From: Pseudodesulfovibrio sp. | GTDB taxonomy: Bacteria > Desulfobacterota > Desulfovibrionia > Desulfovibrionales > Desulfovibrionaceae | Assembly: GCA_016342345.1 (NCBI GenBank) | Contig: JAEINO010000016.1 | Coordinates: 1 to 64,000 of the forward strand | Reading direction: 5' to 3' | Length of the DNA stretch: 64,000 nucleotides | In this document: piece after piece, positions 1 to 64,000 of the stretch | Position numbering within the stretch: the stretch's first letter is position 1 | How the letters are laid out: each line of letters starts with the position of its first letter | The notes under the pieces: model-generated | Databases searched by the model: none | What the model was told of the DNA's origin: nothing | What the model saw: only the letters and a program-made list of their open reading frames with translations | Position numbers and translations under genes: made by a program

Positions 1-106
1 TGACCGAGCGAGTTTAACCGTTTACCTGAAAAGCAATGCGACCTTTGAATTCTCTACTGTAAAAGGACTTCAACGGCAAACTTACAAACCAACAAGGGGA
101 AGAATC

Positions 107-373
107 ATGGATCAAATCGATGCTATCCGCAAAAGGCAGCTCAGGTTCGCACTGGGCATAGGTATCCCTTATTTTACCTTTGTCATCTGCATTTTCCTGC
201 TTGTCTATCTTGCAAGCGCGACAATAACCCAGGTCAACATCCTGGGATTCCCTCTTCATTATTGGCTCGTGGCAGTTGCCATCTACCCCATCACCTGGGC
301 CCTGTTCATCTGGTACGTGAGAAAAGCAAATGCAATGGAAGACGAAATCGAAGCCAAGATAGGAGGAGAATAA
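107..373 (+). CDS. small membrane subunit of a sodium/solute symporter (DUF485/DUF4212 type)
   Basis: This 88-residue protein has two hydrophobic segments (about residues 17-38 and 48-68) and a charged C-terminal tail. Size, topology and the Gly-Phe-Pro-Leu between the segments fit the small partner proteins encoded before sodium:solute symporters (DUF485/YjcH or DUF4212). It is one base from the large symporter gene at 375, so the two are surely co-translated and probably form one inner-membrane unit. The start is an ATG after AAGGGGAAGAATC. Which of the two small-subunit families it belongs to cannot be settled by eye. Confidence 0.8.
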   Translation: MDQIDAIRKRQLRFALGIGIPYFTFVICIFLLVYLASATITQVNILGFPLHYWLVAVAIYPITWALFIWYVRKANAMEDEIEAKIGGE

Positions 374-374
374 G

Positions 375-1949
375 ATGGAAGTCGGATATCAGATACCAAT
401 CACCGCCCTGTTCCTGATCGGGTGCATGCTGGCGTTCACCATTGTCACGACATTCATGTTCCGCAAGCAGAAAACGTCCGCCGACTATTACCTGGCTGGC
501 AGAAAGGTCAACTCCTTCATCAATGCCTCAGCCATATCCTCGGACTATCTTTCCGCAGCATCCTTTCTTGGCGTTGCCGGTGTCTCATTTCTCTTTGGTT
601 TTGACGGCATCATCTACGCTCTGGGATTTTTTGTCGGATATATTGCCCTCCTGCTATTCCTGGCAAGCCCATTGCGCAAATTCGGTCGTTACACCGTGCC
701 TGATTTCGTGTCCGAACGGTTCCATTCCAAAAAAGCACGAATCCTTGGCGTCATCGGCGTCCTGTTCGTTTCGCTCTTTTACATGGCCCCCCAGATGCTT
801 GGCGCAGGCAAAGTCATGGGACTGCTCCTCAATCTGGAATACGGGACATCCATCATCATCATCGCCTGCATCATCACATTCTACGTTACAGTGGGTGGCA
901 TGAAGGCAACGACCGTCAACCAGTTAGTCCAATTCTGGATTCTGTTCGGTGCCATGTTCCTGCTCGCATTCATCCCCTTTGTGATAAAAGGATACACCTA
1001 TACTGATGTCGTCAGCTTCATTGCCACCTTCAAAGGTCCCGACCCGGAAACCGGGAAAATATTCGATGGTGCTGCATACATCAATCCGGCCTATTGGCTG
1101 ACCAACCTGAAAGACACTCTTTCCCTGCTGCTGGCCCTCATGTTCGGAACAGCAGGACTGCCACATATTCTGGTACGTTTTTACACTGCCCCGGACGGAA
1201 AAGCAGCCCGCAGAACTGTTATCTACGTGCTCCTTCTGATCGGCATGTTTTACATCCTGAGTCCCTACGTCGGCCATGTCATCCGCTACACCTACCTGCA
1301 AGGTGATGCCTTGGGCGTCAGTCCACACCTGATGAAATGGCTGGCCGCCAACGGCAAAAATCTGGCAGTTCCGGTCGCAGGCTCGCACTTCGGAGGACAG
1401 ATCCTGCTCGGCATTGTCGTGGCTGGAGCATTCGCAGCCATCCTGTCCACGGTCGCAGGCCTGATCATTGCCTGTGCCGGTGCCATTGGTCACGACCTTG
1501 TAGTCAACATCTTCAACCCGGACATGCCTGAACGTTCCCGCGTCAAGGTTGCCCGCATTGCTTCCGTCTTTGTCGGCCTGCTGGGCATTCCACTGGGATT
1601 CTGGGCAGAAAACATGCAGATAGCCATACTTGTCGGCCTTGCGTTTGCCATTGCTGCATCAACCTTCTTCCCGGTGCTCGTCATGGGTGTATGGTGGCCA
1701 AAAATGACCAAGAATGGCGCATGTGCCGGACTTATCATGGGTATTCTGGGATCATTTTTCATGATCCTCGCAAAAGACATGCTGCCGACATTCCTGCAAT
1801 TCAAGAATCCCGGCGGATTTGTCATGGTCCTCAGCTTCATCGCAATCTATTCGGTATCAAAGTTTGAGTATGCCACCAGAGGCGAAGATGCGCTGCCGCA
1901 CGACACAGCTGAAATCATGGCCATCCTCCATGGCCCGGAAAAGGCATAA
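375..1949 (+). CDS. sodium:solute symporter (SSS family, acetate/pyruvate-like)
   Basis: This 524-residue integral membrane protein of about 13 hydrophobic segments belongs to the SSS family (ActP/VC_2705 branch). The N-terminal part has the family pattern of a first helix followed by a tyrosine-rich DYYLAGR segment and a Ser/Ala-rich helix 2 (SAISSDYLSAASFLG), which forms part of the sodium site in this family. It probably imports a short monocarboxylate such as acetate, pyruvate or lactate by sodium symport. The substrate is inferred only from family and from the small subunit directly upstream. Length is normal and the reading frame intact. Confidence 0.85.
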   Translation: MEVGYQIPITALFLIGCMLAFTIVTTFMFRKQKTSADYYLAGRKVNSFINASAISSDYLSAASFLGVAGVSFLFGFDGIIYALGFFVGYIALLLFLASPLRKFGRYTVPDFVSERFHSKKARILGVIGVLFVSLFYMAPQMLGAGKVMGLLLNLEYGTSIIIIACIITFYVTVGGMKATTVNQLVQFWILFGAMFLLAFIPFVIKGYTYTDVVSFIATFKGPDPETGKIFDGAAYINPAYWLTNLKDTLSLLLALMFGTAGLPHILVRFYTAPDGKAARRTVIYVLLLIGMFYILSPYVGHVIRYTYLQGDALGVSPHLMKWLAANGKNLAVPVAGSHFGGQILLGIVVAGAFAAILSTVAGLIIACAGAIGHDLVVNIFNPDMPERSRVKVARIASVFVGLLGIPLGFWAENMQIAILVGLAFAIAASTFFPVLVMGVWWPKMTKNGACAGLIMGILGSFFMILAKDMLPTFLQFKNPGGFVMVLSFIAIYSVSKFEYATRGEDALPHDTAEIMAILHGPEKA

Positions 1950-1987
1950 CAATACAACAATCAAAACAAGCTTCCTTGAATCGAACA

Positions 1988-2023
1988 GGACGGGAGTTGC
2001 GCAAAATAGCGCGACTCCCGTCT
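1988..2023 (+). terminator. hairpin after the symporter gene
   Basis: The arms pair over about 14 bp (GACGGGAGT-GCGC with GCGC-ACTCCCGTC, one mismatch) around the loop AAAATA. It lies 40 bp after the stop codon. No downstream T-tract is present, so it may be a processing or RNA-stability hairpin rather than an intrinsic terminator. Confidence 0.55.
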
Positions 2024-2184
2024 GCTGGAGCATAGGATGAAGACACTCCAATTCACACAACTCGACACATCTCTGAAATTTCAATGAGGACTGATTGTTC
2101 AAATGAATCTTAAAGCAAGGCACAAAAAGAACGCAACACCAAACGCACTTCACGGCCGCGAACATATTTCGACGGAAACGACGA

Positions 2185-2216
2185 TCACCAGAACTAAAGG
2201 TGACCGTTTTTTTCAT
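2185..2216 (+). terminator. possible leader terminator/attenuator before the OFA transporter
   Basis: A short stem TCACC/GGTGA is followed by CCG and seven T. It sits 57 bp before the ATG at 2273, so it would act in the leader of that gene if transcription starts upstream. The stem is short and the call is weak. Confidence 0.3.
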
Positions 2217-2272
2217 ATTTGTTATCTGAAAACCGAGTACTATTACACTGCTTGTTCCAGAAAGAGGTATCC

Positions 2273-3547
2273 ATGAAAACTGAAAAGGTAATGAACCGCT
2301 GGTTCGTTGTACTAGGGGCAATTCTCGTTCAACTCTGTCTGGGCGCAATATACGCCTGGTCCGTTTTCACTCCGTCCCTCATGAAAGTGGGGTGGTCCAA
2401 AGTTCAAACACAAGTAGTCTTTGCCATTGGTCTGGCTGTGTTCGCAATAGTCATGGTCTGGGCCGGACGAAGACTTGCCGATTGGGGACCACGCAAACTG
2501 ATCTACACCAGCGGCCTCGTGCTTGGTGCTGGCTATGCCCTTGCGGGATTATTCGGCGGCTCGAATTTCTGGGCACTGCTCCTTTTCATCGGCATCATTG
2601 GAGGTGCTGGCATCGGCATCGGATACGTGGTCCCAATTGCCGTGGGCATGCGCTGGTTCCCAGACAAGAAAGGCATGATAACAGGACTGGCCGTGGCCGG
2701 ATTCGGTTTCGGGGCCATGGGATGGGTCAAACTGGCCGGTTCCTGGGGCCACCTCATTTCCACCCTTGGACTCTCATCCACCTTCATCATCTACGGCATT
2801 GCGTTCACCGTACTGGTCAGCATCGGCGGCATATGGATGGTTTTTCCTGCCCAAGACTGGCTCCCAAAAGGATATGAACCACCCACTTCCATTAACAATG
2901 GACACACAGCCTCGGACAACGCATTTGCCTACAGGGAAATGCTCGCAACACGCCAATTCTACTACATTTTCCTGACATTTGTTTTCAGTGCAGGTGCAGG
3001 GCTCATGTCCATTGGACTCATGAAGCTCTATCCCATGGAGGTCCTGCAAAAGGCTGGATACACCGTTAGCCAGGCCAGTGCCATCGCAGGCACGGCCATG
3101 GCTGTTTTCTTCAGTCTTGCCAATGGTATAGGTCGTATTGCCTGGGGCATGATGAGCGACCTCATGGGTCGAAAGACAGCGATAATCCTCATGACCGCCA
3201 CCCAGGGAATCTGCGTCATCGCCTTTCCAGCCATGGCAAGTAACGAAATCATCCTGTACGTGGGCGCAACCTTCATCGGTTTCAATTTTGGTGGGAACTT
3301 CGCACTATTCCCCACCATTACCGCTGACACATTCGGTGCAAAAAACGTTGGTCAAAACTATCCCTTCATCTTTCTTTCATACGGCGTTGGCGGCATTTTC
3401 GGCCCCATCCTCGGCGGAATACTCGGCGACATGGACAATTTCCCCTTGGCCTTCACCATTTGCGGCGTTCTCTGCATTGTTGGAACAATCCTGACATGGC
3501 AGGTTGTCCCGCCCCACCATGCCGTCCCCACTGATCAAGTGAAATAA
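2273..3547 (+). CDS. OFA-family MFS transporter (oxalate/formate antiporter-like)
   Basis: This 424-residue protein has about 12 membrane segments. The opening MNRWFVVLGAILVQLCLGAIYAWSVF and the following W-S-K-V-Q-TQ region are typical of the oxalate:formate antiporter (OFA) branch of the major facilitator superfamily, whose members carry small carboxylates such as oxalate, formate, pyruvate or lactate. The MFS loop 2-3 motif appears as AGRRLADWGPRK and the loop 8-9 version as GRIAWGMMSDLMGRK. The ATG at 2273 follows AGAAAGAGG and is preferred to an in-frame start 54 bp upstream. It stands alone, but the upstream monocarboxylate-type symporter suggests a local theme of organic acid transport. 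Confidence 0.85.
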   Translation: MKTEKVMNRWFVVLGAILVQLCLGAIYAWSVFTPSLMKVGWSKVQTQVVFAIGLAVFAIVMVWAGRRLADWGPRKLIYTSGLVLGAGYALAGLFGGSNFWALLLFIGIIGGAGIGIGYVVPIAVGMRWFPDKKGMITGLAVAGFGFGAMGWVKLAGSWGHLISTLGLSSTFIIYGIAFTVLVSIGGIWMVFPAQDWLPKGYEPPTSINNGHTASDNAFAYREMLATRQFYYIFLTFVFSAGAGLMSIGLMKLYPMEVLQKAGYTVSQASAIAGTAMAVFFSLANGIGRIAWGMMSDLMGRKTAIILMTATQGICVIAFPAMASNEIILYVGATFIGFNFGGNFALFPTITADTFGAKNVGQNYPFIFLSYGVGGIFGPILGGILGDMDNFPLAFTICGVLCIVGTILTWQVVPPHHAVPTDQVK

Positions 3548-3602
3548 CTCGACAACACATGCAGGACAGTGAAAGATTCAGGACACGGTAATCATTGGAG
3601 CC

Positions 3603-3631
3603 TTGACAGTTCCCCGGACCATACCTACTTA
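3603..3631 (+). promoter_or_regulatory. possible sigma-70 promoter for the Sm-like gene
   Basis: TTGACA at 3603-3608 is a perfect -35 box; 17 bp later lies TACTTA, a poor -10. It is about 180 bp before the GTG start at 3813. Weak call. Confidence 0.3.
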
Positions 3632-3812
3632 AGAAATCGATTCACTCAGAACATTACAAAGTCCATATTCAGACTGTTTAAAGAATGTCAGATGCATGAC
3701 GAAATTGAAACCATGGCCGATACGTGTTGAAATGCAAATTGGTTTGAACTTTCGAAATCAACGAAACAGATGACATTTCTATAACAGCCGGACAACACCA
3801 AGGAGCATATTA

Positions 3813-4136
3813 GTGAGCTATGACATCAGACTGGTAAAACTCGTCAGTGGTGATATGGTTGTCGGCAAATTCGACGAAGCCAACAATAAAATAGACGACC
3901 CCGCAACCATCCAGACCATGCCCACACAACAGGGAACACAGATGGTCCTGTTGCCCTTCGGTTATCCCTTTGATCAAGAAATGCACGGCCAGATTTCCAT
4001 GGAGCATGTCATATTCGAATACAAGGGCTGCCCCGAGGAACTGAAGACAAAATACATCGAAGCAACAACCAACATCTCCATGTCCAGCGGTGGCCTTGAT
4101 CTCAAGAGCTCACCCGGCGGTCTTGATCTGGGATAA
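3813..4136 (+). CDS. small Sm-like (LSm-fold) protein, function unknown
   Basis: This is a 107-residue protein starting at a GTG preceded by AAGGAG. The first 85 residues suggest a short Sm/LSm-like beta-barrel: LVKLVSGDMVVGKFDE reads as the first two strands (hydrophobic-x-G-x-hydrophobic-x-G-x-hydrophobic-D), and LLPFGYPF as a later strand. Small Sm-like proteins with a similar opening, a 'dPa.i' segment and an 'LPfg' segment occur in T4-like marine phages and in Desulfovibrio relatives; this is a remembered resemblance. The C-terminal tail (residues 90-107) is a Gly/Leu/Asp/Ser-rich repeat (SGGLDLKSSPGGLDLG). If it binds RNA, it would be a relative of Hfq, but no binding residues can be assigned. 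Confidence 0.7.
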   Translation: MSYDIRLVKLVSGDMVVGKFDEANNKIDDPATIQTMPTQQGTQMVLLPFGYPFDQEMHGQISMEHVIFEYKGCPEELKTKYIEATTNISMSSGGLDLKSSPGGLDLG

Positions 4137-4163
4137 TACAACACTATTATCAATTAAGTCATG

Positions 4164-4200
4164 AACGGGGTTGGTTCGCATGGACCACCCCCGTTTTTTT
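4164..4200 (+). terminator. intrinsic terminator after the Sm-like gene
   Basis: The arms ACGGGG-TTGG and CCACCCCCGT pair around CGCATGG and are followed by seven T. It lies 30 bp after the stop at 4136 and 26 bp before the radical SAM gene. Confidence 0.75.
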
Positions 4201-4225
4201 CCGTCCTTTTCACCACCACGAGACG

Positions 4226-6751
4226 ATGAAAGAACTCCTGCCCATACTACCCCGCCCATCCCGCTACCTGGGAAGCGAATGGGGTGCGACATACAAGGAC
4301 CCGTCCACCGTAACAGTTCGGTGCGCGCTCGCATTCCCAGACATGTACGAAGTAGGCATGTCCTACCTGGGCCAGAAAATTCTCTCCCAGGCAGTCAACA
4401 TCCATCCGCAATTCTGGGCCGAACGGGTATTCACTCCGTGCGAGGAAACAGCCGCCATAATGCGCGATCATGACGCACCATTAGCGACCATGGAATCGGA
4501 CACCCCCCTTGGTGAACTTGACGCCATTGCCTTCAGCCTCACCCACGAACTCTGCTATACCAACATCCTTTATTTACTCGACCTGGCGAACATTCCTTTC
4601 CGCACAGCTGATCGGGACGAAACACACCCGCTCATTCTCGCAGGTGGTGGCGCAACCTTCAACGCGGAACCCATGGCACCATTTTTCGACGCCATGGTTC
4701 TCGGTGATGGTGAAGAGGCTCTTCCGGAAATTCTCAAATACATTGAACAAGGCAAGCTAGAAAAAATTTCACGAAAGGAACTGCTGCACAGACTTATCAA
4801 CATACCAGGTATCTACGTCCCATCTTTCTTCGAGAGTAATGGTCCGGGGAAGCCTATCAAGCCACTTGTCAAAGGGTATGAGACTGTTGAAAAAGCCATG
4901 GTGGACGATCTGAACACCACAAATTTTCCCACAAATCAAACCGTACCCTTTGGCGCGATTCACGATCGCCTGACAATCGAAATAGCACGCGGATGCACCA
5001 GAGGTTGCCGCTTCTGTCAGGCGGGCATGATCTATCGCCCGGTACGCGAACGGTCTCTTGACAATCTGGACGAAATTCTGACCAAGGGTCTCGCTAAAAC
5101 CGGATATGAAGAGACCTCTCTGCTTTCCTTATCCACTGGAGACTTTTCCGCCCTAGACTCGCTTTTCACCAGAAGCTTTGACAAGTGTGCAGCCGAACAA
5201 ATTTCCATATCCCTGCCATCCCTGCGTGTCGGTTCACTGTCTGCCCCGATTATGGAACGCATCTCCTCCATCCGGCGCACTGGTGCAACCCTGGCCCCTG
5301 AAGCGGGCAGCCAGCGAATGCGCGATGTCATCAACAAGGGTATCAATGAAGAAGACCTGCTTGATCACGTCAGGCTGCTCTTCAAGAACGGCTGGCAGGG
5401 AGTCAAACTCTATTTCATGATCGGCCTCCCCACCGAAACAGATGAAGACCTCGACGCCATCGTGGATCTCTGTCTCAAGGTGCGCGATGCCGCAGGCAGT
5501 CACATCAAACGTCTTCAGGTCTCGGCAGCGGTATCTCCATTTGTGCCCAAGCCCCAAACGCCTTTCCAATGGGAACCTCAAATCCCATATGACGAAATAC
5601 GCCGCCGCATAGGCTATCTGCGTGATGAATTCCGACGTCACAAGCGAATCAACATCAAGTACCACGAACCTGAAATGACTTCGCTGGAAGGCGTATTCTC
5701 CCGTGGTGATCGGCGTCTGGCCGAAGTGGTTGAAAAAGCCTATGAAAACGGCGCTCTCTTTTCCAGTTGGAAAGACCATCTCAAGCTTGAACCGTACAAA
5801 GAAGCCATGGAAGATCTGGGCCTTTCCTGGGATGAATATATCGGCCCTCGTGATCCCGATGCCCCACTGCCATGGGACCATCTGTCCTGCGGCATAACAA
5901 AGAAATACCTGCTCAAGGAACATGAACGAGCTCTTTCAGGCACACAAACGGAAGATTGCCGTTACGCCGCTTGCCGCAACTGTGGCGTATGCGAATTTGA
6001 CGGTCATGTGTCCACGCTCACGTCCCAGTCCAAAAGCAAGGACATTCAACCCAAAATGGTCTTTACCGAACGCGATCAGGAATGCGAACAGCCACCATAT
6101 TCAATCGAAAAACCTGATCTTACCATCAAGGCAGCCCATTTCCGCCTCTGGTACGAAAAAAATGGCCCCGCTGCCTACCTGAGTCAGTTGGAACTCCAAG
6201 CCGTATTTGAACGAGCATTCAGACGAGCCAGGCTGCCCTTGAGTTTTTCAGCCGGATTCCACCCCATGCCGAAACTTTCGTTCGGCAAAGCACTTCCTGT
6301 TGGTGTTTCTAGTACTGCGGAATGGATAAACATTTTCTTGCGCGAAGACTTTAAACCGGCAGAAGTCGTCACGAGACTTATCCCGAACATGCCTCTCGGT
6401 CTCAAACCGCTCAAGGCAGACCGGTTGAACATGGGCAAAAAACAACTTCAATCGGTGGAAGAAGTGTTTGAGCTTCAACTACCAGAAGACATGAAGAAAC
6501 GAACAGAGCAATGGTCAGACTTCATGAACAAAAACGAATTCATGGTTGACAAGCGCACCAAGCGCGGCATGGCAAAGATGGACATTCGCCCCATTGTCAA
6601 AGAGCTAAGTGAAAACGAAAACAGCCTGACCATCGTATTTGACTGGCGAGAACAATACATAAGCCCCCTGGTTCTTTGCATGTCTGTCATGAAAGGCATT
6701 ACGCTACTCGACTTTACCCTGACAAAAACGGCACAGCACTTCGAAAAATAA
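4226..6751 (+). CDS. fused B12-binding/radical SAM protein with C-terminal DUF2344 domain
   Basis: This 841-residue cytoplasmic protein has an N-terminal cobalamin-binding-like region (about 20-235), a radical SAM core with the cluster motif CTRGCRFC (Cys257, Cys261, Cys264), and a Cys-rich segment near residue 575-585 (CRYAACRNCGVC). The C-terminal DUF2344 'radical SAM-linked' domain begins at about residue 635 (FRLWYEKNGPAAYLSQLE). These parts match the TIGR03960 and TIGR03936 families, which are often separate adjacent genes and are one polypeptide here. The reaction is not established, although tRNA/rRNA modification has been suggested for these families. The ATG at 4226 starts the conserved part (MKELLPILPRPSRYLG) and lies just after the upstream terminator. 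Confidence 0.85.
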   Translation: MKELLPILPRPSRYLGSEWGATYKDPSTVTVRCALAFPDMYEVGMSYLGQKILSQAVNIHPQFWAERVFTPCEETAAIMRDHDAPLATMESDTPLGELDAIAFSLTHELCYTNILYLLDLANIPFRTADRDETHPLILAGGGATFNAEPMAPFFDAMVLGDGEEALPEILKYIEQGKLEKISRKELLHRLINIPGIYVPSFFESNGPGKPIKPLVKGYETVEKAMVDDLNTTNFPTNQTVPFGAIHDRLTIEIARGCTRGCRFCQAGMIYRPVRERSLDNLDEILTKGLAKTGYEETSLLSLSTGDFSALDSLFTRSFDKCAAEQISISLPSLRVGSLSAPIMERISSIRRTGATLAPEAGSQRMRDVINKGINEEDLLDHVRLLFKNGWQGVKLYFMIGLPTETDEDLDAIVDLCLKVRDAAGSHIKRLQVSAAVSPFVPKPQTPFQWEPQIPYDEIRRRIGYLRDEFRRHKRINIKYHEPEMTSLEGVFSRGDRRLAEVVEKAYENGALFSSWKDHLKLEPYKEAMEDLGLSWDEYIGPRDPDAPLPWDHLSCGITKKYLLKEHERALSGTQTEDCRYAACRNCGVCEFDGHVSTLTSQSKSKDIQPKMVFTERDQECEQPPYSIEKPDLTIKAAHFRLWYEKNGPAAYLSQLELQAVFERAFRRARLPLSFSAGFHPMPKLSFGKALPVGVSSTAEWINIFLREDFKPAEVVTRLIPNMPLGLKPLKADRLNMGKKQLQSVEEVFELQLPEDMKKRTEQWSDFMNKNEFMVDKRTKRGMAKMDIRPIVKELSENENSLTIVFDWREQYISPLVLCMSVMKGITLLDFTLTKTAQHFEK

Positions 6752-6773
6752 TACAGATAGTATCAAAACTACG

Positions 6774-6825
6774 AAAGAACAAAGTCCGCACATACTTGAA
6801 AGTATGTGCGGACTTTGTTCTTTTT
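6774..6825 (+). terminator. perfect 23-bp terminator
   Basis: A 23-bp stem without mismatch (6774-6796 with 6801-6823) closes a TGAA tetraloop and ends in T's. The left arm also starts with A's, so it can act in both directions between the convergent radical SAM and lipoprotein genes. Confidence 0.9.
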
Positions 6826-6877
6826 CTGCACTCAAAAAAACTCGGACAGCCGACGAAAACCCATTTTTCAGAACCTA

Positions 6878-7294
6878 CTAGAAAAAACCGTCATCTCCAC
6901 TCACTTTGACACTGACCCGTTTATAAATTTCCACCTCTCCACCCGAAATCGACTTCATCTTGACCAACACATCGGTTATTCCTTTCATAAGTACCGAGAA
7001 CATATACACGACTCGCACCGTGCCTTCTTCGTCATACTCGAGATAGTGCTCCAATCTGAGCATGACAGGATCGAATGACGCACCTATCACCTCATATCCC
7101 TTGTCCGACGGGATACGCATATCCAATGCAAAGATTTCACCTTTCTCAAGAGAAACACTTGAATCATATTTATCATCAAGCACCAGTATTTCCGTTGGAT
7201 CAAAGCCTGTATCTTCCGAAAAAGGTACGCCGCAACCCGACAATATAAGAATAAAAACCACAATAAAACTAATTTTATCGAACAAACCGAACAT
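6878..7294 (-). CDS. small predicted lipoprotein, unknown function
   Basis: From the ATG at 7294 the product has 138 residues. Residues 1-20 form a lipoprotein signal with a lipobox-like LILSGC, which implies cleavage before Cys and lipid anchoring. The mature part is acidic and beta-rich; the pattern 'EKGEIFALDMRIPSDKGYEV' followed by a late 'VSVKV' strand faintly resembles chagasin-type (I42) inhibitors, but without the key motifs, so no function is assigned. An in-frame start 33 bp upstream would put 11 residues before the signal peptide and is less likely. The gene is convergent with the radical SAM gene and has no partner. Confidence 0.6.
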   Translation of the reverse strand: MFGLFDKISFIVVFILILSGCGVPFSEDTGFDPTEILVLDDKYDSSVSLEKGEIFALDMRIPSDKGYEVIGASFDPVMLRLEHYLEYDEEGTVRVVYMFSVLMKGITDVLVKMKSISGGEVEIYKRVSVKVSGDDGFF

Positions 7295-7524
7295 AATTCG
7301 CAACCCCAACCCTGCATCCAATTGCAAAGACGCTATTGTTAAATCCCCATGAAGAGTGTATTAAACATCTGTTTTCGTCCGTCTTTTATACAGCTATCCC
7401 AAGTTGAAGCAAATCTTCAGCATCGTGGCTTGCTGGACGAATTCTGATCCCCATTTGATTCTGGAGAGGTATGGTGAACGCCCACCTAAGGCGTACTTAC
7501 TCAAATTTATGGAGGAACCCACTT

Positions 7525-9147
7525 ATGAAACTGTCGATGCTCAAATCCACGGGCAAATACTCCCTGCTCCTTTTCACTCTTGTCGTATCTGCCATGCTGC
7601 TTGCTGGCTGCGGTAGTGAAGAGAAGAAGGATGCTGCCGAAAAAGCCGCGCCCGCAGCCCCTGAAAAAATTGTCCTGAAACTCGCAATGGACGCTGATCC
7701 GGTCTCCCTGGATCCCCATGTACAGCTGTCTGGCGGCATGCTCCAGTACTCCCACATGGTTTTCGATTCTCTCACTCGCTACGACAAAGACATGAATTTC
7801 GTCCCTCGTCTGGCCACCAAATGGGAACGCATTGATGACCTGACCATACGTTTCCACCTGCGCCAAGGAGTCAAGTTCCACAGCGGCAACGAATTCACCG
7901 CTGAAGATGTCGCCTTCACACTTGCTCGTCTCAAGACAAGTGAAGACTACAAAGGTCTCTTCGAGCCTTTTGAACCAGCCAAGGTCATTGACAAATACAC
8001 TGTTGATCTGATCACCAAGAAGCCCTATGGCCTGGTGCTCAACATGTCCACCTACATCTTCCCCATGGACAAGCAGTTCTATTCAGGAACTACTGACAAG
8101 GGAGTTGCCAAGGACCTGATCATCAAGACTGACTATTCCTTTGCCAATGAAAACGAATCCGGCACAGGTCCCTTTGTTGTCACCAGCCGTGAGCAGGGCG
8201 TAAAGACCGTCTTTACCCGCTTTGCCGATTACTGGGACAAGAGCGGCAACGTAGAAGAAATCGTCTTCAGCCCGATCAAGAACGACGCCACCCGCGTTGC
8301 AGCACTGCTCTCCGGCGATGTCGACTTCATCATGCCCGTTCCTCCCCAGGATCTTGAACGCATCAAGTCCACCGAAGGCCTGGAACTCGTGACCATGTCC
8401 GGCTCCCGCATCATCCTCATCCAGCTCAACGGCGAACGCAATCCTGCGCTGAAAGACCCCAAGGTCCGCCTGGCCATGGCCTATGCCTACAACAACGATG
8501 GCGTTGTTGACAAAATCATGAAAGGCTTTGCCACCGCCGCTGGTCAAATGAGCCCCAAAGGCTACGTTGGTTACGTACCTGAACTGAAACCCCGCTTCGA
8601 CCTGGACAAAGCCAAGGCCCTGATGGCTGAATCCGGCTATCCCAACGGCTTCGAATGCACCATGATCGCTCCCAACAACCGTTACGTGAACGATGAGAAG
8701 ATCTCCGAGGCATTCGTTTCCATGATGTCCAAGATCGGCATCACAGTCTCTTTGAAGACCATGCCCAAGGCTCAGTATTGGGATCAATTCGACGCTCAGG
8801 TTGCTGACGTCCAGTTGATCGGCTGGCATTCCGACACTGAGGACTCCGGTAACTTCTACGAGTTCCTGTCCATGTGCCGCAACAGCGAAACCGGCTACGG
8901 CCAGTATAACTCCGGCAGCTACTGCAACACCAAGGTTGATGAACTCACCCTGGCTGCCCAGGTTGAGACCGACCCGGCCAAACGCGCTGAATTGTGCCAA
9001 AGTGCTGAAAAGATCCAATACGACGAAGCCGGATTCCTGCCCATTCACTGGCAGAACCTGTCCTGGGCTTCCAAGAACAACATGAACACCGAAGACATCG
9101 TAAACGTCATGAACTTCCCGTACTTCGGAGACCTGATCATCAAGTAA
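7525..9147 (+). CDS. peptide-type ABC transporter substrate-binding lipoprotein (SBP_bac_5)
   Basis: This 540-residue protein starts at the ATG after GGAGG at 7511-7515. Residues 1-27 are a lipoprotein signal ending in the lipobox LLAGC, followed by a Lys/Glu/Ala-rich linker. The mature part fits solute-binding family 5: 'DADPVSLDPH' early, 'WERIDDLTIRFHLRQGVKFHSGNEFTAEDVAFTLAR', and 'RLAMAYAYNNDGVVDKIMKGFATAAGQ'. It captures di/oligopeptides or a similar solute in the periplasm and feeds the permease pair encoded next. A terminator-like hairpin lies just after it, as is usual where the binding protein must be made in excess over the permease genes. Confidence 0.9.
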   Translation: MKLSMLKSTGKYSLLLFTLVVSAMLLAGCGSEEKKDAAEKAAPAAPEKIVLKLAMDADPVSLDPHVQLSGGMLQYSHMVFDSLTRYDKDMNFVPRLATKWERIDDLTIRFHLRQGVKFHSGNEFTAEDVAFTLARLKTSEDYKGLFEPFEPAKVIDKYTVDLITKKPYGLVLNMSTYIFPMDKQFYSGTTDKGVAKDLIIKTDYSFANENESGTGPFVVTSREQGVKTVFTRFADYWDKSGNVEEIVFSPIKNDATRVAALLSGDVDFIMPVPPQDLERIKSTEGLELVTMSGSRIILIQLNGERNPALKDPKVRLAMAYAYNNDGVVDKIMKGFATAAGQMSPKGYVGYVPELKPRFDLDKAKALMAESGYPNGFECTMIAPNNRYVNDEKISEAFVSMMSKIGITVSLKTMPKAQYWDQFDAQVADVQLIGWHSDTEDSGNFYEFLSMCRNSETGYGQYNSGSYCNTKVDELTLAAQVETDPAKRAELCQSAEKIQYDEAGFLPIHWQNLSWASKNNMNTEDIVNVMNFPYFGDLIIK

Positions 9148-9183
9148 CGTCAATAGACACTTGCAATCGACCCGTAAGAATAA

Positions 9184-9221
9184 TAAAGGGGAACCCCGGC
9201 CTCAGTCGGGAGTTCCCCTTT
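9184..9221 (+). terminator. hairpin between binding protein and permease genes
   Basis: The arms AAAGGGGAAC-CCCG and CGGG-A-GTTCCCCTTT pair with one bulged A around GCCTCAGT. Only three T's follow the stem, so it may be a partial terminator or a 3'-end protecting hairpin that keeps the binding-protein transcript abundant. Confidence 0.65.
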
Positions 9222-9325
9222 AACTCAAAATTACCGCTTTACGAATGCTCAAGATTCAACCAGCTATGATCCTGACAGGCGTAGAGTTGTTCCGACACCA
9301 CATATCTAGATTTAAATGAGAAACC

Positions 9326-10303
9326 ATGTTTGCATTTGCCGTAAAACGAATCCTACAAGCCATTATGGTCATGCTGATCATCAGTTGCATCGGGTTCGCC
9401 ATTAAGCACAATTTTGGCGATCCTGTCCGAGACCTGGTAGGGCAACGAGTCACTCCGACCGAACGGGCCGAAATACGCGAGAGGCTTGGGCTCAACGACC
9501 CATTCATGGTGCAATATGCACGATTCCTGGGTGACGCTGTCCAAGGCGATCTAGGCCAGAGCTATTTCTTTAAAAAACCAGCCTCGGAAGTCATCCTCAA
9601 AAAGGCCCCAGCCACTCTTGAACTGGTCTTGTGTTCAGCGTTCATCATTACTTTTCTTTCAGTCCCACTCGGAATTTACGCTGCCATAAAGCCCCAAAAA
9701 TGGTTCAGTCGATTCATTATGGGAAGCTCCATCATCGGGGTATCCATGCCGGTCTTTCTGACTGCCATCCTGCTCATATACGTCTTTGCCGTCGAATTGC
9801 ACTGGCTCCCTTCCTACGGACGAGGTAAAACAGTATGTATTTTCGGTTGGTGGGACAGTGGATTGCTGACACTTGATGGCCTCAAACATTTGATAATGCC
9901 ATCCATAGCTCTTTCCTCCATCATGCTCCCTCTCTTCATTCGCCTCATCCGCTCGGAAATGATGGAAGTTCTGGAAAGCGAATACGTCAAATACGCCTGG
10001 GCAAAAGGCCTCAAACCAAGAAGAGTCTGGTGGGTTCACGCCTTCAAGAACACCCTGCTTCCGGTCATCACCGTTGGAGGTGTTCAGCTTGGCATCATGG
10101 TGGCCTTCACCATTCTGACGGAAACTGTTTTCCAATGGCAAGGCATGGGATCAATGTTCATCGAGTCTGTGGAACGCTCGGACACCTCTCTCATGGTTGC
10201 CTATCTCGTTTTCGTTGGCCTCATTTTCGTACTCGTCAATACAGCCGTTGACATCATTTACGGCCTTGTTAACCCGACCATCAGGGTCGCAGGGAGAAAG
10301 TAA
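9326..10303 (+). CDS. peptide-type ABC transporter permease (DppB-like)
   Basis: This 325-residue protein has an N-terminal membrane helix followed by a periplasmic part (about residues 30-95) and five more membrane segments, as in DppB/OppB. The EAA coupling motif is seen as 'YVKYAWAKGLKPRRVWWVHAFKNTLLPVIT' near residue 215-245. The family N-terminal box 'DPVRDLVGQRVTPTERAEIRERLGLNDPFMVQY' is present. It ends directly before the second permease with no gap, so the two are translationally linked. It starts 178 bp after the binding-protein gene and may have its own weak promoter. Confidence 0.9.
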   Translation: MFAFAVKRILQAIMVMLIISCIGFAIKHNFGDPVRDLVGQRVTPTERAEIRERLGLNDPFMVQYARFLGDAVQGDLGQSYFFKKPASEVILKKAPATLELVLCSAFIITFLSVPLGIYAAIKPQKWFSRFIMGSSIIGVSMPVFLTAILLIYVFAVELHWLPSYGRGKTVCIFGWWDSGLLTLDGLKHLIMPSIALSSIMLPLFIRLIRSEMMEVLESEYVKYAWAKGLKPRRVWWVHAFKNTLLPVITVGGVQLGIMVAFTILTETVFQWQGMGSMFIESVERSDTSLMVAYLVFVGLIFVLVNTAVDIIYGLVNPTIRVAGRK

Positions 10304-11221
10304 ATGAGAACCAGATGGCAACGCTTCAAACAGTCCTACATGCTCTACAATTTCCTTCGGGACCCTGTAGCAATAACCAGTTTCATAATACTCGCGTTTC
10401 TGGTTTTCACGTCATTTGCCGCCCCGATCATCGCACCACACGATCCATATGACTCTTCAACCATCGACATCATGGATGCCCAGATGGCTCCCGCATGGAT
10501 AGATGGCGGATCATCAGAATTCCTGCTCGGCACGGATGCTCAGGGCCGTGACATGCTGTCCACCATGCTGTACGGCATGCGTGTTTCAATCCTCATAGGT
10601 GTCGGAGCTGTTTGCCTTCAGGCATTCATCGGCATCATTGTCGGACTACTGTCCGGCTATGTACGGCGTCTCGACAACATTCTCATGCGCTTCGCGGACG
10701 TACAACTTTCGTTCTCAACTTACATGGTCGCCATCTTCATCGGGGCCATCGTCCAAACCATGTTCGGTGTTGCCGGATATGACCGGGTGGCCGTGCCACT
10801 CCTGATAGTCATCATCGGACTGGCAGAATGGCCGCAATATGCCCGTACCGTGCGCGCTTCGGTATTGGCCGAGCGCAAGAAGGAGTATGTTGAAGCAGCC
10901 CGCGTAATTGGTCTGTCGCGTATCAGAATCATGTTGCGGCACATTCTACCCAATACGCTCTCCCCGGTACTGGTCATCTCCACAGTGCAAGTGGCAAACG
11001 CCATCATGAGCGAAGCGGCCCTGTCCTTCCTCGGCCTGGGCATGCCTATTACCAAGCCATCCTTGGGATCATTGATCACCGCCGGATTCGAGTACATCTT
11101 CTCCGGTTCCTGGTGGATCACCATTTTCCCAGGCATCCTGCTGGTCAGCCTCATTCTGGTCATCAATCTCCTGGGCGATTGGGTCCGGGATTTCCTCAAC
11201 CCCAAACTCTACAAGGGGTAA
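10304..11221 (+). CDS. peptide-type ABC transporter permease (DppC-like)
   Basis: This 305-residue protein begins on the base after the previous stop. It has an N-terminal cytoplasmic stretch, one membrane helix, the 'LLGTDAQGRDMLSTMLYGMRVSI' box diagnostic of DppC/OppC proteins, and the EAA motif 'YVEAARVIGLSRIRIMLRHILPN' near residue 195-217. The C-terminal 'LLGDWVRDFLNPKL' is also typical. It would form the heterodimeric channel with the upstream permease. Confidence 0.9.
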   Translation: MRTRWQRFKQSYMLYNFLRDPVAITSFIILAFLVFTSFAAPIIAPHDPYDSSTIDIMDAQMAPAWIDGGSSEFLLGTDAQGRDMLSTMLYGMRVSILIGVGAVCLQAFIGIIVGLLSGYVRRLDNILMRFADVQLSFSTYMVAIFIGAIVQTMFGVAGYDRVAVPLLIVIIGLAEWPQYARTVRASVLAERKKEYVEAARVIGLSRIRIMLRHILPNTLSPVLVISTVQVANAIMSEAALSFLGLGMPITKPSLGSLITAGFEYIFSGSWWITIFPGILLVSLILVINLLGDWVRDFLNPKLYKG

Positions 11222-11224
11222 TGC

Positions 11225-12202
11225 GTGGAAACGCTCATCGACATAAAAAACCTTCGGGTAGACTTCGCGCTCAGATCAGGAACTGTTCGGGCTGTTCGCG
11301 ATGTAAGCCTATCCATCAATAAAGGCGAACGCCTGGGTATCGTGGGAGAGTCCGGTGCAGGCAAATCCGTACTCGGATTTTCCATCATTAATCTCATCAG
11401 CAAACCCGGAAAAATAACCGATGGAGAAATCATCTTCAAAGGTCATGACATCTCCAAATACTCTTACGATCAGATGCGCAAGATTCGGGGCAATCGCATA
11501 TCCATGATCTTCCAGGACCCCATGATGACGCTGAACCCGGTCCTGACCATCGGCACCCAGATGATGGAAACCGTCCTTGCACATATGGATGTATCAAAGA
11601 AAGAAGCCGAAAAGATATGTCTGGAAAAATTGACAAAAGTCTATATTCCTTCACCCGAAAAACGTCTTTCACAGTATCCACACGAATTCTCCGGCGGCAT
11701 GCGACAACGCATTGTCATCGCCATATCGCTACTGACAAGCCCCAACCTGATCATTGCCGACGAGCCAACCACCGCACTTGATGTCACGATTCAGGCCGAA
11801 ATCATGGATCTGCTTCTCGAGCTGTGCAAAACAGAAAACATGGGGCTCATCCTGATCACTCATGATCTGGCCGTTGTCTCGGAAGTAACTCAACGCATCG
11901 CCGTACTCTATGCAGGCAAGGTGGTTGAACTTGGCTTAAGCGAACAGATCATCAATAATCCGCAGCATCCTTACACTCAAGGACTGATACAGGCCCTCCC
12001 TCAAATGGCGGGCGGCAAGAAACGTCTCAATCAGATTCCCGGCATGATGCCATCGCTCCTCGACATGCCCAAGGGGTGTCCTTTTGAACCTCGTTGCACT
12101 ATCTGCATAGAACGCTGCAAACAGGAGATTCCCATTTTGAAAGAGCTTGAAAGCGGAACACAAGTTGCCTGCTTCATGCGTAATGGAGCAAACAAAAGAT
12201 GA
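11225..12202 (+). CDS. peptide-type ABC transporter ATPase (DppD-like)
   Basis: This 325-residue nucleotide-binding subunit starts with GTG 3 bp after the permease stop. It has Walker A GESGAGKS (about 41-48), the Q-loop 'FQDPMMTLNP', signature 'FSGGMRQR', Walker B 'LIIADEPTTALD' and the H-loop 'LITHD'. The C-terminal extension carries the Cys cluster typical of oligopeptide ATPases (CPFEPRCTICIERC), which in DppD homologues binds an Fe-S cluster. It overlaps the next gene by four bases (ATGA). Confidence 0.9.
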   Translation: METLIDIKNLRVDFALRSGTVRAVRDVSLSINKGERLGIVGESGAGKSVLGFSIINLISKPGKITDGEIIFKGHDISKYSYDQMRKIRGNRISMIFQDPMMTLNPVLTIGTQMMETVLAHMDVSKKEAEKICLEKLTKVYIPSPEKRLSQYPHEFSGGMRQRIVIAISLLTSPNLIIADEPTTALDVTIQAEIMDLLLELCKTENMGLILITHDLAVVSEVTQRIAVLYAGKVVELGLSEQIINNPQHPYTQGLIQALPQMAGGKKRLNQIPGMMPSLLDMPKGCPFEPRCTICIERCKQEIPILKELESGTQVACFMRNGANKR

Positions 12203-13206
12203 GTGCAATCCTAGAAATACACGATGTTGACAAGCATTTTGACATCTCCGGCTCATTCCTTGATCAGCTTCAGCTTTCCAAAGGAAAGATCACCCGCAAG
12301 AGAACTGTGGTCAAAGCGGTCAACAATGTCACCCTGGACATCCAACCAGGCGAAACATTAAGCATTGTTGGTGAGTCTGGCTGCGGAAAATCCACTCTGG
12401 CCCGGACAGTCATGGGCCTGTATAAGCCGAATAAGGGTACAATCTCTTACCGAGGCGACCGTATTGACCATCTCAATTCGGTTAAAATGCTTCCCTACCG
12501 CACTAAAATGCAAATGGTTTTTCAGGACCCATATGCGTCTCTCAATCCGCGCATGAACGTCAGACAAATTCTCGAAGAACCGGTCAGATTCCACAATCCT
12601 GATCTCTCGCGCTCAGAAATCAAGGCACGAGTATCCGAAGTCATGCTTCAGGTTGGCGTTGACCCGGTCTGGGCCAGCAACTACCCGCATGAATTTTCCG
12701 GTGGTCAAAGACAACGCATCTCAATCGCCCGCGCATTGGTCGTGGACCCGGAGTTCATCGCCGCAGACGAACCTATCGCCGCTTTGGACGTATCAATCCA
12801 AGCACAAATACTGAATCTGCTCATGGATGCCCAGGAACAACGGGGCCTCACGTATCTGTTCATCAGCCACGACTTGAGCGTGGTTGAACACATCTCTACC
12901 CGCGTAGCGGTCATGTATCTCGGTTGTATCTGTGAACTGGCAACTGCCAAGGAACTCTTCAGCAACCCAAAACATCCGTACACCCAGGCACTGCTCTCTG
13001 CCATTCCGAGACTTGGCGGTAAAATCGGTGGTCATGTCAGGCTTTCAGGCGACGTCCCAACACCCATCAATCTACCATCAGGTTGTGCCTTTAGTGGTCG
13101 GTGCCCTCATGTAAACGAACGATGCATGCAAGAAATCCCAGCCCAGTTGAAATTGGAATCCGGTTCTGTCGTTGCCTGCCATGGCATCGAAGAAGGCCGT
13201 ATCTAG
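12199..13206 (+). CDS. peptide-type ABC transporter ATPase (DppF-like)
   Basis: This second nucleotide-binding subunit has 335 residues. Motifs seen are Walker A GESGCGKS, Q-loop 'FQDPYASLNPRM', signature 'FSGGQRQR', Walker B 'FIAADEPIAALD' and 'FISHD'. The C-terminal oligopeptide-family region includes 'SGCAFSGRCPHVNERC'. Its four-base overlap with the DppD-like gene indicates coupled translation. It completes a five-gene importer. A strong bidirectional terminator lies 20 bp after the stop. Confidence 0.9.
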   Translation: MSAILEIHDVDKHFDISGSFLDQLQLSKGKITRKRTVVKAVNNVTLDIQPGETLSIVGESGCGKSTLARTVMGLYKPNKGTISYRGDRIDHLNSVKMLPYRTKMQMVFQDPYASLNPRMNVRQILEEPVRFHNPDLSRSEIKARVSEVMLQVGVDPVWASNYPHEFSGGQRQRISIARALVVDPEFIAADEPIAALDVSIQAQILNLLMDAQEQRGLTYLFISHDLSVVEHISTRVAVMYLGCICELATAKELFSNPKHPYTQALLSAIPRLGGKIGGHVRLSGDVPTPINLPSGCAFSGRCPHVNERCMQEIPAQLKLESGSVVACHGIEEGRI

Positions 13207-13226
13207 TCAACTATTTTCATAAGTAA

Positions 13227-13263
13227 TAAAAAAAGGACAACCGCTTGGCTGTCCTTTTTTTTA
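13227..13263 (+). terminator. bidirectional terminator
   Basis: AAAAAAAGGACA pairs with TGTCCTTTTTTT around a 10-base loop that contains a further CC/GG pair. It serves the ABC operon and the convergent response regulator gene. Confidence 0.85.
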
Positions 13264-13280
13264 TTTCAATATCTCGAATC

Positions 13281-13676
13281 TCAAATTATCAGATTCTGAC
13301 GAAGCTCATCAATAATTTTTTCCTTGTCCAACGGTTTGACGATATAACAAGAAGCATGGGTTTTAAAAAAGGCCTTGCTAACATTCACATCGTCCACCAG
13401 GGAAGTAATCATGACCAACTTGAACTGATGGTACTCATTGATGCCGAATTCCTTCTCTTTGGCACGAAGAATCTCCGCTGTCTGATGACCATCCATGCCA
13501 GGCATGAGAATATCCATCATGACAACATCATACAAAAGCCCTTCAGCATGAGCCTCGTTGAAAAGATCAACACCAAGCTCACCACTCATTGCCGAATCGC
13601 ATTGTGCGAACGGTGCAAGTACCGCTTGCAGGTATAAATGGATACTCTCGTCGTCATCCACGATAAGAAACCGCAC
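13281..13676 (-). CDS. single-domain response regulator (CheY-like)
   Basis: From the GTG at 13676 the product has 131 residues and consists of a receiver domain only. The acidic pocket is DDD near residues 7-9, the phospho-acceptor Asp lies in 'VVMMDILMPGMDG', the switch Thr/Ser in 'VMITSL', and the conserved Lys in 'YIVKPLDK'. All key residues are present, so it should accept phosphate from a histidine kinase. No kinase is adjacent. A TTG 45 bp upstream would add residues before the first beta strand and lacks a good ribosome site, so the GTG after GCGAGG is preferred. Confidence 0.8.
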   Translation of the reverse strand: MRFLIVDDDESIHLYLQAVLAPFAQCDSAMSGELGVDLFNEAHAEGLLYDVVMMDILMPGMDGHQTAEILRAKEKEFGINEYHQFKLVMITSLVDDVNVSKAFFKTHASCYIVKPLDKEKIIDELRQNLII

Positions 13677-13770
13677 TCGACGCCTCGCTTCAATGCTGCA
13701 GTTCTGAGCAACCCTTCCCAAGTAGAATACGCAGTAATCTAAACATGTTCAATTCCCAAAGAATTGAAAA

Positions 13771-15480
13771 CTAAAACTTAACTCCATATTTTTTGATGGC
13801 AGCCATGCCTCCCTGAATATTGATAACATCCTTGAATCCCTTGTCACCAAGCAACACCTGGGCCTCATAGGAACGAGCACCGGTGTTACAAAGAAGCACG
13901 ACAGATGTGTCTTTGGGAATTTCGTCGAGATGTTCGTAAATCTTTCCCTGTGGAATATTATGCCAATGGTCCGGATTCAGTTTCATGTACTCTGCGGCAT
14001 CTGCAACTTCACGGCAATCAAGAAAATAAGACTTGCCTGATTCACGCTGCTCCCACAATTCCTTGAATCCGTCAGGACCGACGCCGCGATTAATACCTTG
14101 AAGAACATTATCTGCCGTATTGGCAAGAGCGTTCAGGATATCCATGGCCGAAGAAAAAGGTGGTGCATAGGCCAATTCCATATTTGAAATATCATCAATG
14201 GTCGGCTCATCTTTCAAAATGGCGGCAACGGAATTGATACGTCCAACCATGGCGTCCCCGGAACTGCCAAAGCCCTGGATGCCCAAAATCCTCCGAGTCC
14301 CCTTTTCCACAACCAGCTCAAGGGTCATCAGTTCCTTGTCAGGATAAAAATGCGCTCTATCAAATTGCACGAGTAATACACTAACGGCATCAAATCCCGC
14401 CAGAGCGGCAACCTCAAGGCTCAAACCGGAACCTGCAAGAGACGTTTCAAAAAGCTTGACCACAAAAGAACCAACCACACCCTCAAACCGAGCACTACCG
14501 CCAGCCATGTTAGTGCCAATAATACGCCCCTGGCGATTTGCCATTGACCCAAGAGGAAGGAAGAATGGGTCCTTGGTGATCAGATGCTTTACAATGGCAC
14601 AGTCACCACCTGCATAAATATCAGGATCATTGGTACGCATGAATTCGTCAACAAGTACACCACCGCGTTCGGCACACTCCAGTCCGGACTCCTCGGCCAA
14701 CCTGGAATTGGGAACGACACCGGCAGCAATGATTACGGCATCAGCATCCAAAGTGCGCTTGCTTGTGACAACGCGCTTTACGCACCCGTCTTCACCTTCA
14801 ATTGATACAACGGTCTCACCAAAATAAAAATCAACCCCGTTCTCTTCCATATGCTTTTGAGCCATGGTAGCCAATGCGGGACTGACCAATTTGGGCATGA
14901 TCTGATCACTGATTTCAACGACGGATGTCCCAACGCCCCACATGTCTGAATAAGCCTCAGCCATTTCCAGACCTATGAAACCGGCTCCGATAATTACGGC
15001 GTTAGTCACTTTCCCTTGGGAAATGCGCTCGCGAATTGCAGTGGCATCATCTGGATTGCAGACATAACTGACACCATTGAGATCCTCACCAGGCAGGTTC
15101 AGCTTGCGTGGGGAAGCACCAGTGGCATAAACCAGCTTGTCATAATCAATGGTCGAAGTCTCTCCAGTGGTCATATCCTCCACATGAATACACTTCTTCT
15201 CGCGATCAATCTTGGTCGCCTTGGTCAACGTGCGAACATCAACGCCCTTGACCTCCTTGAAGAACTCCGGAGTGCGCAGCATATGAAAGCTGGTGGTACA
15301 CAACTCACTTGCATCGGAAACATCTCCTGACACATAATATGGTATGCCACATCCACCATAGGAAATGAGCGCGCTTTGATCGATCATGGTCACAGTGGAG
15401 CTTGGTTCCAGCCGCTTGAAACGACATGCAGCCTTGGGACCAAGAGCCACTCCTCCAATTACTACAACATGCTGAGACAT
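13771..15480 (-). CDS. CoA-disulfide / persulfide reductase with C-terminal rhodanese domain
   Basis: This 569-residue flavoprotein has an N-terminal FAD Rossmann fold (VVIGGVALGPKAACR), the redox cysteine in 'YGGCGIPYY' (about residue 44), an NAD(P)H Rossmann fold (VIIGAGFIGLEMAEAY), and the second FAD motif 'IYAGGDCA'. The C-terminal 100 residues are a rhodanese domain with active loop 'CNTGARS'. This arrangement matches the CoADR-Rhd / NADH-dependent persulfide reductase group, which reduces CoA-disulfide, CoA-persulfide or polysulfide. In a sulfur-reducing bacterium a role in sulfane-sulfur metabolism is plausible. It lies 51 bp from the aminotransferase gene and may share its transcript. 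Confidence 0.88.
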   Translation of the reverse strand: MSQHVVVIGGVALGPKAACRFKRLEPSSTVTMIDQSALISYGGCGIPYYVSGDVSDASELCTTSFHMLRTPEFFKEVKGVDVRTLTKATKIDREKKCIHVEDMTTGETSTIDYDKLVYATGASPRKLNLPGEDLNGVSYVCNPDDATAIRERISQGKVTNAVIIGAGFIGLEMAEAYSDMWGVGTSVVEISDQIMPKLVSPALATMAQKHMEENGVDFYFGETVVSIEGEDGCVKRVVTSKRTLDADAVIIAAGVVPNSRLAEESGLECAERGGVLVDEFMRTNDPDIYAGGDCAIVKHLITKDPFFLPLGSMANRQGRIIGTNMAGGSARFEGVVGSFVVKLFETSLAGSGLSLEVAALAGFDAVSVLLVQFDRAHFYPDKELMTLELVVEKGTRRILGIQGFGSSGDAMVGRINSVAAILKDEPTIDDISNMELAYAPPFSSAMDILNALANTADNVLQGINRGVGPDGFKELWEQRESGKSYFLDCREVADAAEYMKLNPDHWHNIPQGKIYEHLDEIPKDTSVVLLCNTGARSYEAQVLLGDKGFKDVINIQGGMAAIKKYGVKF

Positions 15481-15531
15481 AATTTCACCTTGTTAGCTCA
15501 AGTCCTCGACCGTCCCTCACGGCCAAAAACG

Positions 15532-16707
15532 TTATTTCAAAAACGAGTAAATGCTCCGACCCAACCGTTTGATACCATCTTCAGTTTTCTTCTCGTCGGA
15601 ATTGGAAAAGTTGAGGCGTAATGTATTCTCGCCGGAACCATCCACATAAAACGGCCTGCCCGGAACAAACGCAACCTTGTCCTTGATGGCCACGTCAAAC
15701 AGGTCCATGGACGCGAAACCATCGGGCATGGTCGCCCACAGGAACATGCCGCCTTCAGGTCGTGTGATAGAAACTTCTTTCGGGAAATATTCCCCGATCA
15801 TTTCAATCATGACCTCACACTGACGACCATAGGACTCACGAATGATGTCAATATGATCATCAATTTCATTTGTCTCCAGATATCGACGCATGATGGCCTG
15901 AGCCACAGTGCTTGTATGCAGATCAGAAGCCTGCTTGGCGATGACAAGCTTGTCGTAAATTTCCTTTTCCGCAACAGCCCAACCGATTCTGAACCCCGGT
16001 GCAGCAATCTTGGAAAACGATCCGCACAAGACTCCCGGTTTCTTGCAAAACGAATAGACGCTGGGCAGATCATCGCCCCTGAAACGAAGCTCTCCATACG
16101 GATCGTCTTCGATAAACAGCACATTGTACTTGTCCAGAAGCGCGGCAACAGCCTTACGTTTTTCAAGTGAATAGCTGACGCCGGACGGATTCTGGAAGTT
16201 AGGGACAGCATAAAAGAGCTTTGCTCCATCCTTGAATGCAGCCTCAAGCTCCTCAAGATCCGGCCCGTCGTCATCCAACGAAACAGTCACGAATTCAGGC
16301 TCGAACATGGAAAAGGACTGGATTGCACCAAGATACCCGGGCCGCTCGATGACAATCTTGTCACCGCGGTCAATAAAGATCTTGGCACAAAGATCCAGAA
16401 TCTGCTGAGAACCGGTGGTAACCAGAATTGAATCAGGGTCTACCGTAAGTCCTCTCTTGACATAACGACCTGAAATAATGGAACGAAGTCCGGCGTCGCC
16501 TTCCGTGGTCGAATATTGCAATGCAGAAGATCCTATCTCGGAAAAGACCTCTCGCGAAGCCATATCCATGGCCGCGACAGGAAACAATCCTGGATTAGGC
16601 AATCCGCCTGCGAACGAAATGATCTCTGGATTGGCTGTGACTTTCAGAATTTCACGAATAAATGAACGATGAACAGTGCCCATTCTACGGGCGAATTTGT
16701 ATGACAT
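15532..16707 (-). CDS. PLP-dependent aminotransferase, class I/II (2-aminoadipate/MocR-catalytic type)
   Basis: This 391-residue fold-type I aminotransferase has an early 'ISFAGGLPNPGLFP' substrate loop, the Asn/Pro pair in 'FQNPSG', the Asp/Tyr in 'IEDDPYGELRF', and the PLP lysine in 'GSFSKIAAPGFRIGW'. The C-terminal Arg that binds the substrate carboxylate lies in 'NTLRLNFS'. Family members act on 2-aminoadipate, kynurenine, or branched-chain or aromatic amino acids, so the substrate cannot be fixed. The ATG at 16707 follows AAGGAGAG. Its upstream region holds a cluster of non-coding repeat elements. Confidence 0.85.
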   Translation of the reverse strand: MSYKFARRMGTVHRSFIREILKVTANPEIISFAGGLPNPGLFPVAAMDMASREVFSEIGSSALQYSTTEGDAGLRSIISGRYVKRGLTVDPDSILVTTGSQQILDLCAKIFIDRGDKIVIERPGYLGAIQSFSMFEPEFVTVSLDDDGPDLEELEAAFKDGAKLFYAVPNFQNPSGVSYSLEKRKAVAALLDKYNVLFIEDDPYGELRFRGDDLPSVYSFCKKPGVLCGSFSKIAAPGFRIGWAVAEKEIYDKLVIAKQASDLHTSTVAQAIMRRYLETNEIDDHIDIIRESYGRQCEVMIEMIGEYFPKEVSITRPEGGMFLWATMPDGFASMDLFDVAIKDKVAFVPGRPFYVDGSGENTLRLNFSNSDEKKTEDGIKRLGRSIYSFLK

Positions 16708-16997
16708 TTTGCTCTCCTTGCGAACAAGTCGGCATACCCTGAAACGTCATTATTCGCAACATGTCTGAAAGAATGTTCGCATAATTTATTATGATAATTC
16801 CCGCACTCAAAAAAAGCTCGCATGTTGAGATATTCCGGCCATCAACAAAGACAGCTTAAACACGCCCACACACTCGTATCTGGGACGCAAACAAAAGCAC
16901 ATGAAGACGATCTGCTTGATTTGAATTGATCAAGAACTGGACGACAGGGCAACAAAATGAGTCAGGGGGCCCCTCGGGATGCTGACAAAATCAATCT
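16708..16997. other. intergenic region upstream of the aminotransferase gene
   Basis: No gene is seen. AT-rich sequence near 16770-16800 could hold the aminotransferase promoter (minus strand). A 13-bp CTGACAAAATCAA segment near 16982 resembles sequence just before the repeat element at 38018. Confidence 0.4.
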
Positions 16998-17154
16998 AGG
17001 GAAACGCTGATTAAATCAATCTTCAGGAAGTGCTGTAGAATTGTTCGCTGGCAAGGCGCGCAAAAAAGTCAAGGCTGACGAGTGCTTCCTGCACGCTAGG
17101 GTTTGATTTTTTTTGCAGCAACAAAGCCAGAGGGCAATTATGCAGTGCTTCCCT
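16998..17154. repeat. MITE-like hairpin element, copy A
   Basis: Non-coding repeat of about 157 bp. Its reverse complement is nearly identical (about six differences) to 51535-51690. Inner ends are imperfect inverted repeats (AGGAAGTGCTGTAGAATTG at 17025 against the complement of CAATTATGCAGTGCTTCC at the right end). The core carries CAAGGCGC, a T-run and GCAGCAAC, shared with the elements at 17157 and 38018. No open frame. Confidence 0.85.
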
Positions 17155-17156
17155 AG

Positions 17157-17281
17157 CAGGGGGGGGGAGAATAGTGCGAGTACAAGGCACAAAAAAACTC
17201 AAAATCGACGCGTACTTTTGTACGTTTGAATTTAAGTCTTTTTGCTACAAGGCCACGATAGAAGCCTTGATAAACAGCCTG
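17157..17281. repeat. MITE-like hairpin element, copy D (degenerate)
   Basis: Non-coding repeat of 125 bp, the same length as the copy at 38018-38142 and alignable to it end to end. It shares CGAGT-CAAGGC-C, the palindrome CGCGTACTT-TGTACG, a TTTTTGC segment and the end AACAGCCTG. The left end has decayed into a run of G. It lies 2 bp from copy A. Confidence 0.8.
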
Positions 17282-17283
17282 AA

Positions 17284-17308
17284 AAAGGGGCCAAAAGGCC
17301 CCTTTCAT
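17284..17308 (-). terminator. intrinsic terminator for the fumarate/fumarase operon and the 56-residue gene
   Basis: On the minus strand, GAAAGGGGCC pairs with GGCCCCTTT around TTTT and is followed by T's. It begins within a few bases of the stop codon of the small gene at 17309-17479. Confidence 0.85.
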
Positions 17309-17479
17309 TCATTCTTTATCTGGTGACCAGTTTGGGTCACGATACTTATCCGGATTGTACAGACGCCAGTCAGAACCGTCGTCATATTTTTCATCGGCAC
17401 CGGGAAAAGGCGTATACGTTTTTTCGTCTTTCTCGTCGCTCTTGCAGCAATCGATATTTTCAAAATAGGACTTTTCCAT
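17309..17479 (-). CDS. small acidic protein of 56 residues, unknown
   Basis: Translated by hand from the ATG at 17479: it opens MEKSYFENIDCCKSDEKDEK, continues with TYTPFPGADEKYDDG and ends SDWRLYNPDKYRDPNWSPDKE. It is rich in Asp, Glu, Lys, Tyr and aromatic residues, with a CC pair and no membrane segment. The composition is protein-like and a strong terminator follows immediately, which supports a real gene. It lies 92 bp after the fumarase beta gene on the same strand, so it may be the last gene of that transcript. No family is recognised. Confidence 0.6.
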   Translation of the reverse strand: MEKSYFENIDCCKSDEKDEKTYTPFPGADEKYDDGSDWRLYNPDKYRDPNWSPDKE

Positions 17480-17570
17480 GACAACCCTCTACGGTAGCAC
17501 ATTTTTTGACCCTGCCGAATTATATTCATGGGGCCAGACGACTGCGCCGTCCAAAAACTCTCTGAATGAA

Positions 17571-18122
17571 TTATTCAGCTGTGTCAAGCTTGGGTTTGAC
17601 GTACAATTCACCACCATGACAATCATTGATAACCAAGAGTGGAAAATCTTTTACTTTCATCGCCCGAACGGCTTCAGGACCCAATTCATCAAAGGCAATA
17701 ACCGTGGATTCGACGATGGAATTGGACAACAAAGCACCCGCTCCACCGGTTGCCCCAAAGTAGACACCTTTAAATTCCTTCATGGCCGCCTTGACCTCAT
17801 CAGAACGCTTGCCCTTGCCAATGGAAGCCTTCATGCCCAGACTGTGCAACCGCGGAGCAAAGGAATCCATACGATAACTTGTGGTAGGACCAGCTGAGCC
17901 AATGGGACGCCCCGGAGGGGCAGGAGAAGGACCTACATAATAAATGGCTGAACCTTCAAGATCAAACGGCAATTCCTTGCCTGAATCCAGAAGCTCAAAA
18001 AGCTTCTTGTGAGCCGCATCACGAGCGGAATAAATGATACCATTCAGAAAAACGACATCACCAGCCTTGAGCTGAATAGTATCGACATCTGTCAATGGAG
18101 TGGTCAAGGTATATTCAGCCAT
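17571..18122 (-). CDS. Fe-S fumarate hydratase (class I), beta subunit
   Basis: This 183-residue protein corresponds to the C-terminal (beta) domain of class I fumarases and tartrate dehydratases. Recognisable features are 'LKAGDVVFLNGIIYSARDAAHKKL', 'IYYVGPSPAPPGRPIGSAGPTTSYRMDSF' and 'GVYFGATGGAGALLS'. It pairs with the alpha subunit encoded just upstream, whose stop codon overlaps this ATG by one base. Together they interconvert fumarate and malate in the cytoplasm using a [4Fe-4S] cluster held by the alpha subunit. Confidence 0.92.
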   Translation of the reverse strand: MAEYTLTTPLTDVDTIQLKAGDVVFLNGIIYSARDAAHKKLFELLDSGKELPFDLEGSAIYYVGPSPAPPGRPIGSAGPTTSYRMDSFAPRLHSLGMKASIGKGKRSDEVKAAMKEFKGVYFGATGGAGALLSNSIVESTVIAFDELGPEAVRAMKVKDFPLLVINDCHGGELYVKPKLDTAE

Positions 18123-18961
18123 TAGAGTACGACCTCCTCATGACGTTGGGAATGACACTGAACGTTGACTGCCAAGGGCAGGCTCGCCAAATGACAGGGT
18201 TCCATGTTGATCTTGACACCAAGCACGGTGGTTTTTCCGCCCAATCCCATGGGACCGATGCCCAACGCATTGAGTGCCTCTTCAAGTTCCTTTTCCCTGG
18301 CTGCGATTTCAGGGTCGGAATGGGTATCTTCCAGATTCCGCATAAGCGACTTCTTGGCGAGTTTAGCTGAGTGCTCAAAGGTGCCACCTATGCCAATGCC
18401 GATAACTGTCGGCGGGCAGGGGTTGGGACCGGCCTCGGCCACTCGATTAATCACGAAATTCTTTATGCCTTCCCAACCCTGGGCCGGTGCAAGCATGGTA
18501 ACACGGCTCATGTTCTCGGCCCCGCCACCCTTGGGCATGAACACGATCTTCAATTTGTCGCCGGGAACCAGATCAAAATGGACTACTGCCGGGGTTCCGT
18601 CACCGGTATTGACCCGGGTCAGAGGATCACAAGCGGACTTGCGAAGATATCCTTCAGCGTAACCTTTACGAACACCCTCGTTGATGGCCTCACGAAGGTT
18701 TCCTCCAACAACCTTGATGTCATCGCCCACTTCAACGAAAAACACGGCAAGCCCACAGTCCTGACACAAGGGCAATTTGGTTTCCATGGCCAAATCCGCA
18801 TTTTCCAACAACTGACGCAGAACTTCCTTGGCAGAAGAGGAAGTCTCCTCTGCCATGGCCTGCTCCAATTTATTCCGAACGTCCTGGGGAAGTTCTGTAT
18901 TGGCCTTGATACACATCTTGCCCACAGCTTCCATCACGTCCATCACCTGAATCTCTTTCAT
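18122..18961 (-). CDS. Fe-S fumarate hydratase (class I), alpha subunit
   Basis: This 279-residue protein is the N-terminal catalytic domain of a two-subunit class I hydro-lyase. Cluster-ligating cysteines are visible in 'LPLCQDCGLAVFF', 'RKSACDPLTR' and 'PNPCPPTVIGIGIGG'; 'PKGGGAENMSR' is also diagnostic. With the beta subunit it forms an oxygen-sensitive fumarase. It lies downstream of frdB, so malate can be dehydrated and the fumarate reduced to succinate, or the reverse. A terminator-like hairpin separates it from frdB, and fum may have partly independent expression. Confidence 0.92.
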   Translation of the reverse strand: MKEIQVMDVMEAVGKMCIKANTELPQDVRNKLEQAMAEETSSSAKEVLRQLLENADLAMETKLPLCQDCGLAVFFVEVGDDIKVVGGNLREAINEGVRKGYAEGYLRKSACDPLTRVNTGDGTPAVVHFDLVPGDKLKIVFMPKGGGAENMSRVTMLAPAQGWEGIKNFVINRVAEAGPNPCPPTVIGIGIGGTFEHSAKLAKKSLMRNLEDTHSDPEIAAREKELEEALNALGIGPMGLGGKTTVLGVKINMEPCHLASLPLAVNVQCHSQRHEEVVL

Positions 18962-19036
18962 GGCAACTCCTTGTCACCGCAAATTTCACAGTAAAAAGTC
19001 CGCATTATGAACGGCCTATTGCATGTGATTGCATAT

Positions 19037-19072
19037 AAAAAAACGGGGAAAAGCCTGGCTGGCCTTCCCCCG
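19037..19072 (-). terminator. terminator between frdB and the fumarase genes
   Basis: On the minus strand, GGGGAAGGCC and GGC-TTTTCCCC form a stem followed by a run of seven T. It may end most frdCAB transcripts while allowing some read-through. Confidence 0.75.
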
Positions 19073-19083
19073 ACAGATTCGCA

Positions 19084-19821
19084 TTATTTCTTGAATATCT
19101 TCTTCAAGGAAGTGATACCCATCTTGCGGCGCAGAAAACCAAGCTGATTCTGCAACGGAAGATGCTTTGGACAAACGTCTTCACAGGCCAACAAGCCCAT
19201 GCAACCAAAGATGCCCATATCATTACCTATTATTTCGTAGTAGTCATTCTCGGTCCGCTGATCTCGCGGATCAATGAGAAAACGAGCCACGCGATTCAGT
19301 GCGGCCGCACCTATGAAATCCTCACGCATGCGGGCCGTGCCACATGCAGCCACACAGCAACCACATTCCACACACCGTTCAAGCTCATAGATATCCACGG
19401 CCTGCTTGTTATCCATCCGCTCTTCAATGGCAGTCGGATCAAACGTCTTGGTCGTGTGAATCCAGGACTCAGTCTTTGTATACATCTCGCGAAACCAGGA
19501 GCCGGTATCGACAGACAGATCTCCTACCAACTTGTAAACCGGCAACGGCAACAAGGTGATCTCTCCGGACAAATCCTTTGTCTTGGTGTGACAGGCCAGC
19601 CCGGGACGACCGTTGATGACCATGCCGCACGACCCGCAAATACCGGCGCGGCAACAGAAATCGAATTGCAAGGACGGGTCCTGTTCTTCACGAATACGAT
19701 TGAGCGCAATGAACAGCGTCATGGAATCGGTTTCCTCAAGGACAAACTCTTCCATATGCGGCTCAGACACCTCATCCGCAGGATTGTACCGGAATATATT
19801 GAATTTAAGCAATCTGGACAT
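19084..19821 (-). CDS. frdB: fumarate reductase iron-sulfur subunit
   Basis: This 245-residue protein has an N-terminal [2Fe-2S] plant-type ferredoxin domain (CRAGICGSCG with a later LAC) and a C-terminal helical domain with the [4Fe-4S] and [3Fe-4S] motifs 'CVECGCCVAAC' and 'CMGLLACEDVCPK'. It relays electrons between the di-haem cytochrome b subunit and the flavoprotein. It starts 3 bp after frdA, and the gene order frdC-frdA-frdB is the one known from Wolinella-type enzymes. Confidence 0.93.
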   Translation of the reverse strand: MSRLLKFNIFRYNPADEVSEPHMEEFVLEETDSMTLFIALNRIREEQDPSLQFDFCCRAGICGSCGMVINGRPGLACHTKTKDLSGEITLLPLPVYKLVGDLSVDTGSWFREMYTKTESWIHTTKTFDPTAIEERMDNKQAVDIYELERCVECGCCVAACGTARMREDFIGAAALNRVARFLIDPRDQRTENDYYEIIGNDMGIFGCMGLLACEDVCPKHLPLQNQLGFLRRKMGITSLKKIFKK

Positions 19822-19824
19822 ACT

Positions 19825-21660
19825 TTATTCCTTATTGTCGTCTGCGCTGATGATTTCGGACTTGCCGTAGCCTCTGTCGCCCGGGGGAATCTCGACAACC
19901 TCTGTAGCCGGTTCGTATTCGAGAGTCGGCAACGAGTCACTCGGAGTCTTCCAATACGCCAGAGTACGATTGAGCCAATCACGATCGTTGCGTGCGGGGA
20001 AATCCTCACGATTATGCGATCCACGGGATTCTGTACGCTGCAAGGCACCATAGGCAACCATCAGCCCCATCTTGACTTGACCTTCGAGCTTGAGAGCTGC
20101 AGCCAACTCGGGATTCACACCCTTTCCATTGGACCGAAGACCAACATTTCTGGCGCGAATCAATGTTTCCTGCAAAGTGGCAACACACTCTTCCAACCCG
20201 GCCTGGGTACGGAAGATGTTCGCTCCCTTGTTCAAGGCCACTTGCATGGCAGCACGAACCTTGTAAACATTTTCGGAACCATTGGTTCCATTCACAAGAG
20301 CATCAATGCGAGCCTGCTGCTTCTTGACCACATCACTGATCAACGAAGTCTTGAAAGTGGTTTCACATCCCTCAAGGTATTCGGCAATCTTCTTGCCGAC
20401 AATGCCACCGGCAACAACTGTCTCGGCCAGAGAATTTCCGCCCAGGCGGTTGAAACCATGCATATCCCAACAAGCGGATTCACCGGCAGAGAACAATCCC
20501 TTGAGACCATATGCTGCACCATCCCTGTTGGTCCGAACGCCGCCCATTGAATAATGATGAGTCGGACGAACTGGAATAAGCTGATGAATCGGGTTTATGC
20601 CAAGGAAGGAAGTACAGATTTCGTATACTTCACGGAGCTTGCCGGTAATATGCTCCGCACCAAGATGACGAATATCGAGCCAGAGATGTTCACCGTAAGG
20701 GCTCTTTACACCATGGCCCTCACGCATATGGTGAGTCATCCAGCGAGAAACAACGTCCCGGGAGGCCAATTCGGCCTTGTCCGGTTCGTAGTCGTTCATG
20801 AAACGTTTTTCATTGACGTCAAGAAGCGTTCCACCGTCACCACGACAGCCTTCCGTAACAAGAATATCAGTAGGGACAATGCCAGTAGGATGAAACTGGA
20901 CAGCTTCCATGTTGCCCATAGGGACCACACCAGTCTCAATGCACAGAGTATGCGCTCCGCCATCGCAAATGACCGCGTTGGTGGTGTTGGGATAAATGCG
21001 TCCGAATCCACCCGAGGCGATCATGGTGGCTTTGGACAGATAGGTGATCAATTCACCTGTACGAAGACAGCGGGCAACAACACCATAACAGACATCGCCG
21101 TCCTGGATCATTGCGATTGCCTCGGTCTTGTCATGAACTTCGACGCCGACTTCGGCGCAACGATTGTCCATAGTGCACATGACTGCGTGACCTGTGCCAT
21201 CGGAAGTATAGCAGGTACGCCATTTTGCGGTACCGCCAAAAGAACGAGCCATTATCAGGCCTTCTTTTTCTTCCTTCTCGACCTTGTCGTACTGTTTGCC
21301 GCCTTTATAATAAATGGACTTGCCCGGAACAACACGGTTCCACGGAACGCCCCAATGGGCAAGGCGACGCATCTCGATAGGGGCAGAATCCGCAAACATG
21401 CGAGCAACTTCCTGGTCGCAACCCCAGTCAGAACCTTTGACAGTGTCCGCAAAATGAACGTCAGGGCTGTCACCTTCGCCCATAACGCTGTTGCCAAGAG
21501 CAGCCTGCATGCCACCCTGAGCAGCGGAAGAATGAGAACGACGTGCCGGAACAAGGCTCAGGCATATGGCGGAGAAACCGGCGTCTGCTGCTTCAACAGC
21601 AGCACGCTCGCCCGCCAGACCCGCGCCGACAACAAGTAAATCGGTGTAGATAGTCTGCAT
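19825..21660 (-). CDS. frdA: fumarate reductase flavoprotein subunit
   Basis: This 611-residue flavoprotein has an FAD Rossmann start (LLVVGAGLAGERAAVEAADAG), the covalent-flavin histidine region 'SHSSAAQGG', the dicarboxylate-binding 'HPTG' within 'FHPTGIVPTDILVTEGCRGDGG', the 'RPTHHYSMGGVRTN' box and 'ESACWDMHGFNRLGGNSL'. It reduces fumarate or oxidises succinate. With frdB and the five-helix frdC it should form a menaquinone-linked complex at the cytoplasmic face. Which direction dominates in this organism cannot be read from sequence. Confidence 0.93.
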   Translation of the reverse strand: MQTIYTDLLVVGAGLAGERAAVEAADAGFSAICLSLVPARRSHSSAAQGGMQAALGNSVMGEGDSPDVHFADTVKGSDWGCDQEVARMFADSAPIEMRRLAHWGVPWNRVVPGKSIYYKGGKQYDKVEKEEKEGLIMARSFGGTAKWRTCYTSDGTGHAVMCTMDNRCAEVGVEVHDKTEAIAMIQDGDVCYGVVARCLRTGELITYLSKATMIASGGFGRIYPNTTNAVICDGGAHTLCIETGVVPMGNMEAVQFHPTGIVPTDILVTEGCRGDGGTLLDVNEKRFMNDYEPDKAELASRDVVSRWMTHHMREGHGVKSPYGEHLWLDIRHLGAEHITGKLREVYEICTSFLGINPIHQLIPVRPTHHYSMGGVRTNRDGAAYGLKGLFSAGESACWDMHGFNRLGGNSLAETVVAGGIVGKKIAEYLEGCETTFKTSLISDVVKKQQARIDALVNGTNGSENVYKVRAAMQVALNKGANIFRTQAGLEECVATLQETLIRARNVGLRSNGKGVNPELAAALKLEGQVKMGLMVAYGALQRTESRGSHNREDFPARNDRDWLNRTLAYWKTPSDSLPTLEYEPATEVVEIPPGDRGYGKSEIISADDNKE

Positions 21661-21673
21661 GGCAATCTCTCCG

Positions 21674-22324
21674 TTAGTTGACGCTCATGAAATAATAACG
21701 GGCCAAGGTAATCAAACCGAGAACAACGAACGCCGTGACAATCACATCCACAACTTTCTTGAACTTGGCTCGATTACAGTCCTTCACAAAACCCCACTTC
21801 ACACCAATCCGGTAAAACCCAATACCCACATGCAAATGCACCAAAGGTATGAGAATTAAAAAGAAGACAGCCCAGTACCCGCCCTGAATGCGAGCAGCTG
21901 ATTTGGCAGCGGTAATGGGCAGGTCGCTCAGGGCCACCCACATGTGAATGGAAGCCATTATCAAAATGATCATGGCCGAAACAATCTGGACAATCCACAT
22001 CCACGTATCAAGGTGATGCAACATTTTGGCATGCTGCCAGATGGTTTTCTGACCATCAAACCGAAATGGAATCTTTCGCGCACCGAGTACGAAATGCGAC
22101 AGAAAAACAAGAAAGATCAGTGGACCGCCGACCTGAACCATACCAGTTGACTCTAAAAAATGGCCGATGGCATCCATGACATCCGGGCTGATGACGACAC
22201 TGGATTCCAGAATCGCATGGCACCAAACAAACAGGATAAGGCTAAAACCAGAAAGCATCTGGAGCCAATCCATTGCGCCATCCCATTTACCGGATTTGCC
22301 AACAGGTACGTAGCTGATGGACAT
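21674..22324 (-). CDS. frdC: fumarate reductase cytochrome b subunit (di-haem type)
   Basis: This 216-residue membrane protein has five hydrophobic segments. Histidines sit in or next to the helices (WCHAILES, LSHFVLGARK, KMLHHLDTWMW, ASIHMWVAL, VHLHVGIGFYRIG), as expected for the two b haems of the Wolinella-type FrdC. It anchors FrdAB and exchanges electrons with menaquinone. The ATG at 22324 follows CGGAGG. It is the first gene of frdCAB(-fum). Confidence 0.88.
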   Translation of the reverse strand: MSISYVPVGKSGKWDGAMDWLQMLSGFSLILFVWCHAILESSVVISPDVMDAIGHFLESTGMVQVGGPLIFLVFLSHFVLGARKIPFRFDGQKTIWQHAKMLHHLDTWMWIVQIVSAMIILIMASIHMWVALSDLPITAAKSAARIQGGYWAVFFLILIPLVHLHVGIGFYRIGVKWGFVKDCNRAKFKKVVDVIVTAFVVLGLITLARYYFMSVN

Positions 22325-22378
22325 TCAATTCCTCCGTTTGGTTAAACACAGAAGTTCCCTCGAAAAACAATGTAGATT

Positions 22379-22408
22379 TTTCTATGCCCGTCAACGCTTT
22401 TTTGTCAA
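22379..22408 (-). promoter_or_regulatory. probable sigma-70 promoter of frdC
   Basis: On the minus strand, TTGACA (22403-22408) and TAGAAA (22379-22384) are separated by 18 bp, about 55 bp before the frdC ATG. Confidence 0.5.
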
Positions 22409-22678
22409 CGCCAACCAAGCATGAAGCAGAAGGAAACCCCCTGATTAACAAGGGTTATAATGTTCGTAAGCCCCTTTGATTGCACGGTCAAACAATGCTC
22501 AATCAATCAACATTCACTTTTGATTTTTTTTCAACTTATTTTCATGAAGAGATTAAAAACACGCAAAACATCTGTTTGAAACATCAAATCAGGACTCTTT
22601 CCTCTTTTGGGTTTCATTTTTATGGATGCTCAGATACGATTCGTCCTTGTTTGAATCAAAAAAAGCCCCCTGTACCTC

Positions 22679-22706
22679 TTGCTTACTTGAAATTCGGAAG
22701 TATATT
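22679..22706 (+). promoter_or_regulatory. possible sigma-70 promoter of the M16 peptidase gene
   Basis: TTGCTT and TATATT are 16 bp apart, about 70 bp before the ATG at 22778. Confidence 0.4.
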
Positions 22707-22777
22707 AATCAAATGCCCAAGGAAAACACGTTGCCCAAATCGCTATGACACATACGCGATACCGACGGAGGAATTCA

Positions 22778-25462
22778 ATGCCCCGAACAATACTATTACT
22801 GGTAGGGATGCTCATGATCCTGACCGGATGCCAATCACATATGAATAAAAAAGACACCACAAACAGAGTCGCAACACCACTACCGTCCTTTGCTGACACG
22901 GCAAAGGGTGACACGCATATCGTCAAACTCAAAAATGGCCTGACTGTGCTTATCAAGGAAGATGACCGTTTCCCACTGGTCAATGTCCGACTCTACGTTC
23001 ACGCCGGAAGTGCCTACGAAACACCTCAAATCGCTGGCATCAGCCATCTGCTTGAGCACATGGTTTTCAAGGGTACCAAAAAGCGTGGCCCCGGAGAAAC
23101 AGCCCGCGAAATCGAATCCGTAGGTGGCAGCATGAACGCAGCCACCAGTTTTGACTACACGGTTTATTATGTGGAAGTCCCGGAGGACAAGTGGACACTC
23201 GGCCTTGATGTGGTCACGGACATGGCCTTCAATCCCGCAATCGATCCAGCCGAACTGAAGAGTGAAAAAAAAGTCGTGCTTGAGGAGCTCGAACGAGGCG
23301 AAGACTCCCCCGGTAGCAAGCTCTTCAAGACCCTCCAAGGCATGGTCTGGAAAGACTCCAGCTATGAATGGCCAATCATCGGCACTCGCGAGACCGTCAC
23401 CTCCTTCACACAAAAAGACATTCGCAAATACATCGCCAATTTTTATCAGCCACAATCAATGTTGCTGGTCGTGGTTGGCAAGGTTGATCCGACTCAGGTG
23501 CTGGCAGAAGCTGAAAGGGTTCTCGGCTCACTCGAAAACACTCGGCCCGTCACCCCACCCGAACCCATTGCCATCCCAGTGACAAGCGATGGTCCCCACA
23601 TGGTCAAACTGACCGGAAAATGGAACAAGGTCTACATGGGCGCAGCCTTCCCCATTCCCCATGGATCTTCTGCCAAGAATGCCGGACTGGAGCTGCTTGC
23701 ACACCTGCTTGGCGGTGACGACACATCAACACTCTACCGCAAATTCAAATACGAAAAACAATTGGTTGACGATATCTCCGTCTCCCCGCTTTCCCTTGAG
23801 CGTGGTGGAATGCTTTATATTCACGCAATCCTCGATGTGGAAAAAGTGGATGAATTCTGGAGCGAACTCATGTCCGAGATGGCATCATTCGATCCCGCCA
23901 ATTTCACAGACCGCGAAATAGAGCGTGCGCGTTTGAATCTGGAAGACTCCCTGTTCCTGACAAAAGAAACACTGTCAGGATTGGCAGGCAAACTTGGCTA
24001 CTTCCAGTTCTTCGAGAACGGCGAACAGGCAGAAAAAAACTATCTCTTCTCCCTGAGTCAAGTGAACCGAAAGGAAATGAAAACTCTGTATGATGAGTTC
24101 ATTCGCCCCGACCAACTGTCGCTTTGCGTACTCGTCCCTGAAGAAAACGGAGTTTCCGAAGAAAATATCACCGCTATCACCAAAGCAAAATGGCCTGCAC
24201 GAAACAACACCAAAATCAAAAAGGCTGTTGCCGAAACAATCACGGACACGGAAATCGAATTACCCGGCGGAAGCAAACTCGTTCTCCTGCCAGATGACAC
24301 ATTGCCCTACACCGCCATCAGCGTCTACTGGACTGGTGGAGACGGCAACCTTGACTCAGATCAGCAGGGTCTTGCAGCACTGACCGCCAAGGCCCTTACC
24401 CGCGGCACCATGACCATGTCGGCTACCGAAATCCAGGATTTCCTGTCCGATCATGCTGCAAGCCTCGGTTCCATCGCTGGTCGGAATGTCTTTGCTCTGG
24501 AATCCAAATTTCCAACCAGATTCACGGACAAGATCCTGCCCTTAATGCGCGACACTCTGACCTCGCCAGCATTTGACCAGAAAGAGATAAATCGCGCCAA
24601 ACAGGATCAGATCGCAGGAATCAAGCAACGCGAAGACCAACCCATGGGGCTTGCTTTCCGCCACTTGTTCCCGTTCCTGTACAAGACAGGCCCATACGCC
24701 CTTCTTCATCAGGGAACGCCGGAAGACATTGAGAACTTCACCAACTCCGACATAATGCGATTCTGGGGCCGACAGTCAATGCATCCCTTTGTCATCGCCG
24801 TCTGCGGCCAGTTTGATAAAGAAGTCATTGAAACATTCGCCACAGATCTTTCCAAAACCATGACCGCTCCAGGTACTCAATATCAATTCACCGAGCCAGA
24901 ATGGAATACTGATCGGGAAACGACCTTGCATCTGGCAGATCGCAACCAGTCGCACATTCTGATGATTTTCCCCACTCCAGGCAAAATTGACTTTGATGCA
25001 TCCGCAGACCTTGACCTGCTAAAGGCTGCCCTGTCCGGTCAATCCGGCCTGCTTTTCCGCGACCTTCGAGACAAACAGGGGCTCGCCTACACAGTCACAT
25101 CCATGCTGTGGCAAAGCCGCAATACCGGATTCATCGCCCTGTACATCGGCACCAGCCCCGACAAGGTGGATCAATCCCTGGAAGGATTCAAAGCCGTTCT
25201 GGCAGACCTGACCGCAAAACCGCTTCCTGAAGATGAAATGGAACGCGCCCGCAATATTCTTGTCGGAGACTACTATCAGGAACACCAGTCTCTGTTAGCC
25301 CGTAGTCGCCAGGCAGCCAGCCTGCTGACGCAGGGTTTCGAACGGGACTTCGAGCAAAAGCTCATCGACAGAGCAAAATCCGCCACCCCCCAAGAAATCC
25401 AGGCACTCGTCAAAAAGTACATGGACCCGGACAAGGCATACATCATGAAGGTCACTCCATAA
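22778..25462 (+). CDS. M16 family zinc metallopeptidase lipoprotein
   Basis: This 894-residue protein starts at the ATG following CGGAGG. Residues 1-18 are a lipoprotein signal with the lipobox MILTGC. The inverted zinc motif HxxEH is visible as 'HLLEHMVFKGT' near residue 85, with the distal Glu in the following helix (ELKSEKKVVLEELER). A second pair of M16 domains (from about residue 490, 'IELPGGSKLVLLPDD') lacks HxxEH, as is usual for the inactive half of fused pitrilysin-like proteins. It is probably a periplasmic or envelope-anchored oligopeptidase. A terminator follows. Confidence 0.9.
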   Translation: MPRTILLLVGMLMILTGCQSHMNKKDTTNRVATPLPSFADTAKGDTHIVKLKNGLTVLIKEDDRFPLVNVRLYVHAGSAYETPQIAGISHLLEHMVFKGTKKRGPGETAREIESVGGSMNAATSFDYTVYYVEVPEDKWTLGLDVVTDMAFNPAIDPAELKSEKKVVLEELERGEDSPGSKLFKTLQGMVWKDSSYEWPIIGTRETVTSFTQKDIRKYIANFYQPQSMLLVVVGKVDPTQVLAEAERVLGSLENTRPVTPPEPIAIPVTSDGPHMVKLTGKWNKVYMGAAFPIPHGSSAKNAGLELLAHLLGGDDTSTLYRKFKYEKQLVDDISVSPLSLERGGMLYIHAILDVEKVDEFWSELMSEMASFDPANFTDREIERARLNLEDSLFLTKETLSGLAGKLGYFQFFENGEQAEKNYLFSLSQVNRKEMKTLYDEFIRPDQLSLCVLVPEENGVSEENITAITKAKWPARNNTKIKKAVAETITDTEIELPGGSKLVLLPDDTLPYTAISVYWTGGDGNLDSDQQGLAALTAKALTRGTMTMSATEIQDFLSDHAASLGSIAGRNVFALESKFPTRFTDKILPLMRDTLTSPAFDQKEINRAKQDQIAGIKQREDQPMGLAFRHLFPFLYKTGPYALLHQGTPEDIENFTNSDIMRFWGRQSMHPFVIAVCGQFDKEVIETFATDLSKTMTAPGTQYQFTEPEWNTDRETTLHLADRNQSHILMIFPTPGKIDFDASADLDLLKAALSGQSGLLFRDLRDKQGLAYTVTSMLWQSRNTGFIALYIGTSPDKVDQSLEGFKAVLADLTAKPLPEDEMERARNILVGDYYQEHQSLLARSRQAASLLTQGFERDFEQKLIDRAKSATPQEIQALVKKYMDPDKAYIMKVTP

Positions 25463-25473
25463 GTCATTCCAAC

Positions 25474-25510
25474 AAAGGGGAAGCCGACACTTCGGTTTCC
25501 CCCTTGTTTT
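25474..25510 (+). terminator. terminator after the M16 peptidase gene
   Basis: AAGGGGAAGCCGA pairs with TCGGTTTCCCCCTT (G-T pairs allowed) around CACT and is followed by GTTTT. Confidence 0.8.
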
Positions 25511-25620
25511 ATCACCTTCGTTCATTTTACACTCAACACATCATCACACTTGCCCATATGCCCCACCGTGCGTTACTAATCGGCAACGCAACGGATTTAC
25601 ACAAACCGAGGATATAACGC

Positions 25621-25956
25621 ATGGCTCTCATTTTCGGCTCGCCCAAAAAGCAGGTATCTCGCAAGGACGACGTAAAGAACGACCACCGACTGACCTTGGC
25701 CAAAGACATGTACATGGCCGGTAAGATCAAGATAATGACGACAGAGACCGTTCCGGGACGCGAGATACAGTCCGCATTTGGCCTCATCGTCTGCCGCAGT
25801 TACATCTTCGACAATTCCTTCTATGGTCTCATGGCCCAGGCCATTGACGTCAATGCCGATGCAATCATCGGCTATCGCGAATCAGTTTCCTTCCACCCCG
25901 AAGGCGACAAATACTATTCCTGCTACGGCACTGCCGTCAGAATGAAAAAGATTTAA
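25621..25956 (+). CDS. YbjQ/UPF0145-type protein
   Basis: This 111-residue protein shows the YbjQ (DUF74, 'heavy-metal-binding') pattern: 'IKIMTTETVPGREIQSAFGLIVCRS', 'AQAIDVNADAIIGYRES' and the closing 'YGTAVRM'. Family members form pentameric rings and their function is unclear. The usual N-terminal strand is preceded here by about 30 basic and polar residues. The ATG lies 7 bp after CGAGGA. It stands alone between two terminators. Confidence 0.75.
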   Translation: MALIFGSPKKQVSRKDDVKNDHRLTLAKDMYMAGKIKIMTTETVPGREIQSAFGLIVCRSYIFDNSFYGLMAQAIDVNADAIIGYRESVSFHPEGDKYYSCYGTAVRMKKI

Positions 25957-25981
25957 TAGCAGAACTCCCGCCTACTCACAA

Positions 25982-26017
25982 AAAACCCGGCTTCAGAGCA
26001 TACTGAAGCCGGGTTTC
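25982..26017 (+). terminator. bidirectional terminator between ybjQ-like gene and aroC
   Basis: A perfect 14-bp stem, AAACCCGGCTTCAG with CTGAAGCCGGGTTT, closes the loop AGCATA. A-runs and T-runs on both sides serve both convergent genes. Confidence 0.88.
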
Positions 26018-26037
26018 AAATTAAACACCAAACCGAA

Positions 26038-27102
26038 CTATTCGCGCATACCCAATCTGCGATCCACAAGCAAAAGGTCGGCAATAGTCAAAGCCATCAT
26101 GGCCTTGAGAACAGGATTAATACGCGGAATAGCACAAATATCATGCCTGCCGCCTATGGTGATGGTCGTGGCCTCACCGGTTGTCGTAATAGTGTCCTGA
26201 CTCAAAGAAATGGACGGAATAGGCTTGACGTAAACACGCGCCACAACATCCTGACCAGAGGCTATACCGCCAAGAATACCACCAGCATTATTCGAGACAA
26301 AACCATCAAAACCGATGGAGTCATTGTTCTCACTACCAAGACTACGGGCAGCCTGCACACCTGAACCGATTTCCACACCCTTCACAGCACCAACAGACAT
26401 GAGAGCATAGGCCAAACGGGCATCCAGTTTGTCAAAAACCGGTTCACCCAATCCGGCAGGCACACCTACCGCCCGAACTTCAACCACCCCCCCCAGAGTA
26501 TCACCCTGGGATTTCACTTCCCTGATGCGCTCCTCCCATTTCTCGGGAGCATCGGGATCGGAACTGAAGTATGGTCGAGCCTGCGCCCCTTCGTAATCAT
26601 GGATCTTAACGGGAATACCACCCAACTCGACTGTATAGGCATAAATGGAAATCCCCTCTGACCGAAGCAATTCCTGAGCTATGGCTCCCCCGGCCACACG
26701 TGAGACCGTCTCACGCCCGGAAGAACGACCACCACCGCGATAATCACGAAAGCCAAACTTGGCGTTAAAGGAAAAATCCGCATGCCCCGGACGAAACACA
26801 TCCTTGATCATGGAATAATCCTTGGAACGATGATCGGTGTTCTTAATATAGAAACCGATGGGTGTACCAGTGGTAATACCCTCAAAAACACCAGACTGAA
26901 GTATCACCTGATCCGCCTCATTCCGGGCAGTGGAAGCAATACCCCCCTGTCCCGGCTTGCGACCATCGAGTTCGAGCTGAATGATTTTTTCATCAAGGGG
27001 AATTCCGGCTGGGCATCCATCGATGATGCCTCCCAGGCCCGGACCATGAGATTCTCCAAAGGTGGTTAACCGAAAAAGATTGCCAAAACTGCTGCCACTC
27101 AT
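26038..27102 (-). CDS. aroC: chorismate synthase
   Basis: This 354-residue protein carries the three AroC signatures: 'GESHGPGLGGIIDGCPAG' near the N-terminus, 'FRDYRGGGRSSGRETVSRVAGGAIA' in the middle, and 'NAGGILGGIASGQDVVARVYVKPIPSI' late. It converts EPSP to chorismate with reduced FMN in the cytoplasm, the last shared step of aromatic amino acid synthesis. A shikimate kinase gene lies about 2.6 kb upstream on the same strand, but three unrelated genes lie between them. Confidence 0.95.
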   Translation of the reverse strand: MSGSSFGNLFRLTTFGESHGPGLGGIIDGCPAGIPLDEKIIQLELDGRKPGQGGIASTARNEADQVILQSGVFEGITTGTPIGFYIKNTDHRSKDYSMIKDVFRPGHADFSFNAKFGFRDYRGGGRSSGRETVSRVAGGAIAQELLRSEGISIYAYTVELGGIPVKIHDYEGAQARPYFSSDPDAPEKWEERIREVKSQGDTLGGVVEVRAVGVPAGLGEPVFDKLDARLAYALMSVGAVKGVEIGSGVQAARSLGSENNDSIGFDGFVSNNAGGILGGIASGQDVVARVYVKPIPSISLSQDTITTTGEATTITIGGRHDICAIPRINPVLKAMMALTIADLLLVDRRLGMRE

Positions 27103-27111
27103 GCTCTCTCC

Positions 27112-27771
27112 CTAAAAGTCGCTGATTTTCATTATATTTTTGGTTTTCCCAAGAAGGACAAGAACATCTCCGTCTTCCAATTTCCTGTCTGCCTGAGGCA
27201 CAAAACTAAAAGAATGCTCACCAGCAAGACGATACGCGATAACCTGAAGAGAATATGTATTGGTCAAGTTCAAATCGCGCAAAGTCTTTCCGGCCCATTG
27301 CCGAACCAGAATTTCACGCGTCACCACATCCTTGCCCAGCCCAAGATAATCGTGAATACCAGGAACAGCAAGGCGATGAGCCAATTGCAAGGCAACGTAT
27401 TCCTCGGGAAAAACAACAAATGGCACACCAAGCTTGTAAAGCACGCGCTCATGCTCCGCACTGACGGCCTTGACCCATATTTTCTCAACACCCAGCGATT
27501 GCAGGTTGAGCACCACAAGAATACTAGCCTCCATGGAATTCCCCGTTGAGACGATAACCTTGTTCAGATCCTTGAATCCGATCTGCTCAAGTGCCTTCTC
27601 ATCCGTGGCGTCCAGCTGATATATCTGGGACAAGGAATCCTGAGCTCGTCGAACATGCTCACCATCTTTATCCACACCCACAACATCATGGCCCAATTCA
27701 GCCAAGGCAAATGCCAGGGAAAACCCAAACTTGCCAAGACCAATGACACCAATTTCCATTTTTTTTGCCAT
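27112..27771 (-). CDS. ktrA: KtrA/TrkA-type potassium channel regulator (RCK)
   Basis: From the ATG at 27771 the product has 219 residues. It begins with an RCK_N Rossmann fold (IGVIGLGKFGFSLAFALAELGHDVVGVD), which binds NAD(H) or ATP/ADP in this family, and ends with an RCK_C domain from about residue 140 (LGKDVVTREILVRQWAGKTL). It should form a cytoplasmic octameric ring gating the membrane subunit encoded just upstream. The open frame extends far upstream inside the neighbouring gene, but the Rossmann start fixes this ATG. RCK_C domains of some KtrA proteins bind c-di-AMP, and a c-di-AMP cyclase gene lies elsewhere in this window. Confidence 0.9.
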   Translation of the reverse strand: MAKKMEIGVIGLGKFGFSLAFALAELGHDVVGVDKDGEHVRRAQDSLSQIYQLDATDEKALEQIGFKDLNKVIVSTGNSMEASILVVLNLQSLGVEKIWVKAVSAEHERVLYKLGVPFVVFPEEYVALQLAHRLAVPGIHDYLGLGKDVVTREILVRQWAGKTLRDLNLTNTYSLQVIAYRLAGEHSFSFVPQADRKLEDGDVLVLLGKTKNIMKISDF

Positions 27772-27859
27772 AGAGCTTATCCGTCCAATAAAAAACGTTT
27801 TTTGCAGGCTGTTCAAAACAGTCCCCGATGTGAAATGCAGACAAAAATTACTCTCAAGA

Positions 27860-29224
27860 CTATCCAAGAGGCAAATCCGCAGTAGGTACCAAATATCTTC
27901 GACCTGTCTGCCAACTGTGCAAAGCGGACAAAAGCCACACAGGCCCCAATCTCCCAACAAACATAAGTACGATAATCATCGATTTCTCAGAACCATTGAG
28001 TTCTGGAGTCAACCCTGTTGACAATCCAACAGTCCCGAACGCGGAAATAACCTCGAACATGTTGACCATGATTTTTTCCCGACCCATGAGATATGATACG
28101 CCCGTACTTTCCAGAGACGTCAAGACCATGGTTCCCACGGTAACCAGAAGTATAGTCATGGTAACAAGGGATATGACCTTGTTCAGTGCATCCTGACTGA
28201 GGGCAAATCGTCCAATCTGCACCTGATCACGACCACGAAACTGAGAAGCCACGAAACCGCATAAGGCACGAAAGGTCGTAGTCTTGATGCCTCCCGCACA
28301 TGATCCTGGTGAACCGCCAATAAGCATAAGTACCATCATGAATGCCAATGACACATTGGTCATGGACCCGATATCCACGGTGTTGAATCCGGCAGTGCGA
28401 CAGGTAACAGACTGAAAAAGGGACGTAAGCACTCGCTCTCCAAGACTCACCGGCATGTTGTTCACCAGCCCTTCGGCCACGAAAATCACAACTGCTCCTA
28501 CAACGACCAGAAGCAATGAAGTTTTCAGGACAATGGATGTATGCCAACTGAGCAGATGCGCGCCCCTACGCACAGGCTCACGACGCAACATCACTCGCTT
28601 GAAAAGCGACGCACATTCATTGAGCACATAAAATCCAAGCCCGCCCAAAGTAATCAAAACCATGAAAACGATGTTGATTCCAACATTGCCACGCCACTGA
28701 GAAAGGCTGTCCGGATACAAAGAGAACCCGGCGTTGCAAAAGGCTGAAATGGAATGAAATATTGCAGAATAAGGAGAAAATCCGATGGGGTCCAGCAGCC
28801 ACAGGGTCACAGCCCCAATGGTTTCAAGCAGGAGCGTTCCGATTACCACCCTGATCAGGAATCTGGCCAGACTGAAGGATGGATCATGCAACAAGCTTTG
28901 CCCCACGGCAAGTCTGTCATTGAGCGACACCTGCTTGCCGAGCAGATAGAAAATCAGCGTGGTGAACGTCATGATACCCAATCCGCCAAATTGAATAAGA
29001 ATCAGGATGACATTCTGCCCCATAAACGAAAAATACGTTCCGGTATCAACCACGGCCAAACCAGTAACACACATGGCCGATGTAGCAGTAAACAGGGCAT
29101 CAATGACTGTCAGCGGGCCACCAGGATGATTTGCATCCAAGTAAAGCAGCAGTGTTCCGATCAGGATGGCCCCGGCAAAAAACCAGACAGGCAACCAATA
29201 AGGTGACAAGAGTTTGGTTCGCAT
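27860..29224 (-). CDS. ktrB: TrkH/KtrB-type potassium transporter membrane subunit
   Basis: This 454-residue membrane protein has about ten hydrophobic segments with the four TrkH/KtrB pore loops. The filter-like 'TATSAMCVTGLAVVDTG', 'SISAFCNAGFS', 'SVTCRTAGFNTVDIG' and 'ISAFGTVGLSTGL' are visible, each with the conserved Gly. It imports potassium, probably coupled to sodium, under control of the KtrA subunit. The ATG at 29224 is chosen because the longer GTG start at 29257 overlaps the upstream gene by 22 bp. Confidence 0.9.
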   Translation of the reverse strand: MRTKLLSPYWLPVWFFAGAILIGTLLLYLDANHPGGPLTVIDALFTATSAMCVTGLAVVDTGTYFSFMGQNVILILIQFGGLGIMTFTTLIFYLLGKQVSLNDRLAVGQSLLHDPSFSLARFLIRVVIGTLLLETIGAVTLWLLDPIGFSPYSAIFHSISAFCNAGFSLYPDSLSQWRGNVGINIVFMVLITLGGLGFYVLNECASLFKRVMLRREPVRRGAHLLSWHTSIVLKTSLLLVVVGAVVIFVAEGLVNNMPVSLGERVLTSLFQSVTCRTAGFNTVDIGSMTNVSLAFMMVLMLIGGSPGSCAGGIKTTTFRALCGFVASQFRGRDQVQIGRFALSQDALNKVISLVTMTILLVTVGTMVLTSLESTGVSYLMGREKIMVNMFEVISAFGTVGLSTGLTPELNGSEKSMIIVLMFVGRLGPVWLLSALHSWQTGRRYLVPTADLPLG

Positions 29225-29235
29225 GATTCCGTTGG

Positions 29236-29649
29236 CTACTTGTACCGGGCGTGACACTCGGTTTTCATATGATTGAGATCATCGACCACCATCCGCAACT
29301 GAGCCATGTTCTTTTCGGCAAGAGCTTCGGAGAGGTCGTTACAGGCGTCCATGAAACGCGGATAATGCTCGTCGCCCTTTCCGGGATACGCAGCCATGGC
29401 TCGCCCGGTTTCCAAAAAGACTTCAACAACCCTGGACAATGGAAATAAATCCCGATGGATGGCCTCGAAGATCAACTTGAAGTGCTCCTTCATCCGTTTC
29501 TTGATCGATTCATATTCTGCACCCTTTCCACCCACAACTCCAGCTTTTGCTTCACCGAGTTCGGATGGTTCCCGAGTCGATACAAAGCAGGAGTCGCCGT
29601 TGGGGGTCAGCGTAATTTCGCATCTTGATCCAAACATGCGCCTGTTCAC
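29236..29649 (-). CDS. hypothetical protein of 137 residues
   Basis: No family is recognised. The protein opens with a short beta-rich region (residues 5-27, 'CEITLTPNGDSCFVS'), followed by a mostly helical, charged domain with 'RMKEHFKLIFEAIHRDLFPLSRVVEVFLETGRAMAAYP'. It lacks a signal peptide and membrane segments. The gene lies 12 bp from both shikimate kinase and the KtrB gene on the same strand, so it is probably co-transcribed. A GTG at 29649 or an ATG at 29637 may be the start. Confidence 0.6.
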   Translation of the reverse strand: MNRRMFGSRCEITLTPNGDSCFVSTREPSELGEAKAGVVGGKGAEYESIKKRMKEHFKLIFEAIHRDLFPLSRVVEVFLETGRAMAAYPGKGDEHYPRFMDACNDLSEALAEKNMAQLRMVVDDLNHMKTECHARYK

Positions 29650-29661
29650 CAGTACTCAAAT

Positions 29662-30186
29662 TCATTCAGAAAAACTTTGAATCCGGGTCACGGCATACTC
29701 CACAACCTCATCCAGATCTACTTGGGGAAGCACAAAATCAGCGCACGTTTCGTACAGTAAAGCGCGTTCCGCCAGAACTTCCCGAACCTCATCAACAATG
29801 GACTGACCTGTCAGGGAAGGTCGTTGCGCCTCGTTCGGATCATTCATGAGCCGTACAGCAAGCTCTTCCGGGGAAACCTTGAGGTACAAAGTTATACCAG
29901 TTTTCAAGACATCGCGATTCTTTTCGCGCAGGATGATGCCCCCGCCGCACCCGACAACATGATTCCTCTTGTCTGCGACTCGCTCCAGAACCTCGGTTTC
30001 ATAATCCCTGAATGCATCCCAACCGTTTTTGTCCACGTACTCGGATATCTCCATCCCCACAGATTCAACCAGGACATGATCTGTATCAACGAACTCAAAA
30101 CCGAGTCGAGTTGCCAATCCGCGCCCTACGCTGGTCTTGCCGCAGGCACGAGGTCCTATGAGAAATATGTTTGGCATAACTTGCAT
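29662..30186 (-). CDS. aroK: shikimate kinase
   Basis: This 174-residue protein has Walker A 'GPRACGKTSVGRGLA' (about 12-26), the shikimate-binding 'DTD' in 'FVDTDHVL', 'FRDYETEVLERV', and the 'GCGGGIIL' segment. The lid region 'RPSLTG' follows. It phosphorylates shikimate with ATP. The nucleotide motif has 'RACGKT' where 'MGAGKS' is more common; AroL-like enzymes show this variant. The likely alternative start is the ATG at 30177. Confidence 0.9.
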   Translation of the reverse strand: MQVMPNIFLIGPRACGKTSVGRGLATRLGFEFVDTDHVLVESVGMEISEYVDKNGWDAFRDYETEVLERVADKRNHVVGCGGGIILREKNRDVLKTGITLYLKVSPEELAVRLMNDPNEAQRPSLTGQSIVDEVREVLAERALLYETCADFVLPQVDLDEVVEYAVTRIQSFSE

Positions 30187-30307
30187 GAATCAGATCGTAG
30201 AGAAAAAATGACGATCCTTCAATGCCTTATGTTTTTCACGCCTTTGCAATTCCATAAATACTTGATAGATTTCGTGCACCATCAAGAACTCAAGCAAGGA
30301 TATACAT

Positions 30308-31321
30308 ATGAAAACCGCCATATTCGGGTTCTCAGGCTCAGGAAAAACCGATCTTTTCGCAGCCTTGTCCGGGCCCGCAGCCGCCGCAGCAGGCAACCGT
30401 GCCATGATCAAAGTTCATGATCAACGTCTTGACCCACTTATCACGCTTTTCAACCCCAAAAAAATAACCTACAGCGAAATAGAATATCTGGACATCCCTG
30501 GAGGAGGAGGCAAAGGAACCGGCCTTGGCGAACGAGTCCTCAATGAAATCAGGCCTTACGACTGTTTCATCGGCGTCCTTGACGGATTTTCAGGCATGAA
30601 CAACCCCGAGCATCAATGGCAGGCAATCGAAGCCGACATGATGGTTACGGACATGGCCGTCATCGAAAAACGTCTGGAAAAAATCACAACAGACAAAAAA
30701 AAGAACAAGGCCCTTGTCGATCCCAAAGAAGAAGAAACATTGAAACAGGCCTTGAACCTCCTCGAAAACGAACACCCGCTCAGGACAAATTCCGATATCT
30801 CGGACAAGCCCGAACTCAAGGGCTACAAATTTCTCTCTGCAAGACCAATTCTCTATGCGTGGAACTGCCCCGAAGGAGAAGAGGAAAACATGAAACTACC
30901 AGAAAATGCTCCGGGCATGACCCACATCGCCATCTCCGCAAAACTGGAACGCGAGCTTGCCGAAATTGACGATCCAGAAGAAAAAGCCATGTTTCTGCAG
31001 GACCTTGAAATCACCGAATCAGTTCTGGACAAGGTCATTACCAAAACCTACCACCTACTCGGCCTCATTTCCTATCTCACAGCGGGCGAAGATGAATGCC
31101 GCACATGGCCGCTTCGCGCTGGTTCAACCGCACCTCAGGCTGCGGGTGTCATCCACACCGATTTTGAAAAAGGATTTATCCGAGCCGAAATCATAGGGTA
31201 TCAGGATTTCATCGAAGCCGGGAATTTCAAGAAGGCCAAAGAACTTGGTCTCGCCCGACTGGAAGGCAAGGAATACATTGTTCAGGATGGTGACATCATT
31301 GAATTCCGCTTCAATGTGTAA
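30308..31321 (+). CDS. YchF/Obg-like P-loop GTPase/ATPase with TGS domain (divergent)
   Basis: This 337-residue protein has an N-terminal P-loop 'GFSGSGKT' (residues 7-14), a switch-like 'LDIPGGGGKGTGLGERVL', and a C-terminal TGS domain ('GVIHTDFEKGFIRAEIIGYQDF' to the closing 'DGDIIEFRFN'). The C-terminal half matches YchF (DUF933). True YchF has an NVGKS P-loop and a NxxE nucleotide-specificity motif; here these are SGSGKT and 'AWNCPEGEE'. It is therefore a divergent paralogue rather than the housekeeping YchF. Function unknown; ribosome association is known for the family. Confidence 0.75.
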   Translation: MKTAIFGFSGSGKTDLFAALSGPAAAAAGNRAMIKVHDQRLDPLITLFNPKKITYSEIEYLDIPGGGGKGTGLGERVLNEIRPYDCFIGVLDGFSGMNNPEHQWQAIEADMMVTDMAVIEKRLEKITTDKKKNKALVDPKEEETLKQALNLLENEHPLRTNSDISDKPELKGYKFLSARPILYAWNCPEGEEENMKLPENAPGMTHIAISAKLERELAEIDDPEEKAMFLQDLEITESVLDKVITKTYHLLGLISYLTAGEDECRTWPLRAGSTAPQAAGVIHTDFEKGFIRAEIIGYQDFIEAGNFKKAKELGLARLEGKEYIVQDGDIIEFRFNV

Positions 31322-31388
31322 ATCAAAATAATAAACAGGCACAAGGTGATTTGGCAGCAAGGCCGTCTGCCTTGTGTCTCATGCAGAA

Positions 31389-32597
31389 CTACCTGACGTT
31401 TTCTTCCCAGCCCTTTGCCAGCGCTTCCATATATTCAGCCGGTATTTCCGGCAATGAGGCCTTTGCCAACTCGACAGGCCCCAGAAATGATTCGCCCAAT
31501 TCCACTGCCGCAAAACCATCCCATTGCTCTTTGCTCAATGTATCCAGATTGATTGCCGGATAATCCCCCCAATTGGACGGCTCGAATTTGGAGAGTTGCG
31601 CTTCGGGAGACAACAGGAAATTCGCCACAACCATGGCTCCTGCCTTGTTGGAAGCACTTTCGGGAATTGCCACGAAATGTTGAGTATGTACTGTCCCTCC
31701 ATTCATGACATAGGTCCTCACGGTTTCGGCAAACTGCCCGTCAAGCCTTTTGGCCTGGGCATGGAGAGGACGATATGACATGCAGATATCAACAACACCA
31801 GTCCTGAAAAGTTCATCCAGCTCGATGACGCTTTCAGGATACTCTTCACCATGTCGCCAAAGATACGGCTTCATCTCATTAAGAAAAGCCCACACCTTTG
31901 GTGCCTGTTTTTCAAACAACTCCTGATTCCAGCCTGGCAAATACATCTTGGGGCCGCCGGCTTCTGCATAAAAAGCCTGTAGAACAAAAGCCAGACCCGT
32001 AAAATCCGAAGGTCGAGGGTACGTAAATCTGCCGGGATTATCCTTGACCCACTTGAGCAGGTCTGTGAAATTTTTAGGTGGCGAATTCAATCGTGCACTG
32101 TCGTATTCAAATACGAACTGCGTCCGACCCAACGGGACTTCGTAACCTTCCACCGGATAACCAAAATCATACGCTGCCATTTGCTTGTTCACATGCTTGA
32201 CATAATTGGGCATTTTTTCGGCAAACGGACCAAACAAGACTCCGGATTTGCGGGCCTTTTTGAAATTCTTTCCATTAATCCATAACAGATCAACACCGCC
32301 AACAATTTTGCCAGCCTTCTTTTCCTCCTCAAGTTTGGAAACAATCACCTCAAGACTCAAGGGGACCCGAACAAGGGTGATTCCGTACCGTGTCTTGATT
32401 TCTTCGGCAACATAGGTATCAATCCATTCATTGACGAATGGCAAACCACCATACATGTAAAAATGTACAGTGCTTTCCGTGGCCTCGGTCTTGATAGTGC
32501 TCCAATTCCCGCTCGTGGCTGCGGATTTCCCATCTCCACTACCAGAACAACCGACAAGACAGAACACAAGTACAATGATGCCCAGGAATCGCTTCAT
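31389..32597 (-). CDS. ABC-type solute-binding lipoprotein (YnjB-like), orphan
   Basis: From the ATG at 32597 (after GGAAGGGG) the product has 402 residues. Residues 1-18 are a lipoprotein signal with lipobox LVGC. The mature protein resembles the YnjB / COG4134 branch of solute-binding proteins ('VDLLWINGKNFKKARKSGVLFGPF', 'LGRTQFVFEYDSARL', 'FLLSPEAQLSKFEPSNWGDYPAI'). No permease or ATPase gene is adjacent; it is 40 bp downstream of a kinase-fold gene on the same strand. The ligand is unknown. Confidence 0.75.
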   Translation of the reverse strand: MKRFLGIIVLVFCLVGCSGSGDGKSAATSGNWSTIKTEATESTVHFYMYGGLPFVNEWIDTYVAEEIKTRYGITLVRVPLSLEVIVSKLEEEKKAGKIVGGVDLLWINGKNFKKARKSGVLFGPFAEKMPNYVKHVNKQMAAYDFGYPVEGYEVPLGRTQFVFEYDSARLNSPPKNFTDLLKWVKDNPGRFTYPRPSDFTGLAFVLQAFYAEAGGPKMYLPGWNQELFEKQAPKVWAFLNEMKPYLWRHGEEYPESVIELDELFRTGVVDICMSYRPLHAQAKRLDGQFAETVRTYVMNGGTVHTQHFVAIPESASNKAGAMVVANFLLSPEAQLSKFEPSNWGDYPAINLDTLSKEQWDGFAAVELGESFLGPVELAKASLPEIPAEYMEALAKGWEENVR

Positions 32598-32637
32598 ACC
32601 CCTTCCTCTGAATAAGATTCTCCCCACTTCATACCAC

Positions 32638-33543
32638 TCAAACATCACTCTTCAAAATCCTGGACCGAATCACTGCCGCCTGCTCAAAAAGGTTGGCCCG
32701 CCGAACAAACTCTTCAACCGGAACATCCAATCCGGCTGCGTTCATATATGCCTCCGAAAACCGTTTCTTTTCATCATCATCGCGACAATACCCGAATTCG
32801 CCAGCAAGACTTGCCTGCACGAAAAAACTCCCCATATCAACATAACGACTGGAAACGACACCACACTCCCAATCCACCAGAACACCTGTTTTGTCCTCGT
32901 CCTCGTCCACATCCTCATCGTCGATAAGAAAATCACTTGGACACACTGAACCATTAACAATGACAGGAAAATCATCATCACAAAATTCCTCGACCTCCCC
33001 TGCAATATATTCCAGCTTTTCGATACTCACGCCAAGCTGCGCCAGAACCTCATCCCCATCTTCACGCGTACCGATCTTCTCAATAATCTTCCGGCACTGC
33101 CTGACGGAATCCGACACAGGATTTTTTTGTTCAATCAGTCGCACACCTGCGGGAACACAATGGACTTTGGCAAGAATTTCGGCAGCCACTTTCCAGTCGT
33201 CATTGCAAACAAGCGGACGACCTTCAAGGTACTCCATAAGCATGACACCCATACCCAAACTACCCGGTTCCGAGTCGCAATAAAAAGGCCGGGGAGTGAC
33301 ACCCGAACGCCTGACAGCCTGAAGAACGGCGAACTCGTACTCCACGTGATCCATCAAACCCAATCGGCTTAAATGGTTGACTCTGAACAAATACTGAACC
33401 TCGCCAGACAACTCATTTGCAGTAATCAGGAAATTAGTATTGCTTTCCCCAGAGCCAAGAAGGACAACCTGCTCTTCATAATCATCAAGTTTAACCCAGC
33501 CCTTGCTATTCAAATATTCATATACTTCCTGTTTTGAATTCAT
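32638..33543 (-). CDS. kinase-fold (APH/choline kinase-like) protein with degenerate catalytic loop
   Basis: This 301-residue protein has the APH fold: the N-lobe loop 'LLGSGESNTNFLI' (29-41), the hinge 'LMEYLEGRPL', and the C-lobe. The catalytic loop, normally HGDxxxxN, reads N-G-S-V-C-P-S-D at 197-204, so the catalytic Asp, its His and the metal-binding Asn are all replaced. The later metal-binding Asp of 'LVDWECG' (Asp224) is kept. An acidic insert DDEDVDEDED follows at 208-217. It is probably a pseudokinase or binds a small ligand without transfer. The pairing with the downstream binding-protein gene may be functional. Confidence 0.7.
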   Translation of the reverse strand: MNSKQEVYEYLNSKGWVKLDDYEEQVVLLGSGESNTNFLITANELSGEVQYLFRVNHLSRLGLMDHVEYEFAVLQAVRRSGVTPRPFYCDSEPGSLGMGVMLMEYLEGRPLVCNDDWKVAAEILAKVHCVPAGVRLIEQKNPVSDSVRQCRKIIEKIGTREDGDEVLAQLGVSIEKLEYIAGEVEEFCDDDFPVIVNGSVCPSDFLIDDEDVDEDEDKTGVLVDWECGVVSSRYVDMGSFFVQASLAGEFGYCRDDDEKKRFSEAYMNAAGLDVPVEEFVRRANLFEQAAVIRSRILKSDV

Positions 33544-33631
33544 AACAAATTGATATCAGAAAGATACCCGGCCCTGCAATCACACATGATTTTAACTTGC
33601 CTTATTGATAAATAGTAACTATTATTATTTT

Positions 33632-33850
33632 ATGAGCACTACAAACATGAATACCCAATATCGTGAAGTCGCCATTGAGCTGGGAGATTGCCGCTCCTGC
33701 CAGGGCTGTATCGACATGAATCCTGATATCTTTGAATGGGATGACGATTTGAACATGCCGTATGTATGTCGCTCAAAGGTAACAGAAGAAGAAGTTCGCG
33801 ACATTATCAACTGCTGCCCCGAGGATTGCATCATTTTTGTGGATGATTAA
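33632..33850 (+). CDS. small ferredoxin, single [4Fe-4S] type
   Basis: This acidic protein of about 72 residues has the motif CRSCQGC (C-x2-C-x2-C) and a distal 'CCPEDC', matching a mono-cluster bacterial ferredoxin of the Desulfovibrio kind ('MNPDIFEWDDD' after the first cysteines). It carries low-potential electrons in the cytoplasm. An additional C near 'YVCRSKV' is usual in forms with a disulfide or second cluster. The start is uncertain (ATG at 33632 or 33647; neither has a good ribosome site). Confidence 0.8.
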   Translation: MSTTNMNTQYREVAIELGDCRSCQGCIDMNPDIFEWDDDLNMPYVCRSKVTEEEVRDIINCCPEDCIIFVDD

Positions 33851-33895
33851 GAAATCGGCTTTTGATCTTTCATACTGTTGGCCGATAAAGTATAA

Positions 33896-33934
33896 ACCAA
33901 TTTTTTGTGCAAAATTTAAGCACATAAAATTGGT
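33896..33934. repeat. AT-rich inverted repeat
   Basis: ACCAATTTT-TT-GTGC pairs with GCAC-AT-AAAATTGGT around AAAATTTAA. It lies 46 bp after the ferredoxin stop. It may be a terminator without T-run or an operator. Confidence 0.5.
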
Positions 33935-34012
33935 TCTTTAAAATTTAGCCAAGATATAATCCAGAAACTTCCATTCATCCCCAAATATCATTCACTTCTA
34001 TTCAGAGGGCAG

Positions 34013-34585
34013 CTAGTCCTTTTTCGACGGAGACGGCTCAGGACAGGACTCGTTGCAACAGGTTCCAAACAGAAATCCGCAATATGTATGAAAGACACGC
34101 GTCTGCCGTTCTCGCTGTTCGACAGTAAGTGGCCTGACATCGGACTCTTCAGCCATCTTCAAGAGCCGTTCCCAGTTCGGTATAGCTTCCATGCCACGCG
34201 CAACCACATCTCCGCTCATGACATTCATAAGTGATGCATGCATTGTATCTGTAACTAATGCGAAGGCAACCGGTCCGTCTGGTACAAGCCGACCGGCACA
34301 AACCGTTTCGCGCTCGTAACTTCCAACTTCGCCTGAACAAAAAATAATTACAAAGATGGGTTTGTTCGAATCATCATAGACAACATAATCCAACGGACGC
34401 TCAAAATCCTCACCGTCCACGGAATATTTCAGTTTGACCTTGGGCCTAATGTTGTTCTTGGGAAAACCCTTCTCTTCAACCAGCAACTTGACCAGAGCCT
34501 GACGAAATTCCTCGAACGTGGTCTCGTCAACATCTTCGCCGGTCAGGTAGTCCCGAAGAGTTCCACCCAAACTCGTTTCGTGCAT
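34013..34585 (-). CDS. HsdR N-terminal-like (PD-(D/E)XK fold) protein, degenerate active site
   Basis: This 190-residue protein resembles the stand-alone 'type I restriction enzyme R protein N-terminal domain' family. The recognisable stretch is 'FRQALVKLLVEEKGFPKNNIRPKVKLKYSVDGEDFERPLDYVVYDDSNKPIFVI'. In active members the next strand carries E-x-K; here it reads I-F-C-S, so nuclease activity is unlikely. The C-terminus is Cys-rich (YCGFLFGTCCNESCPEP). There is no methylase or specificity gene nearby, so it is not a restriction system. The start follows a GAGGGGGGGG sequence. Confidence 0.7.
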   Translation of the reverse strand: MHETSLGGTLRDYLTGEDVDETTFEEFRQALVKLLVEEKGFPKNNIRPKVKLKYSVDGEDFERPLDYVVYDDSNKPIFVIIFCSGEVGSYERETVCAGRLVPDGPVAFALVTDTMHASLMNVMSGDVVARGMEAIPNWERLLKMAEESDVRPLTVEQRERQTRVFHTYCGFLFGTCCNESCPEPSPSKKD

Positions 34586-34739
34586 GCCCCCCCCCTCTTT
34601 ACCTCAAACTCACGCCACAATCATGACTATGTCCAACATACATATTCAAGCCAACTCTACAATTATGGCCGAACAAAACAAATATACCCACCATGAAACG
34701 CCCTTGGCAAAACCCACAGACATCAAAAAAGGCTGGAAG

Positions 34740-36080
34740 CTACTTGGGAACACCACAATCGGCATATGTACCAATATCAACTCCTCCCCGCTTCTTGACT
34801 CCGTACATGGCTGCATCCGCACGACTGATAAGCGTAACACAATCCTTGCCGTCATCAGGATAGAAACTAACACCAATCGTTGCTCCGATCGTAATGTTTT
34901 CCCCTTGGATGACAAACGGCAAAGTCATGACTTCAAGCAAATTGCGGGCAACAATTGCAGCTCCTTCCTCGTCCTCGATATGTTCAAGCAAAACACCAAA
35001 TTCATCACCACCAAGTCGGGCCAAAGTATCCGATTCACGGATACGCTGATGCAAACGCTCGGCAACCATCCGCAACAAATTATCTCCAGTCTGGTGCCCA
35101 TAGGTGTCATTGACATGCTTAAAATTATTCAAATCGATAAACAGCACTGAAACCAGTCGATTATGCCGCTTGGCCGTGGTGAGCGCGTGTTCCAGGCGAT
35201 CAAAGAAAAGATGACGGTTAGGAACACCGGTCAAACTATCAATAGTCGCAAGATGCTTGAGTTCCAACTCCGTGCGCTTACGTTGGGTGATTTCCTCAAT
35301 AACACCTTCTATGATATCTGGACTGTCGTCATCGAGAGTGACTAGGCGAGAACTCTCGGAACACCAGATGATTTCACCATCCCTGCGCCGAACACGAAAT
35401 TCAAAATTGGAAACAAACCCATCTCGCTTGAGGCTTTCCATATATTCATAGTGTTCGTCGGGATCAACACTGAGAGAAGCCATCAGGCCTTCCTGACCAA
35501 TCATCTCATGAACTGAATCAAATCCGAATATCCGCAGCATGGCCGGATTAACTTCCCGGAACTCCCCGTTCACCGTGCATTGGAATATTCCCTCGACAGC
35601 CCGTTCAAAAATGGAACGATATTTTTCCTCAGCATGACTCAGAGCGATTTCAGTCAACTTCCGCTGGGCAATTTCTCGCTCCAACAAAATCTTTTGTTGA
35701 TTCATCTGAAGAAAAACCTGAATTTTACTCTTAAGCATATGCACATCAACCGGTCTGAAAAGATAATCTACAGCACCAGTTTCATAGCCTTGCCTGACGT
35801 TCTCGTCGTCCTGAAAAATGGCCGTAATGAATATGATCGGCACATGCCGACCACGATCCAGCTCCTTTATTTTCGATGCAGCTTCATAACCATTCATGCC
35901 AGGCATCTGAATATCGAGCAAAATCACAGCAAAATCATTAGATTTAACCAGTTCAACGGCTTCAATGCCACTTTTAGCCTGAACAATGGCACAACCAACC
36001 TGACCCAGCATATGCTCAAGCAAAGCCAGATTGGTTTGGGAATCATCTACGATAAGTACTTTCTGAGCTTGGGAACTCAT
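34740..36080 (-). CDS. response regulator with PAS and GGDEF domains (diguanylate cyclase)
   Basis: This 446-residue protein has a receiver domain (residues 5-120; 'IVDDSQTN', phospho-Asp in 'VILLDIQMPGMNG', Lys in 'LFRPVD' region), a PAS domain (about 150-270, 'YRSIFERAVEGIFQ' to 'SPDIIEGVIEEITQRK') and a GGDEF domain from about residue 280. The catalytic GGDEF is intact in 'ARLGGDEFGVLLEH', so it should make c-di-GMP from GTP when phosphorylated. The start at 36080 opens MSSQAQKVLIVDD. No histidine kinase is adjacent. It follows comB on the same strand by 26 bp. Confidence 0.88.
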   Translation of the reverse strand: MSSQAQKVLIVDDSQTNLALLEHMLGQVGCAIVQAKSGIEAVELVKSNDFAVILLDIQMPGMNGYEAASKIKELDRGRHVPIIFITAIFQDDENVRQGYETGAVDYLFRPVDVHMLKSKIQVFLQMNQQKILLEREIAQRKLTEIALSHAEEKYRSIFERAVEGIFQCTVNGEFREVNPAMLRIFGFDSVHEMIGQEGLMASLSVDPDEHYEYMESLKRDGFVSNFEFRVRRRDGEIIWCSESSRLVTLDDDSPDIIEGVIEEITQRKRTELELKHLATIDSLTGVPNRHLFFDRLEHALTTAKRHNRLVSVLFIDLNNFKHVNDTYGHQTGDNLLRMVAERLHQRIRESDTLARLGGDEFGVLLEHIEDEEGAAIVARNLLEVMTLPFVIQGENITIGATIGVSFYPDDGKDCVTLISRADAAMYGVKKRGGVDIGTYADCGVPK

Positions 36081-36106
36081 ATGACACCTCAAATGCAATA
36101 TCGCAA

Positions 36107-36796
36107 TTAAACCTTAATTCGTTCCAACCGAACGCCACCACCTGGATTCGTCTGGGCCTTGAGCACAAAATCAAACCGATTCAGATCCATGCACAACTCA
36201 AAGTCCCTCTCGGGGGCATAATCATTATCAACACCAAAAAATTTCTGAGCACTATCAACCGTAGCCAAAAAATTCTTCAACGTCTCAAAACTATTAGGAT
36301 ACCCTTCCAGTTCATTCTTGATGAACATGGCGCACATCATATCTTCCTGAGCACGCATCTCTCCGCCGGTACCCATGGCCACAAGGGTCACAACATCAGG
36401 TTCACGACTACGAATATACTCAACCACAGCCCCGGAATTGACAAAAGAACCGGTAATCACTTCGTCGGCCTGCTCGCAAAGAACAAGTCCCTTGGTTCCC
36501 GAGCTTGTCCGATGAACAAGGATTTTTCCCGAAAAATCAACATGTTCAATCTCCGTCGGCGAATTCCCGTAATCAAAACCCTTTATCTTCTTTTGATTGC
36601 TTTCCCCGAGCAATATGCCGTCAACTTCATCAGCAATCTTTCGCGCAACATCAACCTTGTCCACAGCAATGTACTCAGCCACACCGTTATCAACAGCATA
36701 ACAAGCAACAGAACAAGCTCTAAACACATCAATGATCACGACAAGCCCTTTGGCCTTCCGAGCACCGCTCAAACATTCTGCAATATTTACAAGCAT
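36107..36796 (-). CDS. comB: 2-phosphosulfolactate phosphatase (ComB-like)
   Basis: This 229-residue protein matches the ComB family: 'VVIIDVFRACSVACYAVDNG' early, 'LLGESNQKKIKGFDYGNSPTEIE', 'HRTSSGTKGL' and 'VALVAMGTGGEMRAQEDMMCA'-like segments. ComB removes phosphate from 2-phosphosulfolactate in coenzyme M synthesis in archaea. Bacteria with no coenzyme M also carry members, so the substrate here may differ. It is the first gene of a two-gene minus-strand unit with the GGDEF gene and overlooks a divergent promoter region with the sugar decarboxylase gene. Confidence 0.8.
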   Translation of the reverse strand: MLVNIAECLSGARKAKGLVVIIDVFRACSVACYAVDNGVAEYIAVDKVDVARKIADEVDGILLGESNQKKIKGFDYGNSPTEIEHVDFSGKILVHRTSSGTKGLVLCEQADEVITGSFVNSGAVVEYIRSREPDVVTLVAMGTGGEMRAQEDMMCAMFIKNELEGYPNSFETLKNFLATVDSAQKFFGVDNDYAPERDFELCMDLNRFDFVLKAQTNPGGGVRLERIKV

Positions 36797-36994
36797 TTAA
36801 ATAATACCACCGTTTTAATTATTATTATTACGAATCTCATGGTGACTATGTCGCGTCAACCTTTTGAACCATTTTCTTTTCCACAACGGCATCATTTTTC
36901 ATAAAAACCAACTGACATCGCCAGAAAATCACAATTACAACAGGATTTCCCCAGACTTGTTGACGAAATTGCTTTTTTCTTGCAAGTGATTCTT

Positions 36995-37945
36995 ATGAAG
37001 AAAAAACGCGTCCTCGTCACTGGCGGCTCCGGGTTCCTCGGATCACATATCTGTGAACACCTGCTTGGTAAAGGGCGGGAAGTCATATGCGTGGACAACT
37101 TCTATACTGGCCGCAAAGAGAATATCATTCACCTTCTCGACAATCCTTATTTTGAAATAATCCGACACGACATCACATTCCCACTGTATGTAGAAGTGGA
37201 CGAAATTTATAATCTGGCCTGCCCGGCTTCCCCCATCCACTATCAACATGATCCTGTCCAAACCACCAAAACGACAGTGCATGGGGCCATCAACATGCTG
37301 GGGTTGGCAAAACGCGTCAATGCAAAGATATTTCAGGCCTCCACCAGCGAAGTTTATGGAAACCCCGCTATTCATCCCCAGACTGAAGACTACTGGGGCA
37401 ACGTTAACCCCATAGGCCTACGAGCCTGTTACGACGAGGGTAAACGGTGCGCCGAAACATTATTTTTCGACTACAATCGCCAACACTCCCTTGCCATCAA
37501 AGTAGGACGCATATTCAACACATACGGTCCTCGCATGGCCATGGATGATGGTCGCGTGGTTTCAAATTTCATTATCCAGGCCCTTCGCGATGAAGATATA
37601 ACCGTTTATGGCAAGGGCAATCAAACCCGCAGTTTCTGTTATGTAGACGATCTCGTCGATGGCATTGTCCGTTTCGTTGACAACACGGATGACGATTTTA
37701 CAGGGCCAGTAAATCTGGGTAATCCTGATGAATTCACGATCCTTGAACTGGCTCAATCCGTCATTGAGCTTATCGGGTCAAAGTCAAAAATCATATTCAA
37801 TCCCCTGCCGTCGGACGATCCCATGCGACGCAAGCCAGATATCAGCCTGGCTAAAAAAACATTTGACTGGGAACCGCAAATATCACTGCAAACCGGATTG
37901 GTAAAAACCGTCGAGTATTTCGATAATTATCTAAAATCATTATAA
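36995..37945 (+). CDS. UDP-glucuronate decarboxylase-like SDR (UDP-xylose synthase family)
   Basis: This 316-residue extended short-chain dehydrogenase has the NAD motif '[14 protein letters not shown]', the catalytic Tyr/Lys pair in 'YDEGKRCAE', the Thr/Ser in 'STSEVYG', and a '[11 protein letters not shown]' substrate loop. These match bacterial UXS proteins that make UDP-xylose from UDP-glucuronate, used in cell-surface glycans. The downstream glycosyltransferases fit that use, but they are on the other strand. The ATG at 36995 is preferred to an in-frame TTG 15 bp upstream. Confidence 0.85.
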
Positions 37946-37959
37946 TTTATTTTATGCAT

Positions 37960-37993
37960 AAAGAAAGGAACCGGTCACAGACCGGCTTCTTTT
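37960..37993 (+). terminator. terminator after the sugar decarboxylase gene
   Basis: AAGAA-CCGGT and ACCGG-TTCTTTT arms (with a bulge) surround CACAG. Nineteen bases of it (37974-37992) recur exactly at 38153-38171, on the other side of a repeat element. Confidence 0.7.
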
Positions 37994-38017
37994 AAAGTGC
38001 TGACAAAGCCAATCTGG

Positions 38018-38142
38018 CAGGCTGTTGAGAAAGGTTCGAGTGCAAGGCGCAATAAAAATTCAAGAGCGACGCGTACTTCTTGTACGCTAGAATTTGAATT
38101 TTTTGCAGCAACGCCGCAATCGCGGCCTTTGTCAACAGCCTG
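38018..38142. repeat. MITE-like hairpin element, copy C (intact ends)
   Basis: Non-coding element of 125 bp with 17-bp terminal inverted repeats that differ at one position (CAGGCTGTTGAGAAAGG and CCTTTGTCAACAGCCTG). The core holds CAAGGCGC, the palindrome GCGTACTTCTTGTACGC, a T-run and GCAGCAAC. The same architecture occurs at 17157-17281 and in modified form at 16998 and 51535. Confidence 0.88.
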
Positions 38143-38174
38143 AAAGAAGCCAGTCACAGACCGGCTTCTTTCTT
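38142..38174 (-). terminator. terminator hairpin, duplicated copy
   Basis: GAAAGAAGCCAGT pairs with ACCGGCTTCTTTC (one mismatch) around CACAG. It is nearly the same hairpin as 37960-37993 and can also end the minus-strand glycosyltransferase transcript. Confidence 0.75.
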
Positions 38175-38198
38175 ATCAAATTCATTCAGCCATCCATG

Positions 38199-39191
38199 TT
38201 ATTCGACCTCAAGAACATCCCGTAATTGTTGTACGGCTTGAGATAAACCGTACTTTGCAACGACTTTCCCCCGTGCAGCTTCAGCCATGTTCTGACGAAG
38301 CCTGGAGTCCTCTGTCAGCCGCATGGCGCACTTTGCCCAATCGTCTCGATCCTTGACGAGAAAACCGTCAATGCCGTGATCAACAATCTCACTGTTCGCA
38401 CCCACATCTGAAGCGATAACAGGGACACCGCAAGCCATATACCGAAGAACCAACGCACCGCAGTCCCCACGAGTATACTCGTTGTCAAACAACGGGACCA
38501 TCCCAATATCCATTCTCTGAAGCTGGCTAATCTCCTTGTCCTCAGACCATGTAGACCAAAAGACATACTCCTTTGCCGGGCCAGAATATTGAGTATCTGA
38601 AATCACCAAAAACTGTATCCTTCCCGCATGCTTCCCAAGTTGCTTCATGGGACCATTCAAATACGACACATCACGAGATTCGCCCATCCACCCCACAAGC
38701 ACAGTCCCTCCTTCATTTCCGCCAGATCCGGGAATATAGGCTTCGGTGTCCATAACGGTTGAGACAATCCGAACAGTATCCTGATGCTGCAAAGCCGTGT
38801 CAGCCAAATAACGATTGCCTGCAATACACAGATCAGCCTCGGCACATACTCGCCTGAAACGCCGAGCGGCCTTGGTAATACGCCGTTCATTTCCACGCAG
38901 ATTGACATGAGGTGGCCGTGTCCAAACCGCTTCGTCAAAGTCATAAACAAGCCGATGGCACAACCTCTTGACCATTTTGAGTTCATGAAATGAGAGAAGC
39001 TCACGAAACACGACAATAACGTCAGCCTTTGGCAACCGGCTGAAAAAAACGCAACGACGCAAAAAATCTCGAGGGACTTGCTCACACCACACATCGACGC
39101 CTTCTTGACGCCCGATCTCAACATACGGAATCATACGGAAGCGGGTACTAGAAAAGGATACCCCGGACGGGGTCAGAAGCACAATTTTCAT
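38199..39191 (-). CDS. glycosyltransferase (GT4-like, GT-B fold)
   Basis: From the ATG at 39191 the product has 330 residues. It begins with a GT-B Rossmann strand (MKIVLLTPSG) and its C-terminal domain carries the family 1/4 donor-binding region: 'RYMACGVPVIASDVGANSEIVDHGIDGFLV', with the E of the E-x7-E motif. It likely adds a sugar to a cell-surface glycan in the cytoplasm. Its stop side ends near a terminator, and its start overlaps closely with the end of the next glycosyltransferase gene, so the pair is one operon. Confidence 0.82.
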   Translation of the reverse strand: MKIVLLTPSGVSFSSTRFRMIPYVEIGRQEGVDVWCEQVPRDFLRRCVFFSRLPKADVIVVFRELLSFHELKMVKRLCHRLVYDFDEAVWTRPPHVNLRGNERRITKAARRFRRVCAEADLCIAGNRYLADTALQHQDTVRIVSTVMDTEAYIPGSGGNEGGTVLVGWMGESRDVSYLNGPMKQLGKHAGRIQFLVISDTQYSGPAKEYVFWSTWSEDKEISQLQRMDIGMVPLFDNEYTRGDCGALVLRYMACGVPVIASDVGANSEIVDHGIDGFLVKDRDDWAKCAMRLTEDSRLRQNMAEAARGKVVAKYGLSQAVQQLRDVLEVE

Positions 39192-39195
39192 ATAT

Positions 39196-40326
39196 TCAAT
39201 TCGAAATAGTCTTTTCAATCATGTCAACATACGGTTCAATGCCGGACACGACATCTTCTGGCCACATAAAAGCAACGGGTTCTTTTTCCTGCCCCACCCG
39301 ATGCAAGGCTTCGGCCATTGCCACAATGTCACCAGGATTTTCAATAATCCACTTCTCTGGCAAAAAGAAGGCACTTCCATTGAGAGCACTCGAAACAACT
39401 CGGCAACCACAGGCCAAAGCCTCCAACACAGCGTTGGAACACGCATCATAAAACGTTGCCAGAATGAACACATCAGTAATCCGATAAAACGCGGGCATAT
39501 CATCAACCTTGCCCAGAAAATGCACCCTGTGCTCAACGCCCAGTTCACGCGCCTGATGCATATACCGGTCAGAATTACGCCCACCGGCCACACGAAGCGT
39601 ATAATTCTTCGGCAAATGAACCAATGATTCAATAAGATGCCTAATACCCTTGAGGGCAAAATTTGTTGCTGCGGTGGAGATAACCACTTCATTTTTACCA
39701 ATATCGGCCTCTTCTCTCAAGCGTGTCCGCTCTTCGCCAGAAACAGGTGAGAAACGCTCCAAATCCGGTCGATTATACACGACTTCGATTGCGGATTTAT
39801 CCAAATGAGGATGAGCTTCAACAATCCATTCGCGCACCAGATGGGATACAGCCACAATACGTCTGGTCCGCTTCATGCGAACCACATCCAACAAATGGAT
39901 GGCCCAGTTAGCTGGGGAGCACCTCCGTCTGAGCATCTTGAAGGAACGAGCAAAACCCTTTGGCCAAGCCCGACGCGAAAGCCTCCAGAAAACGGATTGA
40001 GGACCGCCACCAATACGAAGAATATCCTGATTGACCGTTTTGCCCAAACCGAAAACGAGATCGTACTTCCCCTTCCGACAGGCCCTCTCGGACATCAGAG
40101 CAAACCAAAGAACCTTGATAAGCCGCAGCCCTCCAAAACGCCCGACTACCACGGGATTGACCCCTTCCGGGGGGACACCTTCACACCGGGCACAAATGAA
40201 ATCAACTTCATGCCCTTTGGCAACCAAAGCTTCACTCAAACGCCAGGCAAAGGACTCCGCGCCACCATACCGACTGAACCGGGGCATGGTCAGCGCAATA
40301 CGTGCTTTTTTTTTTGATTTTACCAT
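39196..40326 (-). CDS. glycosyltransferase family 4, lipopolysaccharide-core type
   Basis: This 376-residue GT-B enzyme opens 'RIALTMPRFSRYGGAESFAWRLSEALVAKGHEV', with the GGAE of GT4 N-domains. The C-domain has 'LEALACGCRVVSSALNGSAFFLP' and an E-x7 region. It resembles WaaG-like LPS-core glucosyltransferases ('VFGLGKTVNQDILRIGGG' acceptor loop). It precedes the other glycosyltransferase gene and its stop lies 4 bp before that start. Its own start is divergent from the PAP2 gene. Confidence 0.82.
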   Translation of the reverse strand: MVKSKKKARIALTMPRFSRYGGAESFAWRLSEALVAKGHEVDFICARCEGVPPEGVNPVVVGRFGGLRLIKVLWFALMSERACRKGKYDLVFGLGKTVNQDILRIGGGPQSVFWRLSRRAWPKGFARSFKMLRRRCSPANWAIHLLDVVRMKRTRRIVAVSHLVREWIVEAHPHLDKSAIEVVYNRPDLERFSPVSGEERTRLREEADIGKNEVVISTAATNFALKGIRHLIESLVHLPKNYTLRVAGGRNSDRYMHQARELGVEHRVHFLGKVDDMPAFYRITDVFILATFYDACSNAVLEALACGCRVVSSALNGSAFFLPEKWIIENPGDIVAMAEALHRVGQEKEPVAFMWPEDVVSGIEPYVDMIEKTISN

Positions 40327-40431
40327 AAAATTATTCTCTTAAACGGTTTTCTAAATTTGACAAAAAAGCAATATTGCCCGATTCGACAAAGGAGGCTATT
40401 AAATCGAAAATTTCATCAATCCAGGAGTTCC

Positions 40432-41028
40432 ATGCCCTTCCAGACATCAGCCCTCGACCTCAAACTACTTTTGCTCATCAACCAGCAGTGGCGTTTCGAG
40501 CTGTTGGACTTCATCATGCCGATTCTCTCGTCCAGGCTTGTACTTCTATCTTTTCTGGCCGTGGCCCTCGTCTACGCAATACGAAAAGGAGGAAAACAGC
40601 AGATCGTCTTTTTCCTCATCCTATTCGTGGGAATGGGACTGTCGGATCTTTCCACCAACGTGATCAAGAAGCAAGTGCAACGCATCCGGCCACTCAATGA
40701 ACTTGCCGGAACATACCATACCGAACATGGCCCCTGGCAAAAACGTCCTGCAAATTTTGTACGGACCAAGGAAAACGGCACTTCATTTCCCTCGGCACAT
40801 TGCGCCAACACGATGTGTCTAGCCGTGCTCGCCATGCTCTTCTGGCCCGCCCTGAAAAAATGGCCTTTGCTGCTGCCCTTGCTAGTCGGGTACTCTCGTC
40901 TTTACCTAGGCAAGCACTACCCGACTGATGTTCTTGGCGGATGGTTTTTCGGACTCATTATTGCCGGAATTGTTTGGCTGGCATGGAACAGATTCGGCAC
41001 ACACTTCAGACCTGAAATCAAAAACTAG
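40432..41028 (+). CDS. PAP2-type membrane phosphatase
   Basis: From the ATG at 40432 (after AGGAG) the product has 198 residues, about five membrane segments and the three acid phosphatase motifs: K-x6-RP ('KKQVQRIRP'), PSxH ('FPSAHCANT') and SR-x5-H-x3-D ('SRLYLGKHYPTDVLGG'). It is probably an undecaprenyl-pyrophosphate or lipid phosphate phosphatase acting at the periplasmic face. Its last four bases overlap the end of a convergent membrane protein gene. Confidence 0.85.
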   Translation: MPFQTSALDLKLLLLINQQWRFELLDFIMPILSSRLVLLSFLAVALVYAIRKGGKQQIVFFLILFVGMGLSDLSTNVIKKQVQRIRPLNELAGTYHTEHGPWQKRPANFVRTKENGTSFPSAHCANTMCLAVLAMLFWPALKKWPLLLPLLVGYSRLYLGKHYPTDVLGGWFFGLIIAGIVWLAWNRFGTHFRPEIKN

Positions 41029-41744
41029 TCGTCTTCTCCGACGACTCCGGCAGTCTGTCCTCGATAACGGCGGTAAACTCGCATGCCAAGCCATCCCGAA
41101 ACCACGAACAGAACAATGCTCACCCCTACGGACAAAGCAATTCCCATGGTAGATTCCTTGTTCATGCCTGCGCCAAACAATGCGAAAATAAAATTCTGCG
41201 GGATGTATCCGAGAGTAGAACCAAGAATGAACGGGATCAACGGAATGGAACTGACGCCGGCTGCCAGATTGGTAATCAGGTTGCTGCCCAACGGAAACAA
41301 ACGAATGGCAAGGGCCGTATTAAAAGGCTCATGTCGGAGAAAGCCATCCATTTTCTTCACGCGATGACCAAGCTTACGCTCAACCAGTTCACGCCCACCC
41401 CACCGGGAATACACGGCCGCCAACGCACACCCCAGACCTGACCCCAGAGTTGCCAACAACGTGCCACCCAAGGTTCCAAAAGCAAATCCGCCAAGAAAAC
41501 CTATGAGCTGACGGGGCAATCCAATCGCCGTAAAGATCGTACCGACACCAAGAAAAATCAATACCGACAAAAAACCGGTCCCAAGAATATGCTCATTGAA
41601 CCACTGGGTATCCTTGAGCATATCGCCCACACCAATGGCTCGGGAAATATAGACAGCCAGACCAAGTCCAGCCAGCATGACAAGTCCCTTGAAAACCGCC
41701 TTCACACCAATTCTACTTATACCGTTATTCTTTTCCGTCATCAT
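41025..41744 (-). CDS. TVP38/TMEM64 (DedA-like) membrane protein
   Basis: This 239-residue protein has about six membrane segments and the TVP38/DedA core ('FTAIGLPRQLIGFLGGFAFGTLGGTLLATLGSGLGCALAAVYSRWGGRELVERKLG', then 'ALAIRLFPLGSNLITNLAAGVSSIPLIPFILGSTLGYIPQNFIFALFGAG'). Members are implicated in envelope maintenance and lipid movement. It overlaps the lipid-A-N-domain gene upstream by about 20 bp. The start is one of two adjacent ATGs. Confidence 0.85.
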   Translation of the reverse strand: MMTEKNNGISRIGVKAVFKGLVMLAGLGLAVYISRAIGVGDMLKDTQWFNEHILGTGFLSVLIFLGVGTIFTAIGLPRQLIGFLGGFAFGTLGGTLLATLGSGLGCALAAVYSRWGGRELVERKLGHRVKKMDGFLRHEPFNTALAIRLFPLGSNLITNLAAGVSSIPLIPFILGSTLGYIPQNFIFALFGAGMNKESTMGIALSVGVSIVLFVVSGWLGMRVYRRYRGQTAGVVGEDD

Positions 41745-41988
41745 TTCTTTTTTGCATTACATGATACAGGAACAGTAAACAGACCTGCCCGAGAAAAAAA
41801 AGAGGGTCCCGTTGAACAACCCCATACATCAAGCCTGCCACACCAGATCCGAACAGCATGATTGCTGCCAATCGCGACAGGGAATGTAACTCTTTCCGAC
41901 GCATCCGTAAAATTCCCATTCGCACGAAAAAAGCTCCCTGGATTATTACCAAGAGAGCCAGAAGCCACCAGTAGGCAGGCAATGCCAT
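41725..41988 (-). CDS. stand-alone LAB_N (lipid A biosynthesis N-terminal-like) membrane protein
   Basis: This 87-residue protein has three hydrophobic segments and the pattern of the LAB_N domain: an aromatic helix followed by 'FFVRMGILRMRRKELHSLSRLAAIML..GSGVAGLMYGVVQRDPLFFLGQVCLLFLYHVM'. The RDPLFFLGQ and final Y are the family's key points. In other bacteria it is found as a separate gene beside an ArnC-like glycosyltransferase. Here it lies 3 bp from such a gene. It may act on lipid-linked sugars in the inner membrane. Confidence 0.75.
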   Translation of the reverse strand: MALPAYWWLLALLVIIQGAFFVRMGILRMRRKELHSLSRLAAIMLFGSGVAGLMYGVVQRDPLFFLGQVCLLFLYHVMQKRNDDGKE

Positions 41989-41991
41989 GAG

Positions 41992-42714
41992 TTACTTCTT
42001 TTCCTTCACGATATAATCGATGTGTCGCTTGATGAGCCACTGAACACCAATGAGGTCGTAAATACCGGCCACGGCACGATCAATGGTTCCATATTTGGAT
42101 TCACCACTGAAACGCTCACGATGGTTGACCTTCACTTCCCTGATCCGCGCACCCTGCATTTTCATGAGGATGGGATAATAGCGATGCATATTCTTGAAAC
42201 GAGGAAGGCTTCGCAACAGATCAGTCCGCATGACCTTAAGAGAACACCCGGTGTCATGGACGCCGTCATCGGTGAACCAGTCTCGAATGGCATTGGCAAT
42301 CTTGGAGGATATGCGTTTGACAAAGGTATCTTTCCGCTTGGTACGCCAACCAATGACCATCTCACATTCCTGCCCGAAAACCTCAAGCATATTCGGAATG
42401 TCAGCCGGGTCATTCTGAAGGTCAGAATCCATGGTAACAACAACATTCGAGTCCACAGCGTCAAACCCGGCACAAAAAGCAGCCGACTGCCCGCAATTTT
42501 TGACAAAAGCCACAAATCGGACTTCTGCGTTATCTTGGGCCAGCTTCTTGATTATTTCCAGGCTGCCATCAGTGCTGCAATCATCAACAAACAAAGCTTC
42601 CCAAGGCCTGCCAGTTGAATTGGCCGCTTTTTTGATCTCTGCAAATAATGTGTTGAGATTGTCCTGCTCATTGAAAACCGGTAACACAACGGAGAATTTT
42701 TCTTTCGTGTTCAT
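41992..42714 (-). CDS. GT2 glycosyltransferase (polyprenyl-phosphate sugar synthase type)
   Basis: This 240-residue protein has a GT-A fold with 'VVLPVFNEQDNLNTLFAEIKKA' at the start, 'FVDDCSTDGSLEII', the DxD-like 'VVTMDSDLQNDPADIPNML', and a C-terminal 'TGCSLKVMRTDLL..LPRFKNMHRYYPIL' acceptor segment that resembles ArnC/DPM-like enzymes. It has no clear C-terminal membrane helices of its own; the following LAB_N protein may supply membrane anchoring. First gene of a three-gene operon with the LAB_N and TVP38 genes. Confidence 0.85.
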   Translation of the reverse strand: MNTKEKFSVVLPVFNEQDNLNTLFAEIKKAANSTGRPWEALFVDDCSTDGSLEIIKKLAQDNAEVRFVAFVKNCGQSAAFCAGFDAVDSNVVVTMDSDLQNDPADIPNMLEVFGQECEMVIGWRTKRKDTFVKRISSKIANAIRDWFTDDGVHDTGCSLKVMRTDLLRSLPRFKNMHRYYPILMKMQGARIREVKVNHRERFSGESKYGTIDRAVAGIYDLIGVQWLIKRHIDYIVKEKK

Positions 42715-42834
42715 AAGCGAATTGAATTACGGAATTTAAGGAGTCTTGTAAACTCCAAGGTGAATCATAAATTCCCAAACAGGTCTCAGCGACATTAAAA
42801 TCAATTCTTTTTTGCTCTGTTTGAAAATAATATG

Positions 42835-42863
42835 TTGACAAAGTCCGACCATCCACCTAGAAC
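42835..42863 (+). promoter_or_regulatory. promoter of the initiator tRNA gene
   Basis: TTGACA (42835-42840) and TAGAAC (42858-42863) are exactly 17 bp apart. The tRNA begins 15 bp after the -10 box. Confidence 0.7.
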
Positions 42864-42877
42864 CAGCTTCTCAGTGA

Positions 42878-42954
<77 letters not shown>

Positions 42955-42962
42955 AGAGAATC

Positions 42963-42996
42963 AAGGGCTTACGATTAACTTCGTAAGCCCTTTTTC
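42963..42996 (+). terminator. terminator of the tRNA and of the sigma-54 activator gene
   Basis: AAGGGCTTACGA pairs with TCGTAAGCCCTT around TTAACT, followed by TTT. It is bidirectional. Confidence 0.85.
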
Positions 42997-43029
42997 ATTT
43001 GGATACTCACCTGACTGAACTAAAAATAA

Positions 43030-44391
43030 TCAAACAGCCGAAGCTTGATCCTTGTCAGATAATTCGAATTTGAATGCTTTCATTTTCCGATACAACGTAC
43101 TCGGATTGATTCCAAGCGACTGAGCTGCCAAAGTACGGCTACCGTCATATCGCTCAAGAGCTTTCCTAATAAATATGCGCTCCATATCTTTCAGGGATAA
43201 ACTTCCTGCCCCATCTTCCAATGAAGAATGTGTATTTTGCCACAATTCAGTCGGCAGATGCTCCAACTCGATACGCCCACTGCGACAAAGCACAAATGCC
43301 CGCTCAATAATGTTTTCAAGTTCACGGACGTTGCCCGGATAGGAATAGTCTATCAACTGTGCCATGGCCTTATCCGAAAGCCCGGCCACATCTTTGGAAC
43401 GCAACAGATTGAACCTCGCCACCAGATGATCAACCAAGAGAGAAATGTCTTCCCGTCGCTCGCGAAGAGAAGGCAACAACAATTCAACAACCCGAATCCG
43501 ATAAAACAGGTCATCCCGAAATGTCCCGTCCTCAAGCATGGAGCTTAAATCCCTGTTTGTTGCAGCAATAACCCGCACGTTGACCGCAACAGGATCAACA
43601 CTGCCCAGGGGCTCGATATACCGCTCCTGAAGAACCCGAAGCAAACGGACCTGCAATGAAGGAATCAAGTCTCCTATTTCATCCAGAAAAAGGGTTCCGC
43701 CCTCGGCCAGAGTAAAACGTCCAGGCTTGTCCTTCACGGCCCCGGTAAACGCCCCGACCTTGTAGCCAAAAAGTTCCGATTCCAAAAGCGTGTCCGGCAA
43801 CGCTGCACAATTAACGGCCACGAACCGGCCCTTACGCCGCGTGGATAGATTATGGATGGTCCGGGCAAACAACTCCTTCCCAGTTCCGGTTGATCCTCGA
43901 ATAAGTACCGTGCTGTCACTTTCCGCAATCAATGGTAATATGGAAAATAGCTTGGTCATGACCAAACTTCGCCCGATAATTCCTTCAAAACTATTCCCTG
44001 ATTCAAGCTCTCTGCGCAGTCGCTCAACCTGAGTAAGATCCTGAAACGTTTCCACCCCTCCAATCACATTCCCAATGTCGTCCTTGAGCGGAGCCGTGGC
44101 AATACGCACAGGAACGCAACATCCGGTGGCGTTGGTGATTCGTGCCATGGCATTCACCACAGATGCTCCTGTGGCCAAAGTCTGATCCATTACACAGGAA
44201 TCCTTGCAGACATCAGCACGTATCACATCACAACACTTACGACCGACAGCCCTGGACCGGGACATCTTGGTAATGCGTTCGGCGGCGGCATTAAAGGAAA
44301 GGATTCGCTTGTGTCGATCCACGGTAAAAACGCCCTCATTAATACAATCCAAAATTGCATCATGGAATTGTGGCAGAATCGATTTGCCCAA
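43030..44391 (-). CDS. sigma-54-dependent activator with PAS domain
   Basis: This 453-residue protein has an N-terminal PAS domain (about 10-120) containing a cysteine cluster (CC-x8-C-x3-C and a later CC), then an AAA+ sigma-54 interaction domain with Walker A 'GSTGTGKE', 'ESELFGYKVGAFTGA' (the sigma-54 contact loop), Walker B 'GGTLFLDEIGD', an arginine finger region and a C-terminal Fis-type HTH ('DGSRTLAAQSLGINPSTLYRKM'). The start is a TTG with AAAGGGGAAA upstream. It is divergent from the octahaem cytochrome gene, whose upstream region has a -24/-12 promoter. The Cys-rich PAS suggests a redox or metal signal. Confidence 0.9.
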   Translation of the reverse strand: MGKSILPQFHDAILDCINEGVFTVDRHKRILSFNAAAERITKMSRSRAVGRKCCDVIRADVCKDSCVMDQTLATGASVVNAMARITNATGCCVPVRIATAPLKDDIGNVIGGVETFQDLTQVERLRRELESGNSFEGIIGRSLVMTKLFSILPLIAESDSTVLIRGSTGTGKELFARTIHNLSTRRKGRFVAVNCAALPDTLLESELFGYKVGAFTGAVKDKPGRFTLAEGGTLFLDEIGDLIPSLQVRLLRVLQERYIEPLGSVDPVAVNVRVIAATNRDLSSMLEDGTFRDDLFYRIRVVELLLPSLRERREDISLLVDHLVARFNLLRSKDVAGLSDKAMAQLIDYSYPGNVRELENIIERAFVLCRSGRIELEHLPTELWQNTHSSLEDGAGSLSLKDMERIFIRKALERYDGSRTLAAQSLGINPSTLYRKMKAFKFELSDKDQASAV

Positions 44392-44519
44392 GGCGTTTCC
44401 CCTTTTTCAGTTTTTATTTTGAGATTTATCATAATTATGACGCAATCTGCAAGCCACCGCCAAATACATTCATGCATTATGCAATAAAAACCGAACAGGG
44501 AAAGCCATATAAAATTTTA

Positions 44520-44545
44520 AGTTGTTTAAAACAGGCCTGTTAAAC
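44520..44545. promoter_or_regulatory. possible activator-binding palindrome
   Basis: GTTTAAAACAGG / CCTGTTAAAC forms an imperfect palindrome about 15 bp upstream of the sigma-54 promoter box at 44558. It could be the site of the adjacent activator. Confidence 0.4.
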
Positions 44546-44557
44546 CATGCAAGAAAA

Positions 44558-44573
44558 TGGCATGGGCATTGCT
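44558..44573 (+). promoter_or_regulatory. sigma-54 (-24/-12) promoter of the octahaem cytochrome gene
   Basis: TGGCATGGGCATTGCT has GG and GC 10 bp apart, the invariant -24/-12 spacing, and matches TGGCA-N6-TTGC. It lies about 80 bp before the ATG at 44652. Confidence 0.75.
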
Positions 44574-44651
44574 TTTAAAGATCAGACCACCGGCACTCGC
44601 AATTAAGAATTCAGGAAACAAAGCTTGTCCACCTAAAACAAGGAGTGATTC

Positions 44652-45734
44652 ATGAAATCCACAAAAATTGCGTTGTTCATTGTCGTGCTGCTGACGACTG
44701 CCTTCTTAATGGTGACAGGCACATCAAAGGCCAAAAAAAAAGACGTGGAGGAATGTTTCACCACCAGCCTGCACCACACTACCCGTGGCATGGGGCACTG
44801 GTATGATGCCAAGGACGGATTCAGCGCGATTACCGGCACTCCTTACAAGGATCTCGGATGCAAAAACTGTCATGCTGCATCCTGCAACGACTGCCACCTT
44901 GTCAAAACCGACAAAGGGTTAGAATATTCCCTAGACATGGCAAAGAAATCAAGCACATGTCTCAAGTGCCATTCACGAGAAAAAGCCACACTGCAAATAG
45001 ACAAGGAACGCGGAACCGAAGGTGTTCACATGACTTCCATGGAATGTGCAGATTGTCATTCCGCCCGGGAAGTGCACGGAGACGGCACCTGCTATGAAAG
45101 CATGCGTAGCCCCGGTGCCATGGACACCAAATGTGTGAACTGCCACACTCGCAAAAGTGAAGAATATCAACAGATCCCGGACACGCGTTCCCATATCGTT
45201 CACAAAGAAAAACTCGACTGTTCGGCCTGCCACGTATCAAACACGATGACATGCTACAATTGTCACTTCGGAGAACTCAAAAGGACTGGAAAAAAACCTG
45301 AAAGCTTCGCAGGTAAGGCAAAGGACTTCCTGTTACTGGTCAAATACAATGGCAAGATCACCAGTGGCACACTGCAAACACTGGTGGGCGTGGATGACTA
45401 CCCCTTTATCACGTATGTCCCGTACTTCACGCACTCAGTAATGAACGAAGGCCGCAAATGCGAGCAATGCCACAACTCGGAAGCGGTAAAAGCCCTCTCC
45501 GACGGCACACGCTACACCCCGGTTCTGTCCGAAGGAGGCAAGCTTAAATTCAAGTCAGGTGTGATACCGCTGGTACCCGACCTTTTGGATTGGCCTTTCC
45601 TGAAAAAGGAAAACGACAAATGGGTTCCCTTCAAGCCGGAAAACAAGCCATTGATCCAACTTGGGGTCTACGCCGAACCTTTTTCCAAGTCCGATCTGGA
45701 AAAAATGAAAACCAAACAAATATACAAAAAGTAA
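44652..45734 (+). CDS. octahaem c-type cytochrome
   Basis: This 360-residue protein has an N-terminal hydrophobic signal (residues 4-22) and eight CxxCH haem-binding motifs (C at 70, 78, 103, 132, 161, 190, 201, 270). An N-terminal Cys35 and several free His (41-42, 49, 126) may serve as extra ligands. It is exported, and probably periplasmic or membrane-anchored. The pattern of CNDCH directly after CKNCH, and a long C-terminal region beyond the last haem, is unlike the usual tetrahaem c3. It is a likely electron carrier or terminal reductase for an unknown acceptor. It is divergent from the sigma-54 activator. Confidence 0.88.
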   Translation: MKSTKIALFIVVLLTTAFLMVTGTSKAKKKDVEECFTTSLHHTTRGMGHWYDAKDGFSAITGTPYKDLGCKNCHAASCNDCHLVKTDKGLEYSLDMAKKSSTCLKCHSREKATLQIDKERGTEGVHMTSMECADCHSAREVHGDGTCYESMRSPGAMDTKCVNCHTRKSEEYQQIPDTRSHIVHKEKLDCSACHVSNTMTCYNCHFGELKRTGKKPESFAGKAKDFLLLVKYNGKITSGTLQTLVGVDDYPFITYVPYFTHSVMNEGRKCEQCHNSEAVKALSDGTRYTPVLSEGGKLKFKSGVIPLVPDLLDWPFLKKENDKWVPFKPENKPLIQLGVYAEPFSKSDLEKMKTKQIYKK

Positions 45735-45783
45735 ACATGCTCGATATCGACGCTTCATGAGTGTTCCTCCAACACAACAAAAA

Positions 45784-45821
45784 AGAGTCCCGGAAGATAC
45801 TCATCTTCCGGGACTCTATTC
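45784..45821 (+). terminator. bidirectional terminator
   Basis: A 15-bp perfect stem (AGAGTCCCGGAAGAT with ATCTTCCGGGACTCT) closes an ACTC loop between the cytochrome gene and thiC. Confidence 0.9.
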
Positions 45822-45836
45822 TTTTCATGGACATGA

Positions 45837-47141
45837 TTAATCGTCGAGTTGGATATCCTTGCCTTCCAGTACACGATTCATGTTTCTAACCGCACACATT
45901 TTGCCGCACATGGTACAAGAATCCTCGTGCTCTGGCTTGGACGACTCACGGTATTCATGCGGCTTGACCGGGTCCATGGCGAGTTCGAACATGCTGGGCC
46001 AATCCAAAGCTGCACGAGCCGCACTCATCTTGTCGTCCCAATCACGTGCGCCTGGATGCCCCTTGGCAATATCCGCGGCATGGGCAGCAATGCGAGTAGC
46101 GATAATGCCTTCCTTCATGTCCTCAAGGGTTGGCAACCGCAGGTGCTCAGCCGGAGTGACGTAACACAGGAAATCGGCACCAGCCATGCCTGCAATGGCT
46201 CCTCCGATAGCGGCGGTGATATGATCGTAACCGGGAGCCACATCCGTTACCAGCGGACCGAGGACGTAGAACGGAGCACCGTGACAGAGCCGCTTTTCCA
46301 TCATCATATTACCGGCAATCTCATTCATGGACATATGACCGGGACCTTCGATCATGACCTGAACATTCCGTTCCCAGGCGCGTTTGGTCAGTTCGCCCAA
46401 AGTGATAAGCTCCTCCACCTGACATGCATCGGTGGCATCGTGCAGACAACCGGGACGACAACCATCCCCCAGACTCAAGGTCACATCATATTTCTCACAA
46501 ATGTCGAGAAGTCGATCAAAATGCTCATAAAACGGATTTTCTGCATTGTTAATCTCCATCCATGAGAAGAGCAAAGATCCGCCGCGCGAAACAATATTGG
46601 TCAGCCTGCCACCCTGCTTGACTTTTTCAGCCGTATGCCTGTTCAAACCGGCATGAATGGTCAAGAAGTCCACACCGTCATCAACATGCCGTTGCACCAC
46701 GTCGAAAAACTCGTCAACAGTGATGTCCTGAAGATTCTTGTCGTAGAATCCTACGGCATCATAAATGGGAACTGTTCCGATCATGGCCGGAGATATTTCC
46801 ACCAGCCTTTTACGGAATTCCTGGGTCTTGCCGTAACAGCTCAGGTCCATTATGGCCTCAGCCTTCATTGCCAGAGCAGCACGAACCTTATCCAACTCCG
46901 GCTCAACATCGCTGCAATCCTTGGAAATTCCAAGATTGACGTTCACCTTGATGCGCATGCCCTCGCCCACACCTTCGGCATCCAGATTCGCATGGTTTTT
47001 GTTGGCCGGGATAATGACAGTTCCCTTGGCCATACGTTCCATGAGGTCTTCGATACGCATATTTTCCTTGCGGGCAACAACTTCCATATGAGGGGTGACG
47101 ATACCCTTACGGGCAGCGTCCATCTGTGTCGTGTATGACAT
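45837..47141 (-). CDS. thiC: phosphomethylpyrimidine synthase
   Basis: This 434-residue protein is the radical SAM enzyme that converts aminoimidazole ribotide to HMP phosphate. Recognised parts are '[24 protein letters not shown]', '[14 protein letters not shown]', '[16 protein letters not shown]', '[15 protein letters not shown]', '[22 protein letters not shown]' and the C-terminal cluster motif '[12 protein letters not shown]'. It is the last gene of the riboswitch-controlled thi operon; the start follows AAGGAG. Confidence 0.95.
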
Positions 47142-47143
47142 GT

Positions 47144-47803
47144 TTACTCCTTCGCAGACTGCATGGCTTCACGCAGCGCGTTGATTTTTTTACCGATATC
47201 CTCGGCCTCGACTATCTCCGTGATCAGGGCAATACAACTCGCACCACAACGGACCACTTCAGCCACATTGTGTTCCTTGATGCCGCCGATGGCGACAAAA
47301 GGGATATCCACATTTTTCGTAACATATTCCAAATATTCGAATCCCACGGGATCGCAAACATCTTCTTTGGTAAAAGTTCTGAAAATCGGTCCAACACCAA
47401 TATAATCAACACCACGCCTGACCGCATCAAGTGCCTCTTCCGGCTTATGTGTGGAAAGCCCGATGACCATATTCTCACCCACAAGCTTTCGGACAGCCTC
47501 GACAGGCAAATCCTGCTGACCGATATGTACGCCATCTGCCTCGACAAGCATGGCAAGATCGATGTCATCATTGATGACAAAGGATGCCCCGGCCTCGCGG
47601 GTCATCTTGCGCAATTCAAGACACTCTTCCAATTTTGCGCCCATTTTCTTTTCTTTCTCGCGGTACTGAATAAGCTTGATGCCGTTATCCAGCATGGTCT
47701 GCACCACTGCAATATTACTTCTGCCCAACGAGAACTTCTCGGCAGTCAGACAATAGATGTCGGTGTTCAGGATGTTCTGCCTGCTCATTTCGCGAATACT
47801 CAT
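47144..47803 (-). CDS. thiE: thiamine-phosphate synthase
   Basis: This 219-residue TIM-barrel protein couples HMP-pyrophosphate and thiazole phosphate. It has '[14 protein letters not shown]', '[26 protein letters not shown]', and '[16 protein letters not shown]' followed by '[26 protein letters not shown]'. The ATG at 47803 follows AAGGAAA and is chosen over a longer frame that would run through the thiF gene. One base separates it from thiF's end. Confidence 0.93.
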
Positions 47804-47805
47804 CT

Positions 47806-48432
47806 CTATTTTCCTTCGGCTACAAACCTGTCTAGATAATAACGGAGAACCACGTCCGCCTGCTTGGCGGCTGCAATGGACACCTTGGGCGAAAAAGGCG
47901 GGTTCTCCACGGAGCACTCGGTCTCCATGTCACCAATCATGTAGAAATTATCACGTATCCTGCGTGTCACAATAGCATCAGCGTTTCCGGTACCACCAAT
48001 GCCCGAAGCCGACACGATCAACTTGTCAGTCGGCAAGAACATTTCAACAAACGTCTTCTTGACGAACGGATCGTCAAACGCCTCGATGACAACATCACAA
48101 TCCATGAAAATGGCACTCATGTTATCAGGCGTTACTTCCACTGTACGAATATCCAGATCAATATCAGGGTTCACTGCCATCAAATTTCTGGAAAGGGCCA
48201 TGACCTTAAGTTGTCCAACCTGATCCAATTGATACGCCTGACGGTTGAGATTAGACTCATCAACCCTGTCGAAATCGGCCAGGACAAATCGCTTGAAGCC
48301 GCTGCGAACCAGATGCATGGCACAATTGGAACCAAGTCCTCCCACTCCGCCTATACCGACTGTGATCGTCTGGAGATAGGCCAATCTTTTCTCACCAAGA
48401 AACACAGCAATGCCCTGTTCTGTAAGATTCAC
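47806..48432 (-). CDS. thiF: sulfur carrier protein adenylyltransferase, ThiF-like
   Basis: From the GTG at 48432 (after GAGGTG) the product has 208 residues. It has the E1-like Rossmann start 'VGIGGVGGLGSNCAMHLVRSGFKRFVLADFDRVDESNLNRQAY', with the Arg needed for adenylation. It adenylates the C-terminus of ThiS. It is shorter than E. coli ThiF and the second half carries no CxxC zinc pairs, like other small ThiF forms (also called ThiF family protein type 2). Confidence 0.9.
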   Translation of the reverse strand: MNLTEQGIAVFLGEKRLAYLQTITVGIGGVGGLGSNCAMHLVRSGFKRFVLADFDRVDESNLNRQAYQLDQVGQLKVMALSRNLMAVNPDIDLDIRTVEVTPDNMSAIFMDCDVVIEAFDDPFVKKTFVEMFLPTDKLIVSASGIGGTGNADAIVTRRIRDNFYMIGDMETECSVENPPFSPKVSIAAAKQADVVLRYYLDRFVAEGK

Positions 48433-48440
48433 ACTACACC

Positions 48441-49571
48441 TCACTGAAGATCGGTTATGAATTCCCAATCCTTGAAAACAGGCTGGTAGCCCTGTTTCCT
48501 GAGAGCTTCGCACATTTCGTCCACAGTACGTTCATCGGAAATATCAAACTGCCCGACGGTGTCACCGTCCTGACTATCATCTTCCTGGCTATGACCGCCA
48601 ACTGCAGTGGAAACCCCGGCAGACATCTTGGTAACACCAAGAGGCAAGATGTCTTCGCGGAACTGCACGCTTTCTCGAGTGGAAATAGTAATGCCCAATC
48701 GTGGCGAAAACAGTCGAAACGCGAGCATGATCTGCACCATGTCACGATCCTCGACAATGGATGTCGGCTGAAACTCTCCGGCATGAGGTCTCATGCGTGG
48801 CAGGGAAACAGCAATATCAACCTCCGGGTAGAGATTCTGCAAATACGCCACGTGCAAACCGGTGAGGTAGGCATCCTTGCGCCAATCGCCAAGCCCCAAA
48901 AGTGCGCCAATGTTGACCACACGCATCCCGGCCTTGCAGCCCCGCTCAGGGGCATCCAGCCGATACCTGAAGTTCTTCTTGGGACCGAACAGATGCAACG
49001 TGGCATACAACTCTTCGTCATAGGTCTCCTGAAAGACGGTCAATCCATCCACCCCGGAATCCACGAGTCGGGCATATTCATCTTGATCCATTGAATAAAT
49101 TTCAATTGAAACCGATGGGAAATACTTCCTGAGTACTGTCATACAGGAATCCAGATAGTCCGGCGATGCCTTGGCGCGAGATTCACCCGTAAGAATAAGC
49201 AGATGCTTCAACCCGGTGGCAGCAATTGCCTTGGCCTCTTCCTCAACCTGCGCCAGTTCAAGTTGAGAGCGAGGAATCTTGTTTTTTGCATTGAATCCGC
49301 AGTACACGCAGTGATTGGTACAAAAATTTGAAAGATACAGCGGCGTGAAAAGCTGAATGGTCCTTCCAAAATATTGCAAGGTCAACTGACTGGCCTTCTG
49401 AGCCATCTCCTCAACAAAAGGAGCAGCAGCCGGACTCATGAGTGACAGCAGATCTTCAGCGTCAAGTACGGTCTTCCCCAATGCCCGTCGGACATCACTC
49501 TCAGTGACAGATTCGAATCTCTCATTGAGCGGAAGGGCATTATATTCTGTGCAAATGGGATAAAAGCTCAT
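48441..49571 (-). CDS. thiH: 2-iminoacetate synthase
   Basis: This 376-residue radical SAM enzyme splits tyrosine to dehydroglycine for the thiazole ring. The cluster motif is 'CTNHCVYCGF'; also seen are 'LLILTGESRAKASPDYL', 'GLTVFQETYDEELYATLH' and 'MSAGVSTAVGGHSQ'. Use of ThiH rather than the oxygen-using ThiO is expected in an anaerobe. The start at 49571 overlaps just after thiG's stop. Confidence 0.94.
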   Translation of the reverse strand: MSFYPICTEYNALPLNERFESVTESDVRRALGKTVLDAEDLLSLMSPAAAPFVEEMAQKASQLTLQYFGRTIQLFTPLYLSNFCTNHCVYCGFNAKNKIPRSQLELAQVEEEAKAIAATGLKHLLILTGESRAKASPDYLDSCMTVLRKYFPSVSIEIYSMDQDEYARLVDSGVDGLTVFQETYDEELYATLHLFGPKKNFRYRLDAPERGCKAGMRVVNIGALLGLGDWRKDAYLTGLHVAYLQNLYPEVDIAVSLPRMRPHAGEFQPTSIVEDRDMVQIMLAFRLFSPRLGITISTRESVQFREDILPLGVTKMSAGVSTAVGGHSQEDDSQDGDTVGQFDISDERTVDEMCEALRKQGYQPVFKDWEFITDLQ

Positions 49572-49575
49572 GCCA

Positions 49576-50352
49576 TCAATCCTCACTCAAGAAACCGGTC
49601 AGGGGCGACGACGCCTTGGCGTGTCGGCACATGGCACCAGCCCCGGCCAGGTACGCCTCACGCCCGGCCCTGACTGCACGCCCAAACGCTCGGGCCATCA
49701 GAACAGGATTGCCAGCAGTTGCAATTGCCGTATTGACCAGACACGCATCAGCCCCCATTTCCATGGCTTCACAAGCTTCGGAAGGATTGCCAATACCCGC
49801 ATCCACAATAATGGGAAGATCAATCTCTTCTATCAATATCCGCACCATTTCACGGGTCTTGAGTCCACGGTTTGTACCTATGGGAGCACCAAGCGGCATG
49901 ACTGCTGCGGCTCCTGCATCAACCAGGCTTCGTGCCACGTACAGATCTGCATTGATGTACGGGAGAACCACAAACCCTTCGTTAGCAAGTATTTCCGTGG
50001 CCTTGGCTGTTTCATACCCATCAGGCAAAAGATATTTATTGTCGGAGATAACTTCGATTTTGATCCAGTCGCCACACCCCATGGCACGAGCCAAACGCGC
50101 AATACGTATCGCCTCGTCAGCAGAACGCGCCCCGGAGGTATTGGGGAGAAGCTTCATGTATTTGGGAATATAATCCATGACATTACCAGTACCAGACTCA
50201 AGGTCCACCCGACGCAAGGCTACGGTAATGACTTGAGAAGCAGAGGCCTCGCAGACATCGGAAATAATAGAATCATCAGCATATTTTCCAGTACCGGTAA
50301 AAAGACGACTCTCTAATTTGAAGCCACCAATTTCAAAGATATCTTCACTCAT
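49576..50352 (-). CDS. thiG: thiazole synthase
   Basis: This 258-residue TIM-barrel protein has '[10 protein letters not shown]' at the start, '[33 protein letters not shown]', '[13 protein letters not shown]', and '[31 protein letters not shown]'. It assembles the thiazole phosphate from DXP, dehydroglycine and ThiS-thiocarboxylate. It lies about 124 bp downstream of thiS. Confidence 0.95.
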
Positions 50353-50476
50353 TATTCAACCTTTTTCGCAACACAAAAACATTTTTTCATTACTATTCAA
50401 AAAAACCATGATCAACACGCTCAAGGGCTAAACGGCTCCTCAATAAACGTAACAAACAAGCCTGTTGCATTGTCTG

Positions 50477-50677
50477 CTAACCGCCGCCAACAAAACGGAG
50501 CACCTCCAGAAGATCACCATCTCCAAGAATGGTGGAAACAAATGCATCTGCCGAAAGGATTTCCCTATTCAGCTCAACCACGACTGTTTCGGACGAAATC
50601 CCCCTGCTTTCGAGCAATCCAAGAAGAGTCATACCTTCTGATATATCCACATTTTTTCCATTGAGAACAACTGTCAT
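50477..50677 (-). CDS. thiS: sulfur carrier protein ThiS
   Basis: This 66-residue ubiquitin-like protein ends in the essential Gly-Gly ('RFVGGG'). It opens 'MTVVLNGKNVDISEGMTLLGLLESRGI'. It carries sulfur as a C-terminal thiocarboxylate. The ATG follows AAGGAGC, directly downstream of the riboswitch terminator, so it is the first gene of the operon. One extra Gly is present at the C-terminus relative to the usual GG, so trimming may be needed or the last Gly is a frame variation. Confidence 0.88.
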   Translation of the reverse strand: MTVVLNGKNVDISEGMTLLGLLESRGISSETVVVELNREILSADAFVSTILGDGDLLEVLRFVGGG

Positions 50678-50699
50678 GTCAGCTCCTTGCGCTCAAACA

Positions 50700-50735
50700 T
50701 CAAAAAAAAACGCTCACCTTGAGAAAAGGTAAGCG
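50700..50735 (-). terminator. riboswitch-controlled terminator before thiS
   Basis: On the minus strand, GCTTACCTT and AAGGTGAGC pair (G-T pairs allowed) and are followed by nine T, just before the thiS ribosome site. It is the expression platform of the TPP riboswitch. Confidence 0.8.
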
Positions 50736-50762
50736 CAGTCAGAACCAGTATACCAGTTACAG

Positions 50763-50853
50763 ACCAGCTTCCCTACGGCAGGATTACCCGCATCAGGTTC
50801 AAAGGGTTGAGCGATAAGCCCATCTCAGCCTCAATGAGGCACCCCTAGCTGGA
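50763..50853 (-). ncRNA. TPP riboswitch (THI element)
   Basis: On the minus strand the sequence has the conserved parts in order: P1 stem (CCAGCT / AGCTGG), AGGGGTGC, GCTGAGATGGG, CCC...GAACCTGATGCGGGTAATCCTGCC, GTAGGGAA. It binds thiamine pyrophosphate and shuts off thiSGHFEC by letting the terminator at 50700-50735 form. Confidence 0.95.
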
Positions 50854-51094
50854 AATAACGGTATGCCATTCCGTTCTCGCTGTAAAGAACTGATCACCAT
50901 ATTATCAACAAATCAAAATCACAGATTTACAAAGATTCTCCACAAAAAAATCTCAAAACCAATACGACCATAACCATCAGTATTTACTACTTATTCGCTA
51001 TTTAATGCGCCCCATATTTCAGACACCCTAAAGTTGAAGCCCTCCTTAACCGATAAGGAATCCATAAGAAGAAACTAAACAGGGGAAACGTCTC
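50854..51094. other. divergent promoter region of the thi operon and the zinc-ribbon gene
   Basis: No gene is seen. It is AT-rich and must hold the thi promoter (minus strand) and the promoter of the gene at 51095; no clear boxes were assigned. Confidence 0.4.
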
Positions 51095-51535
51095 ATGTTT
51101 TCAACAGTATTCCAAGCAACCGGTTTCAAGCGGGCACTGGACCTCTGCAAAGAGGGAAAAAATGATGAAGCTGAAGCTCTCCAAAAAAGCCTTCAGGATG
51201 AGTTTTTGGCCGTATGCGAAGAAAACGAAGCACTCAAGACTCAACTGTCAGAAGTCGCGGACATTCTTGATCTTGCAGAAAAAGTACAGTTTGACGGACA
51301 AAAGTACTGGCTTGTGGACGATAACGAGCGGAAAGGCCCATTCTGTCAAGTCTGTTATGATCGAGACGGATTACTGATCCATCTCCATGAACATGACAAT
51401 CACTGGGAATGTCAGAGTTGTCGAGGCTTGTATATGATCCCTCGCGACACGATAAGCAAACCCAAAAAAAAGACGTTCCTGCGAACGACACTCAAGAAAA
51501 CCATCCCTCTCTTCCTTGAGCAGGAAATGAGCTAA
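51095..51535 (+). CDS. zinc-ribbon-like protein, unknown
   Basis: This 146-residue protein has a helical N-terminal half (coiled-coil-like to about residue 65, 'ALQKSLQDEFLAVCEENEALKTQLSEVADILDLAEK') and a C-terminal small zinc-ribbon-like pair of CxxC motifs ('CQVC' and 'CQSC' about 23 residues apart). The tail is strongly basic. No family is recognised. The ATG follows AGGGGAAACG. The stop codon's last base is the first base of a repeat element (51535-51690), and the gene's terminator comes after the element. Confidence 0.65.
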   Translation: MFSTVFQATGFKRALDLCKEGKNDEAEALQKSLQDEFLAVCEENEALKTQLSEVADILDLAEKVQFDGQKYWLVDDNERKGPFCQVCYDRDGLLIHLHEHDNHWECQSCRGLYMIPRDTISKPKKKTFLRTTLKKTIPLFLEQEMS

Positions 51536-51690
51536 GGAAGCACTGCATAATTGTCCTCTGGCTTCGTTGCTGCAAAAAAATCAAACCCTAGCGTGCAGGA
51601 AGCACACGTCAGCCTTGACTTTTTTGCGCGCCTTGCCAGCAAACAATTCTACAGCACTTCCTGAAGATTGAATTAATCAGCGTTTCCCTA
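51535..51690. repeat. MITE-like hairpin element, copy B
   Basis: Non-coding repeat of about 156 bp; its reverse complement matches 16998-17154 with about six differences. The core holds GCGCCTTGCC (complement of the CAAGGCGC box) and GTTGCTGC. The ends carry imperfect inverted repeats. It begins on the last base of the stop codon of the preceding gene. Confidence 0.87.
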
Positions 51691-52016
51691 ACGAAACACT
51701 AACCTGACTCATTCACAGAAAAACAGTTCTATTATCAAGGCCCACAAGCGAAATCGGAAACTTGTGGGCCTTTTGTATACCAGCCAAAACAACACACAGA
51801 CACGACATCATTCGTCCTTGTCCCGCCCCTCTTGATCCCCAAACCAACCACCGGATAAAGAATTCATTGACTTGAATTCAAGCGTCTTCAATTCCCATTT
51901 TTTTGAGGATTCTCAAATGAAAGCATAAGATTATAATGGTTAGAATCATAATTTCCATCATACGCAACACACCATGAACATTTTCAAACCGCACATTCTG
52001 GAGAGGGGTAAGGTCT
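51691..52016. other. intergenic region before the PocR-PAS-GGDEF gene
   Basis: Contains a terminator (51738-51776) and then AT-rich sequence with no clear gene. A promoter for the gene at 52017 must lie here, but no boxes were assigned. Confidence 0.4.
51738..51776 (+). terminator. terminator after the repeat element
   Basis: AAGGCCCACAAG pairs with CTTGTGGGCCTT around CGAAATCGGAAA, followed by TTG. It probably served the zinc-ribbon gene before the element separated them. Confidence 0.8.
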
Positions 52017-53921
52017 TTGAATGAAAAAGCATTAAAAAAGCAAGTTGTTGCAAAAATTCTTTCCAAAGGACTTCATCAGCTTATCGACACTGACTGGCTC
52101 AAAGAAGTTCTTGATGATTTTTCAGCGGTTTCAGATTTAAACGCAACCATGTATTCATTGCCAAACTATGAAACCGTCATCAAAAGCGGTAAATTGGATA
52201 TTTGCAAAGCTCTGCTTCTCGCACAACCGGCACTCAAAGATAAATGCAAAGCCAACAAGACTCTCACTTCCTGTCAATTCAACGCACCCGATATCAATCA
52301 GATTATTGCCCCCTGCTTGCAGGGATTCATGGATGGCTCTACGGCTATAATCGTCCATGGACATCATATCGCAGACATTCACGTTGGGCCTTTTCTATTC
52401 CCGGACTACAACCATAAGCAGCTCTGTAACAGGGCAGAAAAGCTCCATATCCCGTCTGAACTTTTCTCAGAACAGATAAAGAACGTTCCAATCCTCACTG
52501 TCGAAAAAGCGAAAGCGGCCTTGAGTCTTCTTTCCAGCATCGCTGCCATGATTGCCAAAAAAACCATGGACAACCTGATCATCGAACACCGTGCAGAGCA
52601 ACACGAGCAGGAAGGAAAAACCAGAAAGGCAATTCAACGGGAATTGGCAGAATCTCTCTCACAAATTGAAACGATTTTTGCCAACAGTCAGGTTGGTATT
52701 GCACTACTTGGAAAGGACCGTACTCTCTTACGGTGCAACCAGCGCATGGCAGATATTACGGGATATAAATCTCCCAAAGAACTAATCGGCATGAGCATGA
52801 AGCACATGCATCTTTCAGAAGAAAGATATAAAAAATTCGGTGAGCTTTATTATGACACACTCGTTGCAGGAGAGCAGATACAAATCGAGTATGAAATCAA
52901 ACGAAGAGACGGCACCCCGGTCTGGTGCATGTTTTCAGGAAAAGCAATGGACTCTTCTGTACCACCAGATTTGAACAAAGGTGTATTATGGGTTGCAGAC
53001 GACATCACTGAAAAAAAACACACTCAAATACAACTGACTGAATCGTTGGCACAATTGGAAGTGATCTTCAACAATAGTCAGGTTGGGATCATGCACCTGA
53101 AAGGCGGAAGATATTTGCAAAGGGGAAACCAACGTCTCGCGGACATTCTCGGATATGCCTCACCCGAAGAAATGATCGGGTTGAGTATGCGCAATCTGCA
53201 CTTATCCCCAAAAAAATATCATGATTACGGCAAACGATTTTATGAGACCTTGATAAAAGGGAAAAATATCCATGTCGAATATGAATTGAGCCGCAAAGAC
53301 GGAACACCTGTCTGGTGCTCACTTTCAGGAAAAGCTCTGGATACTGACTCTCCTCCAAATCTCGACAAAGGCGTTTTATGGATTATTGATGACATCTCCG
53401 ACCGCAAAAGATTAGAAGAACAATTGATTGAATTGGCTTCGGTTGATGCCTTGACCGGCGCACTTAATCGAAGAGCTTTTCAAGAACAGGTAAGCCGGGA
53501 ACTTGCCATTCATTCACGCTATGACCGACATTTTTCCTTGTTGATGATTGATATTGATCATTTCAAATCCATTAACGACTCATACGGACATGCTACAGGC
53601 GACAACGTATTATGTCATATTGTAAAAATGGTACATAATTTATTACGTGAATCGGATATCTTTGGACGCCTTGGAGGTGAAGAATTTGCCATTGCCATGC
53701 CGGACTGTAACAAAGAAGATGCAATAAAGACGGCCGAACGTATACGTCAGGCCATTGCAAAATCTCCAATGAAAACATCAGAACAAACAGCATGCCGGGT
53801 GACCATCAGTATAGGCGTAGCGTCATGTCCACCGTTTTCCGACCTGAACAAACTACTCAATCCCGCCGACGAGAACCTGTACAAAGCAAAACAAGACGGC
53901 CGTAACAAGGTTATTGGTTAA
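52017..53921 (+). CDS. PocR-PAS-PAS-GGDEF diguanylate cyclase
   Basis: This 634-residue protein has an N-terminal PocR ligand-binding domain (about 20-190; 'DTDWLKEVLDDFSAVSDLNATMYS', a Cys-rich site 'CKANKTLTSC', and 'DIHVGPFLF'), two PAS domains (about 215-335 and 340-460) that are clear copies of each other, and a C-terminal GGDEF domain with 'RLGGEEFAIAMPD' (GGEEF, active form). It should make c-di-GMP in response to small ligands. The start is a TTG (52017) preceded by AAGGTC; the next in-frame Met is inside the PocR domain. Confidence 0.85.
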   Translation: MNEKALKKQVVAKILSKGLHQLIDTDWLKEVLDDFSAVSDLNATMYSLPNYETVIKSGKLDICKALLLAQPALKDKCKANKTLTSCQFNAPDINQIIAPCLQGFMDGSTAIIVHGHHIADIHVGPFLFPDYNHKQLCNRAEKLHIPSELFSEQIKNVPILTVEKAKAALSLLSSIAAMIAKKTMDNLIIEHRAEQHEQEGKTRKAIQRELAESLSQIETIFANSQVGIALLGKDRTLLRCNQRMADITGYKSPKELIGMSMKHMHLSEERYKKFGELYYDTLVAGEQIQIEYEIKRRDGTPVWCMFSGKAMDSSVPPDLNKGVLWVADDITEKKHTQIQLTESLAQLEVIFNNSQVGIMHLKGGRYLQRGNQRLADILGYASPEEMIGLSMRNLHLSPKKYHDYGKRFYETLIKGKNIHVEYELSRKDGTPVWCSLSGKALDTDSPPNLDKGVLWIIDDISDRKRLEEQLIELASVDALTGALNRRAFQEQVSRELAIHSRYDRHFSLLMIDIDHFKSINDSYGHATGDNVLCHIVKMVHNLLRESDIFGRLGGEEFAIAMPDCNKEDAIKTAERIRQAIAKSPMKTSEQTACRVTISIGVASCPPFSDLNKLLNPADENLYKAKQDGRNKVIG

Positions 53922-54023
53922 GAAAACAGGCACTTGAACTCCCACTTTGTCTGCAAAATGCTCATGTTGAGTTCATTTTAAAAATGCAAAAATTAAATTT
54001 TAATCGTAAATAATACTCCATAA

Positions 54024-54062
54024 AAGAAAGCCCTCGTGCCATTGGCACGAGGGCTTTCTTTG
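54024..54062 (-). terminator. bidirectional terminator
   Basis: A stem AAAGCCCTCGTGCC with GGCACGAGGGCTTT closes ATT, between the GGDEF gene and the SH3-domain gene. Confidence 0.9.
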
Positions 54063-54074
54063 CTCATGTGATTT

Positions 54075-55418
54075 CTACAGGAAATTAGTCCCGAAGAGTG
54101 CCGCTTTCCTGACCCATAATTCAAGCATCTGCTCTTCATCGAACTTGGTCACACCAAAGGAAAGATCCTCCAAGTCCATTCCTGGCAGGTAAACAAGCAC
54201 AACCACATTCTTCATGGCTTTTTTATGTTCACGCCACAAAGTCGTGGAAAAATCCTTGAGTGCTTCGGTATCAGGCAACTTCTTGGTCAAAAGAAAAACT
54301 TTAATAGTGATCCAAGTTTCTCCGAGTTGCTTGGTTTCAGACTTTTCGACAATACGATACTGGTATCCATGCGCTGTTTTATCCGGTGTAGGATCGGGTC
54401 TTTTGATATCTTTAAACTGACTTCGGTCAATGACCATGGTCTTTTTTTCACCACCAATCGACTTTGCAGCAGGAATCTCCTTGCTCACTTCAACCGAAGA
54501 AACCATTGTTTTTTCATCAGCTTCAATCAGACTTTGCAAGGCATATCCGGCAGCTCGGCTTTCCGTACGAATCATCTCGTCTTCCTTGAATACCGCATAC
54601 CAACCATTTTTCAGAAAATCGACACGGACTCTTTCTCCCGGCTTCAAAGTCCTGACATGTGGCGAACCAGAGGTGCGCCCCTTCCGAACATTCACCTTGC
54701 CTTTCACTGTCACGACCGTTCCCCAGGACTTGGAACTTTTCACAGGGACAGACACTGGAGCAAGCGGAGGAACCACCGCCCCACTTACTTGACCCTGACC
54801 ACTTGGCACTTCCACTGCTACCGAAACCACTACGGGAGCAGAAAGGCTCTCTTGAACAGATTTCTTATTCCCTTCACCGAGTCTGGCCAGAGATTTACTG
54901 GTAGCAGGTTTGAAATATTTGACACTGCTGTAGCCTATGGCATTCATATTTGATCGAATTGTCGCCTGAGGAGAGAACACCATGGTCCAATCGTCTTCGG
55001 GAAAATCAATCTTGACAAGTTCCATAACCTGAAGGGTCTTGATCTTCCGCCCCTTGACCGATGCGATGCTCCGAACATTGAGCTTGCGCACTGTCTGCAC
55101 AAATTCGCCCCAGGAAGCTGGTTCGACACGGGTCTGATTCTTCTTGAGATATTTGACATTGGAATATCCAACCGCAACAGATTCACTATTTCTGGTTTCA
55201 TCTGGCTCGAAGACCGCTACCCATCCGTCTTTCATAAAACCAATCCGAACCTTCTGCCCAGGATAGAGACTGCCAACCCAGGCGTCCGTGGCCGACCGGC
55301 CCTTCCTCAAATTGAGAGGACGATCAGGATATCGAATTTCTCCAAAACACCAGGCTGTAGATACAACCAACAGGAGCAGACTGACAATAAGAACAACTAT
55401 GATATGAATCTTGCGCAT
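54075..55418 (-). CDS. secreted protein with several bacterial SH3 domains
   Basis: This 447-residue protein has an N-terminal signal segment (residues 6-24) and three SH3-like modules: residues 30-90 ('LNLRKGRSATDAWVGSLYPGQKVRIGFMKDGWVAVFEPDE'), about 110-175 ('LNVRSIASVKGRKIKTLQVMELVKIDFPEDDW') and about 235-295 ('VNVRKGRTSGSPHVRTLKPGERVRVDFLKNGWYAVF'). Each ends with a similar 'AVGYSNVKYL/AAGYALQSLI' strand. A C-terminal domain (330-447) is unrecognised. Bacterial SH3 domains often bind peptidoglycan, so a periplasmic cell-wall role is inferred. Probably the last gene of the priA-containing cluster. Confidence 0.75.
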   Translation of the reverse strand: MRKIHIIVVLIVSLLLLVVSTAWCFGEIRYPDRPLNLRKGRSATDAWVGSLYPGQKVRIGFMKDGWVAVFEPDETRNSESVAVGYSNVKYLKKNQTRVEPASWGEFVQTVRKLNVRSIASVKGRKIKTLQVMELVKIDFPEDDWTMVFSPQATIRSNMNAIGYSSVKYFKPATSKSLARLGEGNKKSVQESLSAPVVVSVAVEVPSGQGQVSGAVVPPLAPVSVPVKSSKSWGTVVTVKGKVNVRKGRTSGSPHVRTLKPGERVRVDFLKNGWYAVFKEDEMIRTESRAAGYALQSLIEADEKTMVSSVEVSKEIPAAKSIGGEKKTMVIDRSQFKDIKRPDPTPDKTAHGYQYRIVEKSETKQLGETWITIKVFLLTKKLPDTEALKDFSTTLWREHKKAMKNVVVLVYLPGMDLEDLSFGVTKFDEEQMLELWVRKAALFGTNFL

Positions 55419-55433
55419 TAATATACCGTCCGC

Positions 55434-55943
55434 CTAAATCATGCCGTTGAGTTCACGGATGACACGATCTGTTATGTCCATTGATTTATCCACAAAACCG
55501 ATAATTTCAGGATCAGTAAGAATCATCGTGAACCCCATCTCCTTGGCAATGGACCGCAAAATTGAATCCGCACGCCGCATGACGAACTGAATCAAACGCC
55601 GCTCTTCACCTTGAATTTCAAGATTACTGCTTTCGACAATCTGCTCGTACCCACGAACAGCTATCCGAAGTCCCTTCTCCGTGCCTTGCTGAGCCGTTAC
55701 GGACAACCCCCCATTTTGCAATTGCCCTTTGAGGGTTTCAACTGACTCAAGGGCCAGACGAACCCGACGATCCTTTTCCTTGCCCAATCGGGCAAGGTCG
55801 TCCTGGGCTATTCGCCCGATCTTGGACTCATTGATAATCCGTTGGGGATTGACAAAACCAACCTTGGACGTCTGTGCCGAGGCCGAAACGGCCAGCAACA
55901 GGACCATCACGCTGACCACTGTACATATATTCAACAGTTTCAT
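55434..55943 (-). CDS. OmpH/Skp-family periplasmic protein
   Basis: From the ATG at 55943 (after AAGGTAG) the product has 169 residues. It has a cleavable signal ending 'AVSASAQT', then 'VGFVNPQRIINESKIGRIAQDDLARLGKEKDRRV', the OmpH/Skp coiled-coil start, a helical middle and a C-terminal beta segment ('MGFTMILTDPEIIGFVDKSMDITDRVIRELN'). Skp binds outer-membrane proteins in the periplasm. It lies 15 bp from the SH3-domain gene on the same strand, and may act with it in envelope assembly. Confidence 0.82.
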   Translation of the reverse strand: MKLLNICTVVSVMVLLLAVSASAQTSKVGFVNPQRIINESKIGRIAQDDLARLGKEKDRRVRLALESVETLKGQLQNGGLSVTAQQGTEKGLRIAVRGYEQIVESSNLEIQGEERRLIQFVMRRADSILRSIAKEMGFTMILTDPEIIGFVDKSMDITDRVIRELNGMI

Positions 55944-56014
55944 ATGGATGACTACCTTGGGTTTCTTAATAATAGGGCACTGTAGCCGAGAACACTGCTG
56001 ATTGTCGAGACGGT

Positions 56015-58381
56015 TCACAATGTCGTCAACGGATCAAGATCAAGCCCGGTCCGAATCATTCTGGGATTGGGATTTGCCTGCATCATGTAACCGTAGAGAG
56101 CCCTGACCTTCTCCCAGTCATCACCCTTGAGCAGACAGTTGAACCGTCTCCTTCCACGCAGCATGCTCAAAGGAGCCGGAGCAGGACCCAACACGGTAAT
56201 TCCCAAATCGGACGCTTTATTGCGAAGAGCCCTGGCAAACAAAGGGATAGCTGCCGGACCATCCGCATACTCCGCAGGATGACTAATACGAATGAGTGCC
56301 ATCTTAGAAAAAGGCGGATAACCAAAAAGTTTGCGTCGCGCAATTTCACGCTCGTAAAACCCGCTATAATCACCGTTCAGGACCTCGTTCCAGATAGGAT
56401 GAACAGGATTACGCGTCTGAATGAGTACCTTGCCCGGACTGAGACCACGCCCCGCCCGACCAGCGACCTGGACCAAAAGTTGAAATGTCCGCTCCGTGGA
56501 TCTGTAATCCGGCAAATTAAGCCCCAGATCTCCATCAGCAACCGCAACGAGCGTCACATTGGGGAAATGATGCCCCTTGGATATCATCTGGGTTCCAACA
56601 AGTACCTGAGCCTCCCCGCGCCCAAAAGCTCCGAGAATTTCCTCGATACGCTCCTGCCGCCTTGTGGAGTCTCGATCAAGACGAAGGACCTTGGTACCTT
56701 CTGGCAAAGTATCCTGCAAAAGTTCTTCAATCCGTTCAGTACCTTCCCCCATGGGAATAAAATTGGCACTGCCACACTTCTTGCACAAAAACGGATAGGA
56801 ATATGACAAACCGCAATAATGGCAGACAACCCGCTCACGGCCCTTGTGATAGGTCATGCCAACTTCACACTCCGGGCATCGCACCGTCTCGCCACAATCC
56901 AGACAATACATGACCGGCGCATATCCCCGTCGATTGAGCATGACAATGACTTGGTTTCCAGCTTCAATAGTTGCCTTCATCGCCGCAAAAGTTTGCGGTG
57001 CAAAAGGCTGTCCCGGTTTGTTCAGCTTGGAGATATCCACCAACTCCACATCCGGCAACAGACTCTTTCCCACTCTCTTTTTCAATGTGGAAACTGGAAT
57101 GGCCCCTTGACTCGCAGCATAAAAGGTCTTCACATCCGGCGTGGCAGAACCAAGTACAAGAAGTCCTGCGGTTCGTCCAACCTTGTACCAAGCAACTTCC
57201 TTGGCCTGATAGGCAAGACGATCTTCCTGTTTGAAAGACTCGTCATGCTCTTCGTCCAGCACAACCATGCCCAATTTTGGCACAGGCAGGAAAAGAGAAG
57301 ATCGGGTTCCAACCACAATGACAGGTGTCTTTTCCCGAGCCATTTCCCTGAATACGACTTCCCTTTTTTTTGGACTTTGATAGCCATGATAAAAAACTGT
57401 CTTCGCTTCCGGAAAATGTTCGACAACCGTTCTGTACAGCTTACAGGCCAGTGCGACTTCAGGAGCAAGCAAAAGAACTGAACGCCCCCGTTCCTGACAT
57501 TTTCTGATCATTTCAAGATACAGAAGAGTCTTGCCGCTGCCAGTCACACCATGCACCAAATGCGGACCACCACCATTCTCCATGGTCACCGTCATCTCAG
57601 AAAGGGCCACTTCCTGTTCACTGGTCAAATCGTAATCAAACAATTCCGAAACAGCGCAAGCACCAGGCCCTTCATCAACCTCTGCCAAATGGTCTGCCGT
57701 GAGTTCTCCCAGAGAAACAAGCCCCACGCCTTCCAACTTCGCAGCAACGTCCGTAGCCCAATCACCCAGAGAATGACGAAGGGCAAAAAGACTTTGCGGA
57801 CCGTTCTCCAAAAGATGCTCAAGAAGTCGCATCTGACGCTTTGCATTCGGACGCACGGCCCATGGCGGATCGGAAACAAGAGAGGCAAATCGATCTTCGG
57901 CTTCCCGTTTGGCATTGATTTGCAACCGCATACGGCCAGCCAGCCAGAGTTCCATGAGTGCAGTCTTTTCAGCTTCACTGAACTGTATCAATTCTGAAGG
58001 TCTGACGGTTCCCGGCAATTTAAATTTCGACAAATGCTTGTCGACCCGAAACGTCACAGCTGCGGTCCGCAAACCTCTGGGAAGAATGATTTCAAGAATT
58101 CGACCCACATTCACCATTTGACGGGCTGCAAGATTCTCAGCCATGTCGATATAATGCGAGTCAAGAAGCGGCGTACGCTCAAGGGGCCAAATAATCTGCT
58201 TTATCTCAACTCCGTCAGGAGCTTCGTCAACAGATCCAACAACAACTCCGGCCCGATGAGAATTACCAAGGGGAACAATGACACGCTGTCCTGAAACAAG
58301 GACAGGGAAATAAGATGGTCGCTCGTATGTCAACACCTGATACGGAGGACTAACGAGCGTTACCTGCCAGAAATCGGCCAT
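56015..58381 (-). CDS. priA: primosomal protein N' (replication restart helicase)
   Basis: This 788-residue helicase has an N-terminal 3'-DNA-binding domain, Walker A 'GVTGSGKT', 'DEEHDES', the zinc-binding insert with CLDC, CPEC, CHYC and CKKC, and the later motifs 'LNRRGYAP', 'GTQMISKGHHFPNVTLVAVADGD' and 'RTFQLLVQVAGRAGRG'. It reloads the replication machinery at stalled forks. It precedes an OmpH-like gene by about 70 bp. Confidence 0.95.
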   Translation of the reverse strand: MADFWQVTLVSPPYQVLTYERPSYFPVLVSGQRVIVPLGNSHRAGVVVGSVDEAPDGVEIKQIIWPLERTPLLDSHYIDMAENLAARQMVNVGRILEIILPRGLRTAAVTFRVDKHLSKFKLPGTVRPSELIQFSEAEKTALMELWLAGRMRLQINAKREAEDRFASLVSDPPWAVRPNAKRQMRLLEHLLENGPQSLFALRHSLGDWATDVAAKLEGVGLVSLGELTADHLAEVDEGPGACAVSELFDYDLTSEQEVALSEMTVTMENGGGPHLVHGVTGSGKTLLYLEMIRKCQERGRSVLLLAPEVALACKLYRTVVEHFPEAKTVFYHGYQSPKKREVVFREMAREKTPVIVVGTRSSLFLPVPKLGMVVLDEEHDESFKQEDRLAYQAKEVAWYKVGRTAGLLVLGSATPDVKTFYAASQGAIPVSTLKKRVGKSLLPDVELVDISKLNKPGQPFAPQTFAAMKATIEAGNQVIVMLNRRGYAPVMYCLDCGETVRCPECEVGMTYHKGRERVVCHYCGLSYSYPFLCKKCGSANFIPMGEGTERIEELLQDTLPEGTKVLRLDRDSTRRQERIEEILGAFGRGEAQVLVGTQMISKGHHFPNVTLVAVADGDLGLNLPDYRSTERTFQLLVQVAGRAGRGLSPGKVLIQTRNPVHPIWNEVLNGDYSGFYEREIARRKLFGYPPFSKMALIRISHPAEYADGPAAIPLFARALRNKASDLGITVLGPAPAPLSMLRGRRRFNCLLKGDDWEKVRALYGYMMQANPNPRMIRTGLDLDPLTTL

Positions 58382-58390
58382 GAATCCAAC

Positions 58391-59128
58391 TTATCCTGAA
58401 GACGGGTAATGAAATGATTTCAAGAGTATATCAAACGGCACCGGGGGCATGGCACAAGGTGTGCCATCAAGCGAATCACGGGCATACAGTTCTTCGCCAT
58501 CGGCCCGGTTGACGGCTATCCACTTTATATCAGCCGCAAGATGGCCACCATTAAAAGTCACAACGACCTTTTCCGGCACACGAAACCCGCCCATAGTCCG
58601 ATAATCCAAATACTGGACCGAAATCAGGCCCGCACCGGATGCGTACCGGACCAAAATAGGAGAAAAATCCTCGTTATTCAATTGAACGGTCGGCGTCATG
58701 TCGTCATCAGGTTCGGCACCAATCATAAAACACGGGGAATCATCGCAAAATCCATAGTTCCTGGTTGCATTGTCCACCCCCCACGCTTTCCATGTCTCAA
58801 CAGGATTGGGAGGCATCCAGACAAACAGAGGAGACAACGCAAATCCTTCAGCAGTACACGTGCTCACGACAGTCCCGGCGTTGCCAACGGCCTCGGCCGT
58901 ATCGCCCGCATGCCATTCCTGCCGCCACTTGCCTTCGGCATACCAGACGTGAACCGATGAGCCTGGATATTCAGGAAAAGTCATCTGGGCTTCCCATGAA
59001 GAAAGAGCCCCAAATTCCTTATGCATAAGCCGGGAAAGCCCCTCATCATCCGGCGAAAAAGCGAACGCGGGAAGAACACAGGAGACAATGAGTACAAAAA
59101 CAATAAATGTGGAAATCAACCTGAACAA
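58391..59128 (-). CDS. exported protein of unknown function
   Basis: This 245-residue protein has a signal peptide (residues 4-23, cleavage after AFA). The rest is beta-rich, with 'LLVRYASGAGLISVQYLDYRTMGGFRVPEKVVVTFNGGHLAADIKWIAV', which faintly resembles LolA/LolB-type lipoprotein carriers; this is a guess. Paired cysteines (in 'CDDSPC' and 'STCTAEG') may form disulfides. Its 5' end overlaps the 3' end of galU by 13 bp and its stop lies 9 bp before priA. Confidence 0.65.
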   Translation of the reverse strand: MFRLISTFIVFVLIVSCVLPAFAFSPDDEGLSRLMHKEFGALSSWEAQMTFPEYPGSSVHVWYAEGKWRQEWHAGDTAEAVGNAGTVVSTCTAEGFALSPLFVWMPPNPVETWKAWGVDNATRNYGFCDDSPCFMIGAEPDDDMTPTVQLNNEDFSPILVRYASGAGLISVQYLDYRTMGGFRVPEKVVVTFNGGHLAADIKWIAVNRADGEELYARDSLDGTPCAMPPVPFDILLKSFHYPSSG

Positions 59129-59988
59129 GACAGCAACTCCTGAAGTCTTTTGACGAGTTCATCCCTGAGTTCTTCGTCATGCAGCGCGAAATAAATATTT
59201 GCAGTAAGGTACTCCACCCAATCTCCGGCATCAAACCGTTGCCCGGCCAACTTAACGGCAACCAATTTATCCTGATCCGCAAGCCCCTGAAGGGCGTCTG
59301 TCAGCTGAATTTCTCCACCAACACCGGCTTTCTGCTTTTCGAGAATTTCAAAAATCTCAGGCAAAAGCACATATCGACCAATAATTGCGAGATTCGAAGG
59401 AGCCTCTGCAACAGGTGGCTTTTCAACCAGCTTGGTAACACGATACATGCCGCCCTCAATTTTCTCCCCCTTGATCACACCATATTTGCTGACCTTCTCT
59501 TCGGGAACTTCAATGACACCCACAACAGCCTTCCCTGTAATCTGGGCAGCCTTTATGAGTTCCCCGATTCCCGTATTCCGACCAAACATCAGATCATCAC
59601 CAAGCATGACAGCAAACGGTTCGTTTTTGCACACCTCGCGAGCGGTCAGCACGGCATGCCCCAATCCGAGTTGCTCCTTCTGGCGAACAGCAATGACATT
59701 AACCATGTCTGCAACTCGACGAACTTCATCCAACATACCCGTCTTTCCGGCACGCTCCAAAAGTTGCTCAAGCAAGAAGTTGCGATCAAAATGATCTTCG
59801 ATAATCGTTTTATTCTGATTGGTAACAAAGACAACATCCGAAATTCCAGCACCAATCCCCTCTTCCACAATGTACTGCACAATGGGTTTGCGGAATATGG
59901 GCAACATTTCCTTGGGAACGTTCTTGGTGGCAGGAAGTGAACGAGTACCCCAGCCGGCAACCGGAATTACGGCCTTCTTTATCTCCAT
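59116..59988 (-). CDS. galU: UTP-glucose-1-phosphate uridylyltransferase
   Basis: This 290-residue protein has the nucleotidyltransferase start 'AVIPVAGWGTRSLPATKNVPKEMLPI', the substrate residues in 'VVEKPP', and 'GRYVLLPEIFEIL'. It makes UDP-glucose for surface polysaccharides. The ATG at 59988 has GGGAGAA upstream; an in-frame upstream ATG is less likely. It is directly downstream of glmM (about 28 bp). Confidence 0.92.
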   Translation of the reverse strand: MEIKKAVIPVAGWGTRSLPATKNVPKEMLPIFRKPIVQYIVEEGIGAGISDVVFVTNQNKTIIEDHFDRNFLLEQLLERAGKTGMLDEVRRVADMVNVIAVRQKEQLGLGHAVLTAREVCKNEPFAVMLGDDLMFGRNTGIGELIKAAQITGKAVVGVIEVPEEKVSKYGVIKGEKIEGGMYRVTKLVEKPPVAEAPSNLAIIGRYVLLPEIFEILEKQKAGVGGEIQLTDALQGLADQDKLVAVKLAGQRFDAGDWVEYLTANIYFALHDEELRDELVKRLQELLSCSG

Positions 59989-60015
59989 CTGATTCTCCCT
60001 GAAATGACGGCTCAA

Positions 60016-61368
60016 TTATCGTAAATACTTTTCACACGCTTCAACAATATCATTGGCGTACAACTCGACCTTGTCAGCATCCGGTCCCTCAACCATGACA
60101 CGGCACACAGCTTCAGTTCCAGAATATCGTAGCAGAACGCGCCCCTTGCCGTATAGGGCCTCTTCAACTTTTTGCACGGCTTCCTGAACTTCTGGAGCCT
60201 GCGCAAAAGGAACTTTTCTCTCTACATGGACATTCCGAAGAACTTGTGGGAACGGCTCAAGCAATCCGGCCAATTCGGAAAGCGGTTTCTCTTTTTCGCA
60301 CATTATACGCAACAACTGCAACGCAGCAAGCAGACCATCTCCCGTTGTCGAATGCTCCATGAAAACAAGATGCCCCGACTGCTCGCCTCCAAGCATGGCA
60401 CCTTCACGGCGCATAGCCTCGACAACATACCGATCGCCAACTGCAGTTCGAAGCAGCGTGCCGCCATGTTCCTGCATGAACAATTCAAGTGCCATGTTAC
60501 TCATGACCGTTGAAACAAGCATGTTCTTGGGAAGTTTGTCTTTTTCCATCAACTCAAGAGCGGACAGTGCCATGATCTGATCACCATCAAGAATACGCCC
60601 TTTTTCATCACAGACAATCAACCGATCAGCGTCACCGTCCAAAGCTATTCCGATATCCGCATCTTCGTCCACAACGATGTTGGAAATAACCTCTGGGTAT
60701 AATGATCCGCACTTCTGGTTGATATTCAAACCATCTGGTTTCACACCAACCCTGACCACCTCGGCTCCGAGCTCCTCGAAAATGACAGGTGCGACTCCGT
60801 AGGCCGCTCCATGGGCACAATCAAGAACGATCTTCATGCCATCAAGGGTCAATTTCGAAGAAAAGCTATTTTTGAGATAGACTATATATCGACCACGAGC
60901 GTCTTCGATACGGTGGGCACGTCCCACTTTTTCAGGAGCAGGATAATCCCACTTGGTCTTGTCGGACATGACCAGCTCGCTGATCTCATCCTCTACTTCG
61001 TCGGGCAATTTAAAACCCATGCGATCAAAGAACTTGATACCGTTGTCCATGAAAGGATTATGAGATGCAGAAATAACCACGCCAAGATCAGCACGCATAT
61101 TGCGCGTCAAAAATGATATGGCTGGCGTAGGCATGGGCCCTACGAGAAAAACATCCATGCCATTGGCACACAGTCCTGATGTCAGCGCAGTCTCAAAAAC
61201 ATACCCTGACAAACGAGTATCCTTGCCAATAACCACTCGATGCCTCTTTGCGCCATTACGAAAATACTGTCCAGCCGCCAAACCGAGTCGCAACGCGATT
61301 TCCGGGGTCATGGGGAATATATTGCCCTGCCCGCGCAGGCCATCGGTTCCAAAAAGCCTCTGCACCAT
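60016..61368 (-). CDS. glmM: phosphoglucosamine mutase
   Basis: This 450-residue enzyme has the active-site serine loop '[17 protein letters not shown]', metal-binding '[14 protein letters not shown]', the sugar-binding 'GGEQSGHL' and the phosphate-binding '[15 protein letters not shown]'. It converts glucosamine-6-phosphate to glucosamine-1-phosphate for peptidoglycan and LPS. The position after cdaA-cdaR is the conserved cdaA-cdaR-glmM arrangement, in which CdaR and GlmM are known to control CdaA activity in other bacteria. Confidence 0.95.
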
Positions 61369-61398
61369 GGATTGCTCCGAATCACCGCCAAAAGCGGT

Positions 61399-62301
61399 CT
61401 ATTTTTTCTTTATGATGGTTTGTACGGTCTCAGGATTCATCTTTTCAAGACGGCATCCGTCAGGAAGGCTGACATCATAATTCAGTTCATACTTGCCCGA
61501 TGCAATCTCTCTACCAAACTTGAGGACGGCAGTCATTTCCTTACGATATTCGTTGTCACGAAAAAGCGAAATTGGCCCTTCGATCAACAAACGTACAAAG
61601 TCCTGTGTAACCGAGGCCTTGTAACCTTCCGGGACTTGCACATCAAGAGGAAGCTTGACCCATACTTGCCGAGTCTTGGGCCCGAAAAAGGCTTCGACAC
61701 GAACCTGTCCTGGAGACGCCTCAATTTTTCCGGGAAGCTCAAGTCCGACATTTTCTGCCCAGGACTTGGGGACGTCATCAGGAAAATCTTCCTTCATGAC
61801 CACTTTGGCCTTCAATATCTTGCGCAACAACGTTTCTGGTCCGCGAATCACTATCAGATCCGGTGCAGCCACCACTTCCTGAATCATGTAGTCAGAATTA
61901 AGTTCACCGGTCCATGCGGCTTCAACTTCGATTGTTTTTGAAATGCGCCTGTCAACCACAAGATTAAGACGATTTGGTTTAACTTCGATAATTTCGTAAG
62001 TCGAAGACAGCGGAATCTTTGATGATTCAATATCGACCACATGCTTACCAATCTGCAGCTTACCAACGTCGATGGGATAACTCAAATTCTGAGAGGACAA
62101 ATTGCCTACCAGCCCCTTGGGACCACGCAATCTGATCTGAATTTTGTCAACCAACCCTTCCTCAATGATCAATCCTTCAGGAGGATTGGTCATGACAACA
62201 GGCATTTCCACCCAGGTTTCAACGACTTCACGCCCAGTAACCAGGAACCATGTAAAAATCGCCAAGGAAAGGGATAACAATATTGTTTGCCAATTCTTCA
62301 T
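61399..62301 (-). CDS. cdaR: YbbR-domain membrane protein, CdaR-like
   Basis: This 300-residue protein has an N-terminal membrane anchor (residues 7-23) and repeated YbbR domains on the outside ('VEMPVVMTNPPEGLIIEEGLVDKIQIRLRGPKGLV', 'VEAAWTGELNSDYMIQEVVAAPDLIVIRGPE', 'VWVKLPLDVQVPEGYKAS'). In Firmicutes CdaR regulates the adenylate cyclase CdaA. It starts two bases after cdaA's stop region, on the same strand. Confidence 0.88.
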   Translation of the reverse strand: MKNWQTILLSLSLAIFTWFLVTGREVVETWVEMPVVMTNPPEGLIIEEGLVDKIQIRLRGPKGLVGNLSSQNLSYPIDVGKLQIGKHVVDIESSKIPLSSTYEIIEVKPNRLNLVVDRRISKTIEVEAAWTGELNSDYMIQEVVAAPDLIVIRGPETLLRKILKAKVVMKEDFPDDVPKSWAENVGLELPGKIEASPGQVRVEAFFGPKTRQVWVKLPLDVQVPEGYKASVTQDFVRLLIEGPISLFRDNEYRKEMTAVLKFGREIASGKYELNYDVSLPDGCRLEKMNPETVQTIIKKK

Positions 62302-62302
62302 T

Positions 62303-63052
62303 CTATCGTCCCAAAGCGTTTCTGAGTACGCGTCTCAACCGGACTTCGTCCAGGCTTGTAGTCAATCTACCGTTCATGGCCACCGAGACTTCACCGCGTT
62401 CCTCGGAAACAACCACGGTAATAGAGTCAAACCCTTCACTAACACCGAGGGCAGCCCTGTGCCGGGTGCCATACATCGGCTGTCCCCTGAGCTTGGACGA
62501 CAAAGGCAAAATGCAGGCCGCAGCCACGATTCTGTCACGCCGAATAATGACCGCCCCATCATGCAAAGGGGTATCAGAAACAAAAATTGTTTCGAGGAGC
62601 TCCTTGTTCACCTTTGCATCAAGCTCGATACCACGATCTATTATATCACCCAATGGTACGTTCTTCTCAATAACAATGATAGCTCCGGTGCTGGTTTTGG
62701 ACATATTCATAACAGCCAGAATCAGATTATCCAGCGTAACATCACGAACCTGAGATTTGCTCCAGAATCGCTTGGTACCAACACGTGCCAAAGCCTTTCG
62801 AATGTCAGTCCTGAAAAGAATAACAACCACGAGGAATATGGATGTAAGGAACTCACCCAGCATGGCATTGAGCGTATAGAGATTGAACTTGTCTGATAAA
62901 TAGTAGACCACAAGCACAACGACCATGCCATACAGCACGGCGGCAGCCCGTGTCCCACGAACAAGGACAATGATATTGTAATAGATGAAGGCAACAAGGC
63001 CAATATCGAGCAGCACCCGCCACGTGATCTGAATTCCGAAAAGTTCAAACAT
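62303..63052 (-). CDS. cdaA: diadenylate cyclase (c-di-AMP synthase)
   Basis: This 249-residue protein has three N-terminal membrane segments and a DAC domain with the catalytic motifs DGA ('LHDGAVIIRRDRIVAAACILPLS') and RHR ('GTRHRAALGVSEGFDSITVVVSEERGEVSVA'). It condenses two ATP to c-di-AMP. The order ftsH-folP-cdaA-cdaR-glmM here, together with KtrAB elsewhere in the window, suggests potassium and wall control by c-di-AMP. Confidence 0.93.
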   Translation of the reverse strand: MFELFGIQITWRVLLDIGLVAFIYYNIIVLVRGTRAAAVLYGMVVVLVVYYLSDKFNLYTLNAMLGEFLTSIFLVVVILFRTDIRKALARVGTKRFWSKSQVRDVTLDNLILAVMNMSKTSTGAIIVIEKNVPLGDIIDRGIELDAKVNKELLETIFVSDTPLHDGAVIIRRDRIVAAACILPLSSKLRGQPMYGTRHRAALGVSEGFDSITVVVSEERGEVSVAMNGRLTTSLDEVRLRRVLRNALGR

Positions 63053-63060
63053 ATTTTTGA

Positions 63061-63900
63061 CTACGCTAATTCCCGAACTATGGTCAACGTTTGCAATGCA
63101 AGTTCCACCTCATGAACACGATGGATTAGCACACCCTTTGCCGCCAAAAGCGCAGTAGCCACCTGTGTGGCATTCTGCCGCTTTTCTACTCCAAGCCCGA
63201 GAAGTCCCTGCCAAAGCGACTTATTGGAAAGCCCCATATACAATGGAAAACCCAGACTTTCAAATCGTTCAATCTCCCGCAAAATCGCCAGATTATGCTC
63301 CAATGTCTTGCCGAATCCGATCCCCGGATCAAGCACGACCCGGTCCATCGGCAAGCCAGCCTTGTCGAGAACCTCCAGTCTCTCTTCAAAAAAAACCATG
63401 ATATCTTCTATCACATCAAAATATTCAGGCTCATCCTGCATATTTTCCGACCGCCCCAGGCTATGCATAAGCACATAGCCCGGCTTGTATTGGGATATGA
63501 CATCCAGCAATCCCGGATCATATCTAAACGCGGACACATCATTAAGAATGTCAGCCCCGGCATCCAAGGCTCGGGCAGCGACACCAGCCTTGCACGTATC
63601 CACGGAAATAACGCACCCAGTGTCAGCCTCGGCCAGACTTCTCACCACCGGTATTACCCGCTCAATCTCTTCGACTTCACTCACGGAATTCGCATATGGC
63701 CGGGTGGATTCTCCGCCCACATCGAGAATATGAGCACCCTGTCGAGCCAACTTTAGACCATGTGCAATGCCGGAATGCACATCGCCGTGTTCTCCACCAT
63801 CATAAAAAGAATCAGGAGTCACATTGACCACCCCTGCAATGAAAAAGGGGGCCGGCCCCAAAACCTTGCCCCCTTTCAATATCCACATCGTATCATTCAT
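63061..63900 (-). CDS. folP: dihydropteroate synthase
   Basis: This 279-residue TIM-barrel protein has 'GVVNVTPDSFYDGG', 'ILDVGGESTRPYANSVSEVEE', 'VISVDTCKAGVAARALDAGADILNDVSAF', and 'VVLDPGIGFGKTLEHNLAIL' with 'GLSNKSLW'. It joins pABA and the pterin diphosphate in folate synthesis. The ATG at 63900 is preferred; a TTG 6 bp upstream is possible. It follows ftsH by 21 bp. Confidence 0.94.
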   Translation of the reverse strand: MNDTMWILKGGKVLGPAPFFIAGVVNVTPDSFYDGGEHGDVHSGIAHGLKLARQGAHILDVGGESTRPYANSVSEVEEIERVIPVVRSLAEADTGCVISVDTCKAGVAARALDAGADILNDVSAFRYDPGLLDVISQYKPGYVLMHSLGRSENMQDEPEYFDVIEDIMVFFEERLEVLDKAGLPMDRVVLDPGIGFGKTLEHNLAILREIERFESLGFPLYMGLSNKSLWQGLLGLGVEKRQNATQVATALLAAKGVLIHRVHEVELALQTLTIVRELA

Positions 63901-63921
63901 GGTCAATATACTAATCTCACC

Positions 63922-64000
63922 TTATTGAAGCTTGGTGTCATCATCATCATCCGAACCGGGCTTGTCGTCTTCTTCAAGAATGAAATCATCCTTGTCGACA
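63922..64000 (-). CDS. ftsH: C-terminal end of a protein, probably FtsH (partial)
   Basis: Only the last 26 codons are inside the window, ending '...VDKDDFILEEDDKPGSDDDDTKLQ' and a TAA. The acidic, disordered tail and its position directly before folP and cdaA match the end of the membrane AAA+ protease FtsH in this group, but the catalytic part is outside. Confidence 0.6.
   Translation of the reverse strand, partial: VDKDDFILEEDDKPGSDDDDDTKLQ

Follow-up and report, generated by a model that had tools for sequence, protein, structure and literature searches.

The window studied here, the first 64,000 nucleotides of contig JAEINO010000016.1 from a Pseudodesulfovibrio sp. assembly (GCA_016342345.1), contains four short hairpin elements, which are very probably MITEs of two types that share a common core, the A-type with IS5-like ends and YTAR targets and the C-type with IS1182-like ends, both moved in trans by DDE transposases. 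Both types are built on one plan: a structured core has two left ends, L and L', spaced 26 bp apart, on one side and one right end (R) on the other. Transposases of the DDE kind, provided in trans, would act on these ends, and the parent elements have presumably been lost from the draft source genome, or missed in it. In kind these are known MITEs; what is new is the covarying core shared under exchanged ends, together with the doubled left end.

The A-type is represented in the window by a 153-bp copy at 17000-17152 (plus strand; L at 17000-17025, L' from 17026, core at about 17050-17128, R at 17129-17152) and by an inverted 152-bp copy at 51536-51687 (minus strand). Flank comparison places an unstranded CTAG target-site duplication around the former, at 16996-16999 on the left and 17153-17156 on the right, and the latter is bounded by CTAA duplications at 51532-51535 and 51688-51691 (likewise unstranded). 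The initial annotation of this DNA had called the two a near-identical inverted pair, and indeed 16998-17154 matches the reverse complement of 51535-51690 at 96.1% over 155 bp, with 5 mismatches and 1 gap. The C-type hairpin, with ends CAGGCTGTTGA and TCAACAGCCTG, lies at 38018-38142 (plus strand) and is preceded by a leader of about 21 bp at 37997-38017 (plus strand), the whole intact element being 37997-38142. The alignment claimed between this hairpin and 17157-17281 was recovered at 77.8% identity over 117 bp. The latter segment (plus strand) is the L', core and R portion of a second C-type element, split by the A-type insertion, and its leader (left end L) is found on the other side of the A-type copy, at 16980-16999 (plus strand); when the flanks of the A-type copy are joined, they align across the join with the intact C-type element (37979-38142). 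Both leaders had been overlooked in the first reading. Because it is inserted within the C-type element, the A-type copy at 17000 is younger than its host. Three further claims agree with our comparisons: a core common to all four elements (either A-type copy matches the 38018-38142 element at 74-81% over 72-119 bp), two kinds of ends, those of the A-type and the C-type differing and matching different IS groups, and no open frame, ORFs of at least 90 aa being absent inside all four. The window also holds a TPP riboswitch at 50753-50856, on the minus strand (Rfam RF00059, 77 bits).

Copies are dispersed over the source genome, a draft assembly of 4.15 Mb in 149 contigs. With the A-type query 45 matches were obtained, 3 partial and 42 close to full length (87-100% identity), and with the C-type query 65, A-type cores among them. 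For copy number, a count of right ends was preferred over similarity matches, the first similarity pass having scored 40 candidates only. The A-type right end GGAAGCACTGCATAATTG, taken as an 18-mer with at most 1 mismatch, occurs 106 times against 0 for the reversed pattern, which is far above chance, and a looser A-type end pattern occurs 243 times against 31 in the control. The core was matched 131 times in the source-genome stretches fetched by then (81 A-type, 50 C-type). That the sequences might be found only once elsewhere, the outcome that the initial annotation had set against its own reading, is refuted by these numbers. Both ends and flanks could be read in 74 A-type copies of the fetched stretches, which measure 152 bp (60 copies), 153 bp (13) or 154 bp (1), belong mainly to two subfamilies, of 38 and 22 copies, and have a median pairwise identity of 90% (range 80-100%) with 7 identical pairs. 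The elements are short, multicopy and non-coding, as expected of MITEs.

The distribution of the two types differs between genomes. Of 288 family genomes, 21 have the exact A-type end pattern, with no mismatch allowed; 36 of the genomes in this set belong to the genus, and 3 of these have the pattern, namely the source genome with 178 sites and two others with 17 and 1; the lone site belongs to a short element without room for a core (L256). A diverged A-type relative was found in another genome of the genus (G139, L153). Since the exact pattern is present in so few genomes of the genus, the A-type burst looks recent and local. The recent movement that had been proposed for the repeats as a whole thus holds for the A-type; it does not for the C-type, the copies of which are more diverged and in some cases interrupted by A-type copies. 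C-type cores were retrieved from 25 contig stretches among 84,980 species genomes, in two classes of Thermodesulfobacteriota: these stretches are labelled as Pseudodesulfovibrio, Desulfovibrionaceae, Desulfovibrionales, Desulfobacteraceae, Desulfospira joergensenii and unplaced MAGs. The C-type query had no match in phages and plasmids, nor did the core pattern in viral contigs. Among the papers listed by a literature search that reached few subscription journals, and mostly titles and the beginnings of abstracts, none described the A/C hairpin family.

Transposition of the A-type is recorded in its flanks. An exact 4-bp duplication, nearly always YTAR, borders 61 of the 74 copies; the two middle bases are TA in every copy, and the two sides agree at base 1 in 64 copies and at base 4 in 70, when 44.5 and 39.7, respectively, would be expected if the sides were independent. 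YTAR itself is present in 72 left and 74 right flanks of the 74. A passage of a published article (PMC10359306) gives YTAR as the target duplication motif of IS5. For the C-type, target duplications are only partly apparent. Among 13 copies of related genomes with a readable right end, exact duplications at the expected spacing were found in 2 (L159, L162), and CTAG or TTAT follows the right end in 9; two further duplications were matched by eye (L156 and the second copy in L171), and no clear one was found at the intact C-type copy of the window. The dispersed copies, the exact A-type duplications, the nesting and the presence of like ends on IS elements of the same bacterial family together bear out the proposal, made from the window alone, of a non-autonomous mobile hairpin family.

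The choice of target also bears on where the elements reside. In 39 of the 71 A-type copies with a flank of at least 320 bp (out of 74), the duplicated target contains the stop codon of a frame of at least 90 codons reading towards the element, compared to 19 of 77 tolerated YTAR control sites, all taken from the window (Fisher p 0.0002). Of the 49 A-type copies that could be classified (out of 74), 28 have a right-hand gene directed towards the element, with a distance of 0 in 14. The right ends of the C-type are similar in this respect, with 41 of the 60 classified copies (out of 88, array units counted) and a distance of 0 in 16. Elements often lie exactly at stop codons because YTAR contains TAG or TAA, and a preference for CTAG may add to this placement. 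On a simple reading, insertion of this kind does no harm, since the stop is regained through the duplication, so that a YTAR target overlapping stop codons would offer mobile elements a safe-landing route.

Elements with matching ends and a transposase were found in the same bacterial family as the source genome. A-type-like ends bound a 1170-bp element (G119, L265) flanked by TTAA and TTAG, in which the IS5-type gene is broken, and two further loci (L267 and L271) each have one A-like end beside an incomplete transposase frame, scoring 305 and 198 bits with the IS5_4 model (cut-off 140). Other short elements, with A-like ends but core-less, are present in many family genomes, and there was no complete IS among those of them that were fetched. 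In the source genome, where no A-type parent was found, PF01609 gave 3 matches: two are IS5_3 copies with other ends, and no A- or C-type end was found near the third. It is possible that a parent copy was missed in the draft. The IS5_3 copies, on contigs C59 at about 35207 (L146) and C35 at about 4005 (L147), were rejected as parents on account of their ends (RTRGTGTAGTCACGAGA), though they too are flanked by CTAG. Their transposase is encoded in two overlapping frames, which may reflect programmed frameshifting or decay, and an A-type copy adjoins the IS in L146. The A-type resembles MITEs of IS5-group IS elements in size, terminal repeats, lack of coding capacity, YTAR duplication and high copy number; it differs from them in its doubled left end, in a long covarying core that is absent from like-ended IS elements, and in that no parent was found in its own genome. 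From its target and from the like-ended IS elements, the A-type is likely a derivative of the IS5 group, and an IS5-type transposase would be its probable mobiliser.

The C-type leads to a different group. Right ends of the C-type sequence, with YTA-type flanks, were found at contig ends in genus g9 (L172-L176), and the protein tail preceding this right end gave access to 13 copies of a 1448-bp IS in one genome (G143; L208, L212-L223), with C-type-like ends CAGCGTGTTGAAAAAC and GCAACGGCCTG. This IS encodes a 469-aa DDE frame with PF05598 and PF01609, the best NCBIfam model for which is IS1182, at 161.6 bits and below the cut-off of 270. It resembles the C-type in its ends (CAGnnYGTTGnAAAA) and has a TA-containing 4-bp duplication, the flanks being identical in 11 of the 13 copies. 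It differs in its length, its transposase frame, its single left end and the absence of a core, and its assignment to IS1182 is qualified by the score. Two other candidates were discarded: an IS3-like gene in L172, which appears to be inserted into the true IS, and frames of some 465 aa that precede several C-type copies and resembled a common partner, which are different housekeeping-type genes cut by the 1500-bp flank. No C-type parent was found in the source genome. By the shared ends, the C-type is likely an IS1182-like derivative, which the corresponding transposase would mobilise. The transposase with matching ends that the initial annotation had suggested looking for, for example of the IS200/IS605 kind, has its likely counterparts in the same bacterial family, in IS5-type and IS1182-like enzymes instead of the IS200/IS605 kind, and none was found in the source genome.

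Two features set the elements apart from these IS elements. One is the left end: in the A-type, GGAAACGCTGATTAATTC is followed 26 bp on by GGAAGTGCTGTAGAATTG, both resembling the right end, and the A-type copies of another genome of the genus (G271) have a doubled left end likewise. At five C-type loci of genus g9 (G106 C8, G050 C3, G009 C32, G094 C10, G075 C7), two CAG-type ends lie 26 bp apart in the same direction, and the doubled end is also present in short elements with no room for the core (L256, L094). As judged by eye, there is one left end only in each of these IS elements. We predict that L' is an extra transposase-binding site. The other feature is the core: A- and C-types both contain GCAAGGCGC, a hairpin and GCAGCAACG within different ends, and this core was absent from both IS elements checked (L212, L265). 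Since the IS elements have neither the doubled left end nor the core, the MITEs did not arise from them by internal deletion alone. A core shared under different ends, and absent from the like-ended IS elements, is a point that an ordinary MITE leaves unexplained. One of the short core-less elements (L094, contig C6 of the source genome) has C-type ends and is followed immediately by CTAG and the A-type copy at 126731-126893.

C-type units also occur in tandem. In the source genome, arrays of 2-4 units are found on eleven contigs (C10, C48, C24, C15, C59, C53, C20, C87, C68, C146 and C21, represented among L061, L063, L072, L075, L077, L079, L080 and L085-L087); the units are mostly 124-176 bp long, that on C21 being a composite of A and C. 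Other C-type arrays were found in L135, L138 and L140. In 7 of the 8 arrays with both units scored, the last unit has better paired arms than the internal one, the exception being L140 (internal and last unit, in kcal/mol: C53, -16.3 and -29.1; C68, -16.9 and -34.0; C59, -18.0 and -24.1; C87, -14.5 and -47.2; C20, -13.0 and -44.6; L138, -14.3 and -49.9; L135, -10.1 and -33.7); the last units of C10, C15, C21, C24 and C48 had been removed with the repeats and are thus outside these scores. In the source-genome arrays it is, as a rule, the right arm of the last unit that is best paired, a pattern to be expected if units were duplicated in tandem with one of the breakpoints lying in the right arm.

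The fold of the core was examined on an alignment (A1) of 56 C-type copies out of 87 usable ones (88 found, 1 too short). The structure is paired in 94.3% of the cells, compared to only 33-42% for structures slid along the alignment, and in 36 of the 44 pairs both partners have changed, which amounts to 297 such cells against 63 in shuffles (0 of 500 shuffles reached 297); the choice of copies, which left out 6 with a basal pairing above -12 kcal/mol and 25 more, mainly by keeping the better-paired and less redundant ones, biases covariation in helices 1 and 2 towards pairing, and helices 4 and 5 played no part in it. The constancy of the loops in A1 is partly built in, as L120-L144 were fetched by a pattern that fixed the core loops and only near matches to these loops entered the later C-type lists; A-type copies, which were found also by their ends alone, have the same core. 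In a DNA palindrome, template switching at hairpins can also keep the arms alike, so that covariation is no sure sign of function.

This covariation also speaks for a different explanation, in which the repeats are a cis-acting RNA conserved in 3' untranslated regions (a terminator, a stabiliser or a protein-binding hairpin), dispersed and not mobile. The orientation of the C-type neighbours (41 of 60 pointing at the element, 16 at distance 0) would suit such an RNA, as would the balance of G-U over A-C cells, as if the fold of one strand counted: 93 to 28 in A1, and 60 to 15 in a recount of the other-genome copies among the 87, or 34 to 14 without one pair that holds 26 G-U cells. This excess is a hint, not proof, of one working strand, and it is missing from the C-type copies of the source genome (18 to 20) and from the A-type (41 to 55). 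Stop-codon placement, moreover, largely follows from YTAR, and the YTAR duplications, the nesting and the near-identical copies require transposition. The mobile reading had been said to fail if the sequences lay in a conserved RNA family; on the element regions Rfam gave no match at gathering score, and its weak hits there had E values of 0.08 or worse. We therefore consider a non-mobile RNA unlikely.

Two other kinds of hairpin mobility fit less well still. Movement as single strands by a Y1 transposase, as for IS200/IS605 or REP/RAYT hairpins, would be in keeping with long imperfect hairpins and with 4 Y1_Tnp matches in the source genome, 3 of them over the cut-off, but the ends searched for are absent from all four Y1 loci (L148-L151), like ends sit on DDE IS elements, and the A-type copies have 4-bp target duplications, the mark of DDE enzymes; this route is very improbable. 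Integron-like attC sites, which would be folded sites in tandem just behind stop codons, recall the hairpins that adjoin stop codons and the tandem arrays, but the RYYYAAC / GTTRRRY pair is absent as judged by eye and the YTAR duplications of the A-type argue against them, so that we give this idea almost no credence. REP/BIME and other bacterial palindromic repeats are likewise dispersed extragenic hairpins, some in tandem arrays; the elements described here share these traits but exceed such repeats in size, their ends are of the DDE type, and the A-type copies are flanked by 4-bp target duplications.

MITEs moved in trans by DDE transposases remain our preferred explanation, within which the core might be kept because some factor recognises its fold or its loops. 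A bolder and rather doubtful reading is that the core is a module of its own, a selected folded DNA or RNA with near-constant internal loops across two classes of Thermodesulfobacteriota, carried by at least two sorts of ends, GGAARYRCTG and CAGGCTGTTGA, and perhaps by a third, GTGCTTGGATGAAAAC-like, in Desulfobacteraceae. MITEs are normally defined by their ends, and their interior drifts; if the core were such a module, a hairpin cargo would change transposase and keep its interior, which is the opposite of an ordinary MITE. Two families that combine the ends of different IS groups with a shared compensating hairpin and a like doubled left end make it possible to test whether selection can act on the interior of a MITE, and whether MITEs pass from one transposase to another.

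Some copies depart from the common plan. In Desulfobacteraceae, a third kind of end surrounds the same core, GTGCTTGGATGAAAAC-like in L130 (909-1036) and L139 (5870-5997) and TTTGGATGAGAAT-like in L141 (7255-7383). In L128 (855-983) and L138 (3624-3754) of MAG KR46, the basal stem differs from site to site and overlaps with the stop codon of the adjacent gene, as if the left arm had been copied, inverted, from the end of that gene. Finally, G271 contains, alongside 152-bp copies, A-type elements of 205 bp in which the upper part of the hairpin is longer by about 50 bases (L225, 441-645; L226, 475-679).
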